Source: a bacterium (GTDB lineage: Bacteria > Bacteroidota > Ignavibacteria > SZUA-365). From it: 64,000 nucleotides of DNA. The notes beneath the pieces are model-generated. The model saw nothing but the letters and a program-made list of their open reading frames with translations. It was not told the origin of the DNA and did no database searches. Below, one piece after another: positions 1 through 64,000 of this stretch. The stretch is taken from the NCBI GenBank assembly GCA_020444325.1, contig JAHLLD010000013.1, positions 1 through 64,000 of the forward strand. The letters are read 5' to 3'. The number at the start of each line of letters is the position of its first letter. Position 1 is the first letter of the stretch. The translations under genes and the position numbers were made by a program.

Positions 1-105
1 GCTCACGCGGGAGTTCGCTGCGCTCACGCGGGAGTTCGCTGCGCTCACGCGGGAGCTCGCTGCGCTCACGCGGGAGCTCGTTGCACTCACGCGGGAGTCC
101 CGTCC
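1..105. repeat. 21-bp tandem repeat at the left edge
   Basis: Five consecutive copies of a 21-bp unit (GCTCACGCGGGAGTTCGCTGC and close variants) run from base 1. The first two are identical, the third and fourth differ by one or two bases, and the fifth is degenerate. The array probably continues beyond the window. Its core CGCTCACGCGGGA recurs in the hairpin between kbl and tdh (7895-7918). No gene is seen here; the short reading frames across it have no recognisable protein features. Confidence 0.85.
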
Positions 106-214
106 GCCTCAAGGCGTCCGGGACGCGGGACATTTTTAGCGGGTTTGTACAGATGGTTGCTTGATGTTTCCATCATTCTTTTTTTCAATCTTTCCATACC
201 CCCCATACCCCGTG

Positions 215-341
215 AAATGCAATCTGTAATCAGGGATTGCTTCCGTGATCGCAACAAACATCCGGGAACAAGGCAGGGGAAGCAATCCCTGCTCCATGTG
301 GGTTTGCTATCTGGAATCTGGGATCTGCCATTTGCAATCTG
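215..341. repeat. Dispersed intergenic hairpin element, copy A
   Basis: This gene-free stretch resembles 6700-6816. It holds a perfect 14-bp inverted repeat (231-244 with 278-291, CAGGGATTGCTTCC and its complement) enclosing a loop with ACATCCGGG. It is followed by a run of ATCTG-type words (311-341) that ends at the stop codon of the minus-strand gene at 342. The second copy keeps the pairing through a compensatory change, so the structure rather than the exact sequence appears conserved. Function unknown; a 3'-end RNA structure of the adjacent minus-strand gene or a miniature repeat are both possible. Confidence 0.6.
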
Positions 342-1091
342 CTATAGGTCCGCCAGGAGCTCGCGGGCTTCTGCGATGCGGCGGGGATCGCCGAGGTTGG
401 ATGGGCGGAGAGAGATGGCGCGGCGGAGCTGACGGCGGGCGTCGGTGTCGCGGTCCATTTCCAGGAGGGTTTTGGCGAGTTCTACGCGCGGCATGATTTC
501 ATCAGGACGCAATGTCACCGCTTCGGCGAGCAGTTCATGCGACTGTTCCAGGCTGGCGTCAGGGAGTCCCCCATACGCGGCATCGAGCACAAGCTTGAGC
601 GCCCAGTTCAGCGATGCCACTTCCCGGTGCCACATCCCCAGCACCAGCATGGCAACATGATTCCTTCCATCCAGCTCGAGCGCACGCCTTGCATGTGCGT
701 AAATCTTCTTGCTCAGATCCACCTTTTCATCATACGGCGCGATCACGGCCAGCTGTCCATACGCCACCGAAAGTGCCACCTGTGCCATTGCCTCCTGGGG
801 ACGCACACGCTCGGCGCGCTCGGCGTAGCGCAGGGATTTCTGCAGCAACGCTTCAGCCTTCTTCTCGTCCTTCTCTTCCGCGGCGATCTCGGTATGTACA
901 CGCGATAGCCGCCAGAGAACGGCGGCATCCTCAGGTGCGGTACGCTGAGCACGGGTGTAGTAGTCGAGGGCAAGCTTCGGCTTCATGGCGGTCAGGGCGC
1001 TGTCTCCGCGCTCGAGCAGCTGCGGAACTGTTTGAGCTGCCAGAGGGGCGGCAAGCACAAAAAGAAGCGATATATATAAACGAATCAACAT
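342..1091 (-). CDS. Secreted TPR-repeat protein
   Basis: This 249-residue protein has an N-terminal signal peptide (hydrophobic LLFVLAAPLAA followed by AQ, cleavage near residue 20). The rest is helical tetratricopeptide-like repeats, visible as paired helices such as LALDYYTRAQRTAPED and ARRALELDGRNHVAMLVLG. It should therefore be periplasmic or envelope-associated and act in protein-protein interaction. No catalytic motif is visible. The ATG at 1091 is chosen because it places the signal peptide at the N terminus. It is monocistronic, divergent from ppdK, and its stop codon abuts the hairpin repeat at 215-341. The specific role is unknown. Confidence 0.75.
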   Translation of the reverse strand: MLIRLYISLLFVLAAPLAAQTVPQLLERGDSALTAMKPKLALDYYTRAQRTAPEDAAVLWRLSRVHTEIAAEEKDEKKAEALLQKSLRYAERAERVRPQEAMAQVALSVAYGQLAVIAPYDEKVDLSKKIYAHARRALELDGRNHVAMLVLGMWHREVASLNWALKLVLDAAYGGLPDASLEQSHELLAEAVTLRPDEIMPRVELAKTLLEMDRDTDARRQLRRAISLRPSNLGDPRRIAEARELLADL

Positions 1092-1210
1092 GCATCAATC
1101 GTAAATGTTTCGGTTGTCCCTTCATAACAATTTTCCCGTGTATGTCGGTTCCAAACGCAGTTCTCATGATTCCGTGACACTCCCCGCTATTCTTGCGTTT
1201 GATAATTCTT

Positions 1211-1218
1211 TATCTTTG
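1211..1218 (+). promoter_or_regulatory. Candidate -7 box of the ppdK promoter
   Basis: TATCTTTG is a perfect match to the Bacteroidota -7 consensus TAnnTTTG, about 110 bases upstream of the ppdK start. The nearest TTG (1193-1195) is 15 bases upstream, closer than the 20 bases seen at other promoters in this window, so the -33 assignment is weak. Confidence 0.35.
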
Positions 1219-1326
1219 AAAGATATCGTGAATTCCGGTATTCGGAGGTAAGGGGAGAATGCCGGGAAGCTGACACGAAAACGACGTGCTACATATACCT
1301 GTGATACTTTTACTTGGAGGACCTTC

Positions 1327-4122
1327 ATGGCCAAATCCAAATCGAAATCGACGGCAACCCCGCGCGCGAAGAAATACGTGTACTTCTTCGGCGGCAAGAA
1401 AGCTGACGGCCGTGCAGACATGAAAAATCTGCTCGGCGGCAAGGGCGCCAACCTCGCCGAGATGGTGAACATCGGTCTGCCCGTGCCGGCGGGATTCACC
1501 ATCACCACTGATGTCTGCACTTATTACTACGACAACAAGCTCACCTATCCGAAACAGCTCAAGGAGCAGGTGGAGAAATCGCTGCGCAAGGTCGAACGCG
1601 ACATGAAAGCGAAGTTCGGCGATGCGAAGAATCCCCTGCTCGTCTCCGTCCGCTCCGGTGCACGCGCTTCGATGCCGGGTATGATGGATACCATCCTGAA
1701 CCTCGGTCTCAACGACATGACGGTGCAGGGACTGATCAAGCGTTCCGGTAACGAACGTTTCGCATACGATTCGTACCGCCGCTTCGTACAGATGTACGGC
1801 GACGTGGTGCTGGATCTCAAGCCGAAAACGAAAGATGACATCGATCCTTTCGAGGAAATCCTCGAAGCGAAGAAGGAGGCCCGCGGTGTCACGCTGGATA
1901 TCGAGCTGACTGCCGAGGACATGAAGGAACTCGTTGCGGAATTCAAGGCTGCCATCAAGCGCGAAACCGGCAAGAAATTTCCGGAGGATCCGCAGGAGCA
2001 GCTCTGGGGCGCAATCGGCGCCGTGTTCAGTTCCTGGAACAATCCCCGCGCGAATGTCTACCGCAAGCTCAACGGCATCCCCGACGAGTGGGGTACCGCA
2101 GTGAACGTACAGTCCATGGTCTTCGGAAACATGGGCGAGAAATCCGGTACTGGCGTTGCCTTCACGCGCGATGCCGCTTCCGGTGAGAATTACTTCTACG
2201 GTGAATTCCTGATGGATGCGCAGGGCGAGGATGTCGTCGCCGGTACGCGCACGCCGCTGCCCATCATCCAGCTGAAGGACAAGGATCCCAAGGCACACAA
2301 GCAGCTGCTCGATATCCGCAAGAAGCTCGAGAAGCACTATCGTGACATGATGGACATTGAGTTCACCATTCAGGATGGGGATCTGTACATGCTGCAGTGC
2401 CGCGTTGGCAAGCGTACGGCCTTTGCCGCGATCAAGATCGCGGTCGACATGGTGAAGGAAAAACTCATCTCGCAGAAAGAAGCCCTCATGCGCATCGAGC
2501 CGGATCAGCTCAACCAGCTGCTGCGCCCGATCTTCGATATGAAGGAAAAGCAGAATGCCATCAACGGCGACCAGCTCCTGACCAAGGGACTCAACGCCGG
2601 TCCAGGCGCCGCGTCCGGCCGCGTGGCATTCAATGCCGAAGACGCCGTGCAGTTCGCCAAGTACGGCGATCCGGTCATCCTCGTCCGCATCGAAACCTCG
2701 CCTGAGGACATTGAGGGCATGAACGCAGCCGAAGGTATCCTGACCGCACGAGGCGGTATGACCTCACACGCCGCACTGGTGGCGCGCCAGATGGGCAAGG
2801 TCTGTGTTGCAGGCTGCGACTCCCTGAAAATCGATTACAAGAAGCGCGAAATGCGCATTGCAGGGCGCAAGGAAGTCGTGCAGGAAGGTGACTACATCTC
2901 CCTCGACGGCAGCACGGGTGAAGTGCTCATGGGCAATATCCCCACGCGTCCCAGCGAAGTCGTGCAGGTCCTTATCGACAAGTCGCTCAAGCCCGCCGAT
3001 GCACCGGTCTTCAAAATGTACGACCGCATCATGAAGTGGGCCGACAAGGCGCGGCAGATCAACATCCGCACCAACGCCGATCAGCCCGATCAGAGCGAAA
3101 ACGCCGTGGCATTCGGCGCCGAGGGTATCGGACTCACACGCACCGAGCATATGTTCTTCGGTGAAGGAAAGATCGGTCCCATGCGTGAGATGATCCTGGC
3201 AGAGGATACGGAAGGACGCCGCAAGGCACTCGCGAAGCTGCTGCCGCTGCAGCGCAAGGACTTCGAAGGCATTTTCAAAGCCATGGGCAAGCGTCCCGTG
3301 ACCATCCGCACCATCGATCCCCCGCTGCATGAATTCCTTCCGCACGACGAGAAGGGACAAAAGGAAGTCGCCGACGATCTCGGCATTCCCGCCGCCAAGG
3401 TCAAGGAGCGTGTCGAAGCCCTGCATGAGTTCAATCCGATGCTCGGTTTCCGCGGCTGCCGTCTCGGCATCATGTATCCCGAGATCACCGAGATGCAGGC
3501 ACGTGCCGTATTCGAAGCAGCAGCCAATGTGCGCAAGAAAGGGATCAAGGCCTTCCCCGAGATCATGATTCCCCTCGTCGGCAACGTCCTCGAGTTGAAG
3601 ATGCAGGAACAGATCGTGCGCCGCGTGGCAGATGAAGTCATGAAGGCGAAGAAAATCAAATTCAATTACCTCGTCGGCACCATGATTGAAGTGCCGCGTG
3701 GCGCCATCACCGCGGCAGAGATTGCCGGTGTCGCCGAGTTCTTCTCCTTCGGCACCAACGACCTGACGCAAACCACACTCGGTGTCAGCCGTGACGATGC
3801 CGGACGCTTCCTGCCTTCGTATGTGCAGAACGACATCTACGCTCGCGATCCTTTCGAGAGCATTGACCAGAGCGGTGTCGGCTTCCTGATGAAGCATGCC
3901 GTGGCCGAGGGACGCAAGACGCAGCCCGACATCAAGCTGGGTATCTGCGGCGAGCACGGTGGCGAGCCCGCATCGGTGGAATTCTGTCACAACATCGGAC
4001 TCAACTACGTGAGCTGTTCGCCCTTCCGCGTGCCCATCGCGCGCCTGGCCGCAGCCCGCGCCGCCCTGCGCAACCCCCGCAAGGTGGAAAAGAAAGCCAA
4101 GAAGACTGCGAAGAAAAAATAA
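1327..4122 (+). CDS. ppdK: Pyruvate, phosphate dikinase
   Basis: This 931-residue cytoplasmic enzyme interconverts pyruvate + ATP + Pi and phosphoenolpyruvate + AMP + PPi, linking glycolysis and gluconeogenesis. The N-terminal ATP-grasp domain has [10 protein letters not shown] near residue 37. The swivelling phosphohistidine domain has [15 protein letters not shown] with catalytic His481. The C-terminal PEP-utilising barrel ends with [10 protein letters not shown], whose Cys874 is the expected catalytic acid. Length is slightly above the usual 870-900 because of a basic N-terminal leader and a Lys-rich tail. A strong GGAGG (1316-1320) sits six bases before the ATG. It is transcribed alone and followed by a strong terminator at 4148. 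Confidence 0.97.
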
Positions 4123-4147
4123 ATCTTTCGCCCTTCCCTGACCTTAC

Positions 4148-4191
4148 GACCAGGTCTTATCCATCCCACGGGTAAGACCTGGTCCATTTTT
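4148..4191 (+). terminator. Rho-independent terminator of ppdK
   Basis: A perfect 12-bp stem (GACCAGGTCTTA at 4148-4159 with its complement at 4173-4184) and a 13-base loop are followed by CATTTTT. It lies 26 bases after the ppdK stop codon. Confidence 0.9.
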
Positions 4192-4241
4192 ATGCACATT
4201 CTGCATAATCTCGCGCCTGGAATTATGCACTTTCTGCATAA
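4190..4241. promoter_or_regulatory. Twin palindromic operator-like sites
   Basis: Two copies of TTATGCA-N5-TGCATAA lie at 4190-4208 and 4223-4241. Each is a perfect 7-bp inverted repeat with a 5-base spacer; the spacers differ by one base. The copies are 33 bp apart, about three helical turns, so both would face the same side of the helix. They lie 140-190 bp upstream of the envelope protein at 4381 and right after the ppdK terminator. This geometry suits a dimeric regulator binding cooperatively; the regulator is unknown. Confidence 0.6.
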
Positions 4242-4280
4242 AGGTCGTTTTTCCGTCCCCTTGTAACAAAGCGGGGGGCT

Positions 4281-4311
4281 TTGCGTGTCTCTTCCGATGT
4301 GCCGGTACAAT
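4281..4311 (+). promoter_or_regulatory. Possible promoter for the 4381 gene
   Basis: TTGCGT (4281-4286) and TACAAT (4306-4311) are separated by 19 bases, resembling a sigma-70-type promoter about 70 bases before the start codon and 40 bases after the twin palindromes. No Bacteroidota-type TAnnTTTG box is present here. Confidence 0.3.
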
Positions 4312-4380
4312 GGCGGACGAAGCTCCGGAACTGCTGTCCGTCCCAACTGATTTTCCTACTCATAACATACTGGTATCCCG

Positions 4381-5031
4381 ATGCAAGCAATGAAAAGTCT
4401 CCTTTTCATCATGGGCGCGCTATGCCTGATCTCCACGCTCACGATGGCACAATCCGCGACCGTTCCCACACAACCGGAAGCCCCGCGTCCCACCATGCAG
4501 CAGGACGTTGACGCGACAGGACTGCTCTCGGGTCCCGCGGGCGGTCCCTCGATCGCATGGCACAATTTCCGGCAACATAGGTCAGCAAACGATATTGCAC
4601 CCGGACTCGTGGCGACGTGGGATCTCCCCATCCTCGACCTGGGTGAAGACGCGCAGCTCACCGTGCGTCCCGGACTCAGTTACCTCCACCCAACACTGCT
4701 CCTCGACGCCGTCATGCGCCTGCAGTACAGGGGCTACGGTGCCGTGATGGCGGGATTCAGCTTCGATCCCTCAGGCGATCAGGAATTCCGTTTCGAGGAA
4801 AACACACCCGAGTGGGAATGGATGAATGAACACGACAGTTTCGGCAAGCGCAGTTTCGCCGTACTTGGCGTGCAACTCCCGACCTCCTTCGCGTACTACG
4901 AATTTCTCTACCGCGTCCAACTGGAGAAAGGATCACAGGCCTATTACCTGGGTCCCGATCAGACAACCCGCCTGCGCATGGGTGTCCGTCGCTACTTCCT
5001 GCTCTCGGTGGGAATGGGAATCTGGCTGTGA
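4381..5031 (+). CDS. Secreted envelope protein, family not recognised
   Basis: This 216-residue protein has a signal peptide (hydrophobic LLFIMGALCLISTLTMA, cleavage near residue 23). A Pro/Gln-rich linker follows, and the mature part shows alternating hydrophobic strands with many aromatic residues and ends in a hydrophobic WL. The pattern suggests a small beta-rich or outer-membrane protein, but no family motif is recognised. An internal Met at codon 4 could also be the start. It stands alone, downstream of two palindromic operator-like sites and upstream of a terminator at 5146, so it is likely a separately regulated single-gene unit. Confidence 0.65.
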   Translation: MQAMKSLLFIMGALCLISTLTMAQSATVPTQPEAPRPTMQQDVDATGLLSGPAGGPSIAWHNFRQHRSANDIAPGLVATWDLPILDLGEDAQLTVRPGLSYLHPTLLLDAVMRLQYRGYGAVMAGFSFDPSGDQEFRFEENTPEWEWMNEHDSFGKRSFAVLGVQLPTSFAYYEFLYRVQLEKGSQAYYLGPDQTTRLRMGVRRYFLLSVGMGIWL

Positions 5032-5145
5032 CCTGCGCTATGGCTACGCCTGAGCGGGACGACCCGCTCCATGCTGATCGCTGAAGCTGCTCGGGCGTAC
5101 GGAGTATGGAACAATAGAAAAATGGAAGGATGGAAATATGACAAG

Positions 5146-5176
5146 GGGCACTCCTCACCCGGAGTGCCCTGATTTT
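5146..5176 (+). terminator. Rho-independent terminator
   Basis: A perfect 9-bp stem (GGGCACTCC at 5146-5154 with GGAGTGCCC at 5161-5169) is followed by TGATTTTT. It lies about 115 bases after the stop codon of the gene at 4381. Confidence 0.75.
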
Positions 5177-5251
5177 TACGGTCCCGGAAATGCCATTTCG
5201 CAACGTGCAGCCAGTTCCGATCCTTCGCGAAATAGGGCACGGCCCCCCCCC

Positions 5252-5282
5252 TGTTGACTTTTGTCAACACTTCAGACATATT
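5252..5282 (+). promoter_or_regulatory. Promoter with overlapping palindrome, toxin-antitoxin-like pair
   Basis: TTGACT (5254-5259) and CATATT (5277-5282), 17 bases apart, look like a sigma-70-type promoter. The -35 box lies inside a perfect palindrome, TGTTGAC-TTTT-GTCAACA (5252-5269), as expected for an autorepressor operator. A run of nine C residues (5243-5251) sits directly upstream. The first gene begins at 5295, so the transcript would have a very short leader. Confidence 0.5.
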
Positions 5283-5294
5283 AGGGATAACACA

Positions 5295-5534
5295 TTGCGT
5301 CCAAGGCACCCGAACAAAGAAGTCGAAGCGGCAATCCGTTTCGCCGAAAGCTGCGGGTGGCGATATCGCCACCCCGGGTCCTCAGCTCACGCATGGGGAT
5401 ACATGTACTGCCCGCTCGCTGCGGGCGAAGGTTGTAGATTGTCCGTCTGGTCCTCCCCACGCAATCCGGGTAATCACGCAAAACAGATATTGGCAAGAAT
5501 CAATGCATGCCCAGACACCGGAAGCAGAGTATGA
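5295..5534 (+). CDS. Small HicA-like protein, putative toxin
   Basis: This is a 79-residue protein if translation begins at TTG 5295, which has AGGGA seven bases upstream. Visible features are HPNKEVEAAIRFAESCGWR, the motif AHAWGYMYCP (His32, Cys39), VWSSPRNPGNHAKQI and a terminal Cys-Pro. From memory, this matches a widespread family of short uncharacterised proteins (K-E-hydrophobic helix, GW, HAWG, CP, STPRNP, HA). These are usually encoded just before an HTH protein like the one at 5531. Size, the central His and gene order recall HicA ribonuclease toxins, but that is inference. Its stop overlaps the downstream ATG (ATGA). The in-frame ATG at 5190 is upstream of the promoter and less likely. 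Confidence 0.6.
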   Translation: MRPRHPNKEVEAAIRFAESCGWRYRHPGSSAHAWGYMYCPLAAGEGCRLSVWSSPRNPGNHAKQILARINACPDTGSRV

Positions 5535-6040
5535 AGAAAAATTATTCGTTCACCCTTATTCTGGAATCCACTTTCGACGCCACTGAGGGTATCGAGGATG
5601 CCCTGTATGAATCAGGGTGCTCTGACGGACTGGTGTGGACGCGCAATGGATTCGTCTTTCTTGATTTCACACGGGAAGCGGTCTCCATGGAGGAAGCGGT
5701 CTCATCAGCAATTCAGAACATCGAAGGTAGCAGAATTGGTTTGTCGGTCGGAGGGATTGCGCCTGCGCCACTGGTGACACAGTCGATGATAGCTGAACGG
5801 CTTGGGGTATCGCGTGAAGCGGTTCGGCTCTGGTCAACGGGCAGGCGAGGTCGAGCCGCGTTCCCCGCTCCGGTCACCATTTCGGGCAAAGGTACCGCGT
5901 ACTGGGACTGGCTGAGCATTCTTCGATGGCGGGCCGCTGAAGGTGATTCGATCCCGGATGAGGAAATTGAAAAAGCCGAGACCCTCTCCAGGATCTCGAA
6001 TAAGCTGATATCACGACGACACGCACAGGTCGCGGGATAA
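5531..6040 (+). CDS. HTH DNA-binding protein, putative antitoxin
   Basis: This is a 169-residue protein from ATG 5531. Residues 1-75 form an alpha/beta domain (YSFTLILE, ALYESGC, VFLDFTREA, EEAVSSAIQNIE). A helix-turn-helix follows at about residues 83-102 (VTQSMIAERLGVSREAVRLW), then the family motif FPAPV and an Arg-rich C-terminal tail. This layout is typical of small regulators annotated only as DNA-binding protein. The ATG overlaps the TGA of the preceding gene and an AGAG lies just before, so translation is probably coupled. A role as antitoxin and autorepressor at the palindrome 5252-5269 is inferred. The gene converges on the lipocalin with a nine-base gap. An ATG at 5507 would extend it by eight residues. 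Confidence 0.65.
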   Translation: MKKNYSFTLILESTFDATEGIEDALYESGCSDGLVWTRNGFVFLDFTREAVSMEEAVSSAIQNIEGSRIGLSVGGIAPAPLVTQSMIAERLGVSREAVRLWSTGRRGRAAFPAPVTISGKGTAYWDWLSILRWRAAEGDSIPDEEIEKAETLSRISNKLISRRHAQVAG

Positions 6041-6049
6041 TGGCATCAA

Positions 6050-6574
6050 TCACCCCACGTCGGGACGGGAGATGAGCTTCGTTACGTCGAAGCCTTTCCG
6101 GGCGAGTTCCTGCTTGATGCGGTCGAGTGGCAGATAGTCCGGCTGCGGATCGCGCGCCATGATCCAGAGATATTCGCGGCTGGGAGTGCCGACAGCGACC
6201 CACTGGTACGCATCGTCCAGCATCAGAATCCAGTAATCCCCCTTGAACGGCCAGAAGAACGACACCTTCAGCTTCGCATTGTTGCTGCCTTCGACGACCC
6301 AGGCTTTGCCTTCGACATCATCGATCTCCCCGCCGACGCTGTCTTCCTCACAGCGGTTGATCACGCGCACCGTTTCGTCGTCGATGAGTGTGTACTCGGC
6401 GGTGGAGTTCCAGCAGTCCTCCTGAAACGAATTCGGCAGCCGCGCAATTTCATACCACTTGCCCGCATAGCGCTCAAGATCCACCCGCTCGACCGTCTCC
6501 AGCGGCGGATAGCTTCCCCCGCAGCCTGCAATGGCAATCATCGTCAGCGTCAATAGTACTGGTATTCTTTTCAT
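6050..6574 (-). CDS. blc: Bacterial lipocalin lipoprotein (Blc-like)
   Basis: This 174-residue protein has a lipoprotein signal peptide with lipobox IAGC (Cys18), so it is predicted to be membrane-anchored. The lipocalin signature YAGKWYEIARLPNSFQ (G-x-W) follows at about residues 36-51, then the usual barrel motifs (INRC, GKAWV, LKVSFFWPF, YWILMLDD, LWIMARDP). Length and motif order match Blc/apolipoprotein D-like proteins, which bind lipids or other hydrophobic ligands in the outer membrane. It is a single gene. An 8-bp tandem repeat (6609-6648) lies 35 bases upstream of its ATG and may affect its expression. Confidence 0.92.
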   Translation of the reverse strand: MKRIPVLLTLTMIAIAGCGGSYPPLETVERVDLERYAGKWYEIARLPNSFQEDCWNSTAEYTLIDDETVRVINRCEEDSVGGEIDDVEGKAWVVEGSNNAKLKVSFFWPFKGDYWILMLDDAYQWVAVGTPSREYLWIMARDPQPDYLPLDRIKQELARKGFDVTKLISRPDVG

Positions 6575-6608
6575 CGGTTCATATCCTGTTCATTGCGGTT
6601 TGTTCGGT

Positions 6609-6648
6609 ATGGAAACATGGAAACATGGAAACATGGAAACATGGAAAT
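6609..6648. repeat. 8-bp tandem repeat upstream of the lipocalin
   Basis: Four perfect copies of ATGGAAAC and one ending in T run head to tail. On the minus strand, the lipocalin's coding strand, the unit reads GTTTCCAT. The array lies between the lipocalin start and a TATATTTC-like -7 box (about 6648-6655, minus strand), so copy-number change would alter the leader or promoter spacing. Confidence 0.9.
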
Positions 6649-6699
6649 ATAACATCGCGGTGCTATTTCCATGCTTCTATCCTTCCATTTTTCCATCCC

Positions 6700-6816
6700 G
6701 ATTCGAAATCCGGGATTGCTTCCACTAAGCCCACAGACATCCGGGTACACCTCACGGGAAGCATTCCCGGCTGCTGTCCGGTTTGTTATCTGCAATTTGA
6801 AATCTGCCATCTGACA
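6700..6816. repeat. Dispersed intergenic hairpin element, copy B
   Basis: This is the second copy of the element at 215-341. The stem CCGGGATTGCTTCC (6710-6723) pairs with GGAAGCATTCCCGG (6757-6770) with one mismatch. The loop again contains ACATCCGGG, and ATCTG-type words follow (about 6785-6813). Compared with copy A, the second stem pair changes from A-T to C-G on both sides. Like copy A it lies just downstream of a minus-strand gene (tdh). Confidence 0.6.
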
Positions 6817-6848
6817 GAAAACCCCGCAAGTGCTGCGGGGTTTTCCGA
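6817..6848. terminator. Terminator downstream of tdh
   Basis: A perfect 12-bp stem (GAAAACCCCGCA 6817-6828 with its complement 6834-6845) has a five-base loop. Flanking A and T runs let it work on either strand; it lies 24 bases after the tdh stop on the minus strand. Confidence 0.8.
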
Positions 6849-6871
6849 ATTCTGAACCGAGAAGGTTAAAC

Positions 6872-7840
6872 TCAGAGCTCACCCTTATCATGGCGGGCCT
6901 GGAGCTTTTCGAGCATGTCTTTGGTCATGCTGTCGAGGTCGAAGGAGGGGTTCCAGCCCCACTCTTCGCGGGCGGGCGTGTCGTCGACGCCATCGGGCCA
7001 CGAGTCGGCGATATCCTGGCGGAAGTCCGGCGCGTAATCGACGGTGAAGTCGGGGATGACTTTCTTGATACTGTCGGCGAGGTCTTTCACCGTGAAGCTC
7101 ATGGAGCCGACGTTGTAGTCGTTGTGGCGTTTGAGCTTGTCGAAGGGTGCTTCCATCAGGTCGATGGTGGCCTTGAGGCAGTCGGGCATGTACATCATCG
7201 GCAGGCGCGTGTCTTCACGCACGAAGCAGGTGTAATGCTTGTTCTTGATGGCCTCGTAGTAAATCGCCACGGCATAGTCGGTGGTGCCGCCGCCGGGGAG
7301 CGTCTCGGAGGAGATGATGCCCGGGTAACGGAGTCCGCGACTGTCGAGGTTGTATTTCTGTACGTAGTAGTCGGCGAGGATTTCGCCGCAGACCTTGGTG
7401 ACGCCGTACATCGTGGTCGGATGCAGTGCGGTATCCTGCGGGGCGATGGCGGGAGTGCCCGGACCCCACACGGCGATGGAACTGGGAATGACCACGCGGG
7501 CCATCTCATGCTTGACGCCGAGGTTGAGGATGTTGAGCGTGCCGTTCATGTTGACGTCCCACGCCAGGTTCGGGTTCTTCTCGCCGACGGCGGAGAGGAT
7601 CGCGGCCATGTGCACGACGGTGTCGATGTCGTACTTCGTAATCATCTCTTCGACCGAGTCGATGTTGTTCACGTCGATGAAATGGAAGGGACCGGATTCC
7701 TTCAGCTCTTTGCTGGGCTCGGTTTTGCGTCCGGTGGCGATGACATTTTCGGCACCGTATTTCTCACGCAGGGCCATGGTCAGCTCGGAACCGATCTGTC
7801 CGACAGCGCCGGTTACGAGAATCTTCTTGATCTCTTTCAT
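6872..7840 (-). CDS. tdh: L-threonine 3-dehydrogenase, short-chain type
   Basis: This 322-residue NAD-dependent epimerase/dehydrogenase-fold protein has the nucleotide-binding motif VTGAVGQIGSEL at residues 8-19. The active-site set is SSIAVWG and the catalytic Tyr/Lys pair in TTMYGVTKVCGE, followed by LRYPGIIS. This resembles the short-chain threonine dehydrogenases of Bacteroidota and related groups rather than the zinc-dependent E. coli enzyme. It oxidises L-threonine to 2-amino-3-ketobutyrate, the substrate of Kbl encoded directly upstream, and the pairing supports the specific assignment. Start ATG 7840 has AGGA nearby; upstream in-frame codons lack a ribosome site. A GDP-sugar epimerase role is less likely in this context. 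Confidence 0.88.
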   Translation of the reverse strand: MKEIKKILVTGAVGQIGSELTMALREKYGAENVIATGRKTEPSKELKESGPFHFIDVNNIDSVEEMITKYDIDTVVHMAAILSAVGEKNPNLAWDVNMNGTLNILNLGVKHEMARVVIPSSIAVWGPGTPAIAPQDTALHPTTMYGVTKVCGEILADYYVQKYNLDSRGLRYPGIISSETLPGGGTTDYAVAIYYEAIKNKHYTCFVREDTRLPMMYMPDCLKATIDLMEAPFDKLKRHNDYNVGSMSFTVKDLADSIKKVIPDFTVDYAPDFRQDIADSWPDGVDDTPAREEWGWNPSFDLDSMTKDMLEKLQARHDKGEL

Positions 7841-7894
7841 GAATGTGTTCCTGTGTATGATGTTCGAATGCGATTGCGCTGCTGCCGGATGGCA

Positions 7895-7918
7895 GGAGTC
7901 CCGCTCACGCGGGACTCC
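7895..7918. other. Hairpin between kbl and tdh
   Basis: A perfect 10-bp stem (GGAGTCCCGC and complement) with loop TCAC lies in the 105-base gap. No T-run follows, so it may act as an RNA processing or stabilising element rather than a terminator. Its core is shared with the tandem repeat at 1-105. Confidence 0.5.
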
Positions 7919-7945
7919 ATGCACTCCGAAGTTTCAGGCGTGCTC

Positions 7946-9184
7946 TCAGAGCATGCCCAGTTCTTTACCGACTTTCGTGAAGGCGGCGACGGCCTTGTCG
8001 ATATGCTCGGTATCGTGTGCGGCGGAAAGCTGCACGCGGATACGATCCTTGCCACGCGGAACCACGGGGAAGGAGAAGGCGATAACGTAAATACCTTCTT
8101 CGAGCAGCTTGTTGGCGAAGTCCACCGCCAGCTGCGAGCAATTGTCATACTTGCCGAACATGATCGGGACGATCGGATGATCTCCCGGAATGATGTCGAA
8201 ACCGGCCGCGGTCATTTCCGAACGGAATTTCTTCGTGTTGGCTTCGAGCTTGTCGCGCAGGTAGGTGCTGGAGCTGAGCAGGTCGATCGCCTTGATCGTG
8301 GCGCCGACGACTGCGGGCGGCACGGTGTTGGAGAACAGGTACGGACGGCCCTTGTTGCGCAGCCATTCGACGATTTCCTTCTTGCCGGAAACGCAGCCGC
8401 CGGATGCACCGCCGAGTGCCTTGCCGAAGGTCGTCGTGATGATATCGGTGCGTCCCATCACGCCGCAGTACTCATGCGTACCGCGACCGGTCTTTCCGAG
8501 GAAACCGGTGCAATGGCTTTCGTCATGCAGCACGAGGGCGTCGTACTTGTCGGCGAGATCGCAGATCTCATCGAGCTTCGCGATTTCTCCGTCCATGGAG
8601 AATGCACCGTCCGTGACGATAACCTTGAAACGGCAGTCCTTGGCTTCTTTCAGGCAGCGCTCGAGTCCCTTGGCCATTTTGCCCGTGCCCGGATCTTCGG
8701 TCTCGGTGTCACCGAGGTGTCCGTGGTTGTAAATCCAGCGCTGGGCCTTGCTCAGACGGATACCGTCGATGAGTGAGGCGTGATTGAGGGAATCGGTGAT
8801 AATGGCGTCTTCCGGTCCGAACAGCGGCTCGAATACGGCTGCGTTCGCATCGAAACAGGCGGCAAAAAGAATGGTGTCTTCCGTACCGAGAAACTCGCTG
8901 ACCTTGCGCTCGAGTTCCTTGTGAATGTCCTGCGTTCCGCAGATGAAACGCACGGAGGAAAGACCGAAACCGCGTTCGTCGATGGTTTCATGCGCGGCCT
9001 TGATCAGATCAGGGTGCGAAGACAGCCCGAGGTAGTTGTTGGCGCAGAAGTTCAGGACCTTCTTGCCGCGAACGGTGATCTCGGCTCCCTGTTCACTTTC
9101 GATGACGCGTTCGTCTTTGTAAAGCTTTTGATCTTTGAGCGACTGAAGTTCCTCAGCCAGAAACTCCTTCATCTTCCCGTACAT
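7946..9184 (-). CDS. kbl: Glycine C-acetyltransferase (2-amino-3-ketobutyrate CoA ligase)
   Basis: This 412-residue PLP-dependent enzyme of the alpha-oxoamine synthase family cleaves 2-amino-3-ketobutyrate with CoA to glycine and acetyl-CoA. The family motifs are NFCANNYLGLSSHP, GFGLSSVRFICGT, ILFAACFDANAAVFEPL, LHDESHCTGFLG, and the PLP-lysine motif TTTFGKALGGASGG with Lys255. Length is close to the usual 398-410 residues. AAGGAG lies eight bases before ATG 9184. With tdh it forms a two-gene threonine degradation operon, with kbl first. AONS or SPT homologs share the fold, but the pairing with tdh supports Kbl. Confidence 0.95.
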   Translation of the reverse strand: MYGKMKEFLAEELQSLKDQKLYKDERVIESEQGAEITVRGKKVLNFCANNYLGLSSHPDLIKAAHETIDERGFGLSSVRFICGTQDIHKELERKVSEFLGTEDTILFAACFDANAAVFEPLFGPEDAIITDSLNHASLIDGIRLSKAQRWIYNHGHLGDTETEDPGTGKMAKGLERCLKEAKDCRFKVIVTDGAFSMDGEIAKLDEICDLADKYDALVLHDESHCTGFLGKTGRGTHEYCGVMGRTDIITTTFGKALGGASGGCVSGKKEIVEWLRNKGRPYLFSNTVPPAVVGATIKAIDLLSSSTYLRDKLEANTKKFRSEMTAAGFDIIPGDHPIVPIMFGKYDNCSQLAVDFANKLLEEGIYVIAFSFPVVPRGKDRIRVQLSAAHDTEHIDKAVAAFTKVGKELGML

Positions 9185-9309
9185 AAATCAGCTCCTTATG
9201 AAATGTGGTGCGTGGAGTACAAGTCCAAAAAAACTGAGGAGATAGGCTCACGTATCCGGCAGGATTTGCAGAGGTGTGAGCGGGTGCTCCCGAAGCGGGA
9301 GCCCGATCA

Positions 9310-9317
9310 CAAATATA
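9310..9317 (-). promoter_or_regulatory. Candidate -7 box of the kbl-tdh promoter
   Basis: On the minus strand this reads TATATTTG, a perfect TAnnTTTG match, about 125 bases upstream of kbl. Twenty bases further upstream the sequence is TCG, one base off the expected TTG. Confidence 0.4.
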
Positions 9318-9389
9318 GTGTTTTTATTCACAATTCACGAAGTAATCCCCTCCGAAAATCCCGTATTTCGGAAGGGAGCAGGGGTGGGA

Positions 9390-10538
9390 TTACCGGTTGT
9401 ACCCGGATTTCTTGTACTGCGCAGCCAGATCGTGCGAGCCGCGGTAATCGTCCATGCGCAACACCTTGTCATACTGCTTGATCGCGTAATTTCGCTGGTC
9501 CATCATGTCATGCACCATACCCATGCGAAGGTTGGCCATCACCATGAAGCCGGAAGGTTCTTCATCCAGCTTGCGCGAAAGGCGATCGCATTCGACGAGA
9601 TATTTCATGGCCTTGCCATAATCCTTCACCAGCATGGCGGCATAGCCGAGATAGTAATTCGCTTCCCGTTTCATCTTGACACTGTAGCCGCGCTTGTGCT
9701 TGAAGGTGCCCTTGAGGACATCGGCGAACACTTCCGCGGCCCGTTTCCAGTTGCCGAGTTTGACGTAGGTGCGTCCGAGATAACGGTGAAATACCGGGTT
9801 ATCGGGGAACTGGGCATGCAGCTTCCGTGCGTGGCGCAGGGCGGTGGAGGGACGATTTTCCATGCTGTAATTGATCTGCAGCAGGAAATACATGGCTTCC
9901 CAGTTGGCGAAGCGGGCATGGTCAGCGGCCTGCTGGAGTTCACGCAGTCCACGTTCCTTGTTCCCTTCGGGCAGAAACATCATCAGCGGTTCGAGAACGG
10001 CGTACCGCTCGGGAAGCACGGCGGCATAGTAGTCGTAGATGCCTGTCCCGAAAGCGAGGTCCGCATTGTCGGGCGCGATCTCCGCGGCATCCATCACCAC
10101 GGGAAGCGCTTCCTTGCCCCGCGTGGCTGCACTCACCCAGCTCTTGCGGTTGGCATGCAGCCGTCCCTGAAATCCAATCGCGCCGCCTTTGAAAAAGAGT
10201 CCGGCGATATCACGCTCATTGTTGTCGAGACGTTCGTCACAGAGGTCGATGACGCGGTCAAGCATGTCATGGAAATGATCATCGCGGGATTCGTCTTCCA
10301 GATCGATGAGTATCCGCCACCATTCCACCATTGCGAGCAGAAAGTGGCCGGATGGGTGGTCGGGATATTTCTGGACAACGCTCCTGAAAGCTGATTCTGC
10401 CTGCTCGAAGCGCATGTTGTAGGTATCGTGAATCCCCTGATCAATGGTGGCTTCCACGGCCTTGTCGTTGATCCACTGAGCCTGCATGGAAGGGGCGGCA
10501 CACAGCAGCAGCAGAACGGCGGCAATGATGTATTTCAT
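9390..10538 (-). CDS. Secreted TPR-repeat protein
   Basis: This 382-residue protein has a signal peptide (AAVLLLLCAAPSMQAQ, cleavage near residue 21). It is almost entirely tetratricopeptide-like repeats, for example RFEQAESAFRSVVQKYPDHP, NWKRAAEVFADVLKG, DYGKAMKYLVECDRLSRKL and NYAIKQYDKVLR. It is expected in the periplasm or at the outer membrane as a scaffold. It is the last gene of the overlapping minus-strand run; its ATG lies one base after the stop of the CPBP gene. No enzymatic motif is visible. The exact function is not recognised. Confidence 0.75.
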   Translation of the reverse strand: MKYIIAAVLLLLCAAPSMQAQWINDKAVEATIDQGIHDTYNMRFEQAESAFRSVVQKYPDHPSGHFLLAMVEWWRILIDLEDESRDDHFHDMLDRVIDLCDERLDNNERDIAGLFFKGGAIGFQGRLHANRKSWVSAATRGKEALPVVMDAAEIAPDNADLAFGTGIYDYYAAVLPERYAVLEPLMMFLPEGNKERGLRELQQAADHARFANWEAMYFLLQINYSMENRPSTALRHARKLHAQFPDNPVFHRYLGRTYVKLGNWKRAAEVFADVLKGTFKHKRGYSVKMKREANYYLGYAAMLVKDYGKAMKYLVECDRLSRKLDEEPSGFMVMANLRMGMVHDMMDQRNYAIKQYDKVLRMDDYRGSHDLAAQYKKSGYNR

Positions 10539-10539
10539 G

Positions 10540-11451
10540 TTATTCCTCGTTTCCTTTTTCTTCTGATTTCTCGCTTCCCGGACTGAGCATTGAACGCATC
10601 GCCGGCAGCATCAGCACCGCGGTTCCTCCGATCAGCACCAGGGTGGACAGGATGCCTCCTTCGGGACCGAATTGTCCTCCGCCGATCCACCAGGTGCCGT
10701 TCATGTCCATCACGAAAATACTCCGTTCGATGATGCCACTGACGGGGAAACCATACACGCTGCCGAGAAAGAAATTCCATCCGATGTGCAGTCCGATCGC
10801 CAGCCAGAGTGTTCCCGTCACGATCCGCGCTGCGCCGAGCCAGATTCCGGCCAGGAAGATGTTCATAAAACCGAGCCAGCCGATTTCGGGATTAAACCCG
10901 TGCATGAGACTGAACAGTACGGAAGTGACGATGAGTGCGAGTGCCGTACTACCCTGCCGCTGCATGGCGCTGAAAGGATACCCGCGAAACAGCAGTTCTT
11001 CGGCGACACCTACGAGTGTGAATCCAACGAGGCTGACCGCAAGAAGTCTTACCGCGTAGCCCGTGGTCAGATGCACGGAGCTGATACTTGCCTCACCCAG
11101 CAGAAGTTCCAGGCCGAGGAGCGCCGTGACCATAAGTGCGGCAATCCCTATCCCGAGCAGAACATCGCGTATGCTGTGACGGTACCATAGCAACCCCGTC
11201 TCCACCGCGAATCCGCGTCCCCCTGCCACGGCGAGCAGGAACGCCGTCGCGAGTCCCGCAGCTATCGCCATCAGGGTGGGATTGGCAAGGCGCCAGTCCA
11301 AATTGGCAGGCACCACTTTGGAAGCGGAGTACAGAACAATGAAAAGGAATATGAAAACGGTGAAATAGCTGCTCATTTTCCAGAACAGCCGCAATTCCCC
11401 ATCATGCAGCCAGAAGGAATTCAGCCCTTTTTCAGGTTTCGGTTCTTCCAT
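10540..11451 (-). CDS. CPBP-family intramembrane metalloprotease
   Basis: This 303-residue polytopic membrane protein has the CAAX-protease/bacteriocin-processing (CPBP, Abi) motifs. These are EELLFRGYPFSAMQ (paired glutamates and Arg), LMHGFNPEIGW (His), and HIGWNFFLG (His and Asn) in successive membrane helices. About eight hydrophobic segments are visible. Family members are glutamate-type intramembrane proteases; substrates are mostly unknown. The start overlaps the end of the GT2 gene by 31 bases, indicating coupled translation within the envelope gene run. Confidence 0.88.
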   Translation of the reverse strand: MEEPKPEKGLNSFWLHDGELRLFWKMSSYFTVFIFLFIVLYSASKVVPANLDWRLANPTLMAIAAGLATAFLLAVAGGRGFAVETGLLWYRHSIRDVLLGIGIAALMVTALLGLELLLGEASISSVHLTTGYAVRLLAVSLVGFTLVGVAEELLFRGYPFSAMQRQGSTALALIVTSVLFSLMHGFNPEIGWLGFMNIFLAGIWLGAARIVTGTLWLAIGLHIGWNFFLGSVYGFPVSGIIERSIFVMDMNGTWWIGGGQFGPEGGILSTLVLIGGTAVLMLPAMRSMLSPGSEKSEEKGNEE

Positions 11452-12575
11452 GAGAATACCCCAAAAAATCCGAACGCGGAAACGACCACGATATAGTACG
11501 CGTGCAGAAACTCAGCCGCAAGTAGGTCGACTGGACGCAGCGGCTGACGAAACAGCGAGGCCGCGGCGAAGAGCACGGCAGCATCCGTGATGCATTTCAG
11601 AAGAAAAAAAAGTATGCCAGCCGCAAGGGCTGCCGGCGATCCCAAACTGATGACCGGTGCGGTGGCAGCAAAGAGAAAATACACAAAAAGCACTACAAGA
11701 AAAGAAACAAAGCGGCGGTCGATATACTTCGAGGCTTTCGACGACCAGCGGATACGCTGCTGCAGGAACTCACGAACGCTTCCGGCCGCCGGAGTCCGCA
11801 CGATGGCGCTTTCCCTGCTCACGAATTGCGCATGTCCCCCCTGCCGGTACACAATGTCATGCAGCAGGAATTCATCGTCTCCGCTCACCACCTCACGGTT
11901 GCTGCTGTATCCTGCGGCCGCATCAAAGCAGCTGCGGCGGTAGGCAAAATTCGCACCGTTGCACAGACGCGGATAACCGATGCCGAAAAAGCCCGCCCCC
12001 ACGCCCACCAGGCCGAGAAATTCCATCGCCTGCAGGCGGGTGAAGAAACGTTCGCGGTTGGTGAACACGACAGGACCCGCAACCACATCCGCTCCGCTTA
12101 CAAACGGTGATGTGAGCGTACGAAGCCAGACAGGGTCATGCGTGCAATCCGCATCCGTCGTGACGATAATCTCCCCGCGCGCCTCCTGCACGCCGCGCGT
12201 CAGCGCATCCTTTTTTCCGCTCTCGCTTTCAGAGCAGTGCAGCACGCGAAAACGTGCATCCTGCCCAAGCAGACGCTCCGCTTCCTCCGCACTGCCATCT
12301 GTCGAATGATCGTCGATGTACAGCACCTCGAGCCTGTCGGACGGATACTGCTGCGCGGCAAGCGATGCTGCGCTGGCTTCAAGCTGCGGCGCTTCGTCGC
12401 GCATGGGAACGAGCACGGTAAGGAAGGGCAGATTTTCAGTGCGTCCCGTATCATGATCGGTATCATGCCGCTGCTGTTCATACAGGTAGCGTATCCCGCT
12501 TCGTATGCGAAAAAGGAACAGCATGTATACCGCTGTCAGCGCGGCGAAGAGTGAGAAAAAGGCGAAGGCTGTCAT
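11421..12575 (-). CDS. Family 2 glycosyltransferase, membrane-anchored
   Basis: This 384-residue protein has an N-terminal membrane helix (residues 1-25). A GT-A catalytic domain follows, with VLVPMRDEAPQLEASAASL, the nucleotide-binding IDDHSTDGS, the metal-binding TTDADC, VSGDDEFL and the acceptor-site motif QQRIRWSSKASKY. Two to three C-terminal membrane helices follow. This layout resembles processive or lipid-linked GT2 enzymes that transfer sugars at the inner membrane. Donor and acceptor cannot be read from sequence. It has a TGA/ATG overlap with the YbhN-like gene upstream. Confidence 0.88.
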   Translation of the reverse strand: MTAFAFFSLFAALTAVYMLFLFRIRSGIRYLYEQQRHDTDHDTGRTENLPFLTVLVPMRDEAPQLEASAASLAAQQYPSDRLEVLYIDDHSTDGSAEEAERLLGQDARFRVLHCSESESGKKDALTRGVQEARGEIIVTTDADCTHDPVWLRTLTSPFVSGADVVAGPVVFTNRERFFTRLQAMEFLGLVGVGAGFFGIGYPRLCNGANFAYRRSCFDAAAGYSSNREVVSGDDEFLLHDIVYRQGGHAQFVSRESAIVRTPAAGSVREFLQQRIRWSSKASKYIDRRFVSFLVVLFVYFLFAATAPVISLGSPAALAAGILFFLLKCITDAAVLFAAASLFRQPLRPVDLLAAEFLHAYYIVVVSAFGFFGVFSWKNRNLKKG

Positions 12576-13528
12576 GCGACCGTCCTCAACGGACGCCGCA
12601 GCAGCACCAGGAGGCCTGCAAATCCGGGGAGAAGGATGTTGATGGTAAACAGCAGCAGCGAGGCGCCGATGGCGGCCGCTGCGACGACACCCGCAGCGCC
12701 GAGCACGAACACGCTCGCGCCTTCACGGATGCCGAGCTCTCCGAGCGTCAGGGGCGGAATCAGTGTTTTCAGCAGCATGATGGTGCTGATGCCTGACAGC
12801 GCTGTTGTGGCGTCGACGGGACCGAGTGCCATGAGCAGGAAGTAGAATTGCAGCACGAAGGTGCAGTAGAAGAGCACGGAAAGCAGCAACAGACGGCGAA
12901 GCGTTCGCGTATCCAGATGCTGCAGTGAACTGCGCAACCGCTGCCATTTGCGGACGATGCGACCGCGGGTTTCCGCTTCTGACGTGTCGGATGAGTGACG
13001 GGCCCACAACAGCCAGAGCAGCACGGCACCGGCGAGCAGCGCTCCTTCGATTACGGCGAGCAGCCAGGTCGGCATGAAGGGATGCTGCACGTTGAACAGC
13101 AGAAGTCCCACCCCGCCAACCGTCAGCGTCACGCACAGTGTCGCCATTTTATCGATCGCGGTGAGTCCGACCACCGTCAACCGGCTCGCGCCGCGAATTG
13201 ATGCCGCACGCGCGCCGAACTCCCCTATGCGTGCGGGAGTGACGACACCAAAGGTAAACCCGAGCAGCAGCGAAGCGCGTATGTCACGTGCTGCCACTGC
13301 GGGATACACGCTGTGAAGCAGCAGTTTCCACTTGCTGTACTGGAAATAAAGGTTTGGAAGGAGCAACAGGAGCGCCGTGTAAAGCCAGACGGACTGCATG
13401 CTCGCGAGCGTCGCACGCAGACTGCCGGTCTGCAGATTCTGCAGGAGAAGAAACAGGAGGAGCACGGCAAGCAGCAGCTTGCCTGTCCATATCACCCAGT
13501 GCCGGATATCCGCGGAAATGACGGACAT
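12572..13528 (-). CDS. YbhN/UPF0104-type membrane protein (LPG synthase TM domain family)
   Basis: This 318-residue protein has about eight transmembrane segments. It shows the features of the lysylphosphatidylglycerol-synthase transmembrane-region family (UPF0104, AglD/YbhN), notably TPARIGEFGARAASI and LTLGELGIREGASVFVLG. Family members are membrane proteins of uncertain function, thought to be involved in lipid modification or transport. The genomic setting between a GT2 enzyme and a lipoprotein is consistent with a role in envelope lipids. The start overlaps the DUF4837 stop, and its own stop overlaps the GT2 start (ATGA). Confidence 0.82.
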   Translation of the reverse strand: MSVISADIRHWVIWTGKLLLAVLLLFLLLQNLQTGSLRATLASMQSVWLYTALLLLLPNLYFQYSKWKLLLHSVYPAVAARDIRASLLLGFTFGVVTPARIGEFGARAASIRGASRLTVVGLTAIDKMATLCVTLTVGGVGLLLFNVQHPFMPTWLLAVIEGALLAGAVLLWLLWARHSSDTSEAETRGRIVRKWQRLRSSLQHLDTRTLRRLLLLSVLFYCTFVLQFYFLLMALGPVDATTALSGISTIMLLKTLIPPLTLGELGIREGASVFVLGAAGVVAAAAIGASLLLFTINILLPGFAGLLVLLRRPLRTVA

Positions 13529-14604
13529 CAGGAGCCCTCGTCGCTGTCCTTCTTCTGCGCGGTGTGGAAGGTCTTCATCATGACGTCCACATCCTGCAGC
13601 AGTTTCTTTTTCTCATATCGCGGAGCGAATACCGATCCGTCGAGATAATAAATGCGGCCCTGCTCCTCGTCATAGAAAAGGTAGCTGACAAAAGGTCCGC
13701 CCATGGTATAGTCGTTCATCCGCCACAGTCCCTTCATGCGGATGGCGAAGTGATCGAGAAAATTCACTTCGTCAAACTGCAGGTGATGCGCGGTATCGAC
13801 GACGACCCAGGAAGAATCATCATACGTGCGATAGAGAATTTCCGTGAGACGATTCCGCAGGTCGAGTGCATGTTCACTGGTGAGCAGACTGGTGTTGTCG
13901 GTGTCTTCCCAGTGCACCATCAACCAGCGTTCGGTTTCCTGCGGCGCCTGCCTGCGCAGCAGCACGGTGTTAATGTCTGAACTGTCTTTGCCGACGAACC
14001 AGCTGCGGATGATGGCGAACGAGAAACCGTACTCATCCATCAGGCGCTGCTCAAGATCCTTTTCCCTCGGCAGCGACCACATATGAGCGATTTCCCGCTG
14101 GTCCCACGCCTCCTTGAAATAGTATTCGAGCTGATCGGCGTTGGTGACCATGAAGTTCCGCAGGTCCTCCATATTCCGGCCCGTGAGATGCACCACGGTC
14201 TGTCCGCGATACCAGAGATCCTTTTTCACGAACACATGCTGTTCACCGTTGCGCACAAGTTCTTTCACCGACGAATCCAGCGCTGAGCGCATGTACTCGC
14301 CCATGCGGTTGTCGGCATCGAGCGGTGCGACGAGAAGAATGTTGCGGTCCCGTTTGTGATCGAGAAGCTCCCCGAGGTTATAGCGCTGCAGTCTGAACCA
14401 GCTTTCGGTCTGCGGAGTGAACAGCGGCTGCATGAAAGCATTTTCCATCACATCCTCAAGCGCGTCATAATCCGCACTGTCGGCAATGATGGTGATGATG
14501 TCGTTTTCCCCCATGGCGTCTTCCTTACTGTCGAGTCCACACGAGGTGAACAACAGCGCGGCGGCCAGCAGGGTGAAAGGAAGGAAAGTGCGCATATCAG
14601 CCAT
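13528..14604 (-). CDS. DUF4837-family lipoprotein
   Basis: This is a 358-residue lipoprotein from ATG 14604 (ATG 14595 is the alternative). The signal peptide LPFTLLAAALLFTSC has lipobox FTSC. The body matches my recollection of DUF4837, a family found mainly in Bacteroidota: a serine/glycine-poor alpha/beta protein with IIADSADYDALED at the N terminus of the mature protein, NILLVAPLDADNRMGEYM, DLWYRGQTVVHLTG, and a C-terminal segment MNDYTMGGPFVSYLFYDE. Function is unknown. Its start overlaps the stop of the kinase-like gene upstream and its stop overlaps the YbhN start, so it is co-translated with membrane-lipid genes. Confidence 0.78.
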   Translation of the reverse strand: MADMRTFLPFTLLAAALLFTSCGLDSKEDAMGENDIITIIADSADYDALEDVMENAFMQPLFTPQTESWFRLQRYNLGELLDHKRDRNILLVAPLDADNRMGEYMRSALDSSVKELVRNGEQHVFVKKDLWYRGQTVVHLTGRNMEDLRNFMVTNADQLEYYFKEAWDQREIAHMWSLPREKDLEQRLMDEYGFSFAIIRSWFVGKDSSDINTVLLRRQAPQETERWLMVHWEDTDNTSLLTSEHALDLRNRLTEILYRTYDDSSWVVVDTAHHLQFDEVNFLDHFAIRMKGLWRMNDYTMGGPFVSYLFYDEEQGRIYYLDGSVFAPRYEKKKLLQDVDVMMKTFHTAQKKDSDEGS

Positions 14605-15268
14605 CCAGAAAATAAACATTCAGTTCCGGGAGAAAGAGCGCATACATGAGCCACAGTGTGGCTCCGATGGCGACAGGGATGGCAAAGTTATCGTCGATGA
14701 TATCGAAGGAAAAAACTTCGGCGAGGGCACCGAACACCGCAGCGACGATCGCGATCACATACTCCATGGGCGCGTGCGCAACTTTTGGGGTAAACAGGAT
14801 GACCACGGCGGCGGATACGACAAAGGCCGAACTTCCTTCGAGTGTCTTGTCATTGAATTTTTTCGTTCCGAAGCGCCTGCCCACCAGCGCCGCGACGGTG
14901 TCTGATACAATCAGCACCGCGAAGGCGGTAATGGCGATGAGCTTCGGAAAGACCAGCACACAGAGTGTCGCGGAGATCAGCACCCAGCTCGCGCCGTTCA
15001 GTGTTTTTTTCTCGCGCGTGATTTCATGCGCACGGAGCATGCGTCCGAAGACTTTGCGGTAGAGCCGGTACGTCCCTTCGTGATACGTACGCATCACATC
15101 ACCGAGCAGGAACAGCACGGTGAGGGGGATAAGCAGACTCAGCGCCAGTTCGCGCGACATGAAATAGTATGCGATCGGGATGGAAAGGGACATCATGTGA
15201 ATGCCCTTTCGCATCAGCTCGAACTCAAAGGATACGTGTGCGGGAGTGTCTGCTGCCGGCACGTTCAT
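14597..15268 (-). CDS. Diacylglycerol/polyprenol kinase or CDP-DAG-synthase-like membrane protein
   Basis: This 223-residue polytopic protein has about six membrane helices. Motifs [52 protein letters not shown] and [13 protein letters not shown] fit the SEC59/VTE5/DGK1 family of CTP-dependent lipid kinases, relatives of phosphatidate cytidylyltransferase. It probably phosphorylates an isoprenoid alcohol or diacylglycerol at the inner membrane. The substrate is not determinable. ATG 15268 overlaps the ftsH stop (ATGA). Confidence 0.82.
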
Positions 15269-17424
15269 GCATCCTTGTCCTGTTGCTTCTGCTCTTCTTC
15301 CTGCCGCTTGATCTCTTCGACGGCACGGCGGATTTTGTCCGCCCGCTCCTGGTCGATTTTCAGGCGCTCTTCGCCCTCTTTGACGACGCTGTCGCCGTTC
15401 TCAGGGATTTTCTTCGGCGGAAGCTCTTCGCCTCGCAGCAGTATGTCTATTTCGTCACTGTCGAGAATTTCGCGCTCGAGCAGCGCCTCGGAGAGGCGGT
15501 CGAGCGTCTCACGATGCTCGGTGAGGATGTCATCGGCCCGGGTCATGCCCTGCGTCACGATATCACGCACGGCAGCATCGATGGCGATGGCGGTTTCCTC
15601 GCTGTAATCACGATGCTGTGAGATTTCACGGCCGAGGAAGATTTCTTCCTGCTTCGCGCCGAAAGTGAGGGGACCGAGTTCGCTCATACCCCACTCGCAG
15701 ACCATTTTCCTCGCCAGTGACGTGGCGCGTTCGATGTCATTGCCTGCACCGGTCGTGAGCTGTCCGAAGACCAGCATCTCCGCCGCGCGTCCGCCCATGG
15801 CATACGCGATCATCGCTTCGAGATACGGTTTCGAATACGTGTGTTTTTCGTCGATGGGCAGGTACGTCGTAACACCCAGCGCGCGTCCACGGGGAATGAT
15901 GGTGACCTTGTGCACCGGATCCGCTTCAGGGATCATCTTGGCCACGAGCACATGTCCCGCCTCATGATAGGCCGTCATGCGTTTTTCGTCATCCGAGATG
16001 ATGAGGCTCTTTCGTTCCATGCCCATCATGATCTTGTCTTTGGCTTCCTCGAAATCGCTCATGGTAACGGATTTCATATTCCGCCGCGCGGCATACAGGG
16101 CTGCCTCGTTGACGAGGTTGGCCAGTTCCGCACCGGCGAGTCCGGGTGTGCCTTTCGCCAGCACTTCAATGTCCACATCCGGATCCAGCGGGATTTTCCG
16201 CGTGTGTACTTTCAGAATGCCAAGGCGTCCCTTCACGTCGGGACGATCGACAACGATCTGGCGGTCGAAGCGGCCGGGACGCAGGAGTGCGGGATCGAGC
16301 ACGTCGGGACGGTTGGTGGCCGCGATAATAATCACGGTGCTGCCCTGCTCGAAGCCGTCCATTTCCACCAGCAGCTGGTTCAACGTCTGTTCGCGCTCAT
16401 CGTGACCGCCACCGAGTCCTGCACCGCGCTGCCGTCCCACGGCATCGATCTCGTCAATAAAGACGATACACGGTGAATTCTTCTTGGCGTTGTCGAAAAG
16501 ATCGCGCACACGGCTGGCGCCGACGCCCACGAACATTTCAACAAATTCCGCACCGCTGATCGAGAAGAACGGCACACCGGCTTCCCCGGCCACGGCACGT
16601 GCGAGCAGGGTTTTGCCGGTTCCCGGGGGACCCAGCAGCAGCACACCGCGTGGAATCTTCCCGCCGAGGCGCTGGAATTTTCCGGGTTCTTTCAGAAATT
16701 CGATGACTTCCTGCAGCTCATATTTCGCTTCGTCCACACCAGCGACATCGGAGAACGTCACACGGATGGTGTTTTCGGATACCATTTTGGCGCGGCTTTT
16801 GCCGAAGGAGAAGAGTCCTTTCGGTCCGCCGCCCGCACCGGACTGCATCCGGCGCATAAAAAACAGCCAGACGCCGATAATCAGTATCCACGGCAGGAAA
16901 CTGATCAGGTACTGCGTCCATTCGTTGTTCTTTTCCTTGAACGTCACCTCGATGCCGCGCGACACCCATTCCTTCTGCATCTCGGAATCCACTGCTCCGA
17001 GATTCACGGTAAACTCCGAAGAGGTAAAGGCTTTGCCCTCGACGGATTTCATCGAGATTTTGTTGTTCAGATAACCGTGCATGACGTAATCGTTGAGATT
17101 CGACTTCTCGACGACGGCACGGTTGATCTTTACTTCCGTGTCATCCAGCGTATGCCGTTCACCGTGCAGCAATTCCTGGTACTGCGAGTAGGTAATGGCC
17201 GTTGGATCGGGCTCCGTATTAAAGAAGCTGAACATGACGAAGAAAAGAAGAATGACAATAAGCCAGGTGAGAAACACCTTGGAGTAGCGTTGCCAGTTGT
17301 TTTCTTCGGGATTGCGCTGCGGCTGTTTGCCGGGGGGACGCTCACTGTTCTTCCGGGGGGGAGAATTTCTGTCGTCGTCGCTGCCAGCGGCTTTGAGGGG
17401 TCTGGGTTCTGGTCTTTCCTGCAT
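15265..17424 (-). CDS. ftsH: ATP-dependent zinc metalloprotease FtsH
   Basis: This is a 719-residue membrane-anchored AAA+ protease from ATG 17424; a TTG at 17442 would add six residues. A Pro/Arg-rich cytoplasmic leader precedes the first membrane helix ([19 protein letters not shown]), a periplasmic domain and a second helix. The AAA domain has Walker A GPPGTGKT (265-272), Walker [13 protein letters not shown] and the second region of homology ([19 protein letters not shown]). The protease domain has the zinc motif HEAGH (487-491). It degrades membrane and regulatory proteins. The tilS-hpt-ftsH order is conserved in many bacteria. Confidence 0.97.
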
Positions 17425-17450
17425 GAAATGTCTATCTGCCAACAGTGAGT

Positions 17451-18035
17451 TTATGCGTCTGTATCGGTACTGTCCTGGCCGTCGAGGATATAGATCGCGG
17501 GAAGGTTGCGCGCTCTCTGCGCGTAATCGAGTCCGAATCCCACCACGAAGCGCGGGGGAATCTCGAAACCGACATAGTCGAGGTCATGCGCGATCTTCGT
17601 GCTCTCGGGTTTGTGCAGTAATGTAACAATTTTCAGGGAGGCGGGGTTCTTCGCCTGTATCCAATTCTTCATGAAATCGATGGAATAGCCCGTATCGACG
17701 ATGTCTTCGACGAGCACGATATTGCGTCCTTCCACCTCACAGTTCAAATCCTTCACCAGTTCGACATTCCCGGAAGAGATCTTTCGCTCGCCGTAACTCG
17801 AGAGTTTGAGGAAATCGACTTCGCAGTCGATGGTGATCTGCCGAACGAGATCAGCGAAAAACATGAAGGCGCCGTTGAGGACACAGATGAAAATCGGACA
17901 TTGGTCGGCCATGTCTCGATTGATCTCATTGGCAATCGCAGTGATGCGGGCCTGCAGCTGCTGCACCGGAATGAACGGCGTGAAGCGGTCTCCCTTGATA
18001 TCGACGTGCGGGGGAATTTCTACGTTCGGAGTCAT
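17451..18035 (-). CDS. hpt: Hypoxanthine phosphoribosyltransferase
   Basis: This 194-residue purine-salvage enzyme converts hypoxanthine or guanine plus PRPP to IMP or GMP. The PRPP-binding loop is [12 protein letters not shown] (107-118). The flexible-loop motif [11 protein letters not shown] (79-89) and the C-terminal [15 protein letters not shown] are typical of the bacterial Hpt family. Its ATG overlaps the tilS stop (ATGA), and ftsH follows closely, in the order tilS-hpt-ftsH seen in other bacteria. Confidence 0.95.
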
Positions 18036-19402
18036 GCGCTTGTTTGCTGTTGTGTAAATCTGAGCAGGGCGATATCGCCACTGTCGTCACGCAGGGCTGC
18101 ATGCGCATCGAGACGCACACCGCATACCCAGACGAGTCCGTTCTTCCCTTCGAGCACCGGGATATCGCTGCGCCGATGCGCCGGAATACCGGCCGAGGTC
18201 AGGAACCCCGAGACGCGAAGCGAGCCGATCCCTCCAATCGGCGTGAAACGGTCATCAGCCGTCCATGCCCGCAGCGTCAGCCTGTCACCGCATCGCGAAA
18301 GATCGATGTACTCCTCGTTCGGGTCGCGGCTGAAGGAGACGTCGTGTCGCGAACACCGCTGCAGTGAAACCCGGGCCGAGCCGAATTCCCGCTGCATACC
18401 CGGTTCGAGAACGGTGGCTTCAGGAACAGCGGAAGGACGACGGAATACGATAGCGTCCTTTTCCCTGAATGCGCGAAAGCCGCCACGCAGGACGGCATGT
18501 TTACCCGGTTCCGCATCAATAAGATGCAGAAGAGAAAAGACTTCATCGAACTGTCCCTCGCTGCCGCGCAGCATGCCGATCGCTTTGCGCAGCAGGGCCA
18601 GTTGCTCATATTCAAAATACCCTTTCAACGGCTGAACCGCAACCTGAAGCCCTTCCGCATCGGCAACGATACACTCCGCTGCACGCGCAGCGATATGCGC
18701 TTCGAGAAAACCGTCGAGGGAACGAAAGAGCCGGGCATTGTCCACCGCAACGCCGGGCCATGCGGCACCCGCATGCGCGCGCAGTGCGGGAATGACGTGA
18801 TGCCGGAGGGCATTGCGACTGTATGCGTCACTGTCGTTGGAGCTGTCGTGGCACCAGCGGAGTCCGCGGACTTCGGCCCAGGTTTCGAGCACGGCGCGGG
18901 TTTCCGTGAGAAAAGGACGGTACAGCCGGTCGCGTACCGGGGACATCCCGGCAAGACCACGCACGCCGCTACCGCGCAGGAAATGTGCCAGCACGGTTTC
19001 TGCCTGGTCATCGGCGTGATGCGCGAGCATGATGGCATCCGCTTCGTGTTCGTCGGCGATGTCATTGAGCACGGCATAGCGGAGGCGGCGCGCAACATCC
19101 TGCAGCGACCCTCCTTCCACATCGTGTACTCCGCGCACATCGATACGGCGCGTGGCGAAACGCGCGCCCAGTAGTCCGGCCATTTCACGTACGAAACGCT
19201 CTTCCGCATCCGCGTCATCCCGGAGTCCATGATGGATATAGGCGCACACCAGTTCCAGCGACCATCGCCGCGCGATGCCGCCCATGACATCCGCGAGCAC
19301 GGTGGAATCGAGTCCCCCGCTCACCGCGATTACGAAGCGGCGCTTCGGAGCCAGCACGTCATGCCTGCGCAGAAATTCTGTTGTGCGTGTGAGGAGGGAC
19401 AT
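18032..19402 (-). CDS. tilS: tRNA(Ile)-lysidine synthase
   Basis: This 456-residue enzyme modifies C34 of tRNA-Ile(CAU) to lysidine, which changes its codon specificity. The N-type ATP pyrophosphatase motif SGGLDS lies at residues 28-33. It is followed by YIHHGLRDDADAEERFV, LAHHADDQAETVLAHFLRGSGVRGL and the motif RNALRHHVIPALR, then the substrate-binding domain and a C-terminal domain with LRAWTADDRFTPIGG. Length is typical of the long TilS form. It begins one base into the stop of the small upstream gene and overlaps hpt by four bases. Confidence 0.95.
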   Translation of the reverse strand: MSLLTRTTEFLRRHDVLAPKRRFVIAVSGGLDSTVLADVMGGIARRWSLELVCAYIHHGLRDDADAEERFVREMAGLLGARFATRRIDVRGVHDVEGGSLQDVARRLRYAVLNDIADEHEADAIMLAHHADDQAETVLAHFLRGSGVRGLAGMSPVRDRLYRPFLTETRAVLETWAEVRGLRWCHDSSNDSDAYSRNALRHHVIPALRAHAGAAWPGVAVDNARLFRSLDGFLEAHIAARAAECIVADAEGLQVAVQPLKGYFEYEQLALLRKAIGMLRGSEGQFDEVFSLLHLIDAEPGKHAVLRGGFRAFREKDAIVFRRPSAVPEATVLEPGMQREFGSARVSLQRCSRHDVSFSRDPNEEYIDLSRCGDRLTLRAWTADDRFTPIGGIGSLRVSGFLTSAGIPAHRRSDIPVLEGKNGLVWVCGVRLDAHAALRDDSGDIALLRFTQQQTSA

Positions 19403-19896
19403 CAGTCCTCATCCCCCATTGCCGTTTCCTCACCTTCGGAGGGATTTCCCTTCCCATCGGGCCGGTGATTGTCACCGTCATCCCGCGTCATTTCCAGCTC
19501 CCAGTTCTTCATCCAGGCAAAATCTTCGGCCAGATGCATCAGGTTCCGGAGGGCAGGTTGCGAGACCGCGAGTACGTGGCGATCGACCATGGAGCGGAAT
19601 TCCTCCTCGCCGTCCGCTACGAACTCCTTCACTTTCGCATGAAAGCTGTGCACGCCATAGGAAAACTCCTCTTCCAGCTTGGCGTACAGGTCGGATTGCG
19701 GCGTCTGTTTGTGAATGGCCGATTGTACGCGCGTCAGGTATTTGGCGGTGAAGGACAAATCTCCCAGTTCCGCGTGCTTTCCGCGGTCGGCGGCGTGCTG
19801 CAGAAACGCCGCGAGCAGTTCGCCGTCACGCAGTCCATCACGCGTATACGCGTTGAGTACCGTGATAATTTCTTTCACATGGGGAGAGATTTCCAT
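19402..19896 (-). CDS. Small hypothetical protein upstream of tilS
   Basis: This is a 164-residue acidic, mostly helical cytoplasmic protein. No signal peptide, membrane segment or known motif is recognised. It has several Glu/Lys-rich helices (KYLTRVQSAIHKQ, DLYAKLEEEFSYG, FHAKVKEFVADGEEEFRSM) and an acidic disordered tail rich in Asp, Gly and Glu. ATG 19896 is chosen because AAAAGGA lies about ten bases upstream and homology-like composition begins there. It is the first gene of the minus-strand run, and its stop overlaps the tilS start by one base. A regulatory or adaptor role is only a guess. Confidence 0.6.
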   Translation of the reverse strand: MEISPHVKEIITVLNAYTRDGLRDGELLAAFLQHAADRGKHAELGDLSFTAKYLTRVQSAIHKQTPQSDLYAKLEEEFSYGVHSFHAKVKEFVADGEEEFRSMVDRHVLAVSQPALRNLMHLAEDFAWMKNWELEMTRDDGDNHRPDGKGNPSEGEETAMGDED

Positions 19897-20070
19897 AGGG
19901 AAGCAATCCTTTTCCTTGAAGCGGGAAGTGATGATTCTTTTAACATACGCAAAAGCTGACCGGTTCTGAAGGGAATTTCCCGTACACGCGTGCGGGGAAC
20001 AGAAAGCCCGCACGCCCCGTAACAACAGGGTATACAGCGTGGGAGCGTCCCCGTAACACCATTGATTTTG

Positions 20071-20101
20071 TTGCATTTCAAGCGATAAAAAAGTAGTTTG
20101 G
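20071..20101 (+). promoter_or_regulatory. Bacteroidota-type promoter of the GH57 gene
   Basis: TTG at 20071-20073, 20 bases, then TAGTTTGG at 20094-20101. This is close to the -33/-7 consensus, with the box one base short of TAnnTTTG. The predicted leader is about 65 nt. Confidence 0.4.
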
Positions 20102-20172
20102 CCTCTTGATGGCACATCATTTCCACAGCCCTGAGTTATCGTAGTCACCTTCATAGTTTTTTGCGGAGTATT

Positions 20173-22755
20173 ATGAAACGCAGCTTCTTCCATCTGCTGG
20201 TTGCTACCCTGTTTATGTCCCTCGTGGCAAACGCCCAGCCCTCGAAAAGCGGTGACGGCATTACCTTTGTCTATGCGAATCCCGAAGCATCTTCGGTTTC
20301 CCTGGTCGGAGATTTCAATGCCTGGTCTACCGAGACGCATCCGATGAGCAAAGCGGAAGAGGGTAAATGGACCGTAACCGTTGACCTGCTCCCCGGTACC
20401 TACCAATACGCCTACATGATCGACGGCAGCAAGATCGAGATCGATCCGGCAAATCCTCTGACCTTCGAATCGGTGGACGGCCGGCGTCTGAACTCGCTGG
20501 TTTCGATTGCGGAGGATGGAAAGCTGATCACCCAGGGGTATCCGGTACGGAAGAATCTCAACGACTCATATGCGAAAACCGGTGGCACGGTCTTTCTGAA
20601 CCTCGTGTTCCGCCACCATCTTCCTCTGTACTACGATGTAGACAAGGATCACATCGTCGCTCCTTTTGTGCGACAGCATGCGCTGCGTGACTACTTCGAG
20701 CTGGCGGATGTGATTCAGCGCTACCCGAATGTGCACGCAACCGCGGTGCTTTCCCCGACACTGCTGTGGCAGATTCAGGAAATCTATGTCAAGCGCCTCG
20801 AACCTTACATTGAGAAATACCGCCCCAACAATCCGCGTTATGCGGACATGGATGGCGCGCGCTTCCTTCGTGACATGAAGGGAAAGACCGATCCCTGGAT
20901 CGATGCCTGCCTGACACCCGCCGAACAGCTCACCGAAGAAGACAAGGCTGTGCTCTACAAGAACGAGTGGAATGCCTTCACGATGAGCGAAGTGCGGCTG
21001 CACCGCTATCCCGAGCTGACGGCACTGTATGAGAAATGGCGCGACAGCAACGGCAATCCGCAATACACGACGCAGGAACTGCGTCTGCTCAAGTTCATGG
21101 CCATCTTCTCGAATTTCGATACCGAGTTCTACGAGCGCCGCGTCCCGCTGATCCAGACCGGCACGCGCATCTATCGCTCGCTCGACATGCGCGATCTCGT
21201 TTCCTTCCGCAGTGACGGCAAGTACTATCTCAAGCGTGAGATCACCGAGGAAGACTGTCAGCGCATCGTCGCTTCGATCTGGTATGTCATGGCAAGTATC
21301 GTCCCTGCTTTCGACAAGGCACAGTTCAACGCGGACGCAATGATCGGACAGCTTGAGCTTGCGGCGACCTCGTACTCCGACGCCATCCTGCCCCTGCTGA
21401 TCAATACCGACGTCGCGAAAGACGCCGATCCGAAGGTGAATCTGCCCGCACAGTTTGCCTCGCCGCAGGACGCCGACGCGCAGCTGAAAATGTCGCTCGC
21501 CGCTTACAAAAAGTATTTCAATGCCACGCCTTCCGGCTATGTCGCGCCGTACGGCGCGATCTCGCCCGCAGTGATTCCGCTGCTGAAGGAAAACGGTTTC
21601 GAGTGGTTCACTTCCGACGAGCAGGTGCTTGCCAAGAGCGCACCGAAAAATCTTCCGAGCACGCTTCCCTACATGGTGTCGGTTGATGATAAGACCATGT
21701 ACGGCGCGTTTGCAAACGGACTGCTGACGAACCGCATCAACTGGGTATACCGGAATTATTATGCCGAGAACGCGGCCGACGATTTCATCGAGAACGTACT
21801 CTCGATGGCGCCGAACAACAAGAAGAAACATTCTCTCGTCACCGTGGTAATCGACGGCGACGACGCCTGGGCGCATTACCAGCGCGATATCGACGGCAAG
21901 GGCATTATCAACGGCATCTACCGCAAGCTCAACAAACTGTTCAAGAGCCGCACCGTCGTGTCTGTGACCATGTCCGAGTACATCCACGGCAACCGCATGC
22001 GTGGCGTGCCGCCGCATCATCCGAAAGACTTTGACAATATCCGCGAACTCGCCGCCGGCTCCCGCTTCAACGGCAAGTTCAACACGTGGATCGGCACCCG
22101 TGAGACGAACAAGGCGTGGGACTATCTCCGCCAGACGCGCCAGGCCATCGGCGACAAGGCCGCACCGGTCACGACCGAAGAATATCTCGACAACTTCACT
22201 ACCCAGCCATTCAACTTCTTCTACGGCGCGACCAGTCCCCACTGGATGGAAGTGTTCAACAAGAATTCCGTCATGCAGGGCAGTCCGAAACCGTTTGAAG
22301 ATGCCTTCCGCACGATGCTCGCACAGAGTTATGAACTGGCGGGACTCGCGAAACCTGCATCGCTCGCCTCCTTCATCAATCCGAACGAGTACAAACCCGA
22401 CTGGACGGCACCACGTAAACGGACGCGCGTGACCTTCATCTGCCGCCTGGTCGATCGCGAAGCCATTACCTCCGTCTTCATCGCCGGCAACCGCAAGGAA
22501 CTCGCCAACATGGAACCCAACACCATACGGATGTGGGACAATGGCGAAAACGGCGACAAGAACTTCGGTGACAATGCATGGACGCTGATCGTCGAACTCG
22601 ACGAGGGCGAACTGCTGTACAAGTACTCGAACTCCGGTGGCCAGGGTACGTGGGACGGTGCCGAGACCTTCCCGGATGAGTGGCGCACCATTACGATCAG
22701 CGGCGACAAGATGACTGTCGAAGACATCTTCGCCCGCATCAAAAATCGTTACTGA
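20173..22755 (+). CDS. Secreted CBM48-GH57-CBM20 protein, possibly catalytically altered
   Basis: This 860-residue protein has a signal peptide (LLVATLFMSLVANAQ). Residues 25-110 form a CBM48-like module (VSLVGDFNAWSTE, YQYAYMIDG). A glycoside-hydrolase-57-like domain follows with LVFRHHLPLYYD, corresponding to the HQP motif of amylopullulanases, and ends before a C-terminal CBM20-like starch-binding module (ITSVFIAGNRKEL, MWDNGENGD). The GH57 nucleophile motif (W-P-x-E-G-S) reads VAPYGAIS with Tyr460 where Glu is expected, and the DGEN motif reads DGDDAW (561-566). It may bind rather than cleave alpha-glucan, or be a divergent enzyme. ATG 20173 follows GGAGTA; transcription is monocistronic. 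Confidence 0.8.
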   Translation: MKRSFFHLLVATLFMSLVANAQPSKSGDGITFVYANPEASSVSLVGDFNAWSTETHPMSKAEEGKWTVTVDLLPGTYQYAYMIDGSKIEIDPANPLTFESVDGRRLNSLVSIAEDGKLITQGYPVRKNLNDSYAKTGGTVFLNLVFRHHLPLYYDVDKDHIVAPFVRQHALRDYFELADVIQRYPNVHATAVLSPTLLWQIQEIYVKRLEPYIEKYRPNNPRYADMDGARFLRDMKGKTDPWIDACLTPAEQLTEEDKAVLYKNEWNAFTMSEVRLHRYPELTALYEKWRDSNGNPQYTTQELRLLKFMAIFSNFDTEFYERRVPLIQTGTRIYRSLDMRDLVSFRSDGKYYLKREITEEDCQRIVASIWYVMASIVPAFDKAQFNADAMIGQLELAATSYSDAILPLLINTDVAKDADPKVNLPAQFASPQDADAQLKMSLAAYKKYFNATPSGYVAPYGAISPAVIPLLKENGFEWFTSDEQVLAKSAPKNLPSTLPYMVSVDDKTMYGAFANGLLTNRINWVYRNYYAENAADDFIENVLSMAPNNKKKHSLVTVVIDGDDAWAHYQRDIDGKGIINGIYRKLNKLFKSRTVVSVTMSEYIHGNRMRGVPPHHPKDFDNIRELAAGSRFNGKFNTWIGTRETNKAWDYLRQTRQAIGDKAAPVTTEEYLDNFTTQPFNFFYGATSPHWMEVFNKNSVMQGSPKPFEDAFRTMLAQSYELAGLAKPASLASFINPNEYKPDWTAPRKRTRVTFICRLVDREAITSVFIAGNRKELANMEPNTIRMWDNGENGDKNFGDNAWTLIVELDEGELLYKYSNSGGQGTWDGAETFPDEWRTITISGDKMTVEDIFARIKNRY

Positions 22756-22770
22756 CAGCTATGAACGCAT

Positions 22771-22806
22771 ACCGGGACATCGTGCTGCGATGTCCCGGTT
22801 TTTTTT
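22771..22806 (+). terminator. Rho-independent terminator after the GH57 gene
   Basis: A perfect 12-bp stem (ACCGGGACATCG 22771-22782 with complement 22788-22799) and a five-base loop run into eight T residues. Confidence 0.95.
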
Positions 22807-22818
22807 ATCTCATATGCC

Positions 22819-23436
22819 ATGAACGCGAGCATCCCACTTTATAACGAGACCCACTACACGCGGGAAGAACTGATCAAGGACATCGCCGAGCGCGTTGATC
22901 CCGTCGATCTGACAACCGTACTCGGCGCGTTCGAGATGGCGAGCAATGTGCATGAGTACCAGGTGCGCAATGATTCAACCCCGTACTTCTGGCATCTCTC
23001 CCGCGTCGCATCCATCGTGATCAGGGAACTCGAGTACTATAACGGCGATGTCATCAGCGCCGCCCTGCTGCATGACGTACTCGAAGACAGTGATATCATT
23101 ACGGCAGAAGTGCTCAAGTACAATTTCAGCGCGTATATCTCGTACATCGTCGAAGTGCTCACGAAAAACATCCATCTTCTCGGCGTACAGCGGCAGCAGG
23201 AAGACGGTGAATACATCGAGCGCCTTCGCTTCGCAAGCATCGACTGTAAAATCGTGAAGTTCGCCGAGCGCCTCGACAACTACCGCTGCCTGGAGTTCGG
23301 CGTCAAACGCAATCCATTCCGCTACGTCGAAGAAACGGAGCGCGACTACTATCCCATGGCCGAAGCGGAAGACAATGCCATGCTGAAGCGCATCGTGCGC
23401 GAAATGGACAGCATCAAGCACAAACTCTTTACCTAG
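22819..23436 (+). CDS. HD-domain hydrolase, SpoT/MESH1-like
   Basis: This 205-residue cytoplasmic protein has the metal-binding HD pattern of (p)ppGpp hydrolases: YFWHLSRVASIV (His), AALLHDVLEDSD (His-Asp and downstream Glu-Asp) and KFAERLDNYRCL (Asp). Size and motif spacing fit stand-alone small alarmone-hydrolase (MESH1-like) or related HD proteins; no synthetase or ACT domain is present. The substrate is inferred, not shown. It begins just after the upstream terminator and is followed after 75 bases by dtd. Confidence 0.75.
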   Translation: MNASIPLYNETHYTREELIKDIAERVDPVDLTTVLGAFEMASNVHEYQVRNDSTPYFWHLSRVASIVIRELEYYNGDVISAALLHDVLEDSDIITAEVLKYNFSAYISYIVEVLTKNIHLLGVQRQQEDGEYIERLRFASIDCKIVKFAERLDNYRCLEFGVKRNPFRYVEETERDYYPMAEAEDNAMLKRIVREMDSIKHKLFT

Positions 23437-23511
23437 CGCCGTTCCCCCTCTCCTCCGTACATTGTCTGCATACGGATCGAAGAACTTCTGTTTCATGAAG
23501 AACGAGGTCGC

Positions 23512-23976
23512 ATGCGACTGCTCATACAGCGCGTCTCCCGCGCCTCCGTCACAGTAGATAACCGCATCACCGGCGAGATCGGCTCCGGCTTGCTCGTCCT
23601 TCTCGGCGTGCGCGAAGGCGACACCGAAGAAGATGCGCGCTATCTTGCGTCACGGCTCTCTCGCCTGCGTATTTTCAATGATGACGAAGGGAAAATGAAT
23701 CTCTCTGTCGAGGATATCGGGGGCAGCGTACTCGTCGTCTCACAGTTCACCCTGCACGCCGATACGCGCAAAGGCAATCGGCCCAGCTACGGACTTGCTG
23801 CCGCACCTGCGCTGGCAGAAGAACTCTATGAGCTTTTCGTTGCCGAAATGCGCCAGCTTCTCGCTCCCGATCGCGTCGCAACCGGGGAGTTTGGAGCGAT
23901 GATGGATGTCGCGCTGATCAACGACGGTCCCGTCACAATTCTGCTGAAGAGCAAGGGTGAGTACACGGATGGCTGA
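23512..23976 (+). CDS. dtd: D-aminoacyl-tRNA deacylase
   Basis: This 154-residue homodimeric enzyme hydrolyses D-amino acids mis-attached to tRNA. The catalytic motif SQFTLHAD is present, with the partner motif seen here as NDGPVTI (consensus N-x-G-P-x-T). The N terminus [16 protein letters not shown] and the conserved KGNRPSY are typical. Length matches the family (about 145-150). Its stop overlaps the ATG of the next gene by a few bases. Confidence 0.96.
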
Positions 23977-24910
23977 TTCCCGCCGTACTCCATCTCACAG
24001 GCGCGTCCTGCTGGTGTTTCTCGATGGCGTCGGACTCGGCGTACGCGATCCCGGGCGCAATCCACTCTTCGCCGCACCGATGTCCTTTCTGCGCTCACTG
24101 CTGGGTGACCTGCCGTCGCTGGGCAGGCGTCATGTGGAATCACCTTCGGCACTCTGCATTCCCGCCGATGCAAACCTCGGTGTTGCCGGACTCCCCCAGA
24201 GCGGCACGGGGCAGTCGACCCTGTACACGGGCATGAACACGGCGCGCATCATCAAACAGCACTTCGGTCCCTATCTTTACTCCACGCTCAAACCCGTCGT
24301 CGCCGAACACAACGTCTTTACGCAGCTCAGCAGCAACGGCAATGCGCTTTCCGTCGCCCTCGCCAACGCGTTCCCCCAGCGCTTCTTCGACTACCTCGAG
24401 GGTCCCCGCCGCCGTATGGTCGCCGGAATGTTCGCCGCAATCGCCGCTGAGGTCCCTTTCCGCGACATTGATGATCTGAAAAACGGACGGGCGGTTTCCA
24501 CCGATATCACCGCGGAACGCTGGGCGGCTATCGGACACCCCGATGCACCGGTCATCACACCGTTTGAAGCCGGCTCCGTGCTGGCGGACGTTGCTGCGCA
24601 GCATGACTTCACGCTGTTCGAGTATTTCATGACCGACAAAGCCGGGCATGATAAAAGCCCGGAATTTGCCGTCGCGACATTGTCTGATGTCGATGAACTG
24701 CTCCGTGGTGTGTACGAGAACATCGATCCTGCGCAGACGCTTGTCATCGTTACCAGCGATCACGGCAATGTGGAGGAAATCGGCATCAAGACGCATACCC
24801 GCCACCCGGTCCCGGTACTGTTCTTCGGCAACCGCGGGGAATTCCCCGTGAGGTCAATCACTTCCATCTCGCATCTCGTTCCTGCCATACGTAGTTTCCT
24901 CCAGGGATAG
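23969..24910 (+). CDS. Phosphoglycerate-mutase-like metalloenzyme (alkaline phosphatase superfamily)
   Basis: This 313-residue protein belongs to the iPGM/alkaline-phosphatase superfamily (PF01676-like). Metal-binding motifs are [10 protein letters not shown] near the N terminus and [12 protein letters not shown] and [12 protein letters not shown] near the C terminus. The nucleophile region reads [13 protein letters not shown]. It is much shorter than iPGM (about 510) and lacks its inserted domain, so it is an uncharacterised phosphohydrolase or phosphomutase of this fold. ATG 23969 lies within the end of dtd, implying translational coupling. The substrate is unknown. Confidence 0.82.
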
Positions 24911-24934
24911 ACCTTTCTCTCTGGGAGATGAAAC

Positions 24935-27358
24935 ATGCAACATTCCTGGCGCCGCATTGCGGGACTCCCCGCCGTGCGCATGCTTGCACTCTACTCTGCT
25001 GGTGTGCTGCTGCAATGGTACCAGCCTCAACACGCGTTCCTGCTGCTAACCGTCACCGGTGCAGTATCGCTGCTTGCCGCCGGTTGCGCAGTTGCTGCAC
25101 TGCGCTGGCGCAGCTGTGCCGCGCTGCGCGACGGCATGCTGCTGCCCCTGCTCCTGCTCTGCGGCATGCTCCGCACGGCGACGGTACTCGAATCCGAACC
25201 CACCTCTCTGCTGCATTTCGCTGACAGAAAGGAAAAACTCATGCTCTCGGGATATGTGGATGGCGAGGCGCGCGTGAGCGATGACAGGCAGAGATTTACG
25301 TTTCGATGCCGAAGGGTGGAAACGGAGGACAGCGCATACGTCGTGGACGGGCGTGTCATGGTCAGCTGGCGCCGAAGCCGCTACGATGCACAGGACACCC
25401 TGCAAACCCTGCGACCTGGGGACCTGCTGCACCTGCGCTGTCGCCTGCGTACGCCCCTCGCGCCGCGTCAGTCCGGTGGATTCGATGCGCGCAGTTGGCT
25501 TATCACTGAACACTGTCAGCTGCTGTGCAGCGTATCGAAAGGCCGTGATCTGCAGATCACGGGATACCGGTCTCCCGGATATCACATGGAGATCGTGCAC
25601 GATCTCCGCCGCGGCATGCGCGAGGCACTCGCAAGCCTGTACGGTCAGGAGCAATATGCGATCATGTGCGGACTCCTGCTCGGCGACCGCAGCAGTATCG
25701 GGCGCGAACGCATGAGCGATTTCCGTCGAAGCGGCATCATGCATATCCTTGCGGTCTCAGGACTGCATGCGGGCATCGTGCTCATGCTTTTTTTCATTCC
25801 CACCGAGCGACTGCCTTACACCTGGAGGGCGCTGCTGGCGATGGGCGGGATGTGGACCTTCGCCGCGGTGACGGGTTTCGCACCGCCGGTGACGCGCGCT
25901 TCGGTCATGGGAACGCTTGCATTGAGTGCAGCCATGCTGCAGCGCAGGTCCGATACCGTCAATGCGCTCGCTGCGGCGGGACTGCTCATTCTGCTCTTCG
26001 ATCCGCTGCAGCTCACCGGGGTCAGTTTTCAACTGTCATTTACGGCAGTGCTCGGCATACTCATGCTGCATGGAAGGATCACGCGCACGATCACCGGCTG
26101 GCTTCCCCGCCGCATCGCGCGTACACCACTGGCAGGAAAAATTCTTGCCCTGCTCGCCCTTACGCTCAGCGCACAGGCCCTGTCGCTGCCCATTCTTCTG
26201 CACGCATTCGGGGAAATGAGTACGGCAGGATTGATCACGAATCTCATTGCTGTTCCCCTCGTGTTCATTGTGGTGAGCTGCGGACTCCTTTCCGTCCTTG
26301 CCTTCCCCCTTTCCGGCTGGCTTGCCGGCAGCTTCGCGGCAACGGCAGCATTCTGTCTCGATACCATCATGTGGGTATCCTCCGCCATCGCAGACATACC
26401 TTTCGCCTCTGTGGGATTTCCGTCGCTGCCCGTGTCCCTGCTTCTCGCATGGCCGTTGATGATCATATACCTCTCCTTCAGCCAGGGCAGGCTCCGGCAG
26501 AAAGTCGTCCTTCTGCTGCTTGTGTCAGGTGCAATCTGGATTGCAGCCGGTGTGCATTCCGACAAACAGGAAGGCACACTGCGTCTCACCTTTCTCGATG
26601 TGGGACAGGGCGATGCCGCCGTACTCGAACTGCCGTCCGGTCGTGTGATCCTCGTCGATACAGGACCGGGAGGTGACGGTGGCGATGCGGGGAGCTACAG
26701 CATCCTGCCTTTCCTGCGGAGCCGCGGAATTGCGGAACTCGATGCCATGATCATCACGCATCCCGACGACGATCATCGCGGCGGAGCAGGATCGATACTA
26801 CGTGGCCTGCCGGTGGAGAGAGTGATTATTGGCGGCGCCTGGCCGGATGAAGGCGAGGCCGCGGAACTCCTCGCCCTGATCAAACGCACTTCGGATACGC
26901 TCTGCGATCTGCGCCGGGGAGATAGTATCGCGCTCGATCCATCCGTGCGGATGTATGTGCTCTCGCCTCCGCCCGGTGCGCATGTGGCTGCGGGAAATGA
27001 CAATTCCGTGGTATTCATGCTGCAGCATGGCGAGAAGCGCTTTCTCTTCACCGGGGATGCCGAGGCAGGAGCCGAGCGGCAGATGGTCATGCACTTCGAT
27101 ACGCTGCTGCAGGCGGATGTACTCAAGGTCGGTCATCACGGCAGCATGACCAGCAGCATTCCCGCCTTCATTCATGCCGTGCGTCCACGCCATGCCGTGA
27201 TCAGCGCGGGACGCAATAACCGCTTCAATCATCCGCGCATGGAAATATTGACGCGCCTTCGCACGGTCGGCGCGCGTATCTCGAGAACCGACGTCGAAGG
27301 AGCAGTCTGTTTTATCTCGGATGGAAAAACCGTGCGGAAGATTTCCGCGACGGAGTAG
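24935..27358 (+). CDS. comEC: ComEC/Rec2 competence protein
   Basis: This 807-residue inner-membrane protein is predicted to form the channel for single-stranded DNA import in natural transformation. N-terminal membrane helices and an OB-like DUF4131 region (residues 30-200) are followed by the Competence domain with MHILAVSGLHAGIVLML. The C-terminal metallo-beta-lactamase domain has FLDVGQGDAAVLELPSG, ITHPDDDHRGG and VGHHGSMTSS. All three domains are intact. GGGAGA precedes ATG 24935. No other competence gene is in the window. It converges with truA. Confidence 0.94.
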   Translation: MQHSWRRIAGLPAVRMLALYSAGVLLQWYQPQHAFLLLTVTGAVSLLAAGCAVAALRWRSCAALRDGMLLPLLLLCGMLRTATVLESEPTSLLHFADRKEKLMLSGYVDGEARVSDDRQRFTFRCRRVETEDSAYVVDGRVMVSWRRSRYDAQDTLQTLRPGDLLHLRCRLRTPLAPRQSGGFDARSWLITEHCQLLCSVSKGRDLQITGYRSPGYHMEIVHDLRRGMREALASLYGQEQYAIMCGLLLGDRSSIGRERMSDFRRSGIMHILAVSGLHAGIVLMLFFIPTERLPYTWRALLAMGGMWTFAAVTGFAPPVTRASVMGTLALSAAMLQRRSDTVNALAAAGLLILLFDPLQLTGVSFQLSFTAVLGILMLHGRITRTITGWLPRRIARTPLAGKILALLALTLSAQALSLPILLHAFGEMSTAGLITNLIAVPLVFIVVSCGLLSVLAFPLSGWLAGSFAATAAFCLDTIMWVSSAIADIPFASVGFPSLPVSLLLAWPLMIIYLSFSQGRLRQKVVLLLLVSGAIWIAAGVHSDKQEGTLRLTFLDVGQGDAAVLELPSGRVILVDTGPGGDGGDAGSYSILPFLRSRGIAELDAMIITHPDDDHRGGAGSILRGLPVERVIIGGAWPDEGEAAELLALIKRTSDTLCDLRRGDSIALDPSVRMYVLSPPPGAHVAAGNDNSVVFMLQHGEKRFLFTGDAEAGAERQMVMHFDTLLQADVLKVGHHGSMTSSIPAFIHAVRPRHAVISAGRNNRFNHPRMEILTRLRTVGARISRTDVEGAVCFISDGKTVRKISATE

Positions 27359-27382
27359 ATAAGAATTTGCATGAAGGAAGAA

Positions 27383-28189
27383 TCAGGCTTCCCCTTCGGC
27401 CCGAAGGCGGTCCATGATGCCCTGCACGATATTCCATTCCCCGCTGTCGTAGGCGACATGGGTGAGAACGAGTCCCTGTGGCGGTGCGAGCATCGGTGCA
27501 CGTCCCCTGTCCCGCGCCTCGAGAAGTTCGACAAACCCTTCCGGCGTGATCTTTTTCCTTCCCACCTGCACGAGTCCACCCACCAGGCAGCGCACCATTC
27601 CCTGCAGGAAACGGTTCGCGCGGATGCGAAAACGCGTCACCTCCCCGTCATGCTCCCAGGATGCCTCGAATACATGACAGTAATGATGCGCCAGATCTGG
27701 CACCAGCTTGGAAAACGTGGTAAAATCGTGCGTTCCTGAAAGTGACTGAACAGTTCTGGAAATGACTGCGTGGTCAACCCCTGCAAAAAGCTGCCATTGT
27801 GTCCGGCGGTTGAGAGAATTCCGGGCGTGGGCGATGGTATAGCAGTAGCTGCGCGACGACGCTGAAAAGCGGGAATGAAAATCATCATCGGTGATCGCCG
27901 CATCGTGAATAGTGACGTCAGGCGGAAGTTCCGCATTGATCGCACGCTGCATGGTGTCGCCGTCGAGCTGCAGCGTGGCGTCAAAATGTGCCACCTGTCC
28001 TGTCGCATGCACCCCCGCATCTGTTCTGCCGGCACCATGAATGCGGATATCGACGGAAAACAGGCGTTTGAGCGCAGCTTCGATCTCGCCCTGCACCGAG
28101 CGGCCATTGGGCTGCACCTGCCAGCCGACGAAATCGCTGCCATCATATTCAACGATGAGCCTGTAGCGTTGGGATGCCAGTTCCGTCAT
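27383..28189 (-). CDS. truA: tRNA pseudouridine(38-40) synthase
   Basis: This 268-residue enzyme isomerises uridines 38-40 in the tRNA anticodon arm. Catalytic motif GRTDAGVHA lies at residues 54-62 with Asp57 as nucleophile. Flanking family motifs are EYDGSDFVGWQVQPN, SRSYCYTI and RFLQGMVRCLVGGLVQVG. It overlaps glnE by four bases (ATGA), so the two are co-translated. Length is typical. Confidence 0.96.
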   Translation of the reverse strand: MTELASQRYRLIVEYDGSDFVGWQVQPNGRSVQGEIEAALKRLFSVDIRIHGAGRTDAGVHATGQVAHFDATLQLDGDTMQRAINAELPPDVTIHDAAITDDDFHSRFSASSRSYCYTIAHARNSLNRRTQWQLFAGVDHAVISRTVQSLSGTHDFTTFSKLVPDLAHHYCHVFEASWEHDGEVTRFRIRANRFLQGMVRCLVGGLVQVGRKKITPEGFVELLEARDRGRAPMLAPPQGLVLTHVAYDSGEWNIVQGIMDRLRAEGEA

Positions 28190-31107
28190 GGTGTACTCTC
28201 CTGAATTCCTTCCGGGGATATAAGGGTGGTGCAGACTGCATCAAAATCCTTCCGGTTCTGCTGCATACGCTCTTTTACTGTGTCGAGAAGTTCCGTGGTT
28301 GAAGCACGTCCCATCGCCAGGGCGAGCAGGCGCTGCTGCGCGGGATCCGCCGGGTAGAGGTTGCCCGGGATATCGAGAAGGACGCGAAACAGCAGCTGAA
28401 GGTTTCGCAGCATCAGGTGGGTCTCACGCATCCGCTCGAGCGTGTCGCGCAGTGCAGGGAGCGCCGACGCAGATTCCCCGAGGCTGTGCGCGGTATTTCC
28501 GGCACTGCGCTGCCTGCGTGAAAGCGCCAGCAGTTGTGCCGCGAACTCGCAGTCCACCAGTCCCCCTGCCGAACGTTTGATGTCGAGGAAGTCCTCTCGC
28601 CGGAAGCGATTCTGCGGTTCCATCTGTTCACGCATGCCGCGAATCTGCTGTACATGCTGCGGTGTCAGCTCATGCCCTCGCAGCATGTGACTGATATCCC
28701 CATCGATCGCTGCAGTCAGATCCGTTTCCCCGGCGACCACCCGCGCACGAAGCAGCGACTGCAGTTCCCACAGCGATGCGCGCTGTTCGTGATAGCGCAG
28801 CCAGGCCGAACGTGTCAAGACGAGAGGAGCGCTGCCCCCTTCCGGACGCAGCCTGGCGTCTACTTCGTACAGCCGTCCCTCAGCGCTGGCCTGCAGTTCT
28901 CCGATCAACGCCGCCGCGGATTTCTGTGCCGCTTCATCGGTCCTGTCATCCTCCCCGAGAAAGATGACATCGAGATCACTGCCCGGGATCAGTTCGCAGC
29001 CGCCGTATTTCCCCATCGCCAGCACGACGAACGGCGCCTCCACACGCTGCATCGCTGCCCGCAGGATGCTGTCGGCCGTATCTGTCAGTTCCTGCGAACA
29101 GGTGCCGAGATCGATGTCGCCCAGCATATAGCGACCCAGAGCTGAAATGTCCCGCACCCGCTGCAGACGCTGCGGCGAAAGCAGGGCGGCATCATACCCG
29201 GTAAACACGAGCTCGAGTGCAAGTGGATCGTTTTCCAGCCAGCGCAGCGCAGCGGGAGCAAGTGCCGCAAGACGCAGCAGCAGGCGACGCGCTGGCGCCT
29301 GCTCGAGGACGCCAATGAGAGCGGATGGTATGCTCGCGCGATAGAAAAGGCGCTCGAGACTCAGCAGCGCTTCATCGGGCAGCGGCTGCTGTGCCGATTC
29401 CTGCATGAGGACGGGGAGCAGACTGCGCATGCGTTCTCGACTGCTGCCGTCGAAGGGACGACTGTCGCGTCCCTCCGCAAGATCCTTGTGCAGACGCTGC
29501 GTCGCCTCCCTGTCACGGAATCCCGACGGCAGCTGCTCGCTCTCCTCATCCACGCCTGCACTCCCGAGCATGCCATCACAGATGCGCTGCACATTCGTAC
29601 GGGTACGGTGAAGCCGTGCTTCCAGTGCCTCACTGTTCGGCATCCGTAGCAGCCAGGCAATGCGAGCAAGTTCGCCGGAGTCCGACGGCAGATCATGACT
29701 CTGTTCGAAACGCTCAAGCTGAATGGCATGTTCGACCCGGCGCAGAAAAAGGTAGGCGTCACGCAACAGCGCTTCCTCTTCGAGAGAAAGGAGGGATGCA
29801 GCCGCAAGGACGTCGATGGATTGCAGTGTGGAAGGAGTGCGCAGCGCGGTGATGCGCGGAGCGTGCAGCATCTGCTGCACCTGCAGACTGAACTCGATAT
29901 GCCGGATTCCGCCGCTCATGTGTTTGACATTACGCTCCGCGTCATGGCGTTCGCGCAGACGCCGCTGCACATCACCGGCCAGCTCCGAAGGAAGTCGCAG
30001 CCGTGTCCTGGGGTACACGAACGGCACAAGGGCTTCGAGCACCTCCCTCCCGAAGCGCTGATCTCCCGCGCAGCTTCGTGCGCGTAGCAGCATCTGGCGC
30101 TCCCACAGCGCGCCGCGGGTTTCGTAGTAGGCAAGCGTCGCATCCAGCGACAGGGCCAATGCCCCCGCCGAACCATCGGGCCGCAGACGCAGATCCGTTC
30201 TGTACAGCATCCCTTCCGGCGTCACTTCCGTGAGGATGCGCACGGTTTCCTTCACCAGGTCGCGTACAGCCCTCCCGGCGTCTGTATCAGGCGAATCGTA
30301 CACCACCATCAAATCGATATCAGAACTATAGTTGAGCTCGCGTCCCCCGAGCTTCCCGAGCGCGAGGATGACGACACGCGTATCGGGCAATGTGCCATAG
30401 CGCTGCGCGTGGCGATCACAGGCATCCTCGTACGCGCAGCCGACGACAGCATCGGCCAGCGCGCTGAGTTCCGCGAGCACGCTGCCCATATCCTTGAGAC
30501 CGAGGACATCCGCAGCGGCTATGCGCAGCAATTCCCTTCGCTGCATGCGGCGCAATGCATTGAGCCGCTGTCGTCCCGGTGGAAAGCGCCGCATGGCGGA
30601 TTGTGCCATCTCGGTGATCTCCGCTTGCGAGGGCGCCTGCGTGAGAACGTCCGTCGTGAGCAGCCAGCGAAACAGGCTCGCATCCCTGACCATGGTATCC
30701 GCGAGCCACTCGGATGCTGCGACCAGCCGGAAAAAGCGGCGCAGCAGATCCGGAGTGCGCAGCATATCCTCAAGCACCGTTGTCGGATTGAGTGACGCCT
30801 CCAGAAAGCGATCAAGATGCAGCAATGCTCGCTCAGGATCCGGCAGTTCTGCTGCCTCACGGTTGAGCAGTGTCTCCATGACAGCGATGCCGTTCCGCAA
30901 CGCTCCCGCAGCACGGATCAGCAACGCGCGAAACAGCTGCGTGCAGCGTTCTGCATCGCTGCTGCGCTGCAGCACCTGCGGTACGGGCTCGGCTGTGCGA
31001 ACACTGTCGAGCAGCTGCTTTTCCGTATGTGAAGGACGTATCACGATGTTGCTGGAAAGAATATCACGAATGCGGAGCCGGACAAGCGTCGCTGATGGAG
31101 TTGCCAA
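28186..31107 (-). CDS. glnE: Glutamine synthetase adenylyltransferase/deadenylase
   Basis: This protein of up to 973 residues reversibly adenylylates glutamine synthetase in response to PII. It has two nucleotidyltransferase domains, LGKLGGRELNYSSDIDLMVVYD-like near residues 250-275 and MGKYGGCELIPGSDLDVIF near residue 700, with helical linkers between. The window also encodes a GlnA with the adenylylation-site tyrosine (Tyr404), consistent with an active system. The start is uncertain: no ATG lies near the N terminus. TTG 31107 is the most upstream candidate, but it lacks a clear ribosome site and a slightly downstream GTG is possible. It overlaps truA. Confidence 0.92.
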   Translation of the reverse strand: MATPSATLVRLRIRDILSSNIVIRPSHTEKQLLDSVRTAEPVPQVLQRSSDAERCTQLFRALLIRAAGALRNGIAVMETLLNREAAELPDPERALLHLDRFLEASLNPTTVLEDMLRTPDLLRRFFRLVAASEWLADTMVRDASLFRWLLTTDVLTQAPSQAEITEMAQSAMRRFPPGRQRLNALRRMQRRELLRIAAADVLGLKDMGSVLAELSALADAVVGCAYEDACDRHAQRYGTLPDTRVVILALGKLGGRELNYSSDIDLMVVYDSPDTDAGRAVRDLVKETVRILTEVTPEGMLYRTDLRLRPDGSAGALALSLDATLAYYETRGALWERQMLLRARSCAGDQRFGREVLEALVPFVYPRTRLRLPSELAGDVQRRLRERHDAERNVKHMSGGIRHIEFSLQVQQMLHAPRITALRTPSTLQSIDVLAAASLLSLEEEALLRDAYLFLRRVEHAIQLERFEQSHDLPSDSGELARIAWLLRMPNSEALEARLHRTRTNVQRICDGMLGSAGVDEESEQLPSGFRDREATQRLHKDLAEGRDSRPFDGSSRERMRSLLPVLMQESAQQPLPDEALLSLERLFYRASIPSALIGVLEQAPARRLLLRLAALAPAALRWLENDPLALELVFTGYDAALLSPQRLQRVRDISALGRYMLGDIDLGTCSQELTDTADSILRAAMQRVEAPFVVLAMGKYGGCELIPGSDLDVIFLGEDDRTDEAAQKSAAALIGELQASAEGRLYEVDARLRPEGGSAPLVLTRSAWLRYHEQRASLWELQSLLRARVVAGETDLTAAIDGDISHMLRGHELTPQHVQQIRGMREQMEPQNRFRREDFLDIKRSAGGLVDCEFAAQLLALSRRQRSAGNTAHSLGESASALPALRDTLERMRETHLMLRNLQLLFRVLLDIPGNLYPADPAQQRLLALAMGRASTTELLDTVKERMQQNRKDFDAVCTTLISPEGIQESTP

Positions 31108-31131
31108 CCGGTATGGTTGATGCGCGCAGTA

Positions 31132-32844
31132 TTACTGTACTGACGAGCCAGGTTGAAAATCCATGATACTTCGCATGCCATCCGCTTCAAAGATGTACCG
31201 CTGAACATCCTCGGGCAAACGCGAAGTCTGGATGCCGATGATATGCGTACCGGCGGACTGCCTGCCGTCCACCAGGACCATGGCCTCGGCACCGTTACTG
31301 TCCATCAAACGGATGCGGACATCCGCGGGACGCCACAGCTCGAAGGCGAGGAGTATATGATCGCTGCCCGCATACTGCGGCGTAGAGATGCGCGGGCCCG
31401 GCATGGTGATGGAAGGCGCACTGACTTCCTCTGCTTCGGCGATGGGCGGCAGTTCAACAGCCAGACCGCTCTCATTGTAAAACGCATCGAGCGCAGTCAC
31501 GCCGGCGTTGTCATATCCATCGGGAAGCTGTGCCGAGCGCGCCCATGCGGGAAGAAGTGCGAGCAGTGTCGCGGAGTTCTTTTCCTCACCCTGCCAGCCG
31601 TAGAGTCCATACCACGAGGCACTGTCGCCATCGGACGCAGGAACGGGCGCATCCCATACCAGCATGTCATCGTTGAGCCGGACATGCAGCGGGGGATTCG
31701 GTCGAATGTTGTCGCGCCATGGCATGGGTGGAGGAATTGCGAGGTCACGGAAGCGGCCCGCGAATCCGCGCCCTCGTATATGCTCATAGCGGAAGAACAC
31801 GATGCCGTCCGCTCCGTGGTCACGGGTTGCGTCCACATGATCCTGCAGCCATGGCTGTATCGCATCCTTGTAGGCAGCGACGCCGGCATAGACGTGCCGA
31901 CCTGAAGCACCCTGTTTCCAGTCGTCGACCAGCGCCTCGAAATCGATGCGCGAGCCGTGACGCCGCAACCCCCAGTAAATCTGGGGCACCACGTAATCAC
32001 TGTAGCCGTCCTGCAGCCAGCGCCGGGAATCCTGGTAAATCGCGTTGCGTCCTTCCCAGCCTTTCGCACCGGGAATATTGCGATAGATGCCGATGGGAGC
32101 CGAACCGACCTGCAGTGCAGGACGCAGGCGCGTCAGTTTCCGGTAGGCCTCGCGCACGATCGTATTGACGTTCTCACGGCGCCAGTCGTCGCGCTGCATC
32201 CCGCGTCCATAACGCCGATATGTATCGTCATCACGGAAGCCTCGGTCAGGGTAGCGGACATAGTCGAAGTGAATCCCGTCAATCGGATATTTCCGCACAA
32301 GATCTTCAAGCACGCGCAGCGTGTAATCCCGTGCTGCCGGGATCCCTGCGTCCATCCACATATCGTCACCGAAGCGCTGCACCCACTGCGGATGAGCACG
32401 CACGATGTGTTCGGGACTGCAGGCAGGAGGCATTCCTGCACTCCAGACGCGGCACACGTTGAACCAGGCGTGCAGCTCCATGCCACGAGCATGCGCCTCA
32501 CGGATGGCGAAGGCCAGCGGATCCCACCCCGGATTGCGTCCCAGCGTCCCGGTCAGCTCCGACGCCCAGGGCTCAAGCGCCGAGCGATACATCGCGTTTC
32601 CCCTGGAGCGCACCTGGAAAAACACCGCATTGAAATGCTGCGATTGCAAATCGTCGAAAATTTCGCGCAGCGCCTGCTGCTGTGCCTCCGGATTTCCGCG
32701 GAGAGAGGATGCGGGCCAGTCGAGTCCCAGCAGCGTCGTCACCCACGCGCCGCGCAGCTCCCTGCGCGCCTGCTGCGCATGCAGCGCCGCTGCCGCGGGC
32801 AGCAGAAGCAGGAGAACGATAACCGGGATTCGGGATGTATGCAT
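31132..32844 (-). CDS. Secreted family-10-like glycosyl hydrolase (GHL10/DUF187)
   Basis: This 570-residue protein has a signal peptide (IVLLLLLPAAAALHAQ). The (beta/alpha)8 domain matches the GHL10/UPF0748 family: ELRGAWVTTLLGLDWP, FNAVFFQVRSRGNAMY, GMELHAWFNVCRVW, IDGIHFDYVRYP (with the conserved Asp-Tyr-Arg-Tyr-Pro) and YSDYVVPQIYWGL. A C-terminal beta-rich region (about residues 390-570) follows. E. coli YngK/DigH, a family member, acts on denuded peptidoglycan glycan strands, so a cell-wall role is plausible but unproven. The upstream gene ends at the adjacent base. Confidence 0.85.
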   Translation of the reverse strand: MHTSRIPVIVLLLLLPAAAALHAQQARRELRGAWVTTLLGLDWPASSLRGNPEAQQQALREIFDDLQSQHFNAVFFQVRSRGNAMYRSALEPWASELTGTLGRNPGWDPLAFAIREAHARGMELHAWFNVCRVWSAGMPPACSPEHIVRAHPQWVQRFGDDMWMDAGIPAARDYTLRVLEDLVRKYPIDGIHFDYVRYPDRGFRDDDTYRRYGRGMQRDDWRRENVNTIVREAYRKLTRLRPALQVGSAPIGIYRNIPGAKGWEGRNAIYQDSRRWLQDGYSDYVVPQIYWGLRRHGSRIDFEALVDDWKQGASGRHVYAGVAAYKDAIQPWLQDHVDATRDHGADGIVFFRYEHIRGRGFAGRFRDLAIPPPMPWRDNIRPNPPLHVRLNDDMLVWDAPVPASDGDSASWYGLYGWQGEEKNSATLLALLPAWARSAQLPDGYDNAGVTALDAFYNESGLAVELPPIAEAEEVSAPSITMPGPRISTPQYAGSDHILLAFELWRPADVRIRLMDSNGAEAMVLVDGRQSAGTHIIGIQTSRLPEDVQRYIFEADGMRSIMDFQPGSSVQ

Positions 32845-34842
32845 TTATTGCTCGATGGTGAAGGTATATGTGCCGCCGCCCTTTGCACGGAGGGAATCTT
32901 CGTGCATCAGCTTCTGTGCGTTTTCAAGGGACGCCTGCGCCTGTGCTGATTGCGGATACAGCTTGACAGCCTTTTCGAGCAGGGCGAGCCCCTCATCCCA
33001 CTCGTGCCGCTGCATGAGCACATCGCCAAGCGGCACCATGGCCGCCGCGAAATGCGGATGCAGCAGCAGCGCCTTGCGCAGCTGATCAATGGCCGTCGTG
33101 GTGTCTTTCAATTGCAGGCTCGCAATCGCAAGCAGTGTATTGCTGCGGCTGGATTCCGGATCTTCTTGCAGCGAACGCTGCAGCACATTCGCCGCCGCCT
33201 TGAAACGCTTCTGCTGCATGAGCTGCACGGCCTCCATGTTGAGGGCGCTCGCCCTCTGCGACATGATATGCGTCCGCGTAGGAACGTAGCGGAAAGCTTC
33301 GATAATCCCCGGTTCCGTGAGGTCGGAGGAAACGATGGGATTGATATTCACCACTTCAAATTCGTCTCTCGTGGTCACGATATACTTGATGTCCTGACTG
33401 TCGAGAAGCTGCACCAGCGCGGGCAGGTCGCCGATGATCGAAAGTACTTCAGGAGAAACAGCGCCCTTCATGTCGAGCACCGCACGATCTCCGTAGTACG
33501 ACACCGTACCGGGTACATTCGTCGCGATACGGGTATCCGCGGGAGTGTTGAACGACGCCCAGAGTCCCATTTTCGCGTGACGCTCGATCAGGTAGTTCAC
33601 GCTCTTGTAGTGGGCGCCGCGGAAGGCCAGCCAATCCGAAATCGCGAATCCCGCCGCAACGAGTACCAGTCCGAGAGCGAGCACAGCCGCAGGCATGCGG
33701 AGAAACGGCAGAGCCCCTGCCAGCATGCCGATGAGCCGTTCGAGACCCCACAACGCAATCAGGATGAAAAACGGCAGCGTGGGCAGCAGCACGTAGTAGT
33801 CGCGGATGACAGGATGGAAAAACCAGAACAGCACTACACTCGCAAGCACATAGGTGAAGCTCATCAGCATGGGAGCGGGGTGACGGCGCAGCACGGCAGC
33901 GATGAGTGGCAGCAGTCCGAACAGCGCGAACAGGAGCATGAGAGTGGACCATGACCAGCTGAAGAAATTCTGCACTTCACCGAGATAATCCGTGGTCATG
34001 TTGCCGTAGTATGCCATCGTAGCGCTGACGGCATCCGGCAGCATGCCGTTCCCGACGATGAGATTGAATACGACATACGATGCAAGCAGCAGGACGTAGA
34101 TGATCCCGCCGATGCGGGTTTCCCCGGCGGTGACCGGTCGTCCCGTGGCCTGCTCTTTCCTCAGTTCCGGCTTCACCCCGGCGTGACTGTAGACGAGATG
34201 CACAATGGCAGCAAACATGAAGACAATCGCATCGGGACGCACCCAGAGCGCGAGTCCGGCAAAGAGAAAAAACAGCATGGGACGCCGGCCGAAATACGCT
34301 GTCGCCGATGCGAGCAGCAGCACGATCAGCAACAGCGTGGGGAGTCCCGACATCGCCGCACTGGCAAAACGCGGGGAGAGCACGAAAAGTAATGCCGCAG
34401 CCACAGCCATCCACTGCTGCCTGCGAAACAGCAGCAGTCCCAGTCTGAACATCAGGAATGCCGCAACTGCGAAGCAGAGGATGCCGAACAGCTGGCTGAG
34501 AAGAACGAAATCCTCGGTGAACAGTCCACCGACTGCCAGCAGAAGGACCTGCAGCGCTGAAGTCGCACCCGTGGAAACGGGATCGAGATGATGCACGGCA
34601 TACACGCCGTGTGTGATCAGGCTTCGCGCGAAATCGAGCGGAATGTAGGCTTCGTCGAACGGCAGTCCGGGTCCCCCCGCCAGCTCGGTCATCGGAAGAA
34701 GGTAGAGGAGTCCGGCACCGATCGCGGCAAGCGGAAACAGCAGCGACAGCAGCCTGCGCGGCCAGTCGCCGAATTCCAGCGGTGCGAAGACCGGGGTTAC
34801 TTTGTCAACGGATTGTGTTTGTTGCTTACGTTTTCTGGACAT
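32845..34842 (-). CDS. Polytopic GT-C-like membrane protein with C-terminal TPRs
   Basis: This 665-residue protein has about eleven membrane helices after a basic N terminus. The first extracytoplasmic loop carries acidic residues (LPFDEAYIPLDFARSL), as in GT-C glycosyltransferases of the ArnT/PMT type. A soluble region with YYGDRAVLDMKG and tetratricopeptide repeats (about residues 520-650, e.g. ALLLHPHFAAAMVPLGDVL) closes the protein. It probably transfers a lipid-linked sugar in the periplasm; acceptor and donor are unknown. It directly abuts the glycosidase gene, suggesting a shared envelope role. Confidence 0.7.
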   Translation of the reverse strand: MSRKRKQQTQSVDKVTPVFAPLEFGDWPRRLLSLLFPLAAIGAGLLYLLPMTELAGGPGLPFDEAYIPLDFARSLITHGVYAVHHLDPVSTGATSALQVLLLAVGGLFTEDFVLLSQLFGILCFAVAAFLMFRLGLLLFRRQQWMAVAAALLFVLSPRFASAAMSGLPTLLLIVLLLASATAYFGRRPMLFFLFAGLALWVRPDAIVFMFAAIVHLVYSHAGVKPELRKEQATGRPVTAGETRIGGIIYVLLLASYVVFNLIVGNGMLPDAVSATMAYYGNMTTDYLGEVQNFFSWSWSTLMLLFALFGLLPLIAAVLRRHPAPMLMSFTYVLASVVLFWFFHPVIRDYYVLLPTLPFFILIALWGLERLIGMLAGALPFLRMPAAVLALGLVLVAAGFAISDWLAFRGAHYKSVNYLIERHAKMGLWASFNTPADTRIATNVPGTVSYYGDRAVLDMKGAVSPEVLSIIGDLPALVQLLDSQDIKYIVTTRDEFEVVNINPIVSSDLTEPGIIEAFRYVPTRTHIMSQRASALNMEAVQLMQQKRFKAAANVLQRSLQEDPESSRSNTLLAIASLQLKDTTTAIDQLRKALLLHPHFAAAMVPLGDVLMQRHEWDEGLALLEKAVKLYPQSAQAQASLENAQKLMHEDSLRAKGGGTYTFTIEQ

Positions 34843-35014
34843 GACTTGCGTGTTTCAATAGAGAGACTATTCCAGAAAATATACGAACTATATGGGATAA
34901 CGCAGATAGATGAGAAACGCCCGCCTTTTTCCCTCCGCTGTCGCGGGGGACGAAGACGGACAGGCAGAATGTCGCTGATTCTCGCGGAGGAAATTTTTCT
35001 TATTTTTCAATGCC

Positions 35015-37174
35015 ATGGCGCAATCTTCAAGCATACTCCCCTCCTCCATCCCCGTCAGTTCACTTCCCGGCGTGGGCAGTCGTCGCGCGCAGGTGCTGAC
35101 GGCGGCGGGACTGCATACCGCAGAGGATTTACTGCATTACTATCCCCGGCGCTATCTCGATCGCAGTACGCTGGTGACCATAGGCGAACTGGGCATGCAT
35201 GCGGGCGAAGTGGTGACAGTCATGGGAACCGTGGGCACGGTGCATACGGTACCCGGACGACGCAAGCGACTGGTGGTGACACTCCGCGATGGCGGGGGCA
35301 GTATGGAGCTGGTGTTCTTCCAGGGGATCAATTACTGGCAAAGCGCGTTTGCGGCGGGACAGGCAGTCGCGGTATCCGGGGAAGTGCAGTTTTACGGCCG
35401 CAATCCGAGCATGGTGCATCCGGACATCGACCGTCTGCATGAAGGAGACACACTCGAGTTCGTGAACACCGGCGGAATCATTCCCGTCTATCCTTCAAAC
35501 GCAGAGCTTGAGAAAGTCGGTCTCAACCGCCATGGAGGCTTCCGCCGTCTCATGCAGCAGGTACTGGCACGTTATCTGCCGGGGGTGCAGGACTGGTATA
35601 CCGAGGAATTTCGCGCCGCACATGGATTACTCGGACTGCAGGACGCCCTTGAGAACATCCATCGTCCCACCGACGCCGGCAAACGCGAGCACGCCGCCCA
35701 TCGATTGATTTTCGACGAATTCTTCATCCTCTCCCTGCAGCTGGCCCTGCGGAAACGTAAACAGGGCAACGCCGCACCGGGAATCGCTTTCAAGGGAGAG
35801 AGTCCCACGGCCCGGAATCTCATCGAACAGCTCCCATTTGCACTCACGGATGCCCAGAAACGCGTTCTGCGCGAAATCGTGCAGGACATGCGTACGGAGC
35901 GCGCGATGAACCGTCTGCTGCAGGGAGATGTGGGTTCGGGAAAAACCGTGGTTGCGCTGCTGAGCATGCTGCTGGCAGTGGACAGTGGCTATCAATGCGC
36001 GCTGATGGTACCCACGGAAATCCTCGCCGAACAGCATTACCGCAGCATCACTACGATGGTCGACGATCTGAGATTATCCGTCGAGCTGCTGACGGGACAG
36101 CAGGCGGGTAGCGCGAAAAATGCGCGGCTTGCCGCCGTGGCGAACGGAGACGTACATATCGTGGTCGGCACGCATGCGCTGATACAGGAGCATGTGCAGT
36201 TCCACAAACTGGGCATGGTCGTCATCGACGAGCAGCATCGTTTCGGTGTCGCACAGCGCGCCAATCTGCGTTCAAAAGGCCACGCACCCGACGTGCTGGT
36301 CATGACCGCCACGCCCATTCCCCGGACGCTCTCGATGACACTGTACGGCGACCTGGATGTGTCCGTCATCGACCAGCTCCCTGCCAATCGCAAGCGTGTG
36401 CGCACGGCAATCCGTTTCGATGAAGACCGTGGCGCCGTGTACGATTTCGTACGCAGCGAAGTAGAAGAAGGCAACCAGGCCTATATTGTCTTCCCTCTCG
36501 TCAGCGAAAGCGAGAAGCTGGATCTCAAGGCCGCGACCGAAGAGTACGAGCGCCTGAGCGGTGAGGTATTTACGGGACTGCGGCTGGGATTGCTGCATGG
36601 ACAGATGAAGGCAGAGGATAAGGATGCGATGATGATGCGCTTCAAACGCAGGGAAATCGACATCCTGGTCTCCACCACCGTCATCGAAGTCGGCGTCGAC
36701 GTCCCTGACGCTACGGTCATGGTCATCGAACATGCCGAGCGTTTCGGACTCGCGCAGCTGCATCAGCTGCGGGGACGCGTGGGACGCAGCGACAAGCAGG
36801 CCTATTGCATTCTCATGACGACCAAGCGCATGTATTTCGCGGGACGCGGAAAAAGTACCGACGAACAGAAGCAGATTTCCGATCTGCGGCGCCGGCTCGA
36901 CACCATGCGCGATTCCACCGACGGATTTCACATCGCGCAGGTGGATATGGAGATCCGGGGTCCCGGAGACCTCTGGGGCACGCAGCAAAGCGGCTACCCC
37001 GAATTCCGCATCGCCAATCTTCTCGAACATGAGCATATTCTCGTGGAGGCCCGTGAAGCGGCCTTCACCATCATTGAAAACGACCCACAGCTGCGCAAAA
37101 GCGAGCACCGCGGAATCCGGGAAATACTCGGTCCCCGCATCCGCCGGCAGCTGAAAATGGCTGACATATCCTGA
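35015..37174 (+). CDS. recG: ATP-dependent DNA helicase RecG
   Basis: This 719-residue helicase acts on branched DNA and remodels stalled replication forks. The N-terminal wedge/OB domain (SSLPGVGSRRAQVL, DLLHYYPRRYLDRS) is followed by a helicase core with Walker A GDVGSGKT (304-311), the DEQH box (405-408), TATPIPRTLSMTLYGDLD, and the C-terminal motifs TTVIEVGVDVPDATVMVIE and QLHQLRGRVGRSDKQAYC. A full set of motifs is present. No Shine-Dalgarno sequence lies at the usual distance from ATG 35015, but no better in-frame start exists. It is followed by rlmB after 15 bases. Confidence 0.97.
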   Translation: MAQSSSILPSSIPVSSLPGVGSRRAQVLTAAGLHTAEDLLHYYPRRYLDRSTLVTIGELGMHAGEVVTVMGTVGTVHTVPGRRKRLVVTLRDGGGSMELVFFQGINYWQSAFAAGQAVAVSGEVQFYGRNPSMVHPDIDRLHEGDTLEFVNTGGIIPVYPSNAELEKVGLNRHGGFRRLMQQVLARYLPGVQDWYTEEFRAAHGLLGLQDALENIHRPTDAGKREHAAHRLIFDEFFILSLQLALRKRKQGNAAPGIAFKGESPTARNLIEQLPFALTDAQKRVLREIVQDMRTERAMNRLLQGDVGSGKTVVALLSMLLAVDSGYQCALMVPTEILAEQHYRSITTMVDDLRLSVELLTGQQAGSAKNARLAAVANGDVHIVVGTHALIQEHVQFHKLGMVVIDEQHRFGVAQRANLRSKGHAPDVLVMTATPIPRTLSMTLYGDLDVSVIDQLPANRKRVRTAIRFDEDRGAVYDFVRSEVEEGNQAYIVFPLVSESEKLDLKAATEEYERLSGEVFTGLRLGLLHGQMKAEDKDAMMMRFKRREIDILVSTTVIEVGVDVPDATVMVIEHAERFGLAQLHQLRGRVGRSDKQAYCILMTTKRMYFAGRGKSTDEQKQISDLRRRLDTMRDSTDGFHIAQVDMEIRGPGDLWGTQQSGYPEFRIANLLEHEHILVEAREAAFTIIENDPQLRKSEHRGIREILGPRIRRQLKMADIS

Positions 37175-37189
37175 AGCCGAGGAAACCCC

Positions 37190-37912
37190 ATGTACATTTA
37201 CGGACGCAATCCCATCATCGAAGCGCTGCGCGCGAAAAAGGACATCACCAAGATCTTCATCCGCTTCGGGACGCACGGTTCCTCGGTGGAGCAGATCAAG
37301 CGCCTGGCGCGCGAGGCCGGCGTTCCCGTCTCGCAGCTCGACAAGCAGAAATTCGACCGCCTCGGCAAGCACAGTGAAGCCCAGGGCATCGTGGCTCTTA
37401 TCGAGGAGTACACGGCTGTGACGCTCGAGGAACTTCTCGCAGACACCCGTGAGCAGGATCCCCCCTTCTTTCTCGCCGTCGACAATGTCACCGACCCGCG
37501 CAATCTCGGTGCCATACTCCGTTCGGCGGAATGCGCGGGCGTGCACGGCGTCATCCTTCCCCAGCGCGATTCAGCCCCCATCACCGATATCGTCGTCAAG
37601 ACCTCCGCAGGCGCCGCCTCGCACATCCGCATCGCCCGCGTCCCCAACCTGCACCAGGCGTTGGAAAAGATGAAAGAAGCGGGTGTTTGGGTGGCAGGAC
37701 TCGATGCAGAGGGCGAGACTGACCTGCTGGAGTTGGACGGCTACCGTCCCATCTGTCTCGTCGTTGGAAGTGAGGGGAAAGGACTGCGTCCCGTCATTCA
37801 GAAAAGCTGCGAGATCATGATACGCATCCCCATGTGGGGACGCGTCGACTCCCTCAACGCCTCCGTCGCCGCGGCCCTCGTACTCTACGAGGTACGCCGC
37901 AAGCGGTTGTGA
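37190..37912 (+). CDS. rlmB: 23S rRNA (guanosine-2'-O)-methyltransferase RlmB
   Basis: This 240-residue SPOUT-superfamily enzyme has the substrate-binding domain (YGRNPIIEALRAKKDI) and the knotted SAM-binding motifs VDNVTDPRNLGAILRSAECAG, LVVGSEGKGLRP and MWGRVDSLNASVAAALVLYE. Start and length match TrmH-family group 3 (RlmB/TrmH). GAGGAAA precedes the ATG. It is co-oriented with recG. A second SPOUT enzyme lies at 39219; this one is the closer match to RlmB. Confidence 0.92.
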   Translation: MYIYGRNPIIEALRAKKDITKIFIRFGTHGSSVEQIKRLAREAGVPVSQLDKQKFDRLGKHSEAQGIVALIEEYTAVTLEELLADTREQDPPFFLAVDNVTDPRNLGAILRSAECAGVHGVILPQRDSAPITDIVVKTSAGAASHIRIARVPNLHQALEKMKEAGVWVAGLDAEGETDLLELDGYRPICLVVGSEGKGLRPVIQKSCEIMIRIPMWGRVDSLNASVAAALVLYEVRRKRL

Positions 37913-37947
37913 CGCATTTCTCCCACTGAAGTCTCGGGCGTTTTCCC

Positions 37948-37955
37948 TACATTTG
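37948..37955 (+). promoter_or_regulatory. Candidate -7 box upstream of the VTT protein
   Basis: TACATTTG matches TAnnTTTG exactly and lies 23-35 bases before the likely GTG starts. No TTG is present 17-23 bases upstream, so the call is tentative. Confidence 0.3.
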
Positions 37956-37970
37956 TGTTTTATCCACAAA

Positions 37971-38585
37971 GTGAACACGTACGTGAAGTGGTTCTTTAAC
38001 ATCATCCGACGCATGTATGACTGGGTGGAGAGCTTTGCCCACAAGCCGGGAGCGCTCTGGGCGCTGTTCATCATCGCGTTCATGGAGTCGAGTTTCTTTC
38101 CCGTGCCACCTGATGTGCTGCTCATCGCCCTTGCGGTGTCCATGCCGAAACGATCGATGCGCTTCGCGGCGATCACGACGCTGGGATCCGTCCTGGGCGG
38201 TATGTTCGGATATTATATCGGCTGGGAATTGATGGAAGTGGTCGGACGGCCGATTATCGATTTCTACAACGCGCAGGCATACTGGCTGCGTGTGGAGGAA
38301 GCGTATCGGGGTCCCATCGGCGTCTGGTTCCTCGTCGGCGCGGCGTTCACCCCCATTCCCTACAAGGTCGCGACCATTGCGGCAGGAGCCACGCTCATGC
38401 CCTTTGGATCCTTCCTCATCGCTTCGGCACTGGGACGCGCAGCGCGCTTTTTCCTGGTCGCCGGACTGATCTGGAAATTCGGTCCCACCTTCAAAGTCTA
38501 CATCGAAAAGTATTTCGACAAGCTGGCCATCGCCTTTGTCGCCCTGCTCATTCTCGGCTTCGTGGCTGTGAAATACATATTCTGA
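37971..38585 (+). CDS. VTT/SNARE-associated (DedA/YqaA-type) membrane protein
   Basis: This is a protein of about 204 residues with five hydrophobic segments and family features MESSFFPVPPDVLLIALAV, TTLGSVLGGMFGYYIG and FTPIPYKVATIAAG. The Pro-rich re-entrant motifs are typical of VTT (DedA/YqaA) proteins, implicated in lipid scrambling or transport and envelope homeostasis. The start is uncertain: GTG 37971, GTG 37983 and ATG 38013 are all in frame and none has a good ribosome site. A terminator follows at 38636. Confidence 0.82.
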   Translation: MNTYVKWFFNIIRRMYDWVESFAHKPGALWALFIIAFMESSFFPVPPDVLLIALAVSMPKRSMRFAAITTLGSVLGGMFGYYIGWELMEVVGRPIIDFYNAQAYWLRVEEAYRGPIGVWFLVGAAFTPIPYKVATIAAGATLMPFGSFLIASALGRAARFFLVAGLIWKFGPTFKVYIEKYFDKLAIAFVALLILGFVAVKYIF

Positions 38586-38635
38586 CGGCGGATGCCAGGA
38601 AGCATCCATTGCAACCGCAACGATATCGCAATACG

Positions 38636-38671
38636 AAAAAGCCCCGATCCACTGAAGGACCGGGGCTTTTT
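38636..38671. terminator. Bidirectional terminator between convergent genes
   Basis: Stem GCCCCGATCC (38641-38650) pairs with GGACCGGGGC (38657-38666) with one mismatch; A5 precedes and T5 follows. It serves the VTT gene (+) and the Cys-rich gene (-). Confidence 0.88.
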
Positions 38672-38699
38672 CACATTCTTTAATGACCTTGCAGCAGGG

Positions 38700-39053
38700 T
38701 CAGTTCTTGTTGTTGTCGCTGCTGCTCATCTTGTGGGCCATCTTGCAGTCTTCACTGCACTTGTCGCCGCACTCGTGATTGCTGGCCATCTTCGCATGCT
38801 TTGCCTTGTCGGCGCAGCAGCCGTCACCGGACTTGTTGCTGGCTTTCATGACCTTCGTCGACTTGTCGCCACAGCTCGCCTTGGCTTCGCCTGCACAGGA
38901 GGCTTTGGCCTTGCTGGCATGAGCCTTGGTGCTGCTGCAGCACTCAGACTTTGCCTTGTCGGCGCACGCCGATTTGGGCTTCTCCTGTGCGTTCGCGACG
39001 TACATCGTCATCGAAAGCGCAAATACGGTAACAAAACTCAGAATTCTCTTCAT
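38700..39053 (-). CDS. Secreted cysteine/lysine-rich small protein
   Basis: This 117-residue protein has a signal peptide (FVTVFALSMTMYVANAQ). The mature part of about 94 residues has ten Cys in pairs or singly (SECCSST, GDGCCADKAKH, HECGDKCSEDCKMAH), with many Lys, Ala, Ser and several His and Met. No family is recognised. The composition suggests metal binding or disulfide stabilisation in the periplasm; both are inference. AGGAG precedes the ATG. A Bacteroidota-type promoter (39108-39138) overlaps a 21-bp palindrome, pointing to repressor control. Confidence 0.72.
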   Translation of the reverse strand: MKRILSFVTVFALSMTMYVANAQEKPKSACADKAKSECCSSTKAHASKAKASCAGEAKASCGDKSTKVMKASNKSGDGCCADKAKHAKMASNHECGDKCSEDCKMAHKMSSSDNNKN

Positions 39054-39107
39054 GGGAACTCCTGTATATGGTGAATAGTGGTGTGACTATTTGGATAAAC
39101 TTTAGAT

Positions 39108-39138
39108 AAAATATAGAAGTCATCGCATCGATTTCCAA
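39108..39138 (-). promoter_or_regulatory. Promoter of the Cys-rich gene
   Basis: On the minus strand, TTG (39138-39136), exactly 20 bases, then TATATTTT (39115-39108), seven of eight matching the -7 consensus. The expected start of transcription near 39100 gives a leader of about 47 nt. Confidence 0.5.
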
Positions 39139-39148
39139 GGGAAATCGA
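39128..39148. promoter_or_regulatory. 21-bp palindrome over the -33 box (operator candidate)
   Basis: TCGATTTCC-AAG-GGAAATCGA is a perfect 9-bp inverted repeat with a three-base centre. The -33 TTG of the Cys-rich gene's promoter lies in its middle, so a bound dimer would block transcription. No T-run follows it on either strand, so it is not a good terminator for the TrmH-type gene. Confidence 0.55.
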
Positions 39149-39218
39149 AGTGCCTATCAGAAAGCGAACATTTCTCAGACAGTCTGGAAAACTGGTGATA
39201 CGGGCAGTTGTCCGAGGC

Positions 39219-39758
39219 TCAGGGATTGCTGCGAAGGACACGGACACATTCGAAGCACAGGATGCCCGTGGCGACAGCGACATTGAGCGACTGCTTCACG
39301 CCGAACATAGGAATTTCCAGCGCAATATCACAATGCTCAAGTGCCTCATCGGATATCCCCGTGATTTCATTGCCGACGACAACGGCGAGCGGGAATTGGT
39401 CCGCCTGCAGGTCGAAGCAGGAGAGACTCCCGGTGGTATGTTCCAGGGCCGCGATGCGATATCCCTCGGCATGGAGATGTTCAAGCACTTCCGTGATATC
39501 GTATACATGCTGCCATGGAACTGATTCCGTGGCGGAAAGTGCGGTTTTGGATATTTCCTTCCGTGGCGGAAAGGGCGTGAACCCGCAGAGGTACAGTTTC
39601 TCCACGAGTGCGCCATCGCAGCTGCGAAAAATTGATCCCACGTTATAGAGGCTGCGCACATTGTCGACCACTACGACGAGTGGATGCCGGGGCTTGCCGG
39701 AAATATCCTCGAGCGCAGTGCGTGAAATTTCTTCATGCCGCAGCTTTCGTATTGCCAT
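39219..39758 (-). CDS. TrmH-family RNA 2'-O-methyltransferase
   Basis: This 179-residue protein is a minimal SPOUT methyltransferase without the N-terminal substrate domain of RlmB. The SAM-knot motifs are VVDNVRSLYNVGSIFRSCDGA, AVVVGNEITGISDEAL and IPMFGVKQSLNVAVATGI. Size is close to TrmL-like enzymes (about 157-180), which methylate tRNA wobble positions, but the exact RNA target cannot be read. It starts two bases after the stop of the TPMT-like gene, in the same direction. Confidence 0.88.
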   Translation of the reverse strand: MAIRKLRHEEISRTALEDISGKPRHPLVVVVDNVRSLYNVGSIFRSCDGALVEKLYLCGFTPFPPRKEISKTALSATESVPWQHVYDITEVLEHLHAEGYRIAALEHTTGSLSCFDLQADQFPLAVVVGNEITGISDEALEHCDIALEIPMFGVKQSLNVAVATGILCFECVRVLRSNP

Positions 39759-39760
39759 GC

Positions 39761-40408
39761 TCAGTCCTTCCCTTTTTGCCAGATGAGCAGGCGTTCCTTT
39801 CCAAGCCGGGGTTTGACGGAGGTCCCGGGTGTGCTTTCATGCGCGAGCGAAAAGCGGGAAGCGGCTTCGCGCTTGAATTCTTCCACATCAATGCTGAATG
39901 GGGGGCCACCAGGACGGCCATCAACCGGGAAAAGCAGGGCCATGAGAATGCCACCGGGACGCAAAACGGCATGCGAGAATTCGAGGAACTCCTGCCGGCG
40001 CGCGGGATCAATGGCGCAGACACAGGTGTATTCGACGATGAGATCGTACGACGCTGCATGTGTGTGCGCAAGAGAGAACATGTCTTCCTGCAGTACTGTC
40101 ACGGGGAGTCCGGCATGCCGCGCTTCCGCACGCAGCCATTCGAGCGGTTCCGCAGCAAAATCCACCGCGGTGACTTCCCACCCTCTCCCGGCGAAAAGCA
40201 GTGCATCATATCCCCTTCCGCTGCAGGGAATCAGCACACGCGGAGGATGGCCCAGCTGCGCGAAATGCAGTGCGCCGAGAGAACGGAAATCCATATCCAG
40301 ACGTGTAAGCAAATCCGCAAAGACAGGGGTCGGTGTTCCCATGTCCCATCCGTCACGCTCCTCCCTGTAGGCGGCGTCCCAGTATCCCGGCGCGTTGATA
40401 TCACCCAT
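39761..40408 (-). CDS. SAM-dependent methyltransferase, thiopurine-methyltransferase-like
   Basis: This is a 215-residue class I methyltransferase from ATG 40408. Features of the TPMT family are YWDAAYREERDGWDMG near the N terminus, SAM motif VLIPCSGRGYDALLFAGRGW, VTAVDFAAEPLEWL, DLIVEYTCVCAIDPARRQEF and GGILMALLFPVDGRPGGPPF. Bacterial relatives methylate small thiol, tellurite or halide acceptors; the substrate here is unknown. It overlaps the end of ddl by a few bases and is followed by the TrmH-type gene. Confidence 0.85.
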   Translation of the reverse strand: MGDINAPGYWDAAYREERDGWDMGTPTPVFADLLTRLDMDFRSLGALHFAQLGHPPRVLIPCSGRGYDALLFAGRGWEVTAVDFAAEPLEWLRAEARHAGLPVTVLQEDMFSLAHTHAASYDLIVEYTCVCAIDPARRQEFLEFSHAVLRPGGILMALLFPVDGRPGGPPFSIDVEEFKREAASRFSLAHESTPGTSVKPRLGKERLLIWQKGKD

Positions 40409-41522
40409 CACTGCGATGCCACTCCTTCCGGGGCGTATAGGATCTGCTGAGCGCCTTTTTTTCTGCCTGCCGCCGCCGCGCCAGATCGATCAGACGCTCC
40501 ACAAGGGTTTCATAGGGGATGCCGCTGGCCGCGAATAATTTCGGGTACATGCTGATCGACGTGAACCCCGGTATGGTGTTGATCTCGTTGATATAGAGAT
40601 CGCCGGTATCACGTGAGAGCAGGAAATCGACACGTGCCATTCCCTCGCAGTCGAGCGCTTTGTAGGCATCGACCGCAAGACGACGCACCGTGTCGGCCAC
40701 ACCTTCCGGCAGCAGGGCCGGAATGTGCAGTGCGGAAGCGCCGTCGACATATTTGGCGTCGTAGTCATAGAATTCGTTGCTCGGTACGACTTCACCCGGG
40801 ATACTGGCGACAGGGTCATCGTTGCCGAGCACCGCCACTTCAATTTCCCGTGCGCCCGGGACGGCTTTTTCGGCGAGTACTTTGCGATCAAAGCGCGCAG
40901 CAAGTTTCAGGGAGGCGACGAGAGCCCCGTGATCCCTGGCCAGGCTGATACCCACGCTGGAACCGAGGTTGGGAGGCTTGACGAAGACCGGGAGTCCGAT
41001 ACGCGCAGTGATATCCTTCGCCACTTCCTCCACGCCGGCCGTTATCTCATGCGAGCGGTAATGCACGAAGGGGACGATGGGAATACCCATGGCCTCATGC
41101 AGGCGCTTCTGCAGCACCTTGTCCATCGCCACGGCTGAAGCGGTGACACCCGCGCCGACATACGGGATTTCCGTAAGCTCGAACAGGCCCTGCATCGTGC
41201 CGTCCTCTCCGTTGCTGCCGTGAAGAACCGGGAAAAGCACATCGATGGGCTGTTCTACCCACGCGCCATCTTCCTCTACGAGAAGCACGCCACGGCCGGG
41301 CTCCGGAGGGAGCATGCAGCGCGGTGGCTGCACATCAGCGCCTTTCAGGAATGCCATGGCATCACTGCCGCAGTACCACCTGCCGTCCTTCCCCACTCCC
41401 ACCGGAAGTACAGTATACCGGTCAGGTTGCAGGGCCTGCATGACAGATGTGGCGGATACGAGGGAAACTTCATGCTCCCCGGAGCGTCCCCCGAAGAGAA
41501 CAGCGACAGTAATCTTATCCAT
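40401..41522 (-). CDS. ddl: D-alanine--D-alanine ligase
   Basis: This 373-residue ATP-grasp enzyme makes the D-Ala-D-Ala dipeptide for peptidoglycan. Motifs are LFGGRSGEHEVSLVSA, VLHGSNGEDGTMQGLFEL, VKPPNLGSSVGISL, YDAKYVDGAS and YINEINTIPGFTSISMYPKL. Length is typical of the longer Ddl type. It is transcribed from a Bacteroidota-type promoter at 41555-41585 and followed by two methyltransferase genes. Confidence 0.96.
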   Translation of the reverse strand: MDKITVAVLFGGRSGEHEVSLVSATSVMQALQPDRYTVLPVGVGKDGRWYCGSDAMAFLKGADVQPPRCMLPPEPGRGVLLVEEDGAWVEQPIDVLFPVLHGSNGEDGTMQGLFELTEIPYVGAGVTASAVAMDKVLQKRLHEAMGIPIVPFVHYRSHEITAGVEEVAKDITARIGLPVFVKPPNLGSSVGISLARDHGALVASLKLAARFDRKVLAEKAVPGAREIEVAVLGNDDPVASIPGEVVPSNEFYDYDAKYVDGASALHIPALLPEGVADTVRRLAVDAYKALDCEGMARVDFLLSRDTGDLYINEINTIPGFTSISMYPKLFAASGIPYETLVERLIDLARRRQAEKKALSRSYTPRKEWHRSDG

Positions 41523-41551
41523 GATGCTTCACAGGCGATTGAAACGGTGTC

Positions 41552-41583
41552 GCAAAAACATACGGCGCAGTGACTGTTTTTGC
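41552..41583. promoter_or_regulatory. 9-bp inverted repeat in the ddl/41636 divergent region
   Basis: GCAAAAACA (41552-41560) and TGTTTTTGC (41575-41583) are exact complements separated by 14 bases. The left arm overlaps the ddl -7 box and the right arm touches its -33 TTG, so it may be an operator. Confidence 0.35.
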
Positions 41584-41585
41584 AA
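41555..41585 (-). promoter_or_regulatory. Promoter of ddl
   Basis: Minus strand: TTG (41585-41583), 20 bases, TATGTTTT (41562-41555), seven of eight -7 positions. The predicted leader is about 25 nt. Confidence 0.45.
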
Positions 41586-41600
41586 CGTGGGAACCTCGCG

Positions 41601-41630
41601 TTGTTTTTCGCGGTATGTGATGCTAATTTG
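41601..41630 (+). promoter_or_regulatory. Promoter of the DUF5683 gene, possibly leaderless
   Basis: TTG (41601-41603), 20 bases, TAATTTG (41624-41630). Transcription would start about at the ATG at 41636, which has no Shine-Dalgarno sequence, suggesting a leaderless mRNA. Confidence 0.4.
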
Positions 41631-41635
41631 ATTTG

Positions 41636-42193
41636 ATGCAGCGCGCACTATATATCGTCCTCTTCATGCTCTGCTTTCTCCCTGCTCTCCTGCACGCGCA
41701 GGATGAAGGAGAGCCGTCAACCGACAGCCTCCACACGCCGGAAGCGCTCGAAATTGAGGCATCCCGCGTCGTTGATGTGGAGGACAGTGCCGATACAAAA
41801 TCCCCGATGGGTGCCGTGCTGCGTTCTGCTCTCGTCCCGGGTTGGGGACAGTTTTACAATGAGTCCTACTGGAAAGTCCCCATCGTCCTTGGCGTCAGCG
41901 GTTTTCTCATCTACGGCATCATTTCCGAGCATCAGAACTTCGTGGATTACGCCGACCAGTACGACGCTACCGTCACCGAGGACAATCCCTCCGGCGATCT
42001 GCGACTGAAACGGTACAGGGAGTTCTACCGCGACAACCGCGACAGCTACGGATGGTGGCTGCTGGTGACCTATCTCCTCCAACTCGCCGATGCCTACGTC
42101 GACGCCTCGCTCTTCGCGTTTGACGTCTCCCCCGAATCATCCCTCACCCTCCTCCCCCGGCCCGGCGGAGTGGGTGTGCAGCTGAGATTTTAA
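41636..42193 (+). CDS. DUF5683-family protein
   Basis: This 185-residue protein has a signal peptide (IVLFMLCFLPALLHAQ). An acidic linker leads to the DUF5683-type core: AVLRSALVPGWGQFYNESYWKVP, a membrane segment, and WWLLVTYLLQLADAYVDASLF with a C-terminal beta tail ending GVGVQLRF. The family is common in Bacteroidota and has no defined function; the PGWGQFYN motif is shared with other small membrane domains. ATG 41636 is preferred over TTG 41633. Its stop codon TAA is part of the first palindromic repeat (42193). Confidence 0.82.
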   Translation: MQRALYIVLFMLCFLPALLHAQDEGEPSTDSLHTPEALEIEASRVVDVEDSADTKSPMGAVLRSALVPGWGQFYNESYWKVPIVLGVSGFLIYGIISEHQNFVDYADQYDATVTEDNPSGDLRLKRYREFYRDNRDSYGWWLLVTYLLQLADAYVDASLFAFDVSPESSLTLLPRPGGVGVQLRF

Positions 42194-42302
42194 AGAGGAA
42201 CGCAGATTCTCACAGATTTTTCGCAGATTTTCGCGGAGTTGTTTTATCATATTTCACTCTGCGAGAATCTGCGCATATTCTGCGAAAATCTGCGTTCCTC
42301 TT
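42193..42302. repeat. Long palindromic intergenic repeat, copy 1
   Basis: Arms of about 47 bp built from CGCAGATT(T)TC words face each other across an AT-rich centre. The outer 16 bp (42193-42208, 42287-42302) are perfectly complementary. It fills the gap between the stops of the DUF5683 gene and the convergent glnA, and could also terminate both transcripts. Confidence 0.85.
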
Positions 42303-42308
42303 AATTTA

Positions 42309-43739
42309 TTACACGTCGTAGTAAAGCGAGAACTCGTACGGATGCGGGCGGAGGGCCAGCTGTTTGGCTTCGCGGTTCATTTTGTAGTCGATCCAGGTTT
42401 CCACGACGCTTTCGGTGAAGACGCCGCCGCGGAGCAGGAAGTCGTGATCGCGCTCGAGGGCCATGAGAGCTTCCTCGAGGGTGGCAGGGGTGTTGGCTAC
42501 GTTCTTCAGCTCTTCGGGCTTCATATCGTAAATATCCTTGTCCAACGGATCACCCGGGTCGATGCGGTTGGTGATGCCGTCGAGTCCCGCCATGAGCAGC
42601 GCGCTGAATGCGAGGTAGGGATTGGTGGAAGGATCCGGGGTACGGAATTCCACCCGCTTGCTCTTGGGCGAGGAGGAGTACATCGGAATGCGCACCGAGG
42701 CGCTGCGGTTACGCTGTGAATAGGCCAGGTTGACCGGGGCTTCAAAGCCCGGGACGAGGCGCTTGTAGCTGTTGGTGGTGGGATTGGTGATGGCGCACAG
42801 AGCGGGAGCATGCTTGAGCAGTCCCCCGATAAAGTACAGTGCCATTTCACTGAGTCCGGCATAGCGATCTCCGTAAAACAGCGGCTTTCCTTCCTTCCAC
42901 AGGCTCATGTGCACATGCATGCCGGATCCGTTGTCGGCGAACACGGGCTTGGGCATGAAGGTGACAGAACGGCCATTGCGATACGCCACATTCTTGATGA
43001 TGTATTTGAACAGCAGGAGTTCGTCGGATGCCTTGACCAGCGGCGCGAAACGCAGATCGATTTCGGACTGTCCACCCGACGCCACCTCGTGATGCTGCGT
43101 CTCCACGTGCAGACCACAGTTCATCAGCTCACGCACCATCTCGTTGCGCAGGTCGTTGAAATGGTCGGTCGGCGGCACGGGGAAATAGCCTTCCTTGTAG
43201 CGCGGCTTGTAACCGAGGTTGGGACCTTCGTCGCGCCCCGAATTCCAACGTCCTTCAACCGAGTCGACTTCATAAAACGAGTGGTTTTCCCCGCTGCTGA
43301 AGCGGACATCGTCGAAAATGAAGAATTCGGCTTCAGGACCGAAGAACGCTGCATCGGCAATACCGGTGGAAATCAGGTACTGTTCGGCTTTCTGCGCGAT
43401 ATTCCGTGGACAACGCTCGTACTTCTCATGCGTCAGCGGCTCGTAAATGTCACAGATGAGACTGACGGTAGGCTCCTTGATGAAGGGATCGATCATTGCC
43501 GTCGCGGGATCCGGAATGATGACCATGTCGCTCTCGTGAATGCTCTTGAAACCACGGAGACTGGAACCATCGAAGCCGAAGCCTTCCTCGAACGAGTCCT
43601 CTTCCAGCTGATGCACCGGTACGGAGAAATGCTGCCACTGTCCGGGAAAATCCATGAATTTGAAATCGACCATGGTCACACCCTGTGCCTTGATCATTTC
43701 GAAAACGCTGCCGATGGCTTCCTTGCGCGTGTCGCTCAT
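42309..43739 (-). CDS. glnA: Glutamine synthetase type I
   Basis: This 476-residue cytoplasmic dodecamer-forming enzyme makes glutamine from glutamate, ammonia and ATP. Motifs are [11 protein letters not shown] near the N terminus, [48 protein letters not shown] and NRSASVRIP. The adenylylation-site motif [12 protein letters not shown] carries Tyr404, matching the glnE gene in this window, so it is the GSI-beta type. ATG 43739 with AAGGA upstream is chosen over a start 12 codons earlier that overlaps lrp. It is second in an lrp-glnA operon with a 13-base gap. Confidence 0.96.
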
Positions 43740-43752
43740 GCTGCCTGTTCCT

Positions 43753-44220
43753 TTATGGTTGTGTTGATGAATCAATAACGGATAAGTTCAACGTCTCTTT
43801 GCGAGTGGAGAGCACCACGCTCGTACGCGTGCGCTGCACTTCTTTCCAGGATTGTATGCGTGATAATACCTGCTCGAGCGTGGAGGTATTGGTCGTGCGG
43901 ATTTTCAATAGATGCGTCCCTTCCCCGGTGATCGCATGACACTCGAGAATCTCGACATCCTCGTCGACATGTTTCAGGAAATTCTCGTAATGCCGCGAGG
44001 TATCAACATGCACCTGCACGAACGCCGTCACATCCTTGTCGAATTTGACGGGATCCAGCAATGCCGTATACCCGGTGATAAACCCCCGCTCTTCCAGCTT
44101 CCGCAACCGATCACTCGCAGCAGGAAGCGACAAATCCACAAGTTCCGCCAGATCACTCCGCCGTACACGACCATTTTTCTGTACGGCTTCAATGATTTTC
44201 CGATCTGTTTCGTCGAGCAT
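43753..44220 (-). CDS. Lrp/AsnC-family transcriptional regulator
   Basis: This 155-residue regulator has an N-terminal winged HTH ([39 protein letters not shown]) and a C-terminal ligand-binding RAM domain ([41 protein letters not shown]). Members sense amino acids and bind DNA as dimers or octamers. It directly precedes glnA, so it may control glutamine synthetase and itself. A Bacteroidota-type promoter and a long-spaced inverted repeat lie just upstream. Confidence 0.92.
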
Positions 44221-44223
44221 TGA

Positions 44224-44269
44224 CCTTAATAACTAATGATTATTGCCAAATATACATTAATTATTAAGG
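44224..44269. promoter_or_regulatory. Inverted repeat flanking the lrp -7 box
   Basis: CCTTAATAA (44224-44232) and TTATTAAGG (44261-44269) are exact complements, with centres 37 bp apart in very AT-rich DNA. One arm lies between -33 and -7, the other in the leader, as expected for Lrp-type autoregulation by looping or wrapping. Confidence 0.5.
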
Positions 44270-44277
44270 CATAGCAA
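44247..44277 (-). promoter_or_regulatory. Promoter of lrp-glnA
   Basis: Minus strand: TTG (44277-44275), 20 bases, TATATTTG (44254-44247). This is a perfect match to the Bacteroidota consensus and the best example in the window. Confidence 0.7.
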
Positions 44278-44278
44278 G

Positions 44279-44391
44279 AAGAGGAACGCAGATTATCACA
44301 GATTTAACGCAGATTTTCGCAGAGGGCCTCCATAAATTCCTTAGTCAGCGAGAATCTGCTGGTACTTTGCGAAAATCTGCGTTACTCTTTC
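44279..44391. repeat. Long palindromic intergenic repeat, copy 2
   Basis: Outer arms AAGAGGAACGCAGATT (44279-44294) and its complement with one mismatch (44374-44389), with further GCAGATTTTCGCAG words inside. The right arm contains the TAA stop (44382-44384) of the membrane-protein gene; the left arm lies just upstream of the lrp promoter. Confidence 0.82.
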
Positions 44392-44894
44392 TTCCTCAGT
44401 AATTGCCACAGTGCTATCCCCACCATGGCATAGAAACACAGACTCATGAGTGTGCCGCTGAGGGCGATGAGGATACTCCATGAGGGGTGGTGATAGCGGA
44501 GAAGCCACATCCCGCCGAAGGTGAGCACGAGACTGACGAAGGGTTCAATGATGAGGGTTTTGTGCAGCCAGGCAGGGAGACCGGTGGTAAGGAGGAATAT
44601 GCCGCCGACGGCGAGGAAAAGCAGGCTGAGGCTGAGGATGTGCGTATGCGTCAGCGTCAGGAGTTCGGCGGGGGATTTTTCGTATAGCAGCTCATGGTCA
44701 GGAGGCAGTGTCATGGGATCGAGTCCTGCTCCTTCCGTCCCGAGATAGCGCTCCTCGATTCCTCCCGTGTGGAGTCCGGTACTGTGATCTACGAAGAAGA
44801 CACCGAGCGTGTAGCCGATCGCGGCAGTCAAGAGGAAAGCGGACAACAGGAGACGCAGGGAACGCGGAAGGTCACCGAGCCGGGGAAGCTGCAT
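44382..44894 (-). CDS. Four-helix membrane protein, last gene of the porin/FMN operon
   Basis: This is a 170-residue protein from ATG 44894. Four hydrophobic helices are visible, with a periplasmic loop between the first and second. Conserved-looking histidines sit at a helix start (LTHTHILSLSL) and in a short loop (RYHHPSW). No family is recognised. The histidines could ligate heme or a quinone site, and the partner is an FMN-binding protein, so a membrane electron-donor role is possible but inferred. The start overlaps the upstream stop by one base (TGATG). Confidence 0.55.
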   Translation of the reverse strand: MQLPRLGDLPRSLRLLLSAFLLTAAIGYTLGVFFVDHSTGLHTGGIEERYLGTEGAGLDPMTLPPDHELLYEKSPAELLTLTHTHILSLSLLFLAVGGIFLLTTGLPAWLHKTLIIEPFVSLVLTFGGMWLLRYHHPSWSILIALSGTLMSLCFYAMVGIALWQLLRKKE

Positions 44895-45433
44895 CACAGG
44901 CGTTTCTCCTTTAGAAGATAGTGCATGTACGTAGCACAGGCATGCGCACCGCGGGTGAGCGCACGAGAACTGATGGTTGCCCCGCTGATATTGCGAATAT
45001 CCTTTCCGACGGTGAGCGCATCGTCATGCGATTTTTTCTCGAACTGCTTGAGGAATAGCGGTGACTGCACCTCGCCGCCATGGGATTCACGGTAGGTAAG
45101 AATCTCCATCATGCGTATGCTGCCGTCCATGCCGAATGCAACGAGATAGGTAATGGGACGCGCCTTCCCCTTCACATTGTCCACCATCATAACGCCCACT
45201 GTCTGGCCGTTCTGCTGCACACGCCAGACCGCGATTTTTGTCCATGCATGACGTCCGCCATTGAATTTACTCAGAGCTGCTGTTTCAAGGGACGAAAGCT
45301 CCTGCCCGGAGCGTTCGAGCTGTACATCATCCCCATATGCAGAAACTGCATATTCCGTGAGATCCTCGCGGGACTGCCCGATGGCAGTCCCTGTGAGGAG
45401 AAGCAAACAGATAAGGACATCAGAAAAACGCAT
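44894..45433 (-). CDS. Secreted FMN-binding domain protein
   Basis: This is a 179-residue protein from ATG 45433. It has a signal peptide (DVLICLLLLTGTAIGQ). The FMN_bind-type domain ends with DIRNISGATISSRALTRG, matching the SGAT-x-S/T motif to which ApbE attaches FMN covalently. It should be a periplasmic or membrane-associated flavoprotein in electron transfer. No apbE is in the window. It overlaps the porin gene upstream by 14 bases and the membrane-protein gene downstream by one, so the three are translationally coupled. Confidence 0.82.
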   Translation of the reverse strand: MRFSDVLICLLLLTGTAIGQSREDLTEYAVSAYGDDVQLERSGQELSSLETAALSKFNGGRHAWTKIAVWRVQQNGQTVGVMMVDNVKGKARPITYLVAFGMDGSIRMMEILTYRESHGGEVQSPLFLKQFEKKSHDDALTVGKDIRNISGATISSRALTRGAHACATYMHYLLKEKRL

Positions 45434-46523
45434 ATCCAATCCCTGCGTTGAATTGTCCACGTGCGTCAAGATCGCGCGCATCGTCGAACAACTGATAATC
45501 CATCTTCACCGCGACTTCCGGCGAGGGCAGCCAGGTGAGTCCGACAGTCACATCATTCCTGTCATAGATGTCCATCGCCTCAAATCCGGTGGTCTCCGCC
45601 TGCGTATTGTACATTTCGTAACGACCGAAGACGAAGAGCTGCTGTTCACTGTCCGCAATATGAGGCAGGAAATTATATGCAGCTTCTGCATACCACCCGT
45701 TGATCTGATCGCCGATGGCCGATTCCGTGGCCGCGTTGATCATATCGGCATCCGCGATGGAGATGAATGCGGCTTCCCCGCGCAGGCGCAGGTTTCCGAC
45801 GGCATAGCGCACATCGCCCGCGAACAGAGTGACTGCGGCGTCACCGAATGCGGCATTTCCCATATCCGCGCCGCCGGCAAAGAAGGAACCGCCCAGCGAC
45901 AGTCCCAGCAGCGGCATGTACTCGACACGTCCCGTCACCGCCATATTGCGCGTCGACGACTCAATGCCCTGCTGTCGACCTCCGCGCAATCCCCCGCCGG
46001 CGGAAAAACCCGTCGCCTTGAGACTGCTCACGACATACACCTGGAAGTTCACGGTATGCGCCGGAGCACCGAAAAAGCCGATTCCCGCTTCCCGCCAGGT
46101 CGTGGGAATGACGTTGCGGTGATAATTGGGCCGTTCGACGCCGTGAAAGGTGTTCGGCTCGTGATACAGGTTGATAATGCCCACAGGTGCCAGCATGATT
46201 CCGGCACGGAAGCCGTAGCGTTCCCAGGGACGCAGTTCGAGATATGCCTGCTCGATGGCAAGCTCTCCGGGAGCGTCCTCTTCAGCAGCGACGAAGGTAT
46301 GTTCGAGCTCCGTCTCGGATGCAAAGGAGATCCAGTCGTTGAACTGATGATCGAGATAGATCACGAAACGGTGAAAGTCGAGTCGTCCCCCGGCGCTCCC
46401 CTCAGGCTCGTTGTAGTGCAGTTCACCGTAGCCGCCGACCGTGGTACCGCTCTCCTGTGCCGTGGCAACGGCAGCCAGGGCGAGGAAAAAACTTAATGTT
46501 GCAATGGTAGAAAAGGTCTTCAT
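45420..46523 (-). CDS. Outer-membrane porin-like protein
   Basis: This 367-residue protein has a signal peptide (TLSFFLALAAVATAQ). The mature protein is a beta-barrel of alternating strands beginning TVGGYGELHYNEP and ending GIGYAFF with a terminal Phe, the usual outer-membrane insertion signal. Similar proteins are annotated as porins O/P or OprO-like. It is first in an operon with an FMN-binding protein and a four-helix membrane protein, so it may admit a substrate reduced or oxidised by them; that is inference. GGAG lies six bases before the ATG. Confidence 0.82.
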   Translation of the reverse strand: MKTFSTIATLSFFLALAAVATAQESGTTVGGYGELHYNEPEGSAGGRLDFHRFVIYLDHQFNDWISFASETELEHTFVAAEEDAPGELAIEQAYLELRPWERYGFRAGIMLAPVGIINLYHEPNTFHGVERPNYHRNVIPTTWREAGIGFFGAPAHTVNFQVYVVSSLKATGFSAGGGLRGGRQQGIESSTRNMAVTGRVEYMPLLGLSLGGSFFAGGADMGNAAFGDAAVTLFAGDVRYAVGNLRLRGEAAFISIADADMINAATESAIGDQINGWYAEAAYNFLPHIADSEQQLFVFGRYEMYNTQAETTGFEAMDIYDRNDVTVGLTWLPSPEVAVKMDYQLFDDARDLDARGQFNAGIGYAFF

Positions 46524-46568
46524 GGATACTCCATTTCAGCAATTCAGCTTACTTAGATTTGGTATAAA

Positions 46569-46599
46569 TAAAAATAGAAGCTGCAGGGAGAATAAACAA
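46569..46599 (-). promoter_or_regulatory. Promoter of the porin/FMN operon
   Basis: Minus strand: TTG (46599-46597), 20 bases, TATTTTTA (46576-46569), seven of eight -7 positions. The leader is about 40 nt. Confidence 0.4.
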
Positions 46600-46711
46600 C
46601 CCTTGCAGCACTTTTTTTATATGAGGCGGGCGCGTATGAATGCCATTGTCTGTTGTCGGCATTGGCGCTATTATGGGAAATAGCCTTTTCCCCGATTTTC
46701 GCGGAGCATTC

Positions 46712-49471
46712 ATGAAATCGTTTCTTACCCTTTTCCTTTTCATTTTCCTTCTCCCCGCGCTGCTGCCTGCGCAGCATGTCGAGGCGTCATCGTCATCGCA
46801 GCAGCGTTTCGATGATAGCGACGCACCTGCCGCAATGATGCAGCAGGTACATGAAGTCGAAATGCGTCGACATGCCCTGCTCGCGAAGCGCAGCAGTTTC
46901 GTACCGGCCGCATCGGAAGATTATGACGTCACATATTACCGGCTCGACGTCACCTTCCCGAGCGATCCCACGCTTTCGTTTTCCGGCAATGTGCGCATGG
47001 AATTCCGCAGCCTGGCTGATGCGCTCGGCGAGGTCGTGCTGAATTTCGGCAACCTCGGCGATATCGACAGCGTGCTCGTCGGCGGGAGCCGCCTCGATGC
47101 CGCTTCCATCTCTCATGCCGGCGACGTTCTCACACTCACCCTTCCCTCCGAGCTGCAGATGGACGAAGCGGCTGCGGTGACCATGTATTACTCGCATCCT
47201 TACGGAGGCAGCGCGGTGATGGTGACCAATGTGCAGAACGTGGATCTCGGGAAATCCATCCTCAGCATTGCGTCGCAGGCCGAGCCGTATGACGCGCGCA
47301 ACTGGTGGCCGTGCAAGGACGATCCGGCCGACAAGGCAGATTCCGTCGACATTCTCCTCACCGTGGACGAACCGATGTATCCCGTCAGCAACGGCGTCGT
47401 GCTCTCGGATGTGAGCAACGGTGATGGTACGCGTACCGTGCACTGGAAAACCCGCTATCCCATCGTGACGTATCTCGTTTCCGTCGCCGCGGCGGAATAC
47501 AACTACCGCGCCCTGAGCTTCGATTACCAGGGAGAAAGCATGCCGGTGGGCAGCTGGTGGTACGGTATGCCCGGTACCACGATGAAGAGTTTCGAGCAGG
47601 ATATGCTTGACGGACTGCAGGTTTTCTCTGATCTCTTCATTCCGTACCCGTACATGGAAGAGAAATACGGCATGGCGGAATACGAATGGGGCGGCGCGAT
47701 GGAACATCAGACCGTCTCGTCCATGGGCTTCTATTCCACCGACGTCGTGGTGCACGAGCTGATGCATCAGTGGTTCGGCGACAAGGTCACCTGCGCCACC
47801 TTCGAGCATATCTGGCTCAATGAAGGCTGGGCGACCTACGGCGAGGCGCTGTTCCATGAAGCACGCGGCGGACTGAAAGCACTGAAGGGGAACATGGCTG
47901 GGAAGATGTATTTTGGTCCCGGGACCATTTTCGTCGACAACCCGGAGCAGCAGCCGTTCTCCCGTCTCTTCAGCGGCAACCTTACATACAATAAGGCGTC
48001 ATGGGTCGTTCATATGCTGCGCCATGTGGTCGGCGACGAGGCCTTTTTTGCCGCTACGAAAAAATATCTCGGTGGACTCGCGAGAGACAATTACCGCAGC
48101 GTAAGGACCGCTGAGTTTCAGCAATACTACGAGGACGAATCCGGGATGGACCTCGACTGGTTTTTCCAGCAGTGGATCTACGGGGAATACTATCCCACCT
48201 ACGATTTCACCTGGGATGTCGCGAATCAGGGAGGCAGCTACACGGTGGATGTCAATATCGAGCAGCTTTATCTCAGCGAACGCCAGCTTTTCACCATGCC
48301 CATCGACATATACGTGCGCTTTTCCGACGGTAGCGACAGCACCGTGTTAGTGACGAACAATATGGCGATGCAATCCTATTCGTTCACCTTTGAGAGGGAT
48401 GTCGATTTCCTCCAGCTCGACCCGGACGGCTGGATACACAAACAGGTAATTGAGAAAATGGACAGCCCAACGTTCGACCGGGGCGTCCTTGTGGTCAATG
48501 GTGTGGACTGGGACGTGGAAGCATACACCGCCGACCTCAAATCTGCGTTCGTTGATTCTGTGTTCAGCGGTGGACAGCCCTATACGTTCTGGGATCTCTT
48601 CCCGGACCCGGCCGTGGGCTACCCCCCCAGCGTCCCGCAGCCCGTAGGTGACGGATACGTCCCGGCGCATGTGCTCGAGCGATACTGTACCGTCGTTTGG
48701 ATTGGTAACGCATACAACGGCGACGAGAATATCTGGTTCAATACCTCCATTATGAATTACCTCCGGGCAGGTGGCAACGTCATTCTCGTCACACGTATCG
48801 GACAGGAATTCATCACCGAGGACATGCGAGATCTGCTCGGCATCAACTGGGAAGCCTTCTATAGCACCGCAGCGAACTGTCAGGCGAAGATCCCCTCCCT
48901 GTTCAGCATGGACTTCAATGGTGCCCAGAACCTGCTCCACCTTTTCAACGCTACGCTCACTCGTGAGGAAAACGAGCTGCTGTTCACCGAGACACAGTCC
49001 TTCTCGACCGAGCGCGGGATCGGTGTCTGGGGTAAACCGATGATGACGGAACAGGGACTGAGCGGACACATGATGTACATCGGCCTGCGTCCCTACCGTA
49101 TCAACAACGAGCAGTTCAAACTGAACATGGAAACACTGCTTGCGCAGCTGCCCTGCAACCCGGTGACCTCGGTGCGGGAAACCGCTCCCGTAAGCAACAA
49201 CATGACGCTCGAGCAGAATTATCCGAATCCCGTCCCGGCCGGAGGAAGTGCGCTGTTCCGCTACAGCCTGGCGCGTCCCGCCACCGCATCGGTTGCACTG
49301 CGCGTCTATGACATGCTGGGACGACTGGTGCGCGAACGCGAGGTCCCTTCGGCCACTGCCGGACTGCACAGCGTTTCGCTGTCGACTGCCGGACTCCCTG
49401 CGGGTGTCTACACCTGCAGCCTCGAAGCCGCCAGCAGCAGTGTCTCCCGCACCATGGTCATCATCGAATAG
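46712..49471 (+). CDS. Secreted M1-family aminopeptidase with type IX sorting tail
   Basis: This is a 919-residue protein from ATG 46712 (GGAGC upstream). Signal peptide FLTLFLFIFLLPALLPAQ. The M1 domain has the substrate motif GGAMEHQ and zinc motif HELMH (348-352) with the third ligand Glu371, 18 residues later (HExxH-x18-E). A region of about 300 residues of unassigned domains follows. The last 85 residues are a type IX secretion C-terminal domain (LEQNYPNPVPAGG, VYDMLGRLVRE, LPAGVYTCSLEA). It is expected to be exported across the outer membrane to digest peptides. The gene is single and converges on abgT across palindromic repeat copy 3. Confidence 0.93.
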   Translation: MKSFLTLFLFIFLLPALLPAQHVEASSSSQQRFDDSDAPAAMMQQVHEVEMRRHALLAKRSSFVPAASEDYDVTYYRLDVTFPSDPTLSFSGNVRMEFRSLADALGEVVLNFGNLGDIDSVLVGGSRLDAASISHAGDVLTLTLPSELQMDEAAAVTMYYSHPYGGSAVMVTNVQNVDLGKSILSIASQAEPYDARNWWPCKDDPADKADSVDILLTVDEPMYPVSNGVVLSDVSNGDGTRTVHWKTRYPIVTYLVSVAAAEYNYRALSFDYQGESMPVGSWWYGMPGTTMKSFEQDMLDGLQVFSDLFIPYPYMEEKYGMAEYEWGGAMEHQTVSSMGFYSTDVVVHELMHQWFGDKVTCATFEHIWLNEGWATYGEALFHEARGGLKALKGNMAGKMYFGPGTIFVDNPEQQPFSRLFSGNLTYNKASWVVHMLRHVVGDEAFFAATKKYLGGLARDNYRSVRTAEFQQYYEDESGMDLDWFFQQWIYGEYYPTYDFTWDVANQGGSYTVDVNIEQLYLSERQLFTMPIDIYVRFSDGSDSTVLVTNNMAMQSYSFTFERDVDFLQLDPDGWIHKQVIEKMDSPTFDRGVLVVNGVDWDVEAYTADLKSAFVDSVFSGGQPYTFWDLFPDPAVGYPPSVPQPVGDGYVPAHVLERYCTVVWIGNAYNGDENIWFNTSIMNYLRAGGNVILVTRIGQEFITEDMRDLLGINWEAFYSTAANCQAKIPSLFSMDFNGAQNLLHLFNATLTREENELLFTETQSFSTERGIGVWGKPMMTEQGLSGHMMYIGLRPYRINNEQFKLNMETLLAQLPCNPVTSVRETAPVSNNMTLEQNYPNPVPAGGSALFRYSLARPATASVALRVYDMLGRLVREREVPSATAGLHSVSLSTAGLPAGVYTCSLEAASSSVSRTMVIIE

Positions 49472-49629
49472 GATTACGCGGATTATACGCAGAGAATAGA
49501 AGAGAAACGCAGATTTTCACTGATTAACCGCAGATTCTCGCTGAGATAAATTTCATAAAATTTAGCCTGCGAAAATCTGCGGTTGATCTGCGAGAATCTG
49601 CGTTTCTCTTCTATTCTCTGCGCAATCCT
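49472..49629. repeat. Long palindromic intergenic repeat, copy 3
   Basis: This is the longest copy. Arms of about 57 bp (49489-49545 and about 49566-49621) begin GCAGAGAATAGAAGAGAAAC and match their complements with few mismatches. It occupies the whole gap between the M1 peptidase stop and the convergent AbgT stop. Confidence 0.88.
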
Positions 49630-49631
49630 GT

Positions 49632-51164
49632 TTATTGCTGGTAGAAGAGTTCGGCGCCGGGGCCGACGGGGAGACCAAGAGTGAACCACACGATAAGAAG
49701 TACTGTCCATATCAGGGCGAAGACCACGGAATACGGGAGCATGGTTGCAATGACCGTACCGATGCCTGCGCGCGGATCGTATTTTTCCATGAATGCTACG
49801 ATGAGTGCGAAGTAAGACATCATCGGCGAGATAATATTCGTCACACTGTCACCGACACGATATCCTGCCTGCACGAGTTCGGGAGAAAATCCGAGCAGCA
49901 TGAACATCGGGATAAAGACCGGTGCCATGATAGCCCATTTCGCTGATGCGCTGCCCATCACGAGATTGATAACGGCCGTCACGAGGACGAAGGCGAGCAT
50001 GAGCGGAATGGCACCGAGTCCGGATGATTTCAGAAGCTCGGCACCCTCGATCGCGGTGATGAGACCGAGATTGGTCCAGTTGAAATAGGCGACGAACTGT
50101 GCGGCGAAAAACACCAGCACGGTATAGATTCCCAGTGTCTCAATCGCCTTTCCCATGCCCTTCATCACATCGCTGTCATTTTTGATCGTGCGTGCCCCGA
50201 TACCGTATGCCACGGCGAGCACGACAGCGCCCATGAAGATAAACGCCACCACTCCATCGAGGAATGGAGAATCAAGAATGCCATGGGTTTCCATATTGCG
50301 CAGGAAACCATTTTCCGGGATGAGTCCGAGCAGGATAATCGCCGTGCTCACGAGTCCGGTGATACCGGCAAATCGCAGTCCGCGTTTCTCCTCTGATGTC
50401 AGGGGACGCAATTCCTCCCGCTCCGCATCTCCCTTGTACTCCCCGAGCCGTGGGATGACGATTTTCTCCGTCACCCAGGTCCCTGCAGTCGCAATGAAAA
50501 ACGTGGATACAAAAAGGAAATAGTAGTTGGCGGCTGCGTTCACCACATATCCCGGCTCGATGATACGCGCAGCCTCCTGCGAGAGTCCGGCAAGCAGCGG
50601 GTCAATGGTTCCGAGCAGCAGGTTGGCGCTGTACCCACCCGACACCCCCGCAAAGGCTGCGGCCATGCCGGCGATGGGATGGCGTCCCACGGCCAGAAAG
50701 ATCACACCGCCAAGCGGAATGAGCAGCACGTATCCCACTTCACTTGCCGTGTTGGACAGGATGCCAGCGAGAACGATCACAAAGGTGAGCAGTTTCCGCG
50801 GCGCTGCCAGCACCATCTGCCGCAGGGCGGTACCGATCAGTCCGCTGCTCTCCGCAATGCCAATTCCGAGCATGGAGACGAACACCGTTCCCAGTGGCGC
50901 GAAACTGGTGAAGTTCGTCACCATCGTGGTCAGGATCCGGTGCAGGCCTTCAATCGAAAGCAGGTTTACCGGACGAATGGTCTCCCCTGTCCCGGGATGC
51001 TGCACGGCAATGTGGAACTGACTGAATACCCAGGAAAAGAAAATCACCGATAATGCTAGAAGCGCAAAAAGTGTCGCAGGATGCGGCAGCGCATTTCCGA
51101 CGCGCTCAACCATACCGAGAAATCGATCTATTATTCCCTTGCGGGCACTCTTGTCCGTTGCCAT
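49632..51164 (-). CDS. AbgT/MtrF-family transporter
   Basis: This 510-residue inner-membrane transporter has about eleven to twelve hydrophobic segments and AbgT-family motifs: [78 protein letters not shown], and [26 protein letters not shown]. Family members import p-aminobenzoyl-glutamate or export antifolates such as sulfonamides; which applies here is unclear. It is flanked on both sides by palindromic repeats (copies 3 and 4) and by nothing else, so it may be an inserted cassette. Confidence 0.93.
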
Positions 51165-51197
51165 ATCAGCCTGTACGTTGTGATTGAAAATTCGATT

Positions 51198-51345
51198 GCG
51201 CGGATAGAAGAGCTACGCTGATTCTCGCTGATTCTTCGCAGATATTCGCAGAGTCAAATTTTAATAAACTTCATTCCGCGAGAATCTGCGTTACATCAGC
51301 GAGAATCAGCGTAGCTCTTTTATCTGCGCATAATCCGCGTTACGA
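51198..51345. repeat. Long palindromic intergenic repeat, copy 4
   Basis: It contains a perfect 25-bp inverted repeat (51208-51232 and 51295-51319) whose sequence differs from the other copies (GCTACGCTGATTCTCGCTGA) yet is fully self-complementary. It spans from upstream of abgT to the actF stop codon, which lies inside the right edge (51340-51342). Confidence 0.88.
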
Positions 51346-52512
51346 CTTTGCTTCCGCGAGGAAGGGGTCGTTGATGGGGATTGCGTTGCGGCGACGGAAC
51401 TGCACGGCAGCCGTCAGAATGAACAACCCGCCGAGAGCGATCGTCGGAGCGAATTCCATCCAGCTCAGGGGAACAGAGGTATGGCTGTAATTGGGCATGA
51501 CCAGCCAGAACATGTCAATAAAGTGCGCACAGAGCAGAAGAATGGCGCCGCCAAGAAGGACATTGAGACTGCGCTTCGTGGCTTCCGAGAGGAGGAGCAG
51601 GAAAGGGAAGATAAAATGAAATACCAGCAGAATGCCGGAGACAACTTCCCATCCGTGACCGAGGCGGTATGTGAAGAACACGATTTCTTCCGGGAGATCG
51701 GCGTACCAGATAAGCAGGTACTGGGAGAATGCGATGTAGGCCCAGAAGATGTTGAATGCGAACAGCAGCTTTCCCAGGTCGTGAAAGCGGTCGGAAGTCA
51801 GCCAGTCGCTGATCAGACCTGCCTTCTTGAGCAGAACAGCGACAATGGTGATTACCGCAAGTGCACCCACGAGGGATGATGAAAAATAGTACACCCCGAA
51901 AATCGTGCTGAACCAGTGCGGGTAAAGGGACATGAGCAGATCGAACGCGGCGAAGGTGATCGTGACAGCGTAAAAAATGGTGATCGGTGCACTGAGCGTC
52001 CAATTTCTGCGTGTAGGCTGGATGTCGTTCCGTGTATCCTGCTTGAAGGAATTTCCTACGATAAAGAAGTAGATCCCAATCCAGCTCGCCACATAAAAAA
52101 ACAATCGAGCGGTGAAAAACGGCACGTTGAGCCATGCGGCTTTCCCCTGCATGATGGCGTCCCCGGGTTCGGGATGCACCCAGTGATGGTAGAGCTCACC
52201 GATGCCGAAGACGATGGGGAGCAGGAGAATAATCAGGAGGGGTGTAAAGCCACCGAGAATCTCCGGGATGCGGCGCACCGCGGTCGACCAGCCTGAACGC
52301 GTGAGATACTGCAGCATACTGAAGAAGACTGCAGTAACTGCGATTCCGCCCCAGAACACGAATGCCAGGAGATAGTCGAAAAGGAAACGCTGCATGTCGG
52401 TCATCGCGGCGGCGATGCTGAGCACGATCCCGAGAACAGCGGTACCAATACCGATCATCTGCATGCGTTTGACAAAGCTGGTGTCCGCCAGCAAAACGTT
52501 CTGAACACTCAT
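51340..52512 (-). CDS. actF: Alternative complex III subunit ActF
   Basis: This 390-residue inner-membrane protein has about ten helices and is the second, shorter NrfD-like subunit of the quinol:cytochrome c/HiPIP oxidoreductase. Recognisable features are FDYLLAFVFWGGIAVTAVFFSMLQYLTRSGWS, here split by context, plus FFTARLFFYVASW, FDLLMSLYPHWFSTIFG and FAFNIFWAYIAFSQYLLIWYADLPEE. It is the last gene of actABCDEF; its start overlaps the actE stop (ATGA), and its stop lies within a palindromic repeat. Confidence 0.92.
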   Translation of the reverse strand: MSVQNVLLADTSFVKRMQMIGIGTAVLGIVLSIAAAMTDMQRFLFDYLLAFVFWGGIAVTAVFFSMLQYLTRSGWSTAVRRIPEILGGFTPLLIILLLPIVFGIGELYHHWVHPEPGDAIMQGKAAWLNVPFFTARLFFYVASWIGIYFFIVGNSFKQDTRNDIQPTRRNWTLSAPITIFYAVTITFAAFDLLMSLYPHWFSTIFGVYYFSSSLVGALAVITIVAVLLKKAGLISDWLTSDRFHDLGKLLFAFNIFWAYIAFSQYLLIWYADLPEEIVFFTYRLGHGWEVVSGILLVFHFIFPFLLLLSEATKRSLNVLLGGAILLLCAHFIDMFWLVMPNYSHTSVPLSWMEFAPTIALGGLFILTAAVQFRRRNAIPINDPFLAEAKS

Positions 52513-53210
52513 TGTGCCGCCTCCACATTCTCATTCGCGTTATCCGTTGCATTCGCATTTTGCGCCGCACCCGAATCGCCACCTGCGGCAGTGCTGTCAA
52601 CCGATGCCGGTGCAGTTTCCGGGTACTTCAGCGGTGCCTTCTGCAGCTCACGCACGTAGTTGACAATTGCCCAGCGGTCCCCCTCTTTCAGCTTGTCCGC
52701 ATAGCCGGGCATGATATTCTGCCCAACGCTGATGACATGGAAAATGTGGGCATCGGAATATCCCTTTGCGTTTTTCCCCGCCAGGTTTGGTGGCTTCTGC
52801 AGCCCGCGCCGTACAACCTCCGTCGTATCCTGTCCACTCGGGGAGTGACAGGGCGAGCAGAACGTATTGAAACGATTTTTCCCGCGGGCGAGCACCTCCG
52901 GTGAAACCGCGAGAGGATTATGCAGTGCCGCTTCAGCCTCTTCGGGCGTCGTGTAAGGGTACACCGTGCCATTACGCGGCAGCGTCCCCGGAACGTGACC
53001 GCGCATGACGGTACGGTCGGCGAAAAACGTACTCGGTTCCTGCGCCATGTACTTACTCTGATAGTACATGTCGAAACGCACCTTGATCGGCGGCTCCTTG
53101 GAACGCAGCGCCTGGAATCCGTTGCCCGCCCAGAGGACGAACAGCACCACGGCAACGATGCCGGTGAGGAGTATGACGGGTAAGGGAATGTGTATGTTCT
53201 TAATCTTCAT
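52509..53210 (-). CDS. actE: Alternative complex III subunit ActE, mono-heme cytochrome c
   Basis: This is a 233-residue protein from ATG 53210. An N-terminal membrane anchor (LPVILLTGIVAVVLFVLW) holds a periplasmic cytochrome c domain. The single heme motif CSPCH is followed by SPSGQDTTE, and the distal Met lies in the NIMPGYADKL segment. A low-complexity Asn/Ala-rich tail ends the protein. It accepts electrons from the complex and passes them on. The start overlaps the actD stop by about ten bases; a longer reading frame upstream lacks support. Confidence 0.93.
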   Translation of the reverse strand: MKIKNIHIPLPVILLTGIVAVVLFVLWAGNGFQALRSKEPPIKVRFDMYYQSKYMAQEPSTFFADRTVMRGHVPGTLPRNGTVYPYTTPEEAEAALHNPLAVSPEVLARGKNRFNTFCSPCHSPSGQDTTEVVRRGLQKPPNLAGKNAKGYSDAHIFHVISVGQNIMPGYADKLKEGDRWAIVNYVRELQKAPLKYPETAPASVDSTAAGGDSGAAQNANATDNANENVEAAQ

Positions 53211-53736
53211 ATTCGACTTCGCGTACTTGTTCAGCTCCGAGAGATTCAAGCAGGGTTCGTGTCTTCCCTGCGTCATACATCGCATCCTCACTGTCGACGG
53301 TTACCATGAAGGCATCATCCGTCGTACGCAGGAAGTGCGGATCGTTCTGCCACTTCGAATACCAACGGGGAAGTCCGTTCAGCGCAAACATCCCGATCAC
53401 CGTTCCGATGGCGCAGAACAGTACCGTCAATTCGAACATGATGGGAATGGAGGGTTCGAAAGCGAAAAACGGTTTCCCGCCGATGATCAGCGGATAGTCC
53501 ACCGCTCCGGTCCACCACTGCAGAAGCGTCGCCGCCAGCGTACCGAGGAGTCCGGTACCAAAGGCAATCCACGGCAGTACCGTGCGCTTCACGCCCATTG
53601 CGTCATCGAGTCCGTGCAGCGGATACGGCGTATGGAAATCAAACTGCCGATATCCGGCGCGTCGAATTTCCGTCGCTGCGCTCAGCACCGTATCGGGGTC
53701 GTGAAAGAGTCCGGTCATACCGGCTGTCTTTTTCAT
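53200..53736 (-). CDS. actD: Alternative complex III subunit ActD (DUF3341)
   Basis: This 178-residue DUF3341 protein has two membrane helices (LPWIAFGTGLLGTLAATLLQWW and the MFELTVLFCAIGTVIGMFAL region). An N-terminal domain of about 60 residues begins TAGMTGLFHDPDTVLSAAT. It is a structural membrane subunit of complex III. It lies between actC and actE, as in other act operons. Confidence 0.93.
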   Translation of the reverse strand: MKKTAGMTGLFHDPDTVLSAATEIRRAGYRQFDFHTPYPLHGLDDAMGVKRTVLPWIAFGTGLLGTLAATLLQWWTGAVDYPLIIGGKPFFAFEPSIPIMFELTVLFCAIGTVIGMFALNGLPRWYSKWQNDPHFLRTTDDAFMVTVDSEDAMYDAGKTRTLLESLGAEQVREVEYED

Positions 53737-53750
53737 GCGTCACTCTCCTC

Positions 53751-55181
53751 TCAATGATGCGAATGTGATGGTTGTGAACCGGGCAAAATGCCCTTGACTT
53801 CCGACATGGCCAGGACCGGGATATTCTTGGCAAACAGCAGGAAGAGCGTGAGAAACAGTCCTATCGTTCCCGCGAAAATCGAGATATCGACCCACGTGGG
53901 AGAGAAATATCCCCAGCTCGAGGGAAGGAAGTCACGATGCAGTGAGCTCGCGATGATCACGAAGCGCTCAAACCACATACCGATGTTGACGAAAATGGAA
54001 ATCACCCAGGTGATCGCGAGATTGCGGCGAATGTTCTTGAACCAGAACAACTGCGGGATGAGCACATTACAGGTAACCATCGTCCAGTATGCCCAGCCGT
54101 ATGCACCGAAGGCACGGTTGATGAACACGAAACGCTCATAGGGACTGCCGCTGTACCAGGCGATAAAGAATTCGATGCCATAGGCATATCCGACCATGAG
54201 CCCGGTGGCCATGAGCACCTTGTTCATATTCTCGATATGCTTGATCGTGATGAACTGCTCGAGATTCAGCAGCTTGCGCGCTAGAATCATGAGGGTGAGC
54301 ACCATGGCGAATCCGGAGAAAATCGCTCCGGCCACGAAATACGGCGGGAAGATCGTAGAGTGCCAGCCCGGCAGAATGGAAACCGCAAAGTCGAAAGAAA
54401 CGATGGTGTGTACCGAAAGAACCAGCGGTGTGGAGATGCCGGCGAGGATCAGGTACGCCTTCTCATAGCGATGCCAGTGCCTGTTGGCACCCGTCCATCC
54501 GAGACTGAGAAAGGTCCAGATATACTTGATGAATACGTTCTTCGCACGGTTTCGCAGGGTCGCGAGATCCGGCACCAGTCCTACATACCAAAACATGGCC
54601 GATACCGCAAAATAGGTCGACACCGCAAAGACGTCCCACAGCAGCGGGGAGCGGAAATTCACCCACATCTCCATCTGGTTCGGCAGAGGGAGCAGCCAGT
54701 AGATGGCAACCCAGGGACGACCGGTATGGATAACGGGGAAAATCAGGGCGCAGATGACGGCAAAAATCGTCATGGCTTCGGCGGCGCGGTTAATCGCGGT
54801 GCGCCATCGCTGCCTGAACAGGAAAAGAATCGCGGAGATCAGTGTGCCCGCATGTCCGATACCGATCCAGAACACGAAGTTCGTAATGGCCCAGGCCCAT
54901 GCAACCGGCTGGTTGTTTCCCCAGACGCCGATACCGGTATAGACGGTATAGAGTATGGTGATAATGCCCCATCCGGCCAGCATGCTCGTCAGCGTCAGTG
55001 TCGCATACCAGAGTTTTGTCGGTTTGCCCTCGACCACATTGGAAATCGTCTCCGTGACGTCATGCGGTTTCGGCTTGCCTTCAAACAGCGGTTCGCGGAT
55101 TTCATCGGGATTCACGGCGAGTGTACCGCCACTCTCCATATCCCAGCTGTCCTGACGATGCTTGTCAGTCACAGTCTTCAT
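53751..55181 (-). CDS. actC: Alternative complex III subunit ActC (NrfD/PsrC-like)
   Basis: This 476-residue membrane protein has about ten helices of the NrfD/PsrC fold, which binds quinol. Conserved stretches include [58 protein letters not shown] and [20 protein letters not shown]. It is the larger of the two NrfD-like subunits. Its ATG overlaps the actB stop (ATGA). Confidence 0.95.
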
Positions 55182-58100
55182 GCAGCTCCTCCGTTCGTAT
55201 TGCGGATTTTGGCCTTGTACGTGATGGAAGGAATGATGTTCAGGGATTGCAGCACATGGTAGCCACGTTCGGTCTCGCGGCTGCGGGAAACGGCACTCTC
55301 CGGGTCATTGATATTCCCGAAGACAATGGCGTCGGCGGGACAGGACTGCTGGCAGGCAGTGACAACTTCACCGTCTCGCAGCAGGTCGCGCCCCTCATTT
55401 TTCGCAGCATACTTTGCTGTGTTGATGCGCTGCACGCAGAACGTGCATTTCTCCATGACACCGCGCATACGCACCGTCACGTCGGGATTGAAGACGAGAC
55501 TGAGCGGATCGCGATCATCGTCGTGATAGTTCAGGAAGTTGAATCGGCGGACCTTGTAAGGACAGTTGTTGGAACAGTACCTGGTGCCGACACAGCGATT
55601 GTACGTCATCTGGTTCAGTCCTTCATCATTGTGTGTCGTCGCGGCGACGGGACACACGTTCTCACATGGCGCCTTCTCGCAATGCTGGCAGAGCATGGGC
55701 TGCAGCGTCGTGTCCGGATTGTCCTCGTCCCCGCTGTAGTAGCGGTCGATGCGAAGCCAGAACATTTCGCGGCCGTTCATCACTTCTTCCTTCCCCACCA
55801 TCGGAATATTGTTCTCGGCCACACAGGCGGTAACGCAGGCATTGCAGCCCACGCAGGCTGTCGTGTCAATGGTCATACCCCAGCGATGCTTGCCATTGTA
55901 TTCGTGTGCCGGCATGATACTGATGGGACGATCCGTGGCGTTTTCCGCACCGTACACAGGGACATCATTCGCATACAGCGCCGCGGGATTGGCCACGAAT
56001 TCAGCAAGTGACCCCTGCTTGACAATATCCTTCCGGTCGATGCCGAAAAACTCGTCACCGCTCAGGGAATGATGATCCTGCGTTGTTGCGATGGGATACT
56101 GGTCTCCGGTCGCCTTCACCTGCACCGGCATATAGCCCAGGACCTGGGTCGCTGAGGATGCCAGCGGAAAGACATTGACACCTTTGTCCGCCAGCACGCG
56201 ACCACCTTCACTCCGTCCGAATCCGGTCGATGCAATGATGAGATCATCCGCCATGCCAGGCTGTCGGAACACCGGAAGGCGCACACTGCCCGAAGCGGTG
56301 CGCAGTTCCACGACGTCTTCATTCGTGACGCCGAGCTTTTCCGCGGTCGCGCGACTCATGACAGCGCAGTTGTCCCACGTCACTTTCGTCACGGGATCCG
56401 GGAGTTCCATGAGCCATCCGAGGTTCGCATACCGTCCATCGTCGAGGCTGTGGCTCGGGAGCACGCCAAGCATCATCGCTTTCGCCGGTGCGCTGGCGGT
56501 AGACTTGAGCATCTTCACCGTTTCATCCTGTCGAAGCGACGCTGTTGCCGGGGCCGGCTTCAAATTGACGGTGCCTTTCCGCAGCGCATTGTTCCAGAAC
56601 GCGGTGAATGACGCGGCACCGCTGCCCGGGAACAGTTCCTCCTGCCAGCGACTGCGCACATAGTCATAAAATGTTTTGGTCTCGCTGAAATTCTGTTCGT
56701 CATACGCGCGGGCAATGCCCATCAGTGCATCCGCAAGAGATGGCTGCGCCTCGTTGAGCGGCGCGATCAGCGGCTGAGCGACAGCCTGCGAACCGTCGAG
56801 CATGGCGACGTCGCCCCAGGCTTCGAGATAGTGATTGACGGGGATGAAAATCGAGCAGTACTTCGACGTCTCATCCGCATACAGGGATAGCGAGAAACGA
56901 TGCATCACCCGCGAGGTGAGCTTGCGAAACAGGTCGCCCGGCATGCTGTAGGCCGGATTGACATCCCCGAAGATCAGCGCACCGACCTTGCCGCCTTCAA
57001 GTTCGCGACGCAGCTGGTCGATGCCGGCGGACTTGTCATTGCTGTATGGCAGCGCATGGCGCGGGTCGATGATCCGATCCTCACCGATGGCACCGATGAC
57101 CTGATTGCACATGACGCCCAGCGCATGTGTCTCTGCAGGAAGATGACGTCCGATCATGACCACCCCGGCACCGCCGAGAAGATCATCGGCAATCGCACCG
57201 ATTTCCTTGAACTGCGGGTTGCCGGCATCCGACAATGCAGACACTGCGGCCGCGTCAAGCCCGCCCTTTCCTCGCACCACCACCATTTCATGGAGCAGGG
57301 CGCGGAGAAACTCATTGATCTCCGCGGGATGAATGCGGATATGCTGATCGGCGTTCGAACCGGAAACTGTCATAGCCGATTCGACAGCATAGTAGCGGCT
57401 CATCTCCGGGAGAATGCGCTCCGGCTTGCGGGACTGCGAGAACTTCCGAATATGGTAGAGCGACTCACTGTCAGTCCCGAGAAAATCGGAGTCCACTCCA
57501 AGCACAACCTTGGCTTTCGACAGATCGGGGACCAGCACCGCGTCGATTCCCAGTAACCGGTGGTTCGCCTCAGCAGCACCGTACGATGTCAACGCAGGCC
57601 ATGTCACAACCCGGGTATCCGGCAGCATGCGTGCAAGATCGCTGTACAGCGCGTGCAGCGATGGTGAGGCATGTTCATCGACCATGATGCGTATACTTCG
57701 CCCCTGTTCCGCAACTTCGTGCAATGCATCCGCAATGCGCCGGTAAGCGTTCAGCGGCGTGGAGTCGCTGTCATGGACGGTGGGACGCAGAACGCGATCC
57801 GGGTCATAAAGCGACAGCAGTGACGCCTGCGCAAGATGGGTGCTTTTCCCACCGCTGATGCTGCAGAGGTCGTTGCCCTCGATCTTGATCGGACGACCCT
57901 CTCTCGCGGTAACCAGCAGACCGGCCGCGAAGTTCTGGCGTGTGAACGCTGTGGTGAAGGTGTTTGCGATGCCCGGTGTAATGTATTCCGGCTTTTTGAC
58001 GTACGGTACGATCTCCTGTTCCGGCTTGCGGCATCCCGTGGCGACAAGCGCCGTGGAAGCCGCGAGCAGTCCCATGAAGGTACGCCGCGTCATCGCGCTG

Positions 58101-58228
58101 ATGTTACCGCTCGGGACATCGTAGTCGGCAGGAAATTCGTTGGACAGCTGCTCCATGACAGCCGGGTCTTTCGCCAGCTCTCCAAAGCTCTTCCAGTACG
58201 TCTTTCCGTTATTCTGCTTTTCAGCCAT
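55178..58228 (-). CDS. actB: Alternative complex III subunit ActB (molybdopterin-like plus Fe-S fusion)
   Basis: This 1016-residue protein begins with a short leader and a twin-arginine-like segment ([20 protein letters not shown]), indicating Tat-type export or anchoring. The large domain resembles molybdopterin oxidoreductases but, as in other ActB proteins, is not expected to hold the cofactor. The C-terminal ferredoxin-like part has four cysteine clusters: [38 protein letters not shown] and CTFC...CQQSC. These should ligate the Fe-S chain carrying electrons from quinol towards cytochromes. The gene order ABCDEF is intact. Confidence 0.95.
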
Positions 58229-58282
58229 GCTGTCTATCGTTGGTGTGAATCTTCTGCGTATTGAATCGTTCGGTAGTCGAGA

Positions 58283-58894
58283 TCAGTGATGACATGCGGA
58301 ACAGTCCGTCGGTCCCTTCGGCAGCGCACGCTGCAGGATGGCAGGATCGACATCGAGTCCGCTGAGCTCACGTGTGGGAATGACATAGGCATCGGGATCA
58401 CGGTGACAGTCGAGACACCATCCCATGGTCAGCGATTTCTTCTGCACAATGACGCCCATTTTTTCCACTTCTCCGTGGCAGGACGCACAATCAATGCCGC
58501 TGTTCACATGCCTGCTGTGATTGAAAAATGCGTACTCCGGCAGCCGATGCACGCGGATCCAGGGAATCGCAACGTTGTTTTCATAACTCGTACGCACCAG
58601 TTCCAATTTCGGACTGTCGCGTTTCACCGATGTATGGCAGTTCATGCAGGTCTGCGTCGGCGGCACGGTACTGTGCGGAGAGGTCTCCACACTGGTGTGG
58701 CAGTACACGCAGGATATCCCCAGTTCACCGACATGCAGACGATGATCGAAGGGCACCGGCTGCTGCGGCCTGTACCCGACATCCATCACGCTGGGATGGC
58801 GAAGGAAGTAAAACGCCACTGCGCTCACCCCGATGAGGATGACGAGACTGACGATGATGCGTTTGAGTTGTGTATCAATTTTAGCAGTAAACAT
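58283..58894 (-). CDS. actA: Alternative complex III subunit ActA, pentaheme cytochrome c
   Basis: This is a 203-residue protein from ATG 58894. An N-terminal membrane anchor (IIVSLVILIGVSAVAFYFL) is followed by five heme-binding motifs: CVYCH, CMNCH, CASCH, CLDCH and CSACH, the last at the very C terminus. Five hemes is the expected number for ActA. It starts the actABCDEF block and is preceded after eight bases by a small CPxC membrane protein. Confidence 0.95.
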   Translation of the reverse strand: MFTAKIDTQLKRIIVSLVILIGVSAVAFYFLRHPSVMDVGYRPQQPVPFDHRLHVGELGISCVYCHTSVETSPHSTVPPTQTCMNCHTSVKRDSPKLELVRTSYENNVAIPWIRVHRLPEYAFFNHSRHVNSGIDCASCHGEVEKMGVIVQKKSLTMGWCLDCHRDPDAYVIPTRELSGLDVDPAILQRALPKGPTDCSACHH

Positions 58895-58902
58895 AGTCAC
58901 TG

Positions 58903-59157
58903 TTATCCGTTAAAGTGCGTTGTGCCTTCCGCTTCGCGAAGCTTGCGCTGTGCCAGCCAGAGCCGGAGCACAAAGCCGCCGAAAACCAGGAACGGCATAA
59001 TCATCATAAAGACAATACTGGTATTGAATCCCGAAGCGACAGGCGACTGGCCGTCGCTCATGTATGCCTCCTTACAGTTCGGACAGGCGTGCAGTACATC
59101 GGGAAGAATGAAAAACACGCCGAGAAGAAGGACGATATAGAAAGCTTTTCGTTTCAT
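58903..59157 (-). CDS. Small CPxC membrane protein upstream of actA
   Basis: This is an 84-residue protein from ATG 59157. It has two membrane helices (FYIVLLLGVFFILPDVLHA and SIVFMMIMPFLVFGGFVL) with ACPNCKEAYMSDG just after the first, probably on the periplasmic face. The C-terminal tail is charged. No named family is recognised. The Cys pair and its position between DUF420 and actA suggest a role in cytochrome or complex III assembly. A longer in-frame extension upstream lies on the DUF420 coding region and is not used. Confidence 0.7.
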   Translation of the reverse strand: MKRKAFYIVLLLGVFFILPDVLHACPNCKEAYMSDGQSPVASGFNTSIVFMMIMPFLVFGGFVLRLWLAQRKLREAEGTTHFNG

Positions 59158-59162
59158 GACAC

Positions 59163-59585
59163 TCAGGCGTAGAAATGATACAACATCAGGTAGACGAGCA
59201 CCCCGGTCACCGAGGTGTACATCCATATCGGCAGCGTCCAGCGCGCGATGCGCCTGTGGCGCTGCACATTCATTTTGAGTCCGCGGAACAACGTAATGAT
59301 GGCCAGCGGCGGTACCGCAACAGCGAGCACGGAATGCGAAATCAGGATGAAGAAATACAGCGTTCGGGCAAAACCTTCGCCCTGGAAACGCGTCACCAGT
59401 TCCACACTGAAGTGGTAGGTCAGGTAACTGACCAGAAACACGGCGGAGGTAATAAATGCGGACAGCATCATCGCCCTGTGCTGCGGAATTTTTTTCTGCC
59501 GGATAAACATGAATCCGATCATGAGGAAGACCGCCGAAAGACCGTTGAGCGTCGCGTTGACCGACGGGAGATCCGTGATGCTCAT
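59163..59585 (-). CDS. DUF420-family membrane protein
   Basis: This 140-residue protein has four membrane helices and DUF420 features (LPSVNATLNGLSAVFLMIGF, HRAMMLSAFITSAVFLVSYL, HSVLAVAVPPLAIITLFRGL, HRRIARWTLPIWMYTSVTGV). Conserved His residues sit at helix ends. DUF420 proteins (YozB/CtaM-like) are associated with terminal-oxidase maturation. It overlaps the sco stop by four bases (ATGA) and lies in the respiratory operon. Confidence 0.9.
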   Translation of the reverse strand: MSITDLPSVNATLNGLSAVFLMIGFMFIRQKKIPQHRAMMLSAFITSAVFLVSYLTYHFSVELVTRFQGEGFARTLYFFILISHSVLAVAVPPLAIITLFRGLKMNVQRHRRIARWTLPIWMYTSVTGVLVYLMLYHFYA

Positions 59586-60169
59586 GCACCCCTCCCGAGC
59601 AGGTAATTCAATGCGGCACGCAAATCATCAACCTTGGTCTCATCCGTTCCATCATAATACCCGCGTATCATGCCCTTGCCATCGACGAGGGCGAAACGCG
59701 TGCTGTGCATGGCAGGGACGGAGGCATCCCCCATCATGAAACCGTTGGAGGCAAGATCGGCGACAACATCCTTGTCATTCCGCAGCATGTACCAGCGTCC
59801 CGGAGTCGCGTGATAGCGTTCGGCATACTTGGTCAAGCGCTCGAGATCGTCGCGCTCGGGATCGACGCTGAAACCGACAATGCGGAAATCATCGGCGTCG
59901 GCGTACTCCGCCTGCAGCACATTGGCCGTGGAATTCATGATCGGACACGGTCCACCGCAGGAGGTGAAAAAGAAATAGGCGATGAAAACCTTGCCCTCAA
60001 GATCCTCATCGGTCAATTCGCCTCCATTGAAATTCGTGAATTTGAACGCAGGCACGTGCTTGATCTCAGGGAGCTCATGCACTTCATGCTGCGGCGCGCC
60101 CGACTGGCAGGCTGCAAGAAACAGCAGCGTCAGGGAAAGCAGCGCGTATGTACGTATGTGGCCTTTCAT
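59582..60169 (-). CDS. SCO1/SenC-family copper-delivery lipoprotein
   Basis: This is a 195-residue protein from ATG 60169. Lipobox LAAC (Cys21) anchors it to the membrane. The thioredoxin-like domain has the copper motif CGGPCP (Cys71, Cys75) and a downstream His in VPAMHSTRFALVDG. It inserts copper into the CuA centre of cytochrome oxidase subunit II or acts as a thiol reductase. It overlaps the ABC permease stop (ATGA). Confidence 0.94.
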   Translation of the reverse strand: MKGHIRTYALLSLTLLFLAACQSGAPQHEVHELPEIKHVPAFKFTNFNGGELTDEDLEGKVFIAYFFFTSCGGPCPIMNSTANVLQAEYADADDFRIVGFSVDPERDDLERLTKYAERYHATPGRWYMLRNDKDVVADLASNGFMMGDASVPAMHSTRFALVDGKGMIRGYYDGTDETKVDDLRAALNYLLGRGA

Positions 60170-60930
60170 CGTTGTTGCACCATGCGAAATGAAATCATTG
60201 TCAGCAGGAACAGCAGTGCGGCCGTCACAGCGATAGACAATCCCACCGCCGGTGCCGACGACACGGAAATGTCGCTGCCGAGGAAAAAACTCTCTTGGAA
60301 AAGTGTCGTGACGTAATACAGCGGGTTGAGCTGCATGACGATGCGCATCCACCCGCTTGCACTCGCAAGGGGAAAGAACGCACCGGAAAGCATCCACAGC
60401 GGAAGCAGCAGCAGGTTCATCACTGCGTGAAAACCCTGCGTCGACTGCATGCGCCATGCGATGATGAAGCCCAGCGCTGTCAACATCATACCTGCCACGA
60501 CAAGAATGATCAGGCTGAGCACAATCGCATTCAGGCTCAGCGAAATGCCGGAAAACGGCAGAAGAATCATGAAGATTACGGACTGCAGCACGGCGATCGT
60601 GGTGCCCGCGAGCATCTTGCTCAGCACGATGGCACCGCGCGGTGCGGGTGATGTCATCACCCCCTGCAGGAAACCGGAGTCCCTGTCATCTATCACGGAT
60701 ATCGTGGAGAAGATTGCAGCGAACAATGCGATCAGAAGAATGACGCCCGGGAACAGCCAGCTTCCATATTCCACACCGCCTGCATGCATGCTGTTCCGAA
60801 ATCCCGCCGCCAGGAAAATCCAGATCACGAACGGTTGTCCGACCGCGCCGATCACCCGGCTGCGCTGCCGCACGAAATGCTGCAGATCACGAATCCAGAG
60901 TGCATACGTCGGAAGCAGAAGCGTCGTCAA
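60166..60930 (-). CDS. ABC-2-type transporter permease
   Basis: This 254-residue membrane protein has six hydrophobic segments in the ABC-2 pattern (RSRVIGAVGQPFVIWIFLAAGF, SVIDDRDSGFLQGVMTSPAPR, PLWMLSGAFFPLASASGWM). It pairs with the ATPase encoded upstream (overlap ATGA). The position between COX IV and sco suggests a role in oxidase or heme/copper biogenesis; the cargo is unknown. Drug-export permeases of the DrrB/NodJ type share this fold. Confidence 0.88.
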   Translation of the reverse strand: MTTLLLPTYALWIRDLQHFVRQRSRVIGAVGQPFVIWIFLAAGFRNSMHAGGVEYGSWLFPGVILLIALFAAIFSTISVIDDRDSGFLQGVMTSPAPRGAIVLSKMLAGTTIAVLQSVIFMILLPFSGISLSLNAIVLSLIILVVAGMMLTALGFIIAWRMQSTQGFHAVMNLLLLPLWMLSGAFFPLASASGWMRIVMQLNPLYYVTTLFQESFFLGSDISVSSAPAVGLSIAVTAALLFLLTMISFRMVQQR

Positions 60931-61865
60931 GCCGTCACCCTCCCTTCCGCTGCCGTATGAATCGCATGCCCGGTCTGTTCAATGAAATAGTCTTCCAGCG
61001 TTGGCCTGCGCATATGCACATCACTGATACGCGCGTCCGCTTCATCGAGCAACTGCATCGCGTCATCGAGGCGCATGTTTCTGACCAGCAGCGCATTGTC
61101 ATGCAGACGCAGCGTCTGCGCCGAGGGTGGGATATACCGCCCTGCCGCCTCAATATCGGTCGAGGTGATTTCCACGACGGAAGCCCCGAATCCAGCCAGC
61201 AGCCGGGCGGGTGTATCGTCCGCGATGAGACGTCCCTCTTCGAGCAGGGCGACACGGTCACACTGTCCGGCGAGCTGCAGATCATGCGTGATCAGCAGTG
61301 TCGTCAGTGCCCGCTGGGCGGTAATGCCCTGAAGCACGCGGAAGAAGTTTTCACGCACGGCGACGTCGAGACCGGTAAATGGCTCATCGAGCACCAGCAG
61401 CGACGGCTCGGGAAGCAGTGCCTTGGCGAGTTCCACGCGACGGCGATACCCGCCCGAGAGCTCCGCGACGCGCACATCGAGTTTGTCGTCGAGTTCGAGC
61501 ACCGTCAGAAGGTCCGCCGGCAGGTCGCCACGTTCAAAGCGCATGCCATAGAGCATCCCGTGACAGCGCATGTTCTCGAATACCGATAACTGTTCATCGA
61601 GCGCGGGCGACTGGAAGACCACGCCGATTCGGGAAACGGCAACCGCTTCCCCGTTCATTTCCACATTCCCTTCCTGCAGGCGCAGCGTTCCCGTGATGAG
61701 ACGAAACAGTGTGCTCTTCCCGCTGCCGTTCGGTCCGACCAGCGCCGTGATATCACCGGGACGTGCATCGAGCGATACGCCACGCAGCGCCTGCACGCTG
61801 CGCTTTCCGCGCGTGCCACGGGTACGGGTGTGATAGGTGTACGCTATGTCGGTGACTTTCAACAC
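60927..61865 (-). CDS. ABC transporter ATP-binding protein
   Basis: This 312-residue ATPase has Walker A VGPNGSGKSTL near residue 40, signature LSGGYRRRVELAKALL, Walker B LLVLDEPFTGLD and the H-loop LLITHDLQLAGQC. A C-terminal extension of about 80 residues follows the nucleotide-binding domain, as in CcmA/DrrA/NatA-type proteins. It forms an exporter with the permease downstream. Confidence 0.93.
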   Translation of the reverse strand: MLKVTDIAYTYHTRTRGTRGKRSVQALRGVSLDARPGDITALVGPNGSGKSTLFRLITGTLRLQEGNVEMNGEAVAVSRIGVVFQSPALDEQLSVFENMRCHGMLYGMRFERGDLPADLLTVLELDDKLDVRVAELSGGYRRRVELAKALLPEPSLLVLDEPFTGLDVAVRENFFRVLQGITAQRALTTLLITHDLQLAGQCDRVALLEEGRLIADDTPARLLAGFGASVVEITSTDIEAAGRYIPPSAQTLRLHDNALLVRNMRLDDAMQLLDEADARISDVHMRRPTLEDYFIEQTGHAIHTAAEGRVTA

Positions 61866-61870
61866 GTCGA

Positions 61871-62152
61871 TCAGAGTCCGAGAATGGTTAACGCAAGAAC
61901 GAAGGTCAGGAAGAAGAAGGCTGGGACATACACGAAAAAGCGCAGTCGGCTGTTATCGAACTTCAGGTGCATGAACACCCAGATGACAAGCCCCGCTTTC
62001 GCAATGGCTATCAGCACCCCGACAACGATGTTCATCACATCGCCGAAGTGTATTGTGGTAACCGCGACGGTAAGCGCAGTCAGTACAAGCAGTGCCAGAA
62101 ACACCTTGAAATAGGACTTCTGTATTGTCTCGAAGCTTTCGCCAGCTGCCAT
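61871..62152 (-). CDS. Cytochrome c oxidase subunit IV
   Basis: This 93-residue protein has three membrane helices of the prokaryotic COX4 (CtaF/CyoD-like) family, with IAKAGLVIWVFMHLKFDNSRLR typical of the family in its second helix. It is a small accessory subunit of a heme-copper oxidase. It follows COX III by 19 bases. Confidence 0.9.
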   Translation of the reverse strand: MAAGESFETIQKSYFKVFLALLVLTALTVAVTTIHFGDVMNIVVGVLIAIAKAGLVIWVFMHLKFDNSRLRFFVYVPAFFFLTFVLALTILGL

Positions 62153-62171
62153 GGTTGTCTCCTTCTCGCTG

Positions 62172-62762
62172 CTAGAAAATCAGGTAAAGGGTCGGGAAGA
62201 GGAAAATCCACACGAGGTCAACGAAGTGCCAGTACAGCCCGAGTGTCTCGACGCGATGATGCATTTCCTGCGGGTATCCCTTGATGAGGGATTTCCCGAG
62301 CATCCATGTCATCGGAATCAATCCCCCGATCACGTGCAGCGCATGGAAACCGGTCATCGTGAAATAACTGGCATAGAACGTATTCGTCCAGGGATAGATA
62401 TCGTGACTGAACTTGGTTGCATACTCGTAGGACTTGATGCCCAGGAATCCGAAGGCGCACACGATGGTCAGCGTCAGGAAGAGGCGGAATTTCGCTTCAT
62501 TCCCTTTCTCGAGTGCGAGATGGGCAAGCGCCATGGTCAGACTCGAGGTGATAAGCACCGCGGTATTGATCGTTGCAACAACCTTGTCGAGGTGATGCGC
62601 ACTTTGGGTGAACACCTCGATGTTCATATTGCGCAGTACGATAAAGGCACCGAAGAAACCGGTAAAGAACATGATTTCGGATGCGAGGAATACCCACATG
62701 CCGAGCTTTCCGTGGTAGATGCCCGTATCGAAACGAGAGTGACTTGCAGCAAGGGTGGACAT
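62172..62762 (-). CDS. ctaE: Cytochrome c oxidase subunit III
   Basis: This 196-residue membrane protein of the heme-copper oxidase subunit III family has five helices. Motifs include KLGMWVFLASEIMFFTGFFG, LALEKGNEAKFRLFL, FHALHVIGGLIPM and GLYWHFVDLVWIFLFPTLYL. The first two helices of the seven-helix form are absent, as in the short type found with caa3/cbaa oxidases. Subunits I and II must lie beyond the window. Confidence 0.93.
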   Translation of the reverse strand: MSTLAASHSRFDTGIYHGKLGMWVFLASEIMFFTGFFGAFIVLRNMNIEVFTQSAHHLDKVVATINTAVLITSSLTMALAHLALEKGNEAKFRLFLTLTIVCAFGFLGIKSYEYATKFSHDIYPWTNTFYASYFTMTGFHALHVIGGLIPMTWMLGKSLIKGYPQEMHHRVETLGLYWHFVDLVWIFLFPTLYLIF

Positions 62763-62766
62763 GTGA

Positions 62767-63714
62767 TCAGGCCTTGTCTATGAACATCAGGGTGAACAAT
62801 GCGAGCAGATAGAAATACGATGACAGCAGCACGGTACGTGCGTTACTGTTACTGCGCTCGTAGAAAAAGCGAATGCCGGTCGTGAAAAATCCCGCTCCCA
62901 GCAGCAGGGCGCCGATGAAATACAGCACACCGGTATCACCGAACACTGTCGGCAGCAGACTGAAGAGCAGGAGCATCAGTGTATATGTGAGGATGTGCCG
63001 GGCAACGACCACACCGCTTCCGTCGAGCACGGTAAGCATGGGGAAGCCGCCCCGTTCGTAATCCTTGCGGTACATCCATGCTAGCGACAGAAAATGTGGC
63101 ATCTGCCAGAGAAACAGGATCATGAAGAGCGCGAGTCCTTCGCCACCGATACTGCCCGACACCATGGCATAACCGCCAAGCGGCGGAAGTGCGCCCGGGA
63201 TGCCGCCAACCAGGGTGGAGAGTTGCGTGCGCCGCTTCATGGGGGTGTACACGGCGAGATACAGGAACACAGTCAGTGCTGCCAGAAGCGCCGTCAAGGT
63301 CTGGGCGGCAAACAGCATGGCCAGTCCGGCGGTGATGAGTGCCACGCCGAACAGCAGGGCGTTCAGCCAGCTGACGCGTCCCGAAGGAATGGGACGAAAC
63401 ATCGTGCGTTTCATTCCGCGATCAGCGTCATGCTCCATCACGTGATTGAGTACGCAGCTGCCGGCGGAAACCAGGGCGGTACCCAGCACGGTCACCACAA
63501 AGAGCAGTGCATATTCAAGCGTGAGGAAATTCCGCGGCAGCGCCAGGTAGAATCCGGCCGCCGTACTGACGACAACCATGAGGGTGATACCGGGTTTGGT
63601 CAGCTCGTAATACGCAGCGAACTGCTCGCGCAGTGACAGTGCATCGACCTGCATGGTGTTTACATGGGCCCCGTTGCCGTGCATCGGGAGAACTGTTGAC
63701 TTGTGATCTCTCAT
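62767..63714 (-). CDS. ctaB: Protoheme IX farnesyltransferase (heme O synthase)
   Basis: This 315-residue UbiA-superfamily prenyltransferase has about nine helices. It attaches a farnesyl group to heme B to make heme O. The prenyl-diphosphate motif reads NHVMEHDADRGMKRT, the second Asp-rich region is MYRKDYERGGFPML, and the family N terminus is YYELTKPGITLMVVVSTAAGF. A 25-residue hydrophilic leader precedes it. It overlaps the ctaA stop (ATGA). Confidence 0.95.
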   Translation of the reverse strand: MRDHKSTVLPMHGNGAHVNTMQVDALSLREQFAAYYELTKPGITLMVVVSTAAGFYLALPRNFLTLEYALLFVVTVLGTALVSAGSCVLNHVMEHDADRGMKRTMFRPIPSGRVSWLNALLFGVALITAGLAMLFAAQTLTALLAALTVFLYLAVYTPMKRRTQLSTLVGGIPGALPPLGGYAMVSGSIGGEGLALFMILFLWQMPHFLSLAWMYRKDYERGGFPMLTVLDGSGVVVARHILTYTLMLLLFSLLPTVFGDTGVLYFIGALLLGAGFFTTGIRFFYERSNSNARTVLLSSYFYLLALFTLMFIDKA

Positions 63715-64000
63715 GCGCCTGCCCCCTGCGGATGCAGTGCGACGGATGACTCCGCATCACTGGCGAAGCGGTAATACCTGCGGCTGCGTGCATACGTGAG
63801 AAATACAAAGGTGAACGTAAGCGCTCCTCCCATGACATGGAGCGTGTTCGGTACGATGGCTTCGCGCGTCCATATCACCGTCGCACCGAGCATGAACTGG
63901 ATGAGCACCATGCCGATAGCCAGGGCCGCAGGCTTGCGCAGCAGCTGCAGGTCGGGTCGACGAAGTATACGCACACCCTGCACAAGGATCAGTGTCGTGA
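63711..64000 (-). CDS. ctaA: Heme A synthase, C-terminal part (cut by window edge)
   Basis: The reading frame is open to base 64000 and the N terminus lies beyond the window. The visible C-terminal part has two helices with LLRKPAALAIGMVLIQFMLG and NTLHVMGGALTFTFVFL. The His in NTLHVMGG matches the conserved C-terminal heme-binding histidine of COX15/CtaA. The enzyme oxidises heme O to heme A, so the oxidase is probably of the aa3 type. It overlaps ctaB. Confidence 0.8.
   Translation of the reverse strand, partial: TTLILVQGVRILRRPDLQLLRKPAALAIGMVLIQFMLGATVIWTREAIVPNTLHVMGGALTFTFVFLTYARSRRYYRFASDAESSVALHPQGAGA

Follow-up and report, generated by a model that had tools for sequence, protein, structure and literature searches.

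Two translationally coupled genes behind a conserved operator palindrome: a probable self-regulated toxin-antitoxin module resembling HicAB

The window, as we call the whole 64,000-nucleotide stretch of bacterial DNA analysed here, carries two small adjoining genes, A and B, in an accessory segment that separates a PPDK gene from a convergent lipocalin gene (Table 1). The original prediction of a 79-residue protein followed by a 169-residue one was borne out in all particulars: both coordinates agree and the ATGA overlap is present. ATG 5190 was considered as another start for A and rejected, because the operator described below would then become coding sequence and because the relatives start at the equivalent of 5295. 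Slippage had also been suggested for a run of nine C residues (5243-5251). The run is the sole one in the window; relatives carry no such run, so no role is seen for it, and the idea was abandoned as a general feature.

Table 1. Features of the A-B locus, in window coordinates
Feature	Position	Strand	Remarks
Accessory segment, PPDK gene to lipocalin gene	4123..6068	.	216-aa gene and A-B inside; delimited by flank spacing compared with relatives
Terminator-like hairpin between the upstream gene and the pair	5145..5170	+	10-bp stem followed by a T run
Operator palindrome TGTTGAC-TTTT-GTCAACA	5252..5269	.	type TTGACA-N2-TGTCAA, over the -35 box; sequence and footprint
Predicted sigma70-type promoter TTGACT-N17-CATATT	5254..5282	+	TTGACT 5254-5259, 17 bp, CATATT 5277-5282; 9/12 consensus matches; consensus match only
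Gene A, 79-aa HicA-like putative toxin	5295..5534	+	TTG start, TGA stop; PADLOC PDC-M06A, phrog_5923
ATGA stop/start overlap of A and B (translational coupling)	5531..5534	+	sequence
Gene B, 169-aa putative antitoxin and autorepressor	5531..6040	+	ATG start, TAA stop; PADLOC PDC-M06B, phrog_2620
Domains of B	residues 1-79; residues 80-140		predicted; ferredoxin-like partner domain; AlpA/MerR-like winged HTH

Tandem octamers ATGGAARN occur at 5106-5139, 6609-6650 and 6663-6697 (inverted) and flank the A-B pair together with the lipocalin gene. The genome (4.65 Mb) contains ATGGAARNATGGAARNAT 40 times and its backward control not once, and the octamers are therefore a dispersed repeat family. 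The 216-aa gene (4381-5031) has no Pfam match beyond chance. Relatives of it are found across the family, other members of the genus included, and the same genome holds a paralogue at C16:42097-42606. This paralogue has a copy of the repeat on each side (C16:41162 and 42923), and the 216-aa gene of the window has the repeat downstream.

The palindrome that had been predicted over the -35 box is there, with perfect 7-bp arms. Taken alone it is unremarkable: the 64 kb contain 16 palindromes in which arms of 7 bp or more enclose a 4-base loop, and about 6% of shuffled 160-nt stretches include one as good. The promoter match is likewise weak alone, since this sole sigma70-like site between 3000 and 8000 compares with 2.0 expected in shuffled sequences. 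The consensus -10 box ends 12 nt before the TTG of A so that, by consensus matching, the leader of the A-B mRNA would be very short (a few bases). The palindrome stands out from chance because it recurs in the same position before A across phyla. One of two patterns, TTGTCA-N2-TGACAA or TTGACA-N2-TGTCAA, is found with at most one mismatch in 35 of 49 regions upstream of A (exactly in 25) but in only 2 of 2,998 equally long control windows elsewhere in the same loci. This phylogenetic footprint strengthens the idea of an operator over the promoter and suggests that the pair is autoregulated. The type found in the window is shared by two relatives from the same phylum (L080 and L082), and TTGACNNNNGTCAA is found twice in the genome, the window operator being one of the two sites. 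Both types contain TTGACA, so each would put a repressor over the -35 box. In three cyanobacterial loci (L015, L018 and L020) A is preceded by a pair of palindromes spaced about 50 nt from each other, which suggests cooperative binding.

The two operator types follow the recognition helix of B. TTGTCA-N2-TGACAA accompanies helices RQN or RQALQ and TTGACA-N2-TGTCAA accompanies all others (21:0 versus 0:19; Fisher p 8e-12, a value not to be read as a probability since the tree needs one switch). Because a single switch on the A tree is enough, this pairing is consistent with B reading the operator and is not independent proof of it. Loci in which the partner of A lacks the HTH (L076, L081 and L083) show no close operator match (3, 5 and 6 mismatches). 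However, as evidence tied to loss of the HTH this is weak, because L079, L084 and the SSU5-type L086 keep the HTH and yet have 3-5 mismatches to either type. L079 carries a different palindrome, GTTTAC-N4-GTAAAC, at the operator place.

The AlphaFold model of A, built with 24 aligned members, is alpha-beta-beta-beta-alpha (H-E-E-E-H, pLDDT 84.8). With Foldseek against the PDB nothing was found at E <= 0.001 and HicA was not among the top 50; in the PDB comparison HicA surfaced only on VIA-align re-ranking. There the chains 5yrz_B, 6g26_F, 4p78_C and 6hpb_A (HicA of S. pneumoniae, of B. pseudomallei, of a HicA3-HicB3 entry and of E. coli) hold ranks 1, 2, 3 and 5 with Z of 5.4, 5.3, 4.7 and 4.3, a Z of 5 being below the level where a fold match is secure alone. 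Beneath them, at Z of about 4, lie fragments of unrelated aminotransferases. Foldseek matches of A among viral models include phage proteins named HicA-like. Aligned by hhalign to a profile of HicA members of the phylum, the A profile scores 19.7 (p 0.004; maximum over 300 column shuffles 15.4), with helix 1 and a W/F position in register and H32 of A placed on the GSH histidine of HicA. A HicA/dsRBD-like fold, as the original prediction anticipated, was thus recovered by the model, VIA-align, the viral Foldseek search and the profile comparison, which together lend moderate support to the HicA-fold prediction and to a relationship of A with HicA. Pfam HicA_toxin (PF07927) matches none of the 24 A members at E <= 1, the A of the window has no match among Pfam and NCBIfam models, a PDB sequence search with the A profile returned nothing meaningful, and a scan of IMG/VR with A found no relative.

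Conserved positions in A are H32, W34, C39, C47, T54-P55 and C72, with S54 in the window's protein. The motifs AHAWGYMYCP and STPRNP highlighted at the outset do form the conserved core of the family; the second reads SSPRNP in the window and STPRNP in relatives. H32 is kept in 23 of the 24 aligned members and, being in register with the catalytic histidine of HicA, is a candidate catalytic residue.

Within the original 24-member alignment C39, C47 and C72 hardly vary; a possible fourth ligand changes place among the relatives. Among 45 distinct A sequences (two of them, L023 and L024, with a His in a plain-length loop, were classed by eye), those with a short strand 2-3 loop have a CxH following in 17 of 18 cases, while those with an extra loop ligand, either in an enlarged loop CPYNDxECRCGxFC or in an EHxxH loop, have it in 0 of 27. 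The single exception is the A of the window, which reads CPD and lacks the CxH that would complete the predicted site in the 17 other plain-loop relatives. The EHxxH loop marks the phage-plasmid branch, and the two forms with an extra loop ligand sit in separate parts of the tree. This pattern suggests a probable metal site of four ligands in A, the fourth of which has been swapped: a CxH after helix 2, a Cys in the enlarged strand 2-3 loop, or the His pair of the phage-plasmid forms. A tetrahedral site, probably for zinc, is the simplest reading. We know of no metal site in HicA.

B is modelled as a beta-alpha-beta-beta-alpha-beta domain followed by a winged HTH (pLDDT 85.6). VIA-align places residues 80-140 next to 7lwr_A and 6amk_B (BldC), among small winged HTH proteins of the terminase-small-subunit/BldC type, and residues 1-79 next to ferredoxin-like folds; HicB is not listed among the neighbours. 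The partner domain does not score above shuffles against a HicB profile, which had only three rows, and no HicB model stands among the Pfam matches listed for 22 B members. The window's B gives only weak matches to HTH models in Pfam and NCBIfam, and a PDB sequence search with the B profile only weak ones to the winged HTH of AlpA, excisionase and terminase small subunit. In a Pseudomonadales MAG (L008, 4291-5484) B is apparently fused in frame to an extra C-terminal part of about 230 aa, giving an ORF of 397 aa. The genome that carries the window has PF07927 (HicA) matches at C1:502498-502677 and C4:1683-1859, and no match to PF15919 (HicB) anywhere.

Co-inheritance of the two genes had been proposed as a check and is found from cyanobacteria to enterobacterial phage-plasmids. 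Forty-nine loci extend 600 nt or more beyond A; in 46 of them B directly follows, starting at most 250 nt after the end of A. Two of the three exceptions (L081 and L083) have a shorter partner without the HTH; in the third (L025) A is disrupted and B present. The clearest HTH-less partner is that of L076, which is among the 46 and scores 28.6 bits against a model of the N-terminal domain. The partner in L081 is weak (12.0 bits versus 11.4 for the best shuffle) and that in L083 contains an in-frame stop.

Relatives of A are found in cyanobacteria, in alpha-, beta- and gammaproteobacteria, and in Myxococcota, Binatota and Planctomycetota. A is also present on hundreds of plasmids (242 records), mostly elements of about 110 kb of the SSU5/pLF82 type. 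Of 5,426 complete E. coli genomes 110 have the pair, always on plasmids. A Klebsiella aerogenes locus (L098, LR134127.1, 4007-4819) holds the pair between a "cell division inhibitor" and an acetyltransferase gene; the record is labelled as a plasmid, though the genes around the pair are of chromosome type. In the window's own phylum the pair occurs in 7 of 395 genomes and in its family in 1 of 12, the window's own. The PPDK and lipocalin matches are 1,947 bp apart here versus 207 and 271 bp in two genomes of the same genus, so that the accessory segment exceeds its counterpart in relatives by about 1.7 kb. Since the pair is missing there and the segment is extra, the pair is accessory and was probably gained here horizontally, either jointly with the 216-aa gene or beside it. 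Loss in the relatives could also account for this distribution.

Judged from sequence, the pair shows the general features of type II toxin-antitoxin systems: it is small, bicistronic, coupled and co-inherited, and it appears to be autoregulated. We consider it probable (roughly 70%) that A-B is a self-regulated, horizontally mobile type II module working like HicAB. A would be a small toxin of HicA fold, probably cutting or binding RNA through the conserved H32 and stiffened by a bound metal. The N-terminal ferredoxin-like domain of B would bind and neutralise A, and its C-terminal winged HTH, placed on the palindrome over the -35 box, would repress the operon alone or as an A-B complex. The ATGA coupling would tie production of B to that of A. 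Loss of B, through shut-down of host synthesis by a phage or loss of the carrier replicon, would then free A and growth would stop. More tentatively, and with rather less than even confidence, the pair may represent a separate toxin-antitoxin superfamily in which a metal-stabilised HicA-fold toxin is joined to a ferredoxin-like antidote domain unrelated to HicB, the DNA-binding part is optional, and the fourth metal ligand has moved on two or more occasions.

PADLOC-DB identifies A as PDC-M06A (E 4.1e-24) and B as PDC-M06B (E 3.1e-23), in adjacent genes and over nearly their whole length. With no difference found, the pair is by these profile matches a member of PDC-M06 and hence a catalogued phage-defence candidate, for which PADLOC states no mechanism. 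A literature search found neither a paper naming PDC-M06 nor an anti-phage test of the candidate. This listing is one reason to consider a two-gene anti-phage system in which A would be an effector or sensor acting on phage RNA without arresting growth and B its regulator; carriage by phage-plasmids, which compete with other phages, and a few defence-like neighbours (such as Fic, mad3/mad6, PD-T4-6 and AbiEi) are others. We regard this as unlikely. The neighbours in 24 sampled genome loci are mostly housekeeping genes and do not make a defence island, a setting that was considered and rejected. Gene order, coupling and autoregulation also suit a toxin-antitoxin module. The two readings overlap, since such a module may itself act in defence.

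Slightly less likely again is that B is an AlpA/excisionase-like regulator of a mobile element and A a small non-toxic modulator. The labels point that way: B matches phrog_2620 (2e-31), called "excisionase and transcriptional regulator", and one record names it "putative phage transcriptional regulator AlpA", in keeping with its AlpA/terminase-small-subunit/BldC-like winged HTH, while A matches phrog_5923 (2e-17), which has no function given. However, many copies are surrounded by housekeeping genes, where there is no element for B to regulate, and the genome holds the operator pattern at just one further place. The almost invariant HicA-like histidine is moreover kept by A and not by B, and partners without an HTH still accompany A. 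The TTG start of A, its lack of a Pfam match and its absence from relatives might suggest two ORFs paired by chance or the remains of a decayed locus. This reading is extremely improbable, being refuted by homologues of A and B that keep their order across many phyla, by the strength of the PADLOC matches and by the intact operator.

The toxin-antitoxin reading of A-B would supply PDC-M06, a defence candidate for which no mechanism was found, with a candidate catalytic residue, an antidote domain and an operator. As Enterobacteriaceae harbour the pair on SSU5-type phage-plasmids, it may bear on the persistence of these elements and on their exclusion of other phages. In Cyrano (pLF82), such a phage-plasmid of E. 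coli, the pair is listed among the morons (PMC9928086), and CYRAN_51 and CYRAN_50 were annotated in 2023 as "HicA toxin protein" and "putative antitoxin HicB". These are annotations only, and we found no functional test of the two genes. They belong to the same two families as the window pair, with the same order and operator type, at 44% (A) and 38% (B) identity; the possible metal ligands of A are C-H-H-C in Cyrano and C-C-C in the window. The original statement that both families are annotated only as hypothetical and DNA-binding proteins is mostly right, the Cyrano and PADLOC labels being the exceptions.

Among known systems the closest likeness is to HicAB of Gerdes class 3, in which hicA comes first and HicB has a C-terminal HTH (PMC10865869). 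The pair shares with it the toxin-first order, the close genes, the C-terminal HTH of the antitoxin and the palindromic operator at the promoter, as well as a small alpha-beta-beta-beta-alpha toxin with its histidine in register. HicAB also has a form without the DNA-binding domain (class 1; PMC10865869), and so does this family, in L076 and probably in L081 and L083. The proposal of a HicAB-like type II module is thus sustained by fold, co-occurrence and operator. It does not extend to the Pfam HicA and HicB models, which match neither protein of the window, or to the partner domain of B, predicted as ferredoxin-like (beta-alpha-beta-beta-alpha-beta) where HicB has a partial RNase H fold; the probable metal site of A is a further difference. 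Because the Pfam tests failed and the antitoxin fold looks different, the pair is not filed as HicAB, and the name is used here for likeness, with no claim of membership. A-B would be a variant of a kind of system that is already known, the new elements being the putative metal site of the toxin, the predicted ferredoxin-like antidote and the optional DNA-binding domain. If this is true, the HicA fold has been combined with at least two kinds of antitoxin fold.
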